Below, one piece after another: positions 1-26,012 of a stretch of DNA of 26,012 bases. Position 1 is the first letter of the stretch, and every line of letters starts with the position of its first letter. The position numbers and the translations under genes are program-made. The notes below the pieces were generated by a model. That model had not been told where the DNA came from, ran no database searches, and worked only from the letters and a program-made list of their open reading frames with translations. Source of the stretch: a virus. The DNA lies in the IMG/VR virus record IMGVR_UViG_3300044641_002868, positions 1-26,012 of that record. One strand, given 5' to 3'.

Positions 1-695
1 TGACGACCTACGCCGACCCGACATTTACGGCTAATTTTCAGGGGTTATGCGCAAAAATAAGCGACACATTAAATCGAGCTGACATGACGTCGGTGATCCC
101 TGATTTCGTGTCTCTCGCGACGACGCGCATCCAGAGGGATATGGCGAGAGTTAAGCACCCGATGATGATCAAGCGCGCCCAGGCGTCGGTCATCGACAAT
201 TATGTCCCTCTGCCGATCGATTTCATCTCGGCCTATCAGCTCGCCGAGCAGGATACGAATAATTTTATCGCCTACATAACGCCTGATCAGTCGATGACGG
301 TTCAGTCGCAGGGATGGAACCCGTCGCAGTCGCCGGTGCCGATCCTGCCTCCGTATTATCTGCCGACCGGCAACGCGCTCTACTATACGATCATAGGCAA
401 TCGGATCCGCCTGGTGCCGGCGCCAGGGCAGGCGTCTCCTGATCTTCTCGACCTTTGGTATTACGCCAAGGTTGACCCGCTGAATAACACGACGACGACC
501 AACTGGGTTTTGTCTCGTTATCCCGATCTCTACCTCTACGGCGCGCTTGTTCATACCGCTCCTTACCTCAAGGACGATCAGCGCATCGCCGTCTGGGACG
601 GCATGTATCAAACAATCCTGCGCGACATCGAGGTCGAAGCCGATCGCGCCAATCGCCCGCAATCAAAACTCGTCGCGGCTCGCCGCAGCTTCTGA
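1..695 (+). CDS. head-to-tail adaptor-like protein, start codon cut by one base
   Basis: The frame is open from the left edge. Bases 1-2 are 'tg' and the next codons read TTYADPTFTANF, so the window probably begins one base inside the ATG and the protein is about 231 aa. The segment LCAKISDTLNRADMTSVIPDFVSLATT, followed by an R-x-x-RDM stretch, resembles the small helical N-terminus of SU10-type phage adaptor proteins, which sit between portal and nozzle in short-tailed phages. An internal ATG at position 84 is in frame, but the upstream codons match the family's usual N-terminus, so I do not use it. An 11-nt gap with GAGGAAA precedes the next gene. Family assignment is from recalled sequence pattern, not a search. 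Confidence 0.72.
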   Translation, partial: TTYADPTFTANFQGLCAKISDTLNRADMTSVIPDFVSLATTRIQRDMARVKHPMMIKRAQASVIDNYVPLPIDFISAYQLAEQDTNNFIAYITPDQSMTVQSQGWNPSQSPVPILPPYYLPTGNALYYTIIGNRIRLVPAPGQASPDLLDLWYYAKVDPLNNTTTTNWVLSRYPDLYLYGALVHTAPYLKDDQRIAVWDGMYQTILRDIEVEADRANRPQSKLVAARRSF

Positions 696-705
696 GGAAA
701 ACACT

Positions 706-948
706 ATGCCCGCAACCCAGCTCTCTTCTCTCACCCCTGACACCGCCGCTGCGGTGACGACGTCCGACACGGCTCCGAACGTCTTCACCCGCCTCTACAT
801 AGGCGGCGCCGGCAACGTGGCTGTCGTCACTGAAAACGGCGACACGGTCACCTTCACTGCGGTCCCGGTCGGCACGCAGCTCGACATCCGCGTCAAACAG
901 GTCAAGGCGACCGGAACCACGGCGACCTACATCGTCGGCATGCTCTAA
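706..948 (+). CDS. small phage structural protein, 80 aa
   Basis: Starts at the ATG after a GAGGAAA ribosome site; the frame is open further upstream but that part overlaps the adaptor gene. The second half (RLYIGGAGNVAVVTENGD then TVTFTAVPVGTQ and a TGTTATYIVGML ending) matches a pattern common in small phage virion proteins that lie between head-completion and tail genes. It is beta-rich, has no membrane segment, and is probably a decoration or connector component. The exact role is unknown. It is tightly packed between the adaptor and the next structural gene, so it is probably co-transcribed with the late operon. Confidence 0.7.
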   Translation: MPATQLSSLTPDTAAAVTTSDTAPNVFTRLYIGGAGNVAVVTENGDTVTFTAVPVGTQLDIRVKQVKATGTTATYIVGML

Positions 949-959
949 GGATCATAGAA

Positions 960-1367
960 ATGGCTGTTACCTATTCCGCCACGCTTAAAACTAATCGTAT
1001 GCAGCTGGTCGCCGATTTGATTGCCGGCAAGGTTGCTGCGTCATCCACTGGCACTGCCTCGGCTGGCTCAATCGTTGTCGGCACCTCTGCGCTTTCCGGC
1101 GCTACGGGCGTCCTAGTGACGTTTACGCTCAGCGCTACGCCTGGCACGGTTGCCGGCTCTGTGTTCACCATCTCCGGCACACCGATTACCGCGACCGCCA
1201 CCGGCACCGGCACGGCTGCAAAAGCTGAAATCCGCGACAACGCCGGCAACGTGATTGTCTCTGGCCTGACGGTTGGCACATCGGCGACTGACATCATCAT
1301 CAACGCCACGTCAGTATCTACCGGCCAGACGGTCACGCTTTCGAGCGGAACTTTGACGCACGGCTAA
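960..1367 (+). CDS. phage structural protein, Thr/Ser/Ala-rich, 135 aa
   Basis: ATG preceded by AAGGATC. The N-terminus (MAVTYSATLKTNRMQLVADLIAGK) followed by a beta-rich domain ending TGQTVTLSSGTLTHG is a layout I recognise from small virion proteins of many dsDNA phages, usually close to tail genes. The middle is low complexity (GTPITATATGTGTAAKAEIRD). There is no signal peptide or membrane segment. The sequence gives no catalytic motif. A virion component is the likely role from the family pattern and the neighbours; precise placement is not known. Confidence 0.68.
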   Translation: MAVTYSATLKTNRMQLVADLIAGKVAASSTGTASAGSIVVGTSALSGATGVLVTFTLSATPGTVAGSVFTISGTPITATATGTGTAAKAEIRDNAGNVIVSGLTVGTSATDIIINATSVSTGQTVTLSSGTLTHG

Positions 1368-1385
1368 TAGAACGGGTTATCCATC

Positions 1386-2837
1386 ATGGCGAAACTGTAT
1401 AACCGTGCAAAGATGTCCACGGCCACGACCGGCACGGGAACCATCACGCTCGGCTCGGCTGTCACCGGCTATCAGTCTTTCTCGGCTGCTGGTGTTCAGA
1501 ACGGCGACACCGTCAGTTATGTCATTGAGGATGGCACGGCCTGGGAATACGGCACGGGCGTCTACACGGCCTCTGGCACGACGCTAAGCAGAACCCTTGG
1601 TCAGTCTAGCACTGGTTCGCTACTGAGCCTGTCAGGAACGGCTACGGTCTATATCTCAGCGCTTGCTGCTGATGTCTGGACGGCGAATTACACGACCTCC
1701 GGCAGCGGCACGGTTCTGGCGCTGACGAACTCCCCGGTTCTGACGACGCCTAATCTTGGCACCCCGTCTGCGGCTACGCTGACAAATGCTACTGGACTGC
1801 CGCTCACGACTGGCGTCACCGGGACGCTGCCAGTCGGCAATGGCGGCACTGGCGTCACGACGTTGACGGGTATCGTCAAGGGCAACGGCTCCTCGGCGTT
1901 CACCGCCGCGACAGCTGGCACAGACTATCAGGCGGCTATCTCGGCCACTGGTATCCTAAAAGGCTCGGGCGGTGGCTCCGTGTCCGCCGCGACTGCGGGA
2001 ACCGACTACCAAGCTGCGATTAGCGCAAGCGGCATTCTGAAGGGCGCAGGCGGCGGTTCTGTCTCAGCGGCTACGGCTGGAACAGATTATCTCGCCCCGC
2101 CTTCCGGCACGTCGATCCTGAAAGCGAACTCCGGCGGCGCTCTGGCGAACGCTGCGGCGGGAACCGATTACGTTGCGCCGGGCGGCGCGCTTGGCACCCC
2201 GTCTAGCGGCACTCTGACGAACTGCACCGGCCTTCCTGTCTCTACCGGCGTATCCGGCCTTGGAACCGACGTGGCGACGGCACTTGCGGTTGCTGTCGGC
2301 TCTGCTGGCGCTCCTGTCGTCAACGGCGGCGCGCTCGGCACTCCTTCCTCTGGAACGCTGACCAATGCGACCGGCTTGCCGATTAGCACGGGCGTCTCCG
2401 GCCTCGGATCAAACGTCGCCACGTTCCTCGCCACGCCGTCGTCTGCCAACCTCGCTTCGGCAGTTACGGATGAAACCGGCTCCGGCGCGCTTGTGTTCGG
2501 CACCAACCCGACGATTACGAACTACACGGAAGCGGTTGTCTCAATCGGCAACTCCGGCACGACCAAGACGATTGATCTGACGAGCGGCACGTTCCAGACA
2601 TGCACGCTGACCGGCAACTGCACGTTTACGATGCCGCTCGCTACGGCTGGCAAATCGTTCGTCCTGATCTTGGTGCAGGACGGCACCGGCTCCCGCACGG
2701 CGACATTCACGAGCGTCAAATGGCCGGCTGGCACGGCTCCGACGATCACGACAACGGCCACGACTGGCCGCGACATCATCGCGTTCTTCTCTGACGGGAC
2801 GAACTGGTATGGCTCCGCTGTGCAGGCTTTCGCATAA
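1386..2837 (+). CDS. repeat-containing tail fibre protein, 483 aa
   Basis: Begins [20 protein letters not shown], an N-terminal collar-like region found at the start of phage fibre proteins (about residues 1-105). The middle holds four 27-residue repeats (about residues 162-269; motif [19 protein letters not shown]) and then two longer [17 protein letters not shown] repeats (about residues 265-345). The C-terminal 120 residues (from about 365) form a beta-rich domain with [15 protein letters not shown] and [16 protein letters not shown], as in many metagenomic phage fibres. It is rich in Gly/Thr/Ser/Ala and is likely a trimeric fibre. Its TAA overlaps the next ATG by one base, so the two are probably translationally coupled. 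Confidence 0.8.
1869..2192 (+). repeat. four in-frame 81-nt tandem repeats in fibre gene
   Basis: The GTDY codons recur with GAC/GAT at 1923, 2004, 2085 and 2166, exactly 81 nt (27 aa) apart. Units start at about 1869, 1950, 2031 and 2112. Synonymous positions have drifted (GGCACAGAC, GGAACCGAC, GGAACAGAT, GGAACCGAT), so the repeats are old and held at protein level. The last unit is the most diverged. Confidence 0.85.
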
Positions 2838-5239
2838 TGTTTAGCGCAAAAGACCTAATCTTCTCGAAAAAGACTGGCGGCTACCAGATCAGCCGCAGCC
2901 TTCGCTTTCGCTCGTCCGCAAGCGCGTATTTGAGCAGGACGCCAGCGGGCGCAGGCACAAGCACAAAAACGTGGACATATTCAGCTTGGATTAAAAAAGG
3001 TACGCTCGGCGGAACGGTTGATTTGATTAGCGCCAGATCAGCGGCTAACCCTCTTTTCTATTTCCAAATAGTTTCAGATCAAATTAACATATTTGCTCGC
3101 AATTCAGGTGGCACAACGATTGCCAATTACACATCGGCGTCGGTGTTTCGCGACCCGTCCGCTTGGTATCACATTGTTCTAAAGTGGGACGCTTTAACGT
3201 CCACGATGGGCTTATACGTCAATAATGTTTTGCAGACGCTGACAACTGCCACAGCCATATCCAACGTCGATTACGCGATGAATACGGCCATCGTACATGA
3301 AATTGGCCGGTCGGCTTATGGCGCGTCTGATTATTTTGACGGCTACATGGCCGAAATATACATGATCGACGGCCAAGCGCTCACGCCATCTTCATTTGGC
3401 GAGACAGACGCGACAACGGGCGTCTGGAAACCGAAAGCCTACACCGGGACGTATGGCACAAACGGTTTCTACCTGAAATTTACTGATGTTGGCTCTACGA
3501 CTGCGGGTGGCGCGAACACTGGATACGGCAAGGACTTTGCTGGCACGAACAATTGGACAACTAATAACTTCGGCACAACGTCAACAGGCTCAAGCGCGCC
3601 GTCATACGACAGTATGTGGGATACTCCTACCCCTTATGATGATGGCGGGAATGGCGTCGGTAATTATTGTGTTCTTAATCCGCTGGCATCTTTAGGCGGT
3701 GGCACAATATCCTCCGCAAATCTTAATTTCGCTGTCCCTGCCGTTGATGACAAAGCATGTCTGTCTACAATAGCAGTGAACAATACAACATCAAAATGGT
3801 ATTGTGAGGTAACGCTATTAAGTCCAGCCGGGACTAGCGATTATCAGGTCGGTCTATTTTCGTCGTCTACGGCGTCATATAGCACTACACCGATGGCTGC
3901 TATATTCAATACGACCATACAGGTCAATGGAGCGCAGGTAGCTACAGGGACTCCTTCATTAGCTTCTGGTGATATTGTTGGTGTCGCCTACGATGGTAGT
4001 GCTGGCGCAGTATCCTTTTACAAGAACAACGCGCTTGTTGGCACTTATACAATATCAGGCGCAAATAATAGAGCATTGTATTTTGGCGCGCGTTCTAATG
4101 GTAGCGGTATAATAACGCAATACGCATTTAATTTCGGCCAGCGCCCATTCACCTACACGCCTCCCTCCGGCTTCAAGGCGCTCAACACGCAGAACCTTCC
4201 GACGCCTACGATTGCGGCGGGGAATAAGTATATGGACATTAGCCTGTGGACAGGCGATGGGAACAATAATCGCTCGATTACAGGCTTAAACTTCCAGCCC
4301 GATACCGTTTGGGTGAAATCACGCAGTATGGCGTATGACGCGCTCATTCTGGACGCCGTTAGAACCGCTGGCAAATCACTTACGCCTAGCAGCACGTCAG
4401 CCGAAGTAACCAACAACGCAAACGGGTATGTCAGTGCGTTTAATTCAGGCGGCTTTACACTGACGCAAGGTTCGTCGTCGATTGTATCAGTCAACGAATT
4501 GAATAAAACCTATGTGGCGTGGAACTGGAAAGCCAACGGCGCAGGCACAGTCGACAACGTCGGAACCATCCAAAGCACGGTAAGCGCTAATACAACGGCT
4601 GGGTTTAGTGTGGTGACTTGGACGTTCAGCGCCAGCAACTCAACGGTTGGTCATGGTTTGGGCGTTGCACCTAGTCTGATAATCGCAAAGGATAGAGCGA
4701 GCGGTGCAGCGAATTGGTGCGTATGGCATAGCGCATTAAGTGCGTCGTCTGGGCAATACTTAAACCTAAATACTACAAGCGCCACCGGCACTGTCTCGAC
4801 AATTTGGGGTGGCGTTAATCCTACGTCTACGACATTCGGCCAAGGGGCTGGTATTGGCACAGGCGGTGATAGTTGCGTCGCATACTGCTTCGCCGCCGTC
4901 GCGGGCTACAGCGCCTTTGGTGGCTTTACTGCAAATGGCGTCTCCGGTGACGGGAATTTTATATACCTTGGTTTCCGCCCCCGGTTCATCCTGTATAAGC
5001 GGACAGACGCAGCTAGTTCATGGTTTATTCAAGATACCGCGCGCCAAAATTACAATGTGCAGGGGCCGGAATTGTATCCAGAAAGTTCTGCGGTAGAAAA
5101 CACGGCCACAAGGTTGGATATACTTTCGAATGGCTTCAAGATTAGAGTGACCGGCGGCTCCAATCCTAACGTGTCTGGCGCGACGTATATCTACGCTGCC
5201 TTCGCGGAAAATCCATTCTCAAAAGCCTTGGCCTTTTAG
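2837..5239 (+). CDS. large receptor-binding/tail spike-like protein with LamG and SPRY-type domains, 800 aa
   Basis: ATG overlaps the upstream stop (TAATG). About residues 20-190 form a concanavalin-A/LamG-like jelly roll (FRSSASAYLSRTP, WTYSAWIKKG, AWYHIVLKWD, VNNVLQTLT, YFDGYMAEIYMIDGQAL). About residues 320-440 look like a SPRY-type domain (WYCEVTLLSP, YQVGLFSS, GDIVGVAYDGSAGAVSFYKNNALVG, FNFGQRPFTYTPPSGFKALNTQN). The remainder (about 465-800) is an uncharacterised beta-rich region ending TYIYAAFAENPF, a pairing I recall from aquatic-phage tail proteins. These are sugar- or protein-binding folds, so host recognition is the likely job. Parts of the gene (about 3720-4140) are AT-richer than its ends, consistent with patchwork exchange of binding domains. 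Confidence 0.75.
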   Translation: MFSAKDLIFSKKTGGYQISRSLRFRSSASAYLSRTPAGAGTSTKTWTYSAWIKKGTLGGTVDLISARSAANPLFYFQIVSDQINIFARNSGGTTIANYTSASVFRDPSAWYHIVLKWDALTSTMGLYVNNVLQTLTTATAISNVDYAMNTAIVHEIGRSAYGASDYFDGYMAEIYMIDGQALTPSSFGETDATTGVWKPKAYTGTYGTNGFYLKFTDVGSTTAGGANTGYGKDFAGTNNWTTNNFGTTSTGSSAPSYDSMWDTPTPYDDGGNGVGNYCVLNPLASLGGGTISSANLNFAVPAVDDKACLSTIAVNNTTSKWYCEVTLLSPAGTSDYQVGLFSSSTASYSTTPMAAIFNTTIQVNGAQVATGTPSLASGDIVGVAYDGSAGAVSFYKNNALVGTYTISGANNRALYFGARSNGSGIITQYAFNFGQRPFTYTPPSGFKALNTQNLPTPTIAAGNKYMDISLWTGDGNNNRSITGLNFQPDTVWVKSRSMAYDALILDAVRTAGKSLTPSSTSAEVTNNANGYVSAFNSGGFTLTQGSSSIVSVNELNKTYVAWNWKANGAGTVDNVGTIQSTVSANTTAGFSVVTWTFSASNSTVGHGLGVAPSLIIAKDRASGAANWCVWHSALSASSGQYLNLNTTSATGTVSTIWGGVNPTSTTFGQGAGIGTGGDSCVAYCFAAVAGYSAFGGFTANGVSGDGNFIYLGFRPRFILYKRTDAASSWFIQDTARQNYNVQGPELYPESSAVENTATRLDILSNGFKIRVTGGSNPNVSGATYIYAAFAENPFSKALAF

Positions 5240-5248
5240 GAGCAAACA

Positions 5249-5743
5249 ATGTCATTTGTCTTAGACGGCAAAAACCTTCCTCTTGATACTCCCTTTGAGC
5301 ATGATGGAACTTCGTTCCCTGCCAACTGGCTGCGTCTCGCCACGCCAGAGGAACGTGCTGCAATCGGTATTACGGAAATACCAGATTATCCGCGTCCCGA
5401 TGATCGTTTCTACTGGGTAAGCCAGAACCCGGATGGCACATGGACGGCGATCCCGAAAGACTTGGCTGGTCTGAAAACGACATGGGCTTCGCAATTTCGC
5501 CAGACGGCTTGGACGCTGCTTGATCCTTCCGATTGGCTTGTCACGCGGAAAACCGAAATCGGCACGGAAATCCCGGCTGATTGGCTGTCATACCGCGAAG
5601 CCGTGCGAACGACATGCGCGCTGGCGATCAGCGACATGGAAGCGACGACTGACATTGATGCGTTTATTGCGTCTGTCACGAGCGTTGTGTGGCCGGTTGA
5701 TCCGAATGCGCCGCAGATTGTCGATCCGGCTCCCGCTGTCTAA
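5249..5743 (+). CDS. tail fibre assembly / chaperone-like protein, 164 aa
   Basis: Preceded by AGGAGCAAACA. The C-terminal half has the typical pattern AWTLLDPSDWLVTRKTEIGT, then IPADWLSYREAVRTT and a proline-rich WPVDPNAPQIVDPAP tail. It resembles the phage family that follows fibre genes and is usually annotated as tail fibre assembly or DUF4376-like. Residues 1-60 (FPANWLRLATPEERAAIGIT, then DDRFYWVS) match the family's N-terminal part. It sits directly after the large receptor-binding gene, which fits a chaperone or capping role for that fibre. Function is inferred from family and position. Confidence 0.66.
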   Translation: MSFVLDGKNLPLDTPFEHDGTSFPANWLRLATPEERAAIGITEIPDYPRPDDRFYWVSQNPDGTWTAIPKDLAGLKTTWASQFRQTAWTLLDPSDWLVTRKTEIGTEIPADWLSYREAVRTTCALAISDMEATTDIDAFIASVTSVVWPVDPNAPQIVDPAPAV

Positions 5744-5756
5744 GGAACGCCCGTAA

Positions 5757-6212
5757 ATGCTCGGATTTGCCCCGCTAGCTGCCGCTCCTCTAGCGTCGGC
5801 GGGTGATACCAATACCCGCACGTTGATCCTGGCGGCGACCGATGCACAGGACGTTGCTGTATTCCATGTTGATGGCAGCGCAGCGCTTTATCTACTCGCG
5901 ACTGAAGCACCTGACGTTGCCGCGTTTACATCCGAGATACTGGCATTTGCGGCGCTTGATGGCCTCGAATACCCGGACATCGCGTCGTTTGTTGTTCAGA
6001 ATATCAACCTTGAGCTAGTCGCGGTTGAGGCTCCTGACGTTGCCGCGTTTGCCGTAGCGATTAGCGGCGCGATGGCCTTGGCCGCTACGGAAGCGCCAGA
6101 CGCATATTCTCAAAGCGCCTACATACTCTGGCTGACGCCTGATCAGCCCGACGACCCTTCAATCTGGGTGCCGAAAAACGACCCCGCGCCTTACCTGACA
6201 ACGGTGATCTGA
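5757..6212 (+). CDS. repeat-bearing virion protein (ATEAPDVAAF repeats), 151 aa
   Basis: The product carries at least four copies of a roughly 25-30 residue unit centred on L-ATEAPD-AAF (LILAATDAQDVAVF, LLATEAPDVAAF, LVAVEAPDVAAF, LAATEAPDAYSQ). It ends with a Trp/Pro-rich tail (ILWLTPDQPDDPSIWVPKN). Such repeats occur in phage virion proteins next to fibres. No enzyme motif and no membrane segment are present. Spacing to the next gene is one base, so both are likely translated from one message. The exact role is unknown; a structural linker or small fibre is the best guess. Confidence 0.6.
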   Translation: MLGFAPLAAAPLASAGDTNTRTLILAATDAQDVAVFHVDGSAALYLLATEAPDVAAFTSEILAFAALDGLEYPDIASFVVQNINLELVAVEAPDVAAFAVAISGAMALAATEAPDAYSQSAYILWLTPDQPDDPSIWVPKNDPAPYLTTVI

Positions 6213-6213
6213 C

Positions 6214-7239
6214 ATGGCGAATACATATACCCCGACATACAATATCCTGAAGCCGGAGGTCGGCTCAGATACGAATGCCTGGGGAACGCACGTCAATAAT
6301 GATTTTGACATTATTGATACGCACATGCTGTCCCGCGCTCTGACGACATCTCAGACGGCTGCTGGCCCGATGGTGTTCGGTCAGACGTTCAGGGTAAACG
6401 GCGCGGTTACATTTGACAGCACGATGCTCGTCACAGGCGCTAGCACGATTAACTCGCTCTCCGTTTCTGGCTCTGCGTCGTTTGCTTCTACGATGAGCGT
6501 TTCCGGCGCAACTACCCTTGCAGCTCTTACGGTAAACGGTGCGGCTACCCTGGCTTCCAATGGCCTAAACGTCGGCTCCGGTCAGCTCAACGTCACAGGC
6601 GGCAACGTCAGCATGTCCGGTAACGTGTCGGCGGTCAATGCGTCGTTCAGCGGCACGTTCGGCGCTACGGGCAACTCCACTGTCGGTGGCACCTTGGGCG
6701 TAACCGGCGCTGTGACGATGTCAAGCACCCTCGCGGTCACTGGCGCGGCCACAGTCAGCAATCCAGTCACGATTACCTACAATGGCTCCGGCGCGCTCAA
6801 TATCAATACGAGCGGAAACCTAAATGGTGTTCGCTTCTACAATGGCGCGTCGATTACTGGGCAGATTGGCTCAAACGCTACGTATCCGTTCTTGGTTCAG
6901 AACAATTCTAGTTCGAATATGTTCTATGTGGACACGTCCGGCAATTTTACGGCTGCTGGCAACGTGACTGCGTATTCGGACATTAAAGAAAAAGCTGATG
7001 TCGAGACGATTTACGGCGGCTTTGAGCTTGTTCGTCGTATGCGTGGCGTTCGATATACGCGCGTCGGCACCTTAGAGAAGGGCGTCGGCGTAATCGCACA
7101 GGAAATGCAGAAGGTTGTCCCCGAGGTTGTTCAGGACAACAACGGAACCCTGTCTGTCGCATACGGCAATCTTGTGGGCGTCCTGATTGAAGCGATTAAA
7201 GACCTTGAGCAGCGCATTCGTGTCTTGGAGAGCAAATAA
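6214..7239 (+). CDS. tail fibre with C-terminal S74 intramolecular chaperone, 341 aa
   Basis: The N-terminus (MANTYTPTYNILKPEVGSDTN, then WGTHVNNDFDIIDTHM) is the usual virion-attachment start of short-tailed-phage fibres. Residues about 60-190 are beta-helix-like Ser/Gly/Ala/Val repeats (STMSVSGATTLAALTVNGAAT). The last 88 residues are a peptidase_S74 chaperone: Ser255-Asp256 with Lys260 five residues on form the self-cleavage pair (SDIKEK), followed by GVGVIAQEMQKVVPEVV, VAYGNLVGVLIEAIKDLE and a short coiled coil. In this family the chaperone trimerises the fibre and then cuts itself off. Stop and next ATG overlap (TAATG). Confidence 0.85.
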   Translation: MANTYTPTYNILKPEVGSDTNAWGTHVNNDFDIIDTHMLSRALTTSQTAAGPMVFGQTFRVNGAVTFDSTMLVTGASTINSLSVSGSASFASTMSVSGATTLAALTVNGAATLASNGLNVGSGQLNVTGGNVSMSGNVSAVNASFSGTFGATGNSTVGGTLGVTGAVTMSSTLAVTGAATVSNPVTITYNGSGALNINTSGNLNGVRFYNGASITGQIGSNATYPFLVQNNSSSNMFYVDTSGNFTAAGNVTAYSDIKEKADVETIYGGFELVRRMRGVRYTRVGTLEKGVGVIAQEMQKVVPEVVQDNNGTLSVAYGNLVGVLIEAIKDLEQRIRVLESK

Positions 7240-7928
7240 TGACACTGCCGACGAGCGGATCATTATCTTTGGCGCAGATAAAGGCAGAGTTTTCGGCGAT
7301 TAATAGCAACATCCTATCTGCATATAGAGGGGCAAGGTGGTATAAAGACGATAATACAAGAGGATACTTCCCGAGCGGCGCAAGCACGACCGCAATATCT
7401 ATGTCGCTATTTTATGGAACTCGTAGCTCTATAACTGTAACTCCGAGCGGGCCAACATCAATATCAAGCGGCTCATATACAGTGCCATTCTATAATAAAA
7501 TTACATTTGTAATTAAAGGTGGAGACGGCGGCCAAAAAGGCCCAAATGGTTGGAATGGTGAGGGGAATTATCCAACACCAGGTAGTGACGGCGGTGGCGG
7601 AAATAGCTCTTATTTGTATGGCTATGTAACTGCTGGTGGTGGGGGTGGAAACGGCGGAACCGGATCAACAGCAACTGTAGTTTTTGATGCTGATGCCCAA
7701 ACAGTGACAATCAATGGATCAGTTCAAAGCTCAATAACGCCACCAACTAGAAACTCAATTATAACATACGGGATTGGTAGTGGCGGCAGTGGAGGCAGGG
7801 GCGGCTACAATCGCGTCTACCGAGATTTCCCATATCCGTATGATTATTTGGACGGTTGGTACAATGAAGACAATGGGAATTATGGCGCAAACGGCGCAAG
7901 CGGATATGTGACAGTTAAGGTTGAATAG
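7239..7928 (+). CDS. glycine-rich tail adhesin-like protein, 229 aa
   Basis: Residues 1-65 (LPTSGSLSLAQIKAEF, AYRGARWYKDDNTRGYFP, ISMSLFYG) match an N-terminal domain shared by many phage tail proteins. The rest is glycine rich (GGDGGQKGPNGWNGEG, GSDGGGGNSS, TAGGGGGNGGTG, GSGGSGGRGG), reminiscent of polyglycine-II adhesins at fibre tips. Tyrosines cluster near the end (RDFPYPYDYLDGWYNED), as expected for a receptor contact surface. The DNA is clearly AT-richer than the genes to the left and uses ATA/AGA codons, a sign of recent exchange. Receptor binding is inferred. Confidence 0.68.
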   Translation: MTLPTSGSLSLAQIKAEFSAINSNILSAYRGARWYKDDNTRGYFPSGASTTAISMSLFYGTRSSITVTPSGPTSISSGSYTVPFYNKITFVIKGGDGGQKGPNGWNGEGNYPTPGSDGGGGNSSYLYGYVTAGGGGGNGGTGSTATVVFDADAQTVTINGSVQSSITPPTRNSIITYGIGSGGSGGRGGYNRVYRDFPYPYDYLDGWYNEDNGNYGANGASGYVTVKVE

Positions 7929-7954
7929 CTAAAAGAAGCTGCTGAAATACATCA

Positions 7955-7968
7955 TGGCAAATTTGCCA
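7955..7968. promoter_or_regulatory. 14-bp perfect palindrome in a 58-bp intergenic gap
   Basis: TGGCAAATTTGCCA lies between the adhesin gene and the nozzle gene. It has no following T-run, so it is unlikely to be an intrinsic terminator. It could be a protein site or a remnant of module joining. The rest of the gap supplies the GAGGGG ribosome site for the next gene. Confidence 0.3.
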
Positions 7969-7986
7969 ATCATCTGAGGGGCTAAC

Positions 7987-10005
7987 GTGACATTTGTTCC
8001 CATTAAAATACCCCCAGGTGTCATACGCCAAGCTACGCCATATGATCGCGCTAACACCTGGTGGGATACATCAAATGTGCGTTGGCTCTCTGGCGCCCTA
8101 ATGCCTATTGGTGGAAGCACACGTATTTCCTCCGACCCGCTACCTTCTCCAGTTAGAACGCTATTCCAGTGGCGTGATAATGCTTCTAGAGAATGGACAG
8201 CTGTAGGCCACGAAAGCGGCGTGAGCGTTCTATTTGGTTCGCTAACTGATGTTACGCCAGCTGGCTTCCAAGGTATGTCTGGCGTTGCTGGTGGTGGTTA
8301 TGGTTCACTGGATTGGGGAACGGATGAGATACCAATTAGCGACCCATCAGGAACTACGATTGCCTCTTCTGCTACTGTAACAATTACAAATGCTTCACCA
8401 GCTGTTATCACTTGGGTAAATCACGGATTTACAGATGATGATGTTGTTAGGTTTACAACAACTGGGGCATTACCGAGCGGATTAACTGTTGGCACATCTT
8501 ATTATGTCATTCCGCTTACGACAGACACATTTAGGGTATCTGGCCCATCAATTATAACCGGCTCTATATCTGGAACAACGCTGACCGTTAGCGCAGTCTC
8601 GTCAGGAACTGTTGCTGTAGGTCAATACATATCCGGCACAGGCATAACTGCTGGAACGAGAATTACCGCACTGGGAACAGGAACGGGTAGCACAGGCACT
8701 TATACTGTCAGTGTTTCGCAAACTGTGTCTAGCACGTCAATTAGTGCTTTAGGCAAAAACGGCGCAGCCGTTAATACATCAAGCGCTGGCTCTGGTGTTC
8801 ACACTGCTAACTGGATTGTTGGTCAGGATAACTACGGAAGACAACGCAGTTCCAACCCGCCAATTTTCCGCAAACCAGACCATTGGAGCTTTGCGAGTTA
8901 CGGTTCTGACTTACTAGGTCTTTGCTCATCAGATGGGCGCTTATTACATCTAACGCCAACTACAGGTATCGTTCCTAAGATGGACGTTCCATCGAATGCC
9001 CCTACAGGCAACTACGCTATGGCCGTTACGGCTGAGCGTTCAGTGATGCTTATGGGAGCGGGTGGAAATCCTCGACGCGTAGCCTGGTCAGACTTTGAAA
9101 ACTATAACGGCTGGACGTTTAACGTAAGCACAGGTCAAGCTGGTTATATTGACCTTGAAGCGTCGTCGCCAATTGTTACTGGCGTGCGCGTTAAGGAAGG
9201 CATTTTAGTTCTAACGCAACACGAATGTTTTCTGGTGCGCTATGTCGGTGCGCCGTATTTCTATGGCGTTGAGAAACTAGGTTCAACGACGTTCTCTGCT
9301 CCTTGCGCGATTGCATCTGGCGGTTCTTACACTGTCTGGTTTGGTGAGGAAGGTTTCTGGGTCTACTCAGGCGGCGCTATTCGCCTTCTCGATTGCCCGA
9401 TGTTTGGCGATATTAAACAAAACTACGATCCACTATATGGAAACTATCGCGCACATATGCACGAGAATGGCGCATTCCCAGAGTTTTGGTTCGACTATCC
9501 AGACATCAATGCAACTGACGGTGAGCCAAACCAGTATGTAATATGGAATTATGCAGATAATATCTGGATACGAGGCCAGAGAAATGTAACTGCATCTATT
9601 GGTGCTATTACTGCTAATTATCCAGTAGCCGCAAAGGTAGATAACAACATTTATCAGATGGAAGATGGCTGGACAGATGACGGCACATCTAGAGTAGGAC
9701 AGGTCTGGGCCGAAACATCTGTGTTGGATTTTGGGCAGGGCGATAGCTACGTTGAGTTAAATCAAGCTCTGGTAGCAAGCGACCCAGATAGTGATGTTAG
9801 CAACTACCAGATTAGATTTAAATCTAGATACGCCCCTAATCAAACTGAGGTATCATTTGGGCCTTATGCTCCAAGGGTAGATGGTTACACAGATACAAGA
9901 GTGTCTGGCAGAGATATCCGATTAAGAGTAGAGGCGACGAATGACGCCTACTGGAGCTTGGGGCAAATTCGTTTTGACGTTCAAAAGAATGGTGGCCGCC
10001 GATGA
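7987..10005 (+). CDS. tail nozzle / virion stabilisation-like protein with an inserted domain, 672 aa
   Basis: GTG start preceded by GAGGGG. Residues 1-110 ([44 protein letters not shown]) and 285-672 ([56 protein letters not shown]) look like the propeller-type nozzle/stabilisation protein of short-tailed phages, which closes the portal-adaptor channel. About residues 116-275 interrupt this with Thr/Gly-rich beta repeats ([38 protein letters not shown]), probably an inserted surface domain. The gene is AT-rich relative to the ejection genes downstream. ATGA overlap with the next gene suggests coupling. Family call is from recalled patterns. Confidence 0.7.
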
Positions 10006-10244
10006 GCTTACCATTACCGCAGCCATCCTTTGGCACAGTTCCTAGACAATATGATGCGACATATTTCTCCGCGTTTATGTCGCTTCTATCTAGAAGATTG
10101 AGCCTATTAGCTGGCCCCAATATTGTTCAGCAACAGATATTGTTGCAAGCCCCTAACGGTACTGTTTATCAAGTTACAATCGATAATTCCGGCGTATTAA
10201 CACCTACGGTTGCTACACGCGGCGATGTCCAGCCACCAATCTAG
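10002..10244 (+). CDS. small virion-associated protein, 80 aa
   Basis: ATG overlaps the upstream TGA. The start [24 protein letters not shown] is a recurring opening of short phage proteins located just after the nozzle gene. The C-terminus ([20 protein letters not shown]) is beta-like. No membrane or catalytic motif is seen. A minor virion component is likely but not shown. The 3' end overlaps the next gene out of frame by 20 nt. Confidence 0.66.
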
Positions 10245-10590
10245 TTTACCGGCTCTTTTTGATAAGGCCTTAAAACTCGGCGGCAACACACACACAAGAG
10301 AAGATATTGCGGAAGGTATCAAGTCAGGTCGCTTCCAATATTGGGGCGATGACAAATGCTGCGTTGTCACCGAGATCATCCAGTATCCGCAAAAGCGGGT
10401 TCTGCATCTATTTATTGCTGCCGGAAATCTAAACAGATTATTCGAGGTCTATCTGCCGAGGGTTAAAACCTTCGCGGTTGAGAACGGCTGCTCATCCTTA
10501 ACCTCTGTTTCGCGCAAAGGCTTTCTCCGGCGTTTCCCGCCAGAGTTCAAGCCAAGATGCGTCACGTTTGAATGCGAATTGAAGGGATAA
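10225..10590 (+). CDS. GNAT-like small phage protein, possibly internal virion protein, 121 aa
   Basis: I place the start at ATG 10225; an in-frame TTG lies at 10210. The pattern of a variable N-terminus, VTEIIQYPQKRVLHLFIAAGN, then a helix ending FAVENGCSSLTSVSRKGFLRRF and a final FECELKG fits a shortened acetyltransferase-like fold. Genes of this kind lie between nozzle and ejection genes in many short-tailed phages, in the place of T7 gene 13. Enzymatic activity is not implied. The overlap of 20 nt with the upstream gene suggests coupled translation. Confidence in the reading frame is good; in function, low. Confidence 0.62.
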   Translation: MSSHQSSLPALFDKALKLGGNTHTREDIAEGIKSGRFQYWGDDKCCVVTEIIQYPQKRVLHLFIAAGNLNRLFEVYLPRVKTFAVENGCSSLTSVSRKGFLRRFPPEFKPRCVTFECELKG

Positions 10591-10594
10591 AGAA

Positions 10595-11698
10595 ATGTCG
10601 AAAGGCGGCGGCAACAATTACTACCCGATGCCGACAATCCAATCGAGCAATAGCAATACTGCTACGACGCAGAAAAACACGATCCCGGATTGGCTAACGA
10701 ACGCTTCTCAGTTCGGCATTCAGAACGCCAAGAACCTACTGAGCGCAGGCACCCCGCAATATAACAACCCCGTTGCTGCCGGTCTTAACGACGTCCAGCA
10801 GCAGGCCGGTAATTTAATCCAGGACAGCATCGGCGCCGCTCAGCCGTATTATGATCAGGCGCAGGGCGCGATCGATCGCTCAATGGAGGCGATCAATCCG
10901 GCGACGTTGGCGCAAGGGCTTTCTGGCATCGGCCAGTATATGAACCCCTACATCGACAACGTCGTCGATAGTGTTCGCGCCATCGGCCAGCAGAACCTTG
11001 ATCAATCCCTGAAGCAGACCGACGACCAGGCGATCGCCGCGAAGGCTTTCGGTGGATCTCGCCACGGCGTCCAGGAAGGCGTCGCAACTGCTCAGAACGC
11101 TCTGGGCATGAACAAGATGATCTCCGATCTCCTGCAGGGCGGTTACAACAGCGCTGTCAATTTGCTTGGCTCTGATGTCCAGACCGGGAATGCTGTAGCC
11201 CAGCAAAACCGCGCAAACGCTCTGTCAGGCGCCAATGCCCTTACAGGCCTCGGGACGACGGCGCGCGGGGCTAATGCCGCCGACATCAATAATCTGCTCA
11301 CCTACGGCAACCTCGGTCAGACAACCGAGCAAAATGCAATGGATAAGCTCTACAATCTTTGGCAGTTCCAGACGCAGTACCCGATGCAGGCGCAACAGGT
11401 TTACAACCAGACCGTCTCGTCAGCCCCTCATGACACCAGCTCCTCCGGCACGTCGATTGGAAGCACGTCGTCGATCGGCTGGGCGCCGCAGCAGCAGTCA
11501 TCCAGCAGTCCGCTTATGCAGGGTCTCGGCGGCCTGATGGGTCTCGGCAGCATGTTTGCCGCTCCTGCCAGCGGCCTTTCAGCGGTCGGTGGTCTGCTAG
11601 GCGCCGGCAAAGCTTTATTCGGATCTAGCCAGCCAACATACGATGGTTCTCTGACCTACCAGCCACTGGGTGGTCAAATGGTTCCAACCTATCGGTGA
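10595..11698 (+). CDS. DNA-ejection / internal virion protein, 367 aa
   Basis: Starts MSKGGGNNYYPMPTIQS with GGGATAAAGAA upstream. It is Gln/Asn/Ala rich with long amphipathic helices (about 30-280), including the motif AAKAFGGSRHGVQEGVA common in phage ejection-type proteins. The C-terminus has small hydrophobic Gly/Leu/Ala segments (LMQGLGGLMGLGSMFAAP, SAVGGLLGAGKALFG), which could insert into membranes. It is first in a run of four genes ordered like the ejection genes of P22-type phages (gp7/gp20/gp16). Role inferred from composition and order; no close homolog was checked. Confidence 0.65.
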   Translation: MSKGGGNNYYPMPTIQSSNSNTATTQKNTIPDWLTNASQFGIQNAKNLLSAGTPQYNNPVAAGLNDVQQQAGNLIQDSIGAAQPYYDQAQGAIDRSMEAINPATLAQGLSGIGQYMNPYIDNVVDSVRAIGQQNLDQSLKQTDDQAIAAKAFGGSRHGVQEGVATAQNALGMNKMISDLLQGGYNSAVNLLGSDVQTGNAVAQQNRANALSGANALTGLGTTARGANAADINNLLTYGNLGQTTEQNAMDKLYNLWQFQTQYPMQAQQVYNQTVSSAPHDTSSSGTSIGSTSSIGWAPQQQSSSSPLMQGLGGLMGLGSMFAAPASGLSAVGGLLGAGKALFGSSQPTYDGSLTYQPLGGQMVPTYR

Positions 11699-11704
11699 TG
11701 TAAC

Positions 11705-12337
11705 ATGACGCCTCAAGAGATTGCTTATCTGCGCGCTAAATCGCAGGCTGCTGGCTATAACGCCGACGACATCCTCAAGGTGATGAACTACGAAAGCTCT
11801 GGCCGCCCAGGCGTCTGGGGCGGCAAGAACAACGACTATTTTGGCTTGATCCAGTTCGGGCCAAACGAGCGCAAGCAGTTCGGCGTAGACACCAAGAACC
11901 CGTCAGCTCAGAACCAGATCGACGCCGCGATGAAATTCCTGGCGGCGCGCGGCTTCAAGCCTGGCATGGGCCTGCAGGATCTCTATTCCACCGTCCTTGC
12001 CGGCTCTCCTGGTCACTACAATCGCAGCGACGGCGCCGGCACTGTCGCCGAGCATGTCGCTAAGATGGGGGGTGGATCTCCGCTTGCTTACTCATCGTCC
12101 CCGAAAGCGGCGCCGACCAACATCGACGAGCTGATCGGCTTGCTGGACGCCGAGCAACCGGCGCCAGAGCCTGTTCCTATGCCGACTGTCCCGACCGGCC
12201 TGATAGGCATTCGCAAAGCTGCAATGGGCATCGCTGACGAGGGTCAGGACGAGGAAGACGATCTGCAGCAGCAGGCGATGCTTGATTTCCACAATAAGAA
12301 CCACGCCAAGGCTCTCGGCCTTCTTGGGGGTGAATAA
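11705..12337 (+). CDS. virion-associated lytic transglycosylase-like protein, 210 aa
   Basis: Residues 20-110 carry a lysozyme-like fold: ILKVMNYESSGRPGVWGG supplies the candidate catalytic Glu30, followed by DYFGLIQFGP, a long helix with NQIDAAMKFLAARG, and YSTVLAGSPGHYNRSDG. Such enzymes open a small hole in peptidoglycan during DNA entry. Residues 140-210 are a Pro/Glu/Asp-rich tail, probably a linker to other ejection proteins. It lies between two ejection-protein genes with gaps under 10 nt, supporting a virion rather than a lysis role. Confidence 0.75.
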   Translation: MTPQEIAYLRAKSQAAGYNADDILKVMNYESSGRPGVWGGKNNDYFGLIQFGPNERKQFGVDTKNPSAQNQIDAAMKFLAARGFKPGMGLQDLYSTVLAGSPGHYNRSDGAGTVAEHVAKMGGGSPLAYSSSPKAAPTNIDELIGLLDAEQPAPEPVPMPTVPTGLIGIRKAAMGIADEGQDEEDDLQQQAMLDFHNKNHAKALGLLGGE

Positions 12338-12339
12338 TT

Positions 12340-13767
12340 ATGCCGCTTCCGCTCGATGATTTCTTCCGCCGCATTACCGGACAGCCAATGGCCCTGCCTG
12401 GCGCCGTCGCTTCCTCCGGCCCTGTGACTGCCCCGACGCCGACCCCCGCCGCTGTCGCCGCTCCGACGATGCAGCAGCTGCAGCAGCAAGATTTCAACAA
12501 CGCCGCGCTAAGCCGCATGGGCCAGCTCGGGATGATGTTGGTGGCCGCCGGCCAGCGCATGACGCCGCGTGAGCGCGCGACGATCCTGGCGCAGGCGCCG
12601 CAGTATATGGACGGCATCCAGAACGACATGCAGATGGCGGCGCAGGCGCGTCTGATGAATAACCGTGCGCAGCAAGAGCAGTCTGACGCTGAGCGCCGCA
12701 GCGCTCTCTTTGAGCGCATGAAATCTGAGCCTGGCTTCGCTGAGAAATTTGGCGTCACGCCGGAAGCGCTTGCGACCCTGTCGCCGTCCTCCTTGGAGCA
12801 GATCGTCGTCCATCGCGCTACGCAGGATCCGCTCGACCGCGCCGCCAAGATCGCCGCGATCAACGCCGCGTCTAAACCAAAATTTGAGAAGGTAGGCACA
12901 AACCCGCTCGGCGAGGATCAGTATGGTTGGATCTATCCTGACGGGACGATCAAGCCTTATTCCGCCGGCGGCGGCAACGCCATGCCCTCCCTCGATGCGG
13001 TGGCGCAGCAGGCGACCGGCAAAAGCGGCAAAGAGGCGCTTGATGTCATCAAGAAGTCTTACCCGTCGCTTGCGTCTGAGGTTGAGGGTATTGTCAGCGG
13101 TCAGCAGCCATTCCCGACCAGGAAGCTCGGCACACAGGCCGGCGCTGTCCTGAATAGCTTGGTCAGCATGGTTGACCCGTCCTACAACGCCGCGACGTTT
13201 GACGTGCGCAAGAAGGCGCAGCTTGAACAGGCGAGCAACCAGCCCAATTCCGCCGGCGGCATGCGTAAGAACGCCGAGGTCGGCCTGCGCCATTTCAAAG
13301 CCCTGATGGATTACTCCAACGCTCTCCCGCAGAACGACTGGGGCATGTTCTCAGGCGCCGCGAACGCATACGACGTTTATTCAATGAAACGTAAGGCCGA
13401 CGCTGGAGATCCCAACGCTCTCGCCGTGAGCAATTATCTGCAGACGATGGAGATCGGCGGCGACGAAATGGCGAAGGCTCTCGGCATCGCATCTGAGGGT
13501 GGCCGCGAGAAGATCAAGGAGCTGTTCGACCCCGCGCTTGGTAAAGCCGCTGTTCAGGCTCGCATCCGCAACCAGATCCGGCTCCTGGGAGAGAAGATTG
13601 GCGTCCAGGACGAAGAGTGGCGGAACACGATGGGGCCGACTGCTCAGTCGCTGATCAAGCCAGAGATCGCTGAGATCCTGAAGCTGGGCGAAGATCCGAA
13701 AGCGCAGCCCGCCCCGCAGCAGAACAATCTCCCGCATGGCGTTCGCTCAATCAGAAGGGTCAACTAA
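12340..13767 (+). CDS. internal virion / DNA-ejection protein, 475 aa
   Basis: The N-terminus has a Pro/Ala/Thr-rich stretch (residues 20-45), then helix-rich sequence with QQLQQQDF, ATILAQAPQYMDGIQNDMQM and charged coiled-coil segments (about 100-130). The middle holds a short beta region GEDQYGWIYPDGTIKPY (about 193-209). The C-terminal half is helical (AALVNSLVSM-type, GGMRKNAEVGLRHFKALMDY). No enzyme motif is evident. Position between the transglycosylase and a large Gly/Ala-rich gene fits a DNA-injection complex component. Stop and next ATG overlap by one base (TAATG). Confidence 0.64.
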   Translation: MPLPLDDFFRRITGQPMALPGAVASSGPVTAPTPTPAAVAAPTMQQLQQQDFNNAALSRMGQLGMMLVAAGQRMTPRERATILAQAPQYMDGIQNDMQMAAQARLMNNRAQQEQSDAERRSALFERMKSEPGFAEKFGVTPEALATLSPSSLEQIVVHRATQDPLDRAAKIAAINAASKPKFEKVGTNPLGEDQYGWIYPDGTIKPYSAGGGNAMPSLDAVAQQATGKSGKEALDVIKKSYPSLASEVEGIVSGQQPFPTRKLGTQAGAVLNSLVSMVDPSYNAATFDVRKKAQLEQASNQPNSAGGMRKNAEVGLRHFKALMDYSNALPQNDWGMFSGAANAYDVYSMKRKADAGDPNALAVSNYLQTMEIGGDEMAKALGIASEGGREKIKELFDPALGKAAVQARIRNQIRLLGEKIGVQDEEWRNTMGPTAQSLIKPEIAEILKLGEDPKAQPAPQQNNLPHGVRSIRRVN

Positions 13768-15431
13768 TGCCGACATTTGAAATCGTCGGGCCTGACGGCG
13801 GCACCTACCACATCGACGCCGACAACGAAGAAGCGGCGCTTTCCGCATTTCATCCCGAAAGCAGCTTTGCCGCCGGCATGATGCGCAAGTTCAAGCAGGG
13901 CGCTGCGCTTGGTTTTGGCGACGAGGCGTCAGCTGCTCTGAAAGGGATCTTTGGCGGTCGCGGCGCTGTCGGAGACACGTTCGGCGAGCGATACACAAAC
14001 GCGCGCGATTATGAGCGGCGCGCCCTGGACGCTGCAGATAAATCGACCGGCTGGTATGGCACTGGCGCCGAGCTTGTCGGATCCATCCCCGCGTCGATCG
14101 CCGGCGGCGAGGTATTCACCGGCTTGCGCGGTCTCATGGCCGGCAAAAAAGCGGTTGAGGCGGGTGTCCCTCTGCTCACCAGAGCTGGAGCGTCACTGCC
14201 TGTGGCTACGGAGGGCGCTGGCGGGTCTTTGCCGGCGGTCGCTGGATCTGTCGCTCCCAGAGCTGCAGTCGCTCCTACGGCTTCCAGAGCCAATTATGAG
14301 GCGCTGAAAAACAGCATGGGCGCGGGCGCTGTCACTGGCGCAGTTCAGGCGGCAGGCGATGCTGACACGATCGCCGAGATGCCGGATCAGATGCTAAAAG
14401 GCTCCCTGGTTGGCACGGTCGGCGGCGCGGCAGGACACGCCATTGGCGCCGGCGTCAGAGGCGCGGCTGCTATGACGAATGCCGCCGAGCGGGTCGCGCG
14501 ATCGCCGTCAACCGATACGCTGAAATCCAGAGCGCAGGGCTTCTACGACGCATTCGAGAACTCCGGCGGTCGTTATACGCCGGCATTCGTCGATGATCTC
14601 CGCGCCGGCATTCTATCCAGGCTTCAGGACGAAGGCTGGTCTGCCGGCATCACCAAAAAGCCGATCGCCGTTGTTAAGGAACTCGACAAGCTCAAACAGA
14701 TGGGGCCGATGGGCCTTGGCCTGCCGACGCCGAAGCTGGTGCAGAATGTCAGGTCTATGATCCAAAACATCCGCCGAAGCGACGATGACGCCGAGGTTCG
14801 TTTTGGTTCGATTATGATGGATGAGTTTGACCGGATCTTATCCAACCCCGCCAACAATCACTATGTCGGCGGCAGCGGCCAGGAAGCCGCCGCTAATCTC
14901 AGAAACGCAAACAGCATCTGGCGCCAGTTTTCAAAAGCTGATGAGCTGGACGATGCGATGTGGCGCGCCAGGAACAGGGCGGGATCCACTTATTCCGGCG
15001 GCAACATCAACAACGCCATGCGCCAGAACCTCCGCAGCGTCTGGGAGAGAAACGGCATGGGAGCCTATACGCCAGACGAAAACGCCGCGATGAATGTCGG
15101 CGTCAACGGCAGCACGATTGAAAATCTCATGCGCAAGCTGGGGAATTATTCTCCATTGAAAGGGCCGGTATCGGCGCTGGCGCTTGGGTCGATCATGCAT
15201 GATTATCCTGAACTCGCAGCCATAATCACCGGCATTACGCACGGCGCTAAAGTCACCGGCGATCAGCTGACGAGACGCAACGTCAACGAGGCGATGCGCG
15301 TCGTTAGAGCAGGCGGAACCCGGAACCCTGTTCTGCCTCCTCCAAATAGGATCCAGCGCGGCGCTGCTGCTGCGACGAGGCCGTTCGGCGGCATAGCGGG
15401 AGCTGCTGCTGTTCGAGGTCTCCTCGACTAG
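13767..15431 (+). CDS. large internal virion / DNA-ejection protein with hydrophobic segments, 554 aa
   Basis: Residues 1-27 (MPTFEIVGPDGGTYHIDADN) form a small ubiquitin-like beta motif often seen at the start of phage ejection proteins. Residues 40-240 contain several Gly/Ala-rich hydrophobic stretches (GAELVGSIPASIAGGEVF, MGAGAVTGAVQAAGDAD, SLVGTVGGAAGHAIGAGV), which could line a channel across host membranes. Residues 250-460 are charged and helical. The end again has Gly/Ala repeats (GAAAATRPFGGIAGAAAV). It is last in the ejection run, like P22 gp16 or T7 gp16. Function inferred from composition and order. Confidence 0.64.
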   Translation: MPTFEIVGPDGGTYHIDADNEEAALSAFHPESSFAAGMMRKFKQGAALGFGDEASAALKGIFGGRGAVGDTFGERYTNARDYERRALDAADKSTGWYGTGAELVGSIPASIAGGEVFTGLRGLMAGKKAVEAGVPLLTRAGASLPVATEGAGGSLPAVAGSVAPRAAVAPTASRANYEALKNSMGAGAVTGAVQAAGDADTIAEMPDQMLKGSLVGTVGGAAGHAIGAGVRGAAAMTNAAERVARSPSTDTLKSRAQGFYDAFENSGGRYTPAFVDDLRAGILSRLQDEGWSAGITKKPIAVVKELDKLKQMGPMGLGLPTPKLVQNVRSMIQNIRRSDDDAEVRFGSIMMDEFDRILSNPANNHYVGGSGQEAAANLRNANSIWRQFSKADELDDAMWRARNRAGSTYSGGNINNAMRQNLRSVWERNGMGAYTPDENAAMNVGVNGSTIENLMRKLGNYSPLKGPVSALALGSIMHDYPELAAIITGITHGAKVTGDQLTRRNVNEAMRVVRAGGTRNPVLPPPNRIQRGAAAATRPFGGIAGAAAVRGLLD

Positions 15432-15436
15432 CCGGC

Positions 15437-15550
15437 ATGCCGGACGACGAGATCCAATTCATCAAAGGGCTGTGCCTCATCGGTGCAGCCCTTTTTCTTT
15501 GCCGGCTGCTCTTCGACATCGGGCGGCTGCTCCGCTGGGAAATACAATGA
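15437..15550 (+). CDS. 37-aa small membrane protein at the head of the lysis cassette
   Basis: Reads MPDDEIQFIKGL, then CLIGAALFLCRLLFDIGRLL and a short basic tail. One hydrophobic helix spans about residues 9-26, with acidic residues before and Arg residues after. Its TGA overlaps the endolysin ATG (ATGA), which argues for a real coupled gene. No clear ribosome site is visible upstream, and a terminator-like hairpin lies inside the frame, so it may be weakly expressed. It could be a holin, an antiholin or a short leader gene. Confidence 0.45.
   Translation: MPDDEIQFIKGLCLIGAALFLCRLLFDIGRLLRWEIQ
15464..15497 (+). terminator. intrinsic terminator-like hairpin before the endolysin
   Basis: AAAGGGCTG (15464-15472) pairs with CAGCCCTTT (15486-15494), with further pairing inside, followed directly by TTC. 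The T-run continues the stem. It lies inside the 37-aa frame and 50 bases before the endolysin start, so it could lower lysis-gene expression relative to the virion genes. Confidence 0.55.
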
Positions 15551-15975
15551 TCAATTCTCGCAATCTCGCAGATCTTCATCCTGTCGTGCAGGACAAGGCG
15601 AAGAAATTCATCGCCGCTGCGAAGAAGGAGGGCATCGATGTCCTGGTTACTTCTACTTACCGCGACGCTGAAAGCCAGAACGCTCTTTACGCGCAGGGCC
15701 GCACAAAGGCGGGTCGTATTGTTACGAACGCGAAAGCCGGACAGTCCTGGCACAATTACCGCCTCGCGTTTGACGTCGTCCCGCTGGTGAACGGCAAGGC
15801 GATGTGGAACGACCTCCGCACGTTCCAGCGCCTCGGTCAGATCGGCAAGGGCGTCGGCCTGGAATGGGCCGGCGATTGGAAGACGTTCAAAGAATACCCG
15901 CACTTTCAATGGACGGGCGGTCTGACGCTCGCCCAGCTCCGCGCTGGGAAACAACCTCCGACGAAACTCGCATGA
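15547..15975 (+). CDS. endolysin, M15 (VanY-like) L-alanyl-D-glutamate peptidase, 142 aa
   Basis: Cuts the peptide part of peptidoglycan at lysis. The start MINSRNLADLHPVVQ and the motifs STYRDAESQNALYAQGRT, then QSWHNYRLAFDVVPL and EYPHFQW give the zinc set: His and Asp of HNYRLAFD plus the late His of EYPHF. Length is typical for single-domain phage M15 enzymes. There is no signal peptide, so it needs a holin. ATG 15547 is chosen because upstream codons overlap the small membrane gene and do not match the family. The canonical G in HNYGLAFD is R here, a mild variation. The next gene overlaps by ATGA. Confidence 0.88.
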   Translation: MINSRNLADLHPVVQDKAKKFIAAAKKEGIDVLVTSTYRDAESQNALYAQGRTKAGRIVTNAKAGQSWHNYRLAFDVVPLVNGKAMWNDLRTFQRLGQIGKGVGLEWAGDWKTFKEYPHFQWTGGLTLAQLRAGKQPPTKLA

Positions 15976-16115
15976 TCAGAGAACTTGCTCACTCAATTCT
16001 CGCGCTAGCCATGCTGGCCTGCATCCTAATCGGCGCGGCGTTCCTGACAGGATGTGAGACCGCAAAATATGCCGAGTGCATCGCCAGAGACAGAACCTCC
16101 AACCCCTGCAACTAG
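15972..16115 (+). CDS. 47-aa lipoprotein-like lysis-cassette peptide
   Basis: ATG overlaps the endolysin stop. The peptide has a charged start (MIRELAHS), a hydrophobic signal (ILALAMLACILIGAAFL) and a lipobox LTGC at about residues 26-29. A short 20-residue tail with two Cys (ECIARDRTSNPC) follows. This is the form of a small outer-membrane lipoprotein. It could be a second o-spanin-like peptide or an unrelated lipoprotein; a separate Rz/Rz1-like pair lies just downstream. AGGAGT follows its stop and serves the next gene. Confidence 0.6.
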   Translation: MIRELAHSILALAMLACILIGAAFLTGCETAKYAECIARDRTSNPCN

Positions 16116-16124
16116 GAGTAAAAT

Positions 16125-16298
16125 ATGTTGACCTCTTGGAAAACGACCATCCCCGGCATCCTGGCGCTTTTGGCCGTCGCCTGGAATGCTTGGCAGACCA
16201 AAACCATTAATATTGATGACGTCATCGCCGCTCTGGTAGGCGTCGGCCTTGTCCAGGCCAAGGATTGGAATGTCACCGGCGGAAATAAAAGCCTGTGA
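16125..16298 (+). CDS. holin-like small membrane protein, 57 aa
   Basis: AGGAGT lies 5-6 nt before the ATG. The product MLTSWKTTIPGILALLAVAW-NAWQTK has one hydrophobic helix (residues 8-22), a short loop, a second weaker hydrophobic stretch (DVIAALVGVGLVQAKDW) and a TGGNK tail. The S/TWKTTIPGILAL start and the DWNVTGG ending are a recurrent pair in small proteins of phage lysis cassettes, often called holin-like. Its TGA overlaps the ATG of the spanin-like gene. Holin function is inferred. Confidence 0.58.
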   Translation: MLTSWKTTIPGILALLAVAWNAWQTKTINIDDVIAALVGVGLVQAKDWNVTGGNKSL

Positions 16299-16507
16299 TG
16301 ACGATCCTTATCATCGGCTTTCTGGGCGCTTTTGGCGTGACCCTATTTATCTTCGCTCTCTCTCTGGAGCGCGAGAAGGGTGTGCTGTCCGAGCGTCTGC
16401 GCAAGCTGGAGGAGCAGGCGGCGATCGACAAGAAGCGCGCCGAGATCATTGCTCAGGCAAGGACAGATGATGAAACGATCGATCGCCTTAACAGCGGCAC
16501 TTTTTAA
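16298..16507 (+). CDS. inner-membrane spanin-like (Rz-like) protein
   Basis: ATG 16298 overlaps the upstream stop (TGATG); a GTG three bases earlier is less likely. An N-terminal helix (TILIIGFLGAFGVTLFIFAL) anchors the protein. A charged coiled coil follows (LEREKGVLSERLRKLEEQAAID, then KKRAEIIAQARTDDETIDRL). This is the i-spanin design that reaches across the periplasm. The protein is 69 aa, short for an Rz, so the reach would be limited. The downstream lipoprotein gene starts inside its 3' end in another frame, as for Rz/Rz1. Confidence 0.55.
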   Translation: MTILIIGFLGAFGVTLFIFALSLEREKGVLSERLRKLEEQAAIDKKRAEIIAQARTDDETIDRLNSGTF

Positions 16508-16679
16508 TCTCGCTGCCTGCCAATCAACCGGGGGCAGCGGTTGCCCGCCCCTGGTCAATTATTCCGCCGACCAGATGAAGAGAGCCGCCGCTGAAATGCG
16601 AGCGCTTCATAAAGACGCCGAGCTGCGCCGCCTGGTTACTGACTATGGCAAATTCCGCGATGCTTGCAGGGTGAAATAA
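16467..16679 (+). CDS. outer-membrane spanin-like (Rz1-like) lipoprotein, 70 aa
   Basis: Starts MMKRSIALTAALFNLAACQS, a signal peptide with lipobox LAAC; ATG 16470 is an equally possible start. The mature part (STGGSGCPPLVNYSADQMKR, then AAAEMRALHKDAELRRLVTDYG) is helical with a short Pro-containing start. Upstream bases AAGGAC fit a ribosome site. The gene overlaps the Rz-like gene by about 40 nt out of frame. Together these features suggest the outer partner of a two-component spanin, which fuses inner and outer membranes in the last lysis step. It is less proline-rich than classic Rz1. Confidence 0.55.
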   Translation: MMKRSIALTAALFNLAACQSTGGSGCPPLVNYSADQMKRAAAEMRALHKDAELRRLVTDYGKFRDACRVK

Positions 16680-16957
16680 TGGACGAAGAACCGACCGGCC
16701 ACATTAGATGGGATTTCTCTTTAGGTAATATCGTGAACCTTGTGGCTCTGGCCGGCGCCGGCTTTATCGCCTGGGGGTCAATGACTGAGCGATCTGACGC
16801 AACCCATCAGGGTCTGTCGCATCTGACGGTCGCGCAGAAAGACATTGAGACCCGCGTAAGAGATCTGGAAACTGGACAAGCCAGATCCGCAGAGAAACTG
16901 GAAAGCATCCTAAAGTCTGTTGAGAGAATAGAGGCCGCGATAGAGAAGCGGAGATAG
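16679..16957 (+). CDS. membrane-anchored coiled-coil protein of the lysis cassette, 92 aa
   Basis: ATG 16679 overlaps the previous TAA (TAATG) and has AGGGTG upstream. A cytoplasmic-looking start (MDEEPTGHIRWDFS) precedes one hydrophobic helix (NIVNLVALAGAGFIAWG, about residues 18-34). A coiled coil (about 45-92, VAQKDIETRVRDLETGQARS, KLESILKSVERIEAAIEK) makes up the rest. Similar small proteins sit at the end of lysis cassettes in alphaproteobacterial and Mu-like phages. It could be a pinholin, an antiholin or a further spanin-like protein. It is the last + strand gene before the terminators. Confidence 0.6.
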   Translation: MDEEPTGHIRWDFSLGNIVNLVALAGAGFIAWGSMTERSDATHQGLSHLTVAQKDIETRVRDLETGQARSAEKLESILKSVERIEAAIEKRR

Positions 16958-16960
16958 AAA

Positions 16961-16976
16961 GAGGGCCGTAGCCCTC
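16961..16976 (-). terminator. hairpin between convergent genes
   Basis: GAGGGC-CGTA-GCCCTC forms a 6-bp stem. Read on the - strand it is followed by TTTCTAT, so it may end the leftward two-gene unit whose last stop codon overlaps the stem. It has little T-run on the + strand. Confidence 0.5.
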
Positions 16977-17172
16977 AATCAACTTTCGCGGCGCAATGCC
17001 CTTCATGGTCGAGGGGACAGAAATACCCGGCTGGAGGAAACTCTAGCCGGGCCTTTTTTGTTTCTGGCGGGTCGAGAAACGTATGAACGAGGGCCGCCAC
17101 CCCGAGGATGACGACCAGCCCGATCAGAAAGATGATCGCCGCCGCCTCGACAATTTCAAAGGCGGCTCTCAT
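16975..17172 (-). CDS. 65-aa small membrane protein, unknown function
   Basis: The N-terminus (MRAAFEIVEAAAIIFLIGLV, then VILGVAALVHTF) is one long hydrophobic helix (about residues 9-30). A soluble tail with the Cys pair of FCPLDHEGHC follows. ATG overlaps the stop of the gene upstream in transcription (ATGA), so it is likely the second gene of a two-gene unit. The + strand late-operon terminator lies inside this gene, encoding part of the ARLEFPPAGYF region. I do not recognise the family. Its place between lysis genes and attP, on the opposite strand, suggests an accessory gene. Confidence 0.5.
   Translation of the reverse strand: MRAAFEIVEAAAIIFLIGLVVILGVAALVHTFLDPPETKKARLEFPPAGYFCPLDHEGHCAAKVD
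17026..17059 (+). terminator. strong intrinsic terminator of the late operon
   Basis: CCCGGCTGGAG (17026-17036) pairs with CTCTAGCCGGG (17041-17051) with one G-T pair around a GAAA tetraloop, followed by CC and six T. This is a textbook rightward terminator 70-100 bases after the last lysis gene. It is embedded in the coding region of the opposite-strand 65-aa gene. Confidence 0.85.
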
Positions 17173-17489
17173 GCCGCAGCCTTACGCTTGGCCGGCTTCT
17201 CGTCGATCGTCTCCAGCTGATCCGAGATGATCTTGCTGAGCGCCTCCAGCTTGGGGTTGGCCGGCGCCTGCGTCTCCGAGACTAGGCCGTAATGATCGCC
17301 AGACTGCTGGGTCGGGGAGAGGGTGGCGAGATCCAGGTTCCAGGCGACGCCGAGCATCCGCTGGGTGTCGTCATAGATCCAGGGCTTGTTGGCCCGGCCA
17401 TCGAACACTTGCTGAGCGACGATCGAGTTAATGGCGACGGTCAGGCGCGAGATGGCGCGCTGGTCGTTGATAATAGCCTCAAAGCTCAT
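17169..17489 (-). CDS. 106-aa protein of unknown function
   Basis: AGGAG lies 8 nt before the ATG. The product is soluble (MSFEAIINDQRAISRLTVAI, FDGRANKPWIYDDTQRMLGV) with a helical C-terminus and a basic tail (DEKPAKRKAAA). I do not recognise a family and see no catalytic or DNA-binding motif. It is transcribed toward the lysis genes and coupled to the small membrane gene. Such convergent units next to attP often carry accessory genes expressed in the lysogen, but that is inference. No clear promoter is visible in the 280 bases upstream. Confidence 0.6.
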   Translation of the reverse strand: MSFEAIINDQRAISRLTVAINSIVAQQVFDGRANKPWIYDDTQRMLGVAWNLDLATLSPTQQSGDHYGLVSETQAPANPKLEALSKIISDQLETIDEKPAKRKAAA

Positions 17490-17654
17490 TTTGACATCTC
17501 CTGGCCGCCCAGGAAGACGCGAACCCTCACGCGCGGCCGGCGGCCAGCCGGGGGAGGGTTATTAGTGCCGGGCGACCCCCAGTGGCGGGCGCCGGAAATA
17601 GGCTTCTTGATGGGGCCGATCAGCCGCGAACAAATCGCGACCAGCCACCCCAAA

Positions 17655-17673
17655 CTACACAACTTTTTTGCCG
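17655..17673 (+). repeat. direct repeat, left copy (candidate integrase arm site)
   Basis: CTACACAACTTTTTTGCCG matches the copy at 17854-17872 at 17 of 19 bases. It lies 95 bases left of the tRNA core. Confidence 0.55.
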
Positions 17674-17768
17674 TTTTACTGTCGCGTGTTCTCGCGCTGT
17701 TCTGCGCTGAGCTGCGTTTTGGCGATTTCCCGTTCTCGCCATAAGCATTGGAATTATTGGGGTTTTGA

Positions 17769-17815
17769 TGGTGGGCGGCACAGGGATTGAACCTGTGACC
17801 CCTCCCGTGTGAAGG
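17769..17815 (-). other. attP core: 3' half of a tRNA-Val(CAC)-like gene
   Basis: Read on the - strand this gives loop TTCACAC (anticodon CAC), stem GGGAG, variable loop GGGTC, T-arm ACAGG-TTCAATC-CCTGT, acceptor GCCGCCC, discriminator A and CCA. The 5' side of the anticodon stem is not complementary beyond about two bases and no D-arm or 5' acceptor exists, so this is only a tRNA 3' half. Phages carry such halves as attachment cores so that integration restores the host tRNA. The integrase gene next to it supports this. The tRNA identity rests on the visible anticodon loop. Confidence 0.85.
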
Positions 17816-17853
17816 CCAGAGATGCTCCCATGATCTCAATACCTTCCACATTG

Positions 17854-17872
17854 CTACACCACTTTTTTGCTG
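17854..17872 (+). repeat. direct repeat, right copy (candidate integrase arm site)
   Basis: CTACACCACTTTTTTGCTG, the partner of 17655-17673. It lies 39 bases right of the tRNA core and includes the stop codon of the integrase gene. Confidence 0.55.
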
Positions 17873-18861
17873 GCGTTGATCACGGGGAAATTGTCCGACG
17901 CGCGGGCGGCCTCGCTCACATCGACATGCTCATACCGACGAGCTGCGTCGTGGCTCTTCCAAGCGCCAGAGGCGACCAAGCCGGAGGTGTCGAGGTTCCC
18001 GTAACGGCGCAGGAAAGCGCCATAGGTGTGCCGAAAGGCGTGGAAGCTGACGCCATCAGGGATGACCACCTTGGCCTCGTCAGCGGCCTCCTGCAGCCAA
18101 GTATAGAGCCTCCCGCATTTTACGAACCGGAAGACCTTGCCGGTGCGATCGTAACCGCGCGGATGGCCCGACATGGCGGCGACCAGTGGCGCCGGCAGAT
18201 GCACAGATCTCGGCAAGCCATTTTTGGTCGTCTCGATATAGGCCCGGCTGTCGGTCAGACTGAGATGGCGCACCTGGAGCGTCAGAGCCTCTGACAGGCG
18301 CAGGCCGGTGTAGAGCAGGAAGGTCAGAAAAATCCCAAACTCCGGGTCGTTATTCGTCGCGGCAAGCAACAGACGCTCGACCTCGGCAGGCTCAAAAAAG
18401 AAAGTTCTCGCCGCACCGCGACTGCCGGACGGGCGATCGAGGGCGAGCTTAACTCTTGATGCCTTCAGGATCGCGCTGACCGGGGTGTAAACCTGACGGT
18501 TGCGGGTGGCCTGAGAGGCGGTCGGATACAGCTCCAGGGCTGCGTCGTCGATCATCTCCTGGGTGATCTCGGCGAGAGGGAGCTTCTGGAAATGGTCAAC
18601 CAGCTTGAGGACAAAGCGCTCCTCGCCGCCGGCGTTGATGTATTTCAGAGCGGCCTCATCGAAGCGGGGGCCGATGGATTTGGCAGAGCGACCACGTTTG
18701 ACGTCGTCCTCAATTCTGCGCTCTTCTTCTCGCATGATTTTTTGAGCGAGCCTTTTGTCAGCCGTTCCCGCAGAACGGTCAACGCGCACACCGAGGTGGC
18801 GCCCACGGATCCGCCAATTCTGCGTTTTGCCTTCACGGGGCGGTTCGAGCTTGAGTGGCAT
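17854..18861 (-). CDS. int: tyrosine-type site-specific integrase, 335 aa
   Basis: Carries out integration and excision at the tRNA core adjacent to its 3' end. Visible catalytic residues are Arg188 (TGLRLSEAL), Lys213 (TTKNGLPR), His274 and Arg277 (HAFRHTY), Trp301 in the usual His/Trp position, and nucleophile Tyr310 (ARRYEHV). Residues 1-60 are a basic N-terminal arm-binding part, and about 65-140 are the core-binding SAM-like domain (FDEAALKYI, TPVSAILKASRV). Length is normal. GGAG lies 9 nt before the ATG. Its 5' end overlaps the excisionase-like gene by more than 200 nt in another frame. It is last in the leftward early operon. Confidence 0.93.
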   Translation of the reverse strand: MPLKLEPPREGKTQNWRIRGRHLGVRVDRSAGTADKRLAQKIMREEERRIEDDVKRGRSAKSIGPRFDEAALKYINAGGEERFVLKLVDHFQKLPLAEITQEMIDDAALELYPTASQATRNRQVYTPVSAILKASRVKLALDRPSGSRGAARTFFFEPAEVERLLLAATNNDPEFGIFLTFLLYTGLRLSEALTLQVRHLSLTDSRAYIETTKNGLPRSVHLPAPLVAAMSGHPRGYDRTGKVFRFVKCGRLYTWLQEAADEAKVVIPDGVSFHAFRHTYGAFLRRYGNLDTSGLVASGAWKSHDAARRYEHVDVSEAARASDNFPVINASKKVV

Positions 18862-19022
18862 GGCGGCAATCTCCGGTAAATTTCAATCACGTCGGCTTCT
18901 GTGAAAAGACGCTGTCTCCCGGCTTTCCTGCCAATAGGCTCGCCACGCAGGAACTCCTGCAGCCAGCGCTTGGAAACGTGGATCTTTTCAGCGACCTCGG
19001 GCAGCGTCAGAAAGTCGACCAT
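18645..19022 (-). CDS. excisionase-like helix-turn-helix protein overlapping the integrase gene
   Basis: Start MVDFLTLPEVAEKIHVSKRW with CAGGG 8-10 nt upstream; codons before it are not conserved-looking. Residues 1-55 form a MerR/excisionase-type winged HTH (EVAEKIHVSKRWLQEFL, GRQRLFTEADVIEIY). The C-terminal 70 residues, rich in Ser, Arg and Ala, lie in the region that also encodes the integrase N-terminus in another frame. Similar HTH-then-integrase overlaps occur in alphaproteobacterial prophages. Likely job: direct excision or regulate int. Whether the whole tail is functional is uncertain. Confidence 0.7.
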   Translation of the reverse strand: MVDFLTLPEVAEKIHVSKRWLQEFLRGEPIGRKAGRQRLFTEADVIEIYRRLPPCHSSSNRPVKAKRRIGGSVGATSVCALTVLRERLTKGSLKKSCEKKSAELRTTSNVVALPNPSAPASMRPL

Positions 19023-19050
19023 CTTTTTTACCCTGCGTGATACTTTAGTG

Positions 19051-19359
19051 TCAATGGCCGTCCTTCTTATTGGACGGCGTGATAAAATCATTGATGTCCA
19101 CGACGTTGTTTTCCTTGATCTCGCCGCTGACGACGATCGCCTGGAAAACCTCCTCGGTCGCTTCTTCCAGAAAATCGATCACATCTTCCACGTCGTAGCC
19201 CCTAGCCGAGCAGTTGGCGGCGATGAGCAGGGCGAAGGCGTTGACCACGTCTTGGCCCTTTGACGATCCGATGGCGGCGCCGATTTTTTCATAGAGCGCA
19301 AAAGCCGGCTTGAGCCGTTCTCGCTGCTCCTTGCTCAACATGAACACGACACCATTCAT
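19051..19359 (-). CDS. 102-aa early-operon protein of unknown function
   Basis: ATG overlaps the HNH gene stop (ATGA), with GAGGAG about 10 nt upstream. The product is mostly helical (LSKEQRERLKPAFALYEKIG, VVNAFALLIAANCSARGYDV) with an acidic second half (EDVIDFLEEATEEVFQAIVV) and a short charged tail. It has no membrane segment or recognisable enzyme motif. It sits between recombination genes and the xis/int pair. I cannot assign a family. Confidence 0.6.
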   Translation of the reverse strand: MNGVVFMLSKEQRERLKPAFALYEKIGAAIGSSKGQDVVNAFALLIAANCSARGYDVEDVIDFLEEATEEVFQAIVVSGEIKENNVVDINDFITPSNKKDGH

Positions 19360-19733
19360 TCGTATAGGCTCCTCGGCGGCAGCTTTTGTTTTGCTATGCG
19401 CGCTTGTTTTTCAGCTCGCGGGAAGCCTCTGGACTGGATCTTTTTTCCGCCCTTCTCAATGCCAATCTCCCGCATTTTGATACGTTTCGCCCGAGCGATT
19501 GCCTTAACGTCCTCAATCGTTTTTTCTCTTGCGCAAGCCTCGTGGACTGGCCGGAGGTTTTCATCGACCTCATTCGTTCCGCCCAGTCCAAGCGGTCGCA
19601 TGTGTTCGACGACCCAGCGCTTGCCCTTAATCTCCAAGCCACAAAGAGCGCACGTCCCTTTGTGCTTCTCGAATAGCTTGAGCCGCTGAGAAGGCGTAAG
19701 TCTCTTTCGTTCGGTCGTTCCAACATCAGACAT
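19356..19733 (-). CDS. HNH endonuclease, 125 aa
   Basis: ATG 19733 overlaps the end of ninB by 8 nt; the open frame extends further upstream but without conserved sequence. The HNH core is plain: CALCGLEI zinc knuckle (about residues 28-35), VVEHMRPLGLGGTNEVDENL with the catalytic His region, and PVHEACAREKT as the last part. A basic C-terminal tail (EKGGKKIQSRGFPRAEKQAR) probably binds DNA. Unlike packaging HNH proteins, it lies within the recombination operon, so a role in recombination or DNA processing is likely. It could also be a free-standing homing-type nuclease. Confidence 0.85.
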   Translation of the reverse strand: MSDVGTTERKRLTPSQRLKLFEKHKGTCALCGLEIKGKRWVVEHMRPLGLGGTNEVDENLRPVHEACAREKTIEDVKAIARAKRIKMREIGIEKGGKKIQSRGFPRAEKQARIAKQKLPPRSLYE

Positions 19734-20115
19734 AGGCCTCGTCGCTGAGCGTGATGTTGTTGTGGACGGCAAAATGACTGATTAGATCCAACAGATCGCT
19801 GAACTCTTCCTTGGTCAGATCGCTTGAGCGAAGGCCGACAGGAACAATGCCGCCGTCGATGCCAGGCAGCATGCGGTACTTACGCAGAGCCGCGACGAAC
19901 ACGTCCTTCCAATCCTCGGCAGTCATGCGATGGCCGTAATACTCTGGCTTTTGCCGAGCGACGTCGGTGAGCCGCTGCCAGAGCAAATCATTCTGCGGCA
20001 AAGAACGGCGCGGCGCCTTAAACTCCAGGCGGGTGCCGGGAGGAGCCTTCTCCACCCAGTTGCTCGCCCGTTGGCGGTCGTCCTTTGTCCGCAAAGTCAT
20101 CATTGCTCTGGTCAC
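19726..20115 (-). CDS. ninB: NinB/Orf-like recombination mediator, 129 aa
   Basis: The N-terminus MTLRTKDDRQRASNWVEKAP, then LEFKAPRRSLPQNDLLWQRL matches the NinB (lambda Orf) family, which binds single-stranded DNA and helps load strand-exchange proteins. The C-terminal part (KDVFVAALRKYRMLPGID, VGLRSSDLTKEEFSDLLDLI) fits the family as does the length. Its place after the ERF annealing and SSB-like genes fits a phage recombination set. The start is one of two close ATGs; the shorter would begin at MMTLRT. Confidence 0.85.
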   Translation of the reverse strand: MTRAMMTLRTKDDRQRASNWVEKAPPGTRLEFKAPRRSLPQNDLLWQRLTDVARQKPEYYGHRMTAEDWKDVFVAALRKYRMLPGIDGGIVPVGLRSSDLTKEEFSDLLDLISHFAVHNNITLSDEAYV

Positions 20116-20148
20116 GTCATCACTCTCCGAAATGCATGCGCCTGCCGA

Positions 20149-20409
20149 TTAGAACGGAACCTCGTCGTCCAGCTCCTGGGACAAAGGGCGGCTCGTCTGA
20201 TGGCCCTCCGAGCGCTGCTTGGTTTTCGGCTTCACGCGGAACGACAGAAACGTGCCGCCGGTCTTGCTGCTTTTCTTGATCCAGGCGTCGCAGAAATAAT
20301 CGGCGCCATTGGCGTCGTAGAAGGAGCCGGTGTAATCCGGGTGCTTGTCCTCGGTCTTGCGATCGTTCTTGAACAAGACGCCGGTGTTTGAATTGTCATA
20401 GTCGCTCAT
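20149..20409 (-). CDS. SSB-like protein with acidic DDEVPF tip, 86 aa
   Basis: The product has a short N-terminus (SNTGVLFKNDRKTEDKHPDY), a beta-rich body (TGSFYDANGADYFCDAWIKK, GGTFLSFRVKPK), a polar linker and ends ELDDEVPF. The ending copies the protein-binding tip of bacterial SSB (DDDIPF). The body is shorter than a normal OB-fold SSB. The gene sits between the ERF annealing gene and ninB, supporting a single-strand DNA role. AAAGGAAAG precedes the ATG, which overlaps the upstream TAA. Confidence 0.7.
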   Translation of the reverse strand: MSDYDNSNTGVLFKNDRKTEDKHPDYTGSFYDANGADYFCDAWIKKSSKTGGTFLSFRVKPKTKQRSEGHQTSRPLSQELDDEVPF

Positions 20410-21062
20410 TACGCAGCCTTTCCTTTGAGTGCAGCTTGTTGATCTTTGAACGCATCGCGCAGAACTTGCTTGTCAGCTTCATGCATCTGTTCGCGCAATT
20501 TCTCTGTCTTATCTGCCCATTCGAGCATGGCGTCTTTTGACGTGCAGAGAGACAAGCTGGCGAGCAGGGTGTCACGCTCGCGAGCGCTATCAGCTACTGC
20601 CATCAACTGAACAGTCGCCGGCTTTGCTTTACGGGGGATCATTGGCTTGTCAGATTGGCTATCGCCATCGGCGTCTTCCTCGCCGGTCGGGATTTTGAAG
20701 AGCTGACGCATGAAATATTTTTCGGCGAACGACTGCGCGGCAGCGTAAGCCTGCGGGCCGTTAGCCATGACGGCCTGAGAGCGGGTGACAGGGCCGTATT
20801 GCTTGCCGCTCTTGTGGTAGATGTAGAAATCAAACGAGACGTTAAGCCATTTGCCGTCGCTCTCAGCCGAGCGCTCGTTCATCATCAGGATCAGGCCGGC
20901 GTCAGCAAGCAGCGGCCCCATGTCCTCGTAGAACTTATCAATGCTCACATACTTGTAGCCGCCGTGTTTGTTTACATGCTCTTTGACAGCCTTTTTGACT
21001 GCCGAGCAGACCTCAACAACCGGGCCGGCAATCTCCGGCGGCATGGTCAAAATCGCTTCCAT
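20409..21062 (-). CDS. ERF-family single-strand annealing protein, 217 aa
   Basis: Start ATG 21062 has AAAGGG upstream and follows the exonuclease stop by one base. The conserved ERF part spans about residues 10-135: GGYKYVSIDKFYEDMGPLLA, DAGLILMMNE, YIYHKSGKQYGPVTRSQAV, then YAAAQSFAEKYFMRQLFKIP and TGEEDADGD. These proteins anneal complementary single strands, as lambda Bet does, and pair with a 5'-3' exonuclease, here the adjacent YqaJ-like genes. The C-terminal third is a variable Lys/Glu/Ala helical tail. The DADGD acidic loop is a family hallmark. Confidence 0.88.
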   Translation of the reverse strand: MEAILTMPPEIAGPVVEVCSAVKKAVKEHVNKHGGYKYVSIDKFYEDMGPLLADAGLILMMNERSAESDGKWLNVSFDFYIYHKSGKQYGPVTRSQAVMANGPQAYAAAQSFAEKYFMRQLFKIPTGEEDADGDSQSDKPMIPRKAKPATVQLMAVADSARERDTLLASLSLCTSKDAMLEWADKTEKLREQMHEADKQVLRDAFKDQQAALKGKAA

Positions 21063-21063
21063 G

Positions 21064-21585
21064 TTATTTCCCTTTGTCTTCCGAAATGGTGATCGAGCCG
21101 CTTTTGCTGCGCTTGGCGCGAATGCCGGCGCCATAAGCCTCGATGACGTCGTCCTCGATCAGCTCCTTGAGATCCGCAGCCGCTTGGGTGAAAACCTTCG
21201 CGTAGCCGCGATTGCGCAGCCACAGGCTCGCATTGCTGGCCCAGCTGTTGGACTGGCTCATATCGACCTTGCGAATAGCCTCGACGGGAGCCGGAATGCT
21301 GACGGCTACAGGCGGCTCGCCGGTCTGGACGCATTCCCAGAACTTGCGCTCAGCCTCAACAAGCTGCGCCTGGTAGATCGGCTCGGCGACGATCTCAAAA
21401 ACCACCCACTTAGCGTTGCCAAAAAAGACCGAGAGATAGGCTTTCTCGGCGCCGGTCACATACATGCAATGCTGAACTTGGGGGAAATAACGAGCCTTGA
21501 TCTCGTCCTCCCTTGCAAATGCAGAGACATGCTTGGCCTCAAAGACGGCGCGCTTTTCCCGAGCGTTGGTTAGCGGCTTATTCAT
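21064..21585 (-). CDS. YqaJ-like exonuclease, C-terminal half (separate frame), 173 aa
   Basis: Starts MNKPLTNAREKRAVFEAKHV; Glu16 and Lys18 form the E-x-K of the PD-(D/E)xK nuclease core. It continues with EIKARYFPQVQHCMYVTGAE and KAYLSVFFGNAKWVVFEI, typical of YqaJ phage exonucleases. The C-terminal half holds a family-like region (QLVEAERKFWECVQTGEPPV) and a coupling helix. The ATG overlaps the end of the N-terminal half by 8 nt, with GGAGAG 4 nt upstream, and the frame differs by +1. The enzyme would normally be one chain of about 270-280 residues. Confidence 0.8.
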   Translation of the reverse strand: MNKPLTNAREKRAVFEAKHVSAFAREDEIKARYFPQVQHCMYVTGAEKAYLSVFFGNAKWVVFEIVAEPIYQAQLVEAERKFWECVQTGEPPVAVSIPAPVEAIRKVDMSQSNSWASNASLWLRNRGYAKVFTQAAADLKELIEDDVIEAYGAGIRAKRSKSGSITISEDKGK

Positions 21586-21880
21586 CGCACTCTCCATCCA
21601 GAGTGCAGCGCATCCAATCGTATTCAGGGTGAACGCGCTGATCGCCGTTGCTGGTGACGACCTTGCCGGTCTGCTCTTCAAACCACTGGATGTTGAAAGC
21701 CTCGGTGAAGCTGCCCATGCGCACCGGGAGGATGCCGGATAGATCCTCCGGCTCTATCTCGCCGCGCTTCTCTTTCCATAGGCGCAGGATCTTCTCAGGA
21801 TCACCGCCCATAATCACGTTTGCGTCTGACCCGCCGATCCCGTCGCGCCGAAACGCATGCCATTCGTCGCTGTGTTTCAC
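21578..21880 (-). CDS. YqaJ-like exonuclease, N-terminal half (separate frame), 100 aa
   Basis: GTG start with AGGAGG 4 nt upstream, overlapping the previous stop (GTGA). Visible YqaJ motifs are AFRRDGIGGSDANVIMGG (residues 9-26), a lysine-containing helix, MGSFTEAFN with Glu60, and MRCTLDGE, whose Asp95 is the expected metal ligand. The frame then closes within six residues, exactly where the family continues to the E-x-K strand found in the next frame. So the two halves together rebuild one nuclease. It may be a +1 frameshift, a programmed shift, or a true split enzyme. Confidence 0.8.
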   Translation of the reverse strand: MKHSDEWHAFRRDGIGGSDANVIMGGDPEKILRLWKEKRGEIEPEDLSGILPVRMGSFTEAFNIQWFEEQTGKVVTSNGDQRVHPEYDWMRCTLDGECDE

Positions 21881-22107
21881 GCGACCTCCTTTGCCAATGA
21901 CGTGGCGAGCTTGAGGTTGAACGCGCGCACAGCGTCCTCGTATGCGCGGATGACGGTCTCGTCGGCTGTGGGGATCTTGATGCTGACCTCGTCCAAAGTG
22001 GACGCAGCCTCGTCAAAGAAGACCAACGTCGGCCCACCGTTTGTGCGGTGAAGACCGACGCGGATCTTGCCGCCGGCGATGAAAGGGTAAGGGCCGACCA
22101 GCCTCAC
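21877..22107 (-). CDS. 76-aa early-operon protein of unknown function
   Basis: GTG start overlapping the stop of the small membrane peptide gene (GTGA). The product begins with beta-like sequence (MRLVGPYPFIAGGKIRVGLH) and ends in a helix (TVIRAYEDAVRAFNLKLATS). No known motif is seen. It is followed by another GTGA overlap into the exonuclease N-half, so it belongs to the same message. Function unknown. Confidence 0.62.
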   Translation of the reverse strand: MRLVGPYPFIAGGKIRVGLHRTNGGPTLVFFDEAASTLDEVSIKIPTADETVIRAYEDAVRAFNLKLATSLAKEVA

Positions 22108-22205
22108 TGGTGGTCGCCCAGCATGATGATGCCGACCGTGTAGACGACTGACAAAATCAGGAACGGCGCCGCAAAAAGCAGCGTTGCTACTTGAACCTGT
22201 GACAT
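22104..22205 (-). CDS. 33-aa membrane peptide, first gene of the leftward operon
   Basis: ATG 22205 with GGAGAG 4-5 nt upstream. It reads MSQVQVATLLFAAPFLILSV then VYTVGIIMLGDHQ: one hydrophobic span over most of its length. Its TGA overlaps the next GTG. It lies about 20 bases downstream of the predicted leftward promoter start, so it would be the first early protein made. Small membrane peptides in this place sometimes serve in exclusion or host takeover, but nothing here shows which. Confidence 0.55.
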   Translation of the reverse strand: MSQVQVATLLFAAPFLILSVVYTVGIIMLGDHQ

Positions 22206-22230
22206 GACGCTCTCCGTAGTTGATGAGTGC

Positions 22231-22258
22231 ATCATATCTAAAAATCGTAGATATGCAA
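22231..22258 (-). promoter_or_regulatory. leftward early promoter (PL-like)
   Basis: On the - strand TTGCAT (22258-22253), a 16-nt spacer and TATGAT (22236-22231). The spacer is filled by an operator whose last base is the first base of the -10. The start would fall near 22224, about 20 bases before the membrane peptide ATG. Confidence 0.65.
22236..22252. promoter_or_regulatory. operator O1 inside PL-like promoter
   Basis: ATCTA-AAAATCG-TAGAT: a 17-bp inverted repeat of the form RTCTA-N7-TAGAT, shared with two other sites in the immunity region. Confidence 0.7.
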
Positions 22259-22265
22259 TAAGAAA

Positions 22266-22282
22266 GTCTACAGGGCGTAGAT
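22266..22282. promoter_or_regulatory. operator O2 upstream of PL-like promoter
   Basis: GTCTA-CAGGGCG-TAGAT, 30 bases (about three helical turns) from O1. A lone half site (ATTTTTAGAT) follows at 22287-22296. Together they could allow cooperative binding of two repressor dimers on one DNA face. Confidence 0.65.
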
Positions 22283-22372
22283 AAATATTTTTAGATCACC
22301 CCCTTGACCGACACATAAAATGGAACAAAGATGGAACGCTTCAGTTGCCGCGTTATGGGAAGGAGCCGGGGG

Positions 22373-22582
22373 ATGTTGGATCGCGATTTGAAGGTAATAG
22401 CCATGCAGATGGCAGCTCATCTCCCTGACGACGAGACGACCTCCAGGCGCGTGTATGCTCTGCTTGGGGAGTTAATTGACCAGTGGCTGTATAATCAGCC
22501 CAACAACCCTTTTATGGCCGGGGACTGCTCTGCCAGCAATGTCACCAAATTCATTGGTAAAGCGGACATTTCGCCGAGATAG
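22373..22582 (+). CDS. 69-aa protein of unknown function, convergent with the repressor gene
   Basis: I start at ATG 22373 because GGAAGGAG lies 8 nt upstream; ATGs at 22331 and 22355 are in frame but lack such a site. The product (MLDRDLKVIAMQMAAHLPDD, ETTSRRVYALLGELIDQWLY) is a compact helical protein with no known motif. Its last 88 bases overlap the 3' end of the repressor gene on the other strand. That overlap means transcription of one could interfere with the other. I see no good promoter directly upstream. Confidence 0.45.
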   Translation: MLDRDLKVIAMQMAAHLPDDETTSRRVYALLGELIDQWLYNQPNNPFMAGDCSASNVTKFIGKADISPR

Positions 22583-22785
22583 ATGTAATCAAGATTGGCG
22601 CCTGTAACCCGGCAAATTTCGACTGCCTGCTCTACCGGCAACATCCCCCGCCCGCGCTCCCAGTGGTTGTAGCGCTTAAGCTCAACGCCGATCAGGCGAG
22701 CCATCTCCGCTTGCGACGGGATGGCCTTGGCCGCTCTCAATATTGAGAGCCGCGCGCCTACGGCTGTGGGGGACAGGTCACTCAA
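22495..22785 (-). CDS. Xre-family repressor (CI-like), TTG start, 96 aa
   Basis: TTG start with AGGAAGG 8 nt upstream; the nearby ATG is out of frame and stops after four codons. Residues about 10-62 form the HTH: LSILRAAKAIPSQAEMARLI, GVELKRYNHWERGRGMLPVE, then a helix and LDYIYLGE, typical of short Xre repressors. It has no LexA-like peptidase domain, so RecA-driven self-cleavage is not expected. It is divergent from the Cro-like gene, as cI is from cro. It is the best candidate to bind the RTCTA-N7-TAGAT operators. Confidence 0.8.
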   Translation of the reverse strand: MSDLSPTAVGARLSILRAAKAIPSQAEMARLIGVELKRYNHWERGRGMLPVEQAVEICRVTGANLDYIYLGEMSALPMNLVTLLAEQSPAIKGLLG

Positions 22786-22872
22786 TACACATACCTTCCT
22801 GAGAGCGTTAACTATTCCTTAACAAGGAAAATATCAACGAAAATTTTTATATCTAGGAAATTACGATAGACG

Positions 22873-22901
22873 TTGACGCATCTACAAGATGTAGATATAC
22901 T
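22873..22901 (+). promoter_or_regulatory. rightward early promoter (PR-like)
   Basis: TTGACG (22873-22878), 17-nt spacer, TATACT (22896-22901): close to consensus. The spacer is occupied by operator O3. Transcription would start at about 22907-22908, on the ATG of the cro-like gene. Confidence 0.75.
22880..22896. promoter_or_regulatory. operator O3 inside PR-like promoter
   Basis: ATCTACA-AGA-TGTAGAT is a perfect inverted repeat with 7-bp arms. It fits RTCTA-N7-TAGAT. Its end coincides with the first base of the -10, as in O1. Confidence 0.75.
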
Positions 22902-22907
22902 CATTTT

Positions 22908-23138
22908 ATGCATCGTAACCTCTATTCCACCTCCGACGTCATCGACGCCTTGGGCGGCACAAAGCCCGTTTGCTCCCTGCTTCAGGTGAAGGAGGGGGCC
23001 GTCAGCGTGTGGCGGGTTCATAATCTTCTCCCGCCTCACACCTTCCCAACCATTTCGCAGGAGCTGCTTAAGCGCGGCCTTGCAGCTGATCTCAGCCTCT
23101 GGCGCTGGGATCGGAAGCGTAAGGCCGTTGGCGAATAG
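22908..23138 (+). CDS. Cro-like DNA-binding protein, 76 aa
   Basis: Reads MHRNLYSTSDVIDALGGTKP, then VCSLLQVKEGAVSVWRVHN and LPPHTFPTISQELLKRGLAA. The pattern of helix, turn at GGTKPV, recognition helix around EGAVSVWRVHN, and LPPHTFPTI matches small Cro/YdaS-type HTH regulators, in which the G-T-K/A...V..W element lies on the second and third helices. Length is as expected for a single HTH domain. It is divergent from the Xre repressor, expressed from a promoter with an operator, and followed by a strong terminator. No ribosome site precedes the ATG; the message is probably leaderless. Confidence 0.75.
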   Translation: MHRNLYSTSDVIDALGGTKPVCSLLQVKEGAVSVWRVHNLLPPHTFPTISQELLKRGLAADLSLWRWDRKRKAVGE

Positions 23139-23143
23139 GAACA

Positions 23144-23171
23144 CCCGCACAGCGTCCTCCCTCGCTGCGGG
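23144..23171 (+). promoter_or_regulatory. imperfect hairpin directly after the cro-like gene
   Basis: CCCGCACAGCG pairs with CGCTGCGGG with a two-base bulge, 6 bases after the stop. It is followed by no T-run. Its place before the terminator is that of a pause or antitermination site, but this is speculative. Confidence 0.35.
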
Positions 23172-23176
23172 TTACT

Positions 23177-23220
23177 GGCGGGTCTCGTTTCGTTTCCGCG
23201 AGACCCGCCCTTTTTCTTCT
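23177..23220 (+). terminator. strong intrinsic terminator after cro (tR1-like)
   Basis: GGCGGGTCTCG (23177-23187) and CGAGACCCGCC (23199-23209) form an 11-bp perfect stem with an 11-nt loop, followed by CTTTTTCTTCT. It separates the cro-like gene from the replication genes. Confidence 0.9.
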
Positions 23221-23231
23221 AGGCGGTGATT

Positions 23232-23621
23232 ATGATTGCTCCTCCCATACATGGCCGCAACATCGCCTCGGAGACGACCTTCTCCTTACCGTTGGCGCCG
23301 ACTGCCAATCGCTTGTTCGTCGCGTTTCTAAGGGGTGGGAAGGCGGCTCGCGCAAAGACCAAAGATTATCTCGCCTGGTCTCGCGAAGCCTCTGAGCGTC
23401 TTGCTGAGCAGCGCGTCCCGCATATCCCTGGTTACTACGAGATGTCGATCATCATCCCGGCATCGACCCGTGGCGACATCTCCAACCGTATCAAAGCAAC
23501 CGAGGACATCGTCGTCGCCTGTGGCGTCGTCGTCGATGATCGTTACGCCGACAAGGTGTCGATTGAGCGCGGCAACGTCGAGGAGATGCTGATCTGTATT
23601 AAGTCGCGTGAGGAAAAATAA
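23232..23621 (+). CDS. RusA-family Holliday junction resolvase, 129 aa
   Basis: ATG 23232 with AGGCGG 5 nt upstream; a GTG six bases earlier is in frame. The start (TFSLPLAPTANRLF, about residues 16-29) and the signature region RGDISNRIKATEDIVVACG, then VVDDRYADKVSIER match RusA enzymes, which cut four-way junctions. The first acidic residue (Asp82), Lys88 and Asp102/103 are present. The second Asp of the usual R-x-D-x-D-N is Ser84 here. Such changes occur in phage variants, but activity is not certain. It is the first gene of the rightward replication cluster. Confidence 0.78.
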   Translation: MIAPPIHGRNIASETTFSLPLAPTANRLFVAFLRGGKAARAKTKDYLAWSREASERLAEQRVPHIPGYYEMSIIIPASTRGDISNRIKATEDIVVACGVVVDDRYADKVSIERGNVEEMLICIKSREEK

Positions 23622-23622
23622 G

Positions 23623-24135
23623 ATGGCGTCATCAGCCGCATTAGAACTGCATAGGAAGCATTTGGAGCGCCGCGCACGCCTCGGTGCGCCCCCAAAGCAG
23701 CCGAAGGTATTCATCCCTCGTCTCGTTGAGCCTCCGCCTGTCGTTCCAATCGAACCTCCGCCGCCTCCCGCGCCAGAGCCTGTCGATGAAGAAGCGCTGC
23801 AACGTGCGCGCTTGTCTCGCATGCGCCGCATTCAAGCGATCATCGCGGTCATTGAGCGCCGCTGCGGATTGAAGGCTGGGGATCTAAAGAGCGAAAGTCG
23901 CAAGCAGAAAACGGTGATCCCGCGCCAGGTCGCGATGTTCATCATCTACCACCACACGAGCCTGGCGACGCCGGCTGTCGGTCGTCTGTTCGGCGGGCGC
24001 GATCACTCCACCGTCGTCTACGCCAAGAACAAAATCATGGATCTCGTCGAGCAGGGCGATGAACAGGTGCTGAGCCTGATCCATGAGGTCTGCGTTTATG
24101 TCGGCCTGCCCACATATCACTACTGGGGCTGCTAA
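23623..24135 (+). CDS. DnaA domain-IV-like DNA-binding protein, 170 aa
   Basis: ATG 23623 with AGGAAA 7 nt upstream; a GTG at 23608 is in frame. Residues about 1-25 are basic, 30-55 are a proline-rich linker (VEPPPVVPIEPPPPPAPEPV), and about 68-150 are a domain like the C-terminal domain IV of DnaA. The signature is GGRDHSTVVYAKNKI (Arg126-Asp-His-Ser-Thr130), preceded by PRQVAMFIIYHHTSLATPAV. This domain recognises origin DnaA boxes. There is no AAA+ ATPase part. It ends with TAATG into the next gene. A role in recruiting or blocking host DnaA, or in phage origin recognition, is likely but not proven. Confidence 0.82.
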   Translation: MASSAALELHRKHLERRARLGAPPKQPKVFIPRLVEPPPVVPIEPPPPPAPEPVDEEALQRARLSRMRRIQAIIAVIERRCGLKAGDLKSESRKQKTVIPRQVAMFIIYHHTSLATPAVGRLFGGRDHSTVVYAKNKIMDLVEQGDEQVLSLIHEVCVYVGLPTYHYWGC

Positions 24136-24353
24136 TGGCGCGCATTTCTCTCCAAACGCAGCTCGCCGCGATCGACGCAGCAATCCACATCTTGCGCCGC
24201 TACCAGCTCCCGCCTCGTTCGCAGGCGGATCTAATTGCTGAGCAGCTGGGATCACAGCGCGATCATGTCGCTGAGAAGCTCTCCGAGTTCAACAAGCAGG
24301 CTGAGAACCGTTCGCGGTCGAAGATGCGCGAGCGCTTGAGGAACGACCTATGA
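24135..24353 (+). CDS. 72-aa protein of unknown function
   Basis: ATG overlaps the DnaA-like stop by one base; its TGA overlaps the next ATG. The product is helical and strongly charged (AIDAAIHILRRYQLPPRSQA, EKLSEFNKQAENRSRSKMRE), with no known motif. The basic C-terminus might contact nucleic acid. It is part of the tightly packed replication operon. Confidence 0.62.
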   Translation: MARISLQTQLAAIDAAIHILRRYQLPPRSQADLIAEQLGSQRDHVAEKLSEFNKQAENRSRSKMRERLRNDL

Positions 24354-25168
24354 GCAATCCCCGCATGCACGTCATCTCTCTCGGCGCCGGCGTCCAGTCT
24401 ACGACAATGGCGCTTATGGCCGCATATGGTGAACTTGGCCCAATGCCTGACGCGGCTGTGTTCGCTGACACAGGATCTGAGCCGAAAGAGGTCTACGAGC
24501 ATTTGGAAAGGCTGATCAAGTTCCTGCCGTTCCCGGTGCATGTCGTTTCTAAAGGCAACATTCGCGACGACATCGTTAGCGCATCCAGCGGTCGGACGCG
24601 GTTTGCATCAATCCCGTTTTTTATTCGCAAGACGAATGGCGAAACCGCGATGGCGCGTCGTCAATGCACGAGCGAATACAAAATTGAACCTATCCGCAGA
24701 AAGCTGCGTGAGATGCTGGGTTATGAAAAAGGACAGCGCATACCGCCTGGCAGCGTTGAGGTCTGGATCGGCATCTCAACAGATGAGATCCAGCGCATGA
24801 AGGACGCCAGAGATAAATGGCAGCAGCACAGATGGCCGCTTATCGACGCCAGGATGAGTAGGCAAGACTGCATAAATTGGATGCAGCGGCATGGTTGGTC
24901 GGCTCCGAAATCCGCCTGCACTTTCTGCCCTTATCGATCCGATGCCGGTTGGAGAGATATGCGCGCTAATGACCCTGCGTCGTTTCAGGAGGCGATCGAG
25001 ATCGACGGCATCCTGAGAGATGTCGGCGTCCACAGTAAATTTGTTGGGACGCCTTACATCCACCGAAGCCTCGTGCCGCTGGCTGACGTCGATTTGTCCA
25101 CGCCTGCTGATCGCGGTCAGCGGGAGTTCGGATTTTTGCAGGAGTGCGACGGGATGTGTGGGGTCTGA
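24350..25168 (+). CDS. PP-loop ATPase, PAPS-reductase-like phage protein, 272 aa
   Basis: Residues 9-18 (ISLGAGVQST) are a PP-loop nucleotide site of the adenylate-forming type, followed by AAVFADTGSEPKEVYEHLER, the strand-helix seen in PAPS reductase and DndC-like proteins. Cysteines lie at 106 (RRQCTSEYKIEP), 190 and 193 (CTFCPYRS), and 266 and 270 (CDGMCGV), which could hold an iron-sulfur cluster or carry sulfur. Length fits phage PAPS-reductase-domain proteins. Such enzymes activate a substrate by adenylation, often to add sulfur or modify RNA or DNA. The actual substrate is unknown. It sits between replication genes with ATGA overlap upstream. Confidence 0.8.
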   Translation: MSNPRMHVISLGAGVQSTTMALMAAYGELGPMPDAAVFADTGSEPKEVYEHLERLIKFLPFPVHVVSKGNIRDDIVSASSGRTRFASIPFFIRKTNGETAMARRQCTSEYKIEPIRRKLREMLGYEKGQRIPPGSVEVWIGISTDEIQRMKDARDKWQQHRWPLIDARMSRQDCINWMQRHGWSAPKSACTFCPYRSDAGWRDMRANDPASFQEAIEIDGILRDVGVHSKFVGTPYIHRSLVPLADVDLSTPADRGQREFGFLQECDGMCGV

Positions 25169-25169
25169 C

Positions 25170-25403
25170 ATGAGCCAAAAGCATCACGCCATCGCATTCG
25201 TCGCTCACCATGACCGCTCTCAATGGGAGCGGCTGGGATGGGTCTACCTCTACGACGAGGATCGCAACGCGGCTGTCGGCAGCGTCTACGCCTGGTCTGG
25301 CGCCGGCGCGCCTGAGTATCCGGCTGACGATCTGTTTCTGAAGATGGATCGCGAGAAGCAGCTCGCCGATTTCGACGCCGTATGGCCGGGAGACGATCAA
25401 TGA
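25170..25403 (+). CDS. 77-aa protein of unknown function
   Basis: Starts MSQKHHAIAFVAHHDRSQWE one base after the previous stop; the frame is open further upstream but overlaps the PP-loop gene. The product is soluble and acidic (VYLYDEDRNAAVGSVYAWSG, PADDLFLKMDREKQLADFDA). No motif is recognised. The ATGA overlap with the following initiator-like gene indicates co-translation. Confidence 0.6.
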   Translation: MSQKHHAIAFVAHHDRSQWERLGWVYLYDEDRNAAVGSVYAWSGAGAPEYPADDLFLKMDREKQLADFDAVWPGDDQ

Positions 25404-26012
25404 GCCTCGCCGACACGATCATCGCAATGGCTGCGGCTGGATGTTCGGCAGAACAGATGGCCGAGGTCGCTCGTCAGTTCAAGCAGCAAGACCAGGAAGG
25501 GTTAGCCGGGAGACGCGCGAACGATGCCGAGCGTCAGCGTCGTCGTAGAGCGAAAGCGAAGGAAGATGTCACAGAATGTCACGTGACGTCACGTGATGTC
25601 ACGTTAGTCACGCGTGACCCTTCCCCCTCTCTTTCCCCCTCTTCTTCTTCCCCCCCTATAACCCCCCTAATAACTACACCCCCTATCTCACCCCCATCCG
25701 AAAACGCGCGCGGGGCGCGCTCGCTCGCTGTGCAGGCCGCCTTCGATGCGTTTTGGCGCCGATGGCCGCACAAGGTCGGCAAGCCTGCCGCCGAGAAAGC
25801 ATTCGCGAAAGTCTCCGGCGAGATCGAGGCGATCCTGATCGGGATCGATCGCTACATCCGCGACAAGCCCCCGGATCGCCCCTGGTTGAACCCTGCGACG
25901 TTTCTGAACCAACGTCGCTGGGAGGACGCGCCTGCGGAAACCTTCCAGGCGTCACGGCAAGAGCCGGCGAAAAAAATCAGCGCAGTCACGCAAGCGATTA
26001 TGAATTTAGAGG
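25400..26012 (+). CDS. replication initiator-like protein (partial, runs off the right edge)
   Basis: Begins at the ATG overlapping the upstream TGA and stays open to the window end (at least 204 aa). Residues 1-35 are helical (MSLADTIIAMAAAGCSAEQM), 36-60 very Arg/Lys rich, 60-105 a Ser/Pro/Thr low-complexity linker, and about 110-180 carry FDAFWRRWPHKVGKPAAEKA, then PWLNPATFLNQRRWED, a signature of the C-terminal part of many phage replication proteins of the lambda-O/DnaT-like organisation. The linker codons coincide with the iteron array and pyrimidine tract. Role as initiator is inferred from this motif, gene order and the origin-like DNA. Confidence 0.68.
   Translation, partial: MSLADTIIAMAAAGCSAEQMAEVARQFKQQDQEGLAGRRANDAERQRRRRAKAKEDVTECHVTSRDVTLVTRDPSPSLSPSSSSPPITPLITTPPISPPSENARGARSLAVQAAFDAFWRRWPHKVGKPAAEKAFAKVSGEIEAILIGIDRYIRDKPPDRPWLNPATFLNQRRWEDAPAETFQASRQEPAKKISAVTQAIMNLE
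25568..25611 (+). repeat. five GTCAC iterons at 10-nt period (candidate replication origin)
   Basis: GTCAC occurs at 25568, 25578, 25588, 25598 and 25607, spacing 10, 10, 10 and 9. Bases 25579-25596 also form a perfect 18-bp palindrome (TCACGTGACGTCACGTGA). The period does not divide by three, so successive copies fall in different codon frames and the encoded residues do not repeat; the pattern must serve DNA. Iterons within the initiator gene are the arrangement known for lambda ori. Confidence 0.65.
25618..25657 (+). other. 40-nt uninterrupted pyrimidine tract beside the iterons
   Basis: Forty consecutive C/T bases with a 7-C run (25650-25656), followed by further C-rich stretches to about 25690 broken by short AT groups (TATAA, TAATAACTA). 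It encodes the Pro/Ser linker of the initiator-like gene. Such tracts can be easily unwound or form triplex structures and may mark the melting region of the candidate origin. Confidence 0.5.

Follow-up and report, generated by a model that had tools for sequence, protein, structure and literature searches.

A short iteron array and a C-rich tract within a phage initiator gene as a probable replication origin

Can a stretch of DNA that codes for a protein also be the place where a phage begins to copy its genome? This question is raised by the end of the 26,012-nt viral sequence analysed here (IMG/VR record IMGVR_UViG_3300044641_002868, positions 1 to 26,012), which we refer to as the window. 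A gene on its plus strand starts with an ATG at 25400 and continues beyond the window, which stops at 26012. Within this gene, five GTCAC copies lie on the plus strand (25568–25572, 25578–25582, 25588–25592, 25598–25602 and 25607–25611) with a start-to-start spacing of 10, 10, 10 and 9 nt. The reverse complement, GTGAC, adds two inverted, minus-strand copies (25583–25587 and 25614–25618). The array also contains two perfect palindromes, one of 18 bp (TCACGTGACGTCACGTGA, 25579–25596) and one of 12 bp (GTCACGCGTGAC, 25607–25618). A preliminary description of this DNA had reported the five copies at a period of about one helical turn, with an 18-bp palindrome among them, and both were found precisely at the positions given above.

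With 7 copies in 60 nt, the GTCAC/GTGAC array is the top 5-mer cluster of the entire 26-kb window, while the best clusters in 60 Markov-1 sequences of 26 kb held 3–5 copies. The seven copies occupy codon phases 0, 1, 0, 2, 0, 0 and 1. We used two null models that preserve the protein. When codons were redrawn according to the codon usage of the window, at least 7 GTCAC/GTGAC copies appeared in 9 out of 20,000 draws, and a 5-mer cluster of 7 in none out of 3,000. Permuting synonymous codons within the gene gave 7 copies more often (299 out of 5,000, approximately 6%), but this is a weaker null, because the array itself supplies many of the valine and threonine codons of the gene. The use of several codon phases and the outcome of the redraw uphold the earlier argument that selection on the protein is not sufficient to explain the array. 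The array is conserved, nearly unchanged, between the window and the related locus L002: 1 out of 19 codons differs within it, as against 39 out of 129 outside it (one-sided Fisher p = 0.015). Next in rank among the 5-mer clusters of the window is one at 25821–25880 (6 copies in 60 nt, apparently GATCG-rich), which falls in the part of the same gene that codes for the C-terminal domain.

The gene product matches phrog_270 and phrog_9474 (replication initiation) as well as phrog_9327 (primosomal) with E values from 6e-15 to 2e-12; the profile match covers the C-terminal half (PHROG 270, E 6e-15; PHROG 9474, E 8e-15). No Pfam family, the O family included, matched the window protein. The DUF1376 N-terminal domain was likewise absent from it and matched 2 out of 29 aligned relatives. 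An AlphaFold2 monomer model built from a 29-row alignment (mean pLDDT 82, pTM 0.44) places helices at residues 3–12 and 17–59, with a block pLDDT of 93–98 across residues 1–50, followed by a low-confidence linker without secondary structure (residues 60–100) and a helical C-terminal domain (helices 101–170). It is the linker that encodes most of the repeats and the entire C-rich tract described below. Judging by these family matches and the model, the gene can be regarded as a phage replication initiator composed of a helical N-terminus, a linker and a C-terminal domain of replication/primosomal proteins.

The model also suggests how the parts might work. The N-terminal helical region (residues 1–36; 25400–25507, plus strand) may dimerise, and the arginine-rich end of the long helix (residues 37–59; 25508–25576, plus strand), in which the motif xERxRxxRxR is retained across relatives, is the putative DNA-binding part. 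The C-terminal helical domain, FWxxWPxKxGKPxA ... DKPPDRPWLNPATFLNQ (25700–25939, plus strand), also found in relatives with different N-termini, is a candidate contact for the helicase or its loader. A search of PDB folds with the model yielded nothing at E<=0.001, a PDB sequence search with the window protein gave no match, and neither did tblastn with the N-terminal part, possibly as a result of low-complexity filtering.

Directly after the iterons comes an all-pyrimidine run (25618–25657, plus strand) that is, as previously described, exactly 40 nt long; it is the sole pyrimidine or purine run of at least 15 nt in the window. It belongs to a longer C-run tract (25618–25695, plus strand) with six C runs of 5–7 nt. 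The region 25618–25700 is 57% C with one G, and it is strand-asymmetric rather than AT-rich. Between 25620 and 25694 the tract contains three copies, each of 21 nt, that follow one another every 27 nt exactly. Compared with the complete element of L002 (see below), the C runs are kept and both A-boxes are lost, which suggests that the tract has diverged from a conserved C-run/A-box element. The earlier view that a C/T tract replaces the usual AT-rich segment fits the composition, but the tract is not a mere exchange of AT for pyrimidines; L002, a close relative, retains the A-boxes. Without them, the window may carry a weakened element. When G-quadruplexes were allowed, the tract folded at -36 kcal/mol with RNA parameters (shuffles -22, sd 11). 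A unimolecular G-quadruplex is possible for the six C runs of the window; as a general principle it was rejected, because AT-rich relatives have just two C runs and it is therefore no shared requirement.

To place the locus in context, we analysed relatives found by protein searches, which comprised virus and Bartonella loci. Alignment A1 offered no segment of sufficient conservation for a profile search of viral contigs. The same order recurs in them: an N-terminal domain, short repeats, a C-rich or otherwise biased tract and a C-terminal domain. The N-terminal domain is of the short basic type in many relatives and DUF1376, Lin1244_N, Phage_rep_org_N or another helix-turn-helix type in the remaining ones; the C-terminal domains vary too. 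The iteron changes as well. GTCAC is used by the window, L002, L027 and L038, and GTAAC/GTTAC by L004, L009, L023 and L034, while others carry CTCGCGAAGC (L005), GAAACG (L006), GGCGAC (L089), AGACGC (L040) or further iterons. In many relatives the protein motifs are kept and the GTCAC spacing is gone, a situation that the preliminary description had named as speaking against an origin. Literally this is what we observed, yet most of these relatives carry another iteron there, and a different iteron at the same place is what a changing initiator–site pair predicts.

For each of 66 related genes and 177 neighbouring control genes, we compared the best 6-mer cluster with codon redraws from the same locus; genes that had been found through the element entered this test regardless of repeats. 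At p<=0.05, significant arrays were present in 32 out of 66 related genes and 9 out of 177 neighbours. At p<=0.01 the counts were 20 and 3 (Fisher 4e-10), although the status of a few of the 66 as initiators is doubtful (e.g., L158 and L112), which weakens the array signal, and some related genes are near-duplicates. The spacing is mostly 9–12 nt with a peak at 10–11 nt, and 29 out of 32 significant arrays use more than one codon phase. Some related genes, e.g., L007, L008 and L010, have no significant array in this test, and they count against the origin reading.

In many relatives the iterons are followed by an element with the consensus AAAGAAA..CCCCC-ACA-CCCCC..AAAGAAA. The form AAAGAAA-N-YCCCCC-ACA-CCCCCY-AAAGAAA, or a near variant, occurs in most relatives of the short basic type. 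A loose-pattern scan of IMG/VR returned many chance matches and several dozen genes with the layout, many of them initiators with unrelated N-termini. In 22 protein-found genes, proline codons inside the element are CCC, CCT or CCA and never CCG (0 out of 93), whereas CCG is the commonest proline codon outside it (147 out of 406). The first C run is read in all three codon phases, whether the genes were found by protein or by element. Taken together, CCG avoidance and the three phases indicate that the constraint acts on the DNA.

The element is single-copy in 37 out of 38 phage records, the exception being two overlapping matches at one site. Its strict form was present in 1 out of 289 sampled bacterial genomes, namely a Bartonella genome already known to hold it. 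A blastn search with the 47-nt element against annotated phages gave two weak microvirus matches only, and a search for its sequence as text in papers returned nothing relevant. The papers searched, which include few subscription journals, contained no description of the C-run/A-box element, of 5-bp iterons at 10-nt steps or of the minimal basic-helix N-terminus. An element-like sequence also occurs on the minus strand of L158 (position 4293 of the reverse complement), with no significant repeat array; family counts suggest that this gene encodes a head maturation protease (phrog_976 matches 1 out of 13 A3 proteins) rather than an initiator. In relatives that lack the C-run element, other short tandem repeats follow the iterons (L265, 1400–1440; L271, 1440–1465; L006, 3920–3950; L276, 1400–1450), among them (ACAGAT)n, (TCTGTA)n and a CATTACCAACAC repeat. 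These are possibly alternative opening tracts.

Does replication start at the element? The window is a fragment that ends at the site, and the evidence from GC skew comes from related contigs. The cumulative GC-skew minimum lies at most 5% of the genome length from the element in 13 out of 31 phage contigs, some of them related and some incomplete, with 3.1 expected if genomes are taken as circular (p 3.6e-6). C runs are able by themselves to shift the minimum locally. With third codon positions only and the effect of gene orientation removed, the count was again 13 out of 31 (KS p 4e-5). The maximum tends to lie opposite the element (median 0.41). Roughly half of the related contigs have their minimum at a distance of over 10% from the element. 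The GC-skew inflection that the preliminary description proposed as a check is seen, in related phages, as minima that cluster at the element.

Some neighbouring genes recur as well. A stand-alone protein with the DnaA C-terminal helix-turn-helix adjoins the initiator in several of these phages; Bac_DnaA_C-type genes lie at 23608–24135 in the window, 3086–3577 in L002, 494–985 in L265 and 1848–2306 in L267. The replication module of the window also includes a phosphoadenosine phosphosulfate reductase-like gene (24350–25168; phrog_424, 2.6e-50), and a gene of this kind is located directly upstream of the initiator in RHph_TM3_3_3.

The site might be an origin that is read not by the product of its own gene but by the stand-alone DnaA_C protein or by host DnaA. 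The Bac_DnaA_C domain is well recognised (E 9e-22) and encoded 1.3 kb upstream, and a similar gene stands beside the initiator in L002, ctOK67 and RHph_TM3_3_3. We nevertheless consider such a reader unlikely: iterons vary among relatives, with a basic helix or other DNA-binding domain preceding them in the same gene, and the lambdoid origins studied so far bind their own O protein (PMC7466680). TTWTNCACA is absent from the window, and an origin built on DnaA boxes was rejected on this ground. Short palindromes and a protein with a basic helix would fit a regulator too, and the sites are located in an early operon, so that the array could be an operator through which the gene product or another regulator controls this operon while replication starts elsewhere. 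We regard this as quite unlikely, given that a scan of 24900–26012, a weak test, revealed no promoter-like sites near the array, that relatives from different operons also have the array in mid-gene, and that GC-skew minima cluster at the element.

It is very unlikely that the repeats are a by-product of repetition at the protein or mutational level (a proline-rich low-complexity linker, slippage) with no function as DNA. The linkers are indeed low in complexity, and the within-gene permutation reaches the copy number of the window in approximately 6% of cases. Against this, both strands carry copies, these occupy several codon phases and the bases between them differ, neighbouring genes seldom show arrays (9 out of 177), and the element avoids CCG while being read in three phases.

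In our opinion, the window quite probably holds the theta origin of a temperate phage. Lambda-like and intragenic, it would be situated in the linker of the initiator gene and bound by the gene's own product. The placement of the origin inside the initiator gene, as first proposed, is supported by the arrays found at the same place in relatives, by the replication-initiation, primosomal or DnaD-like families to which those genes belong, and by the clustered GC-skew minima. The GTCAC/GTGAC iterons would be contacted by the arginine-rich end of the long helix, with the protein most likely acting as a dimer. With sites spaced by one helical turn, several dimers could stack along the same side of the double helix and deform the adjoining DNA. 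The strands would then open, and the helicase would be placed, at or beside the strand-asymmetric C-run tract; the C-terminal domain would recruit the helicase or its loader, and theta replication would begin. We infer all of these steps, from binding and dimerisation to the opening of the strands in the C-run tract, helicase recruitment and replication itself. A point against this reading is that a C-rich tract is hard to melt. The A-boxes may be the part that melts, and the C runs a barrier or the captured single strand; the window, in which the A-boxes are absent, is an awkward case for such a mechanism. Initiator and site would form one transferable unit, in which the iteron is lineage-specific and the opening element near-constant in many relatives.

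A broader reading, which we offer tentatively and rate at somewhat less than an even chance, is that the near-constant and roughly mirror-symmetric AAAGAAA-YCCCCC-ACA-CCCCCY-AAAGAAA is a portable origin core, common to differing initiators and acting as a strand-opening or helicase-entry site, with one branch served by minimal initiators of a single basic helix. If so, it would be common to phages that differ in DNA-binding domains, iterons and C-terminal domains, and the minimal initiators of that branch, reading short palindromes, would represent a novel class. The wider element merits follow-up. The initial observation of the array and tract is confirmed, and its meaning as an origin has good support. 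Few phage origins have been mapped to date. With a recognisable element and iterons next to it in the initiator gene, origins could be located directly in the genomes of uncultured phages, and each initiator could be matched to the site it binds. Since the iteron changes at a fixed position, the co-evolution of initiator and site, as well as replicon incompatibility, would become testable by comparison. Finally, a constant C-rich core beside the iterons challenges the rule that AT-richness alone defines an opening segment.

How does this locus compare with known systems? In phage lambda, gene O has four 18-bp iterons; the segment that follows is A-rich, and its purines lie on one strand (PMC7466680, PMC5043065). 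The origins of lambda and of Stx phages likewise have iterons midway along the initiator gene and then a strand-asymmetric opening segment (PMC7466680, PMC5043065). The lambda iterons are set at 20–24-nt steps and the opening segment is AT-rich, whereas the window has 5-bp half-sites at 9–10-nt steps and a C-rich tract; the very short iteron had been singled out early as unlike lambda, and it is. The window protein is not recognised as an initiator of the lambda O type, and O-like PHROGs are matched by some relatives only. The record of Lactococcus phage Tuc2009 states that orf16 contains the origin, and that of Staphylococcus phage 80alpha puts a putative origin in gp20. Both records place the origin in a DnaD-like or replication-initiation gene, as we propose for the window, but the repeats are followed by G/A-rich or AT-rich tracts with no pair of C runs. 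Together with lambda, these records make intragenic origins an already known kind.

Some initiators of the DUF1376, Lin1244_N and Phage_rep_org_N types share the C-terminal domain of the window or have the C-run element after iterons of their own, and their N-terminal domains are larger. The genes of EF62phi and JNU_P2 match the Lin1244_N-type protein of L045, without the C-run pair. In Enterococcus phage EF62phi (L272), repeated ATAGCAA/GCTAT-like sites at 1860–2010 precede an A-rich tract with no C runs.

Eukaryotic bZIP proteins also combine a basic helix with short palindromes. The TGACGTCA and CACGTG sequences of the window resemble bZIP and bHLH sites. In bZIP proteins, however, the basic part precedes the helical region, while in the window protein it follows, and neither the PDB sequence search nor the fold search linked the two. 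For a bZIP-like pairing on the palindrome, we have the monomer model with its helix 17–59 and basic end.

Among cultured phages, Rhizobium phage RHph_Y1_10 offers a further comparison. Its iterons are GTAAC/GTTAC instead of GTCAC, and AAAGAAA boxes are absent. Its DNA replication protein (QIG68247.1) nonetheless has a short basic N-terminus like that of the window protein and shares its C-terminal domain; the repeats occupy the corresponding position, and TTCCCCCACACCCCCTT is present.
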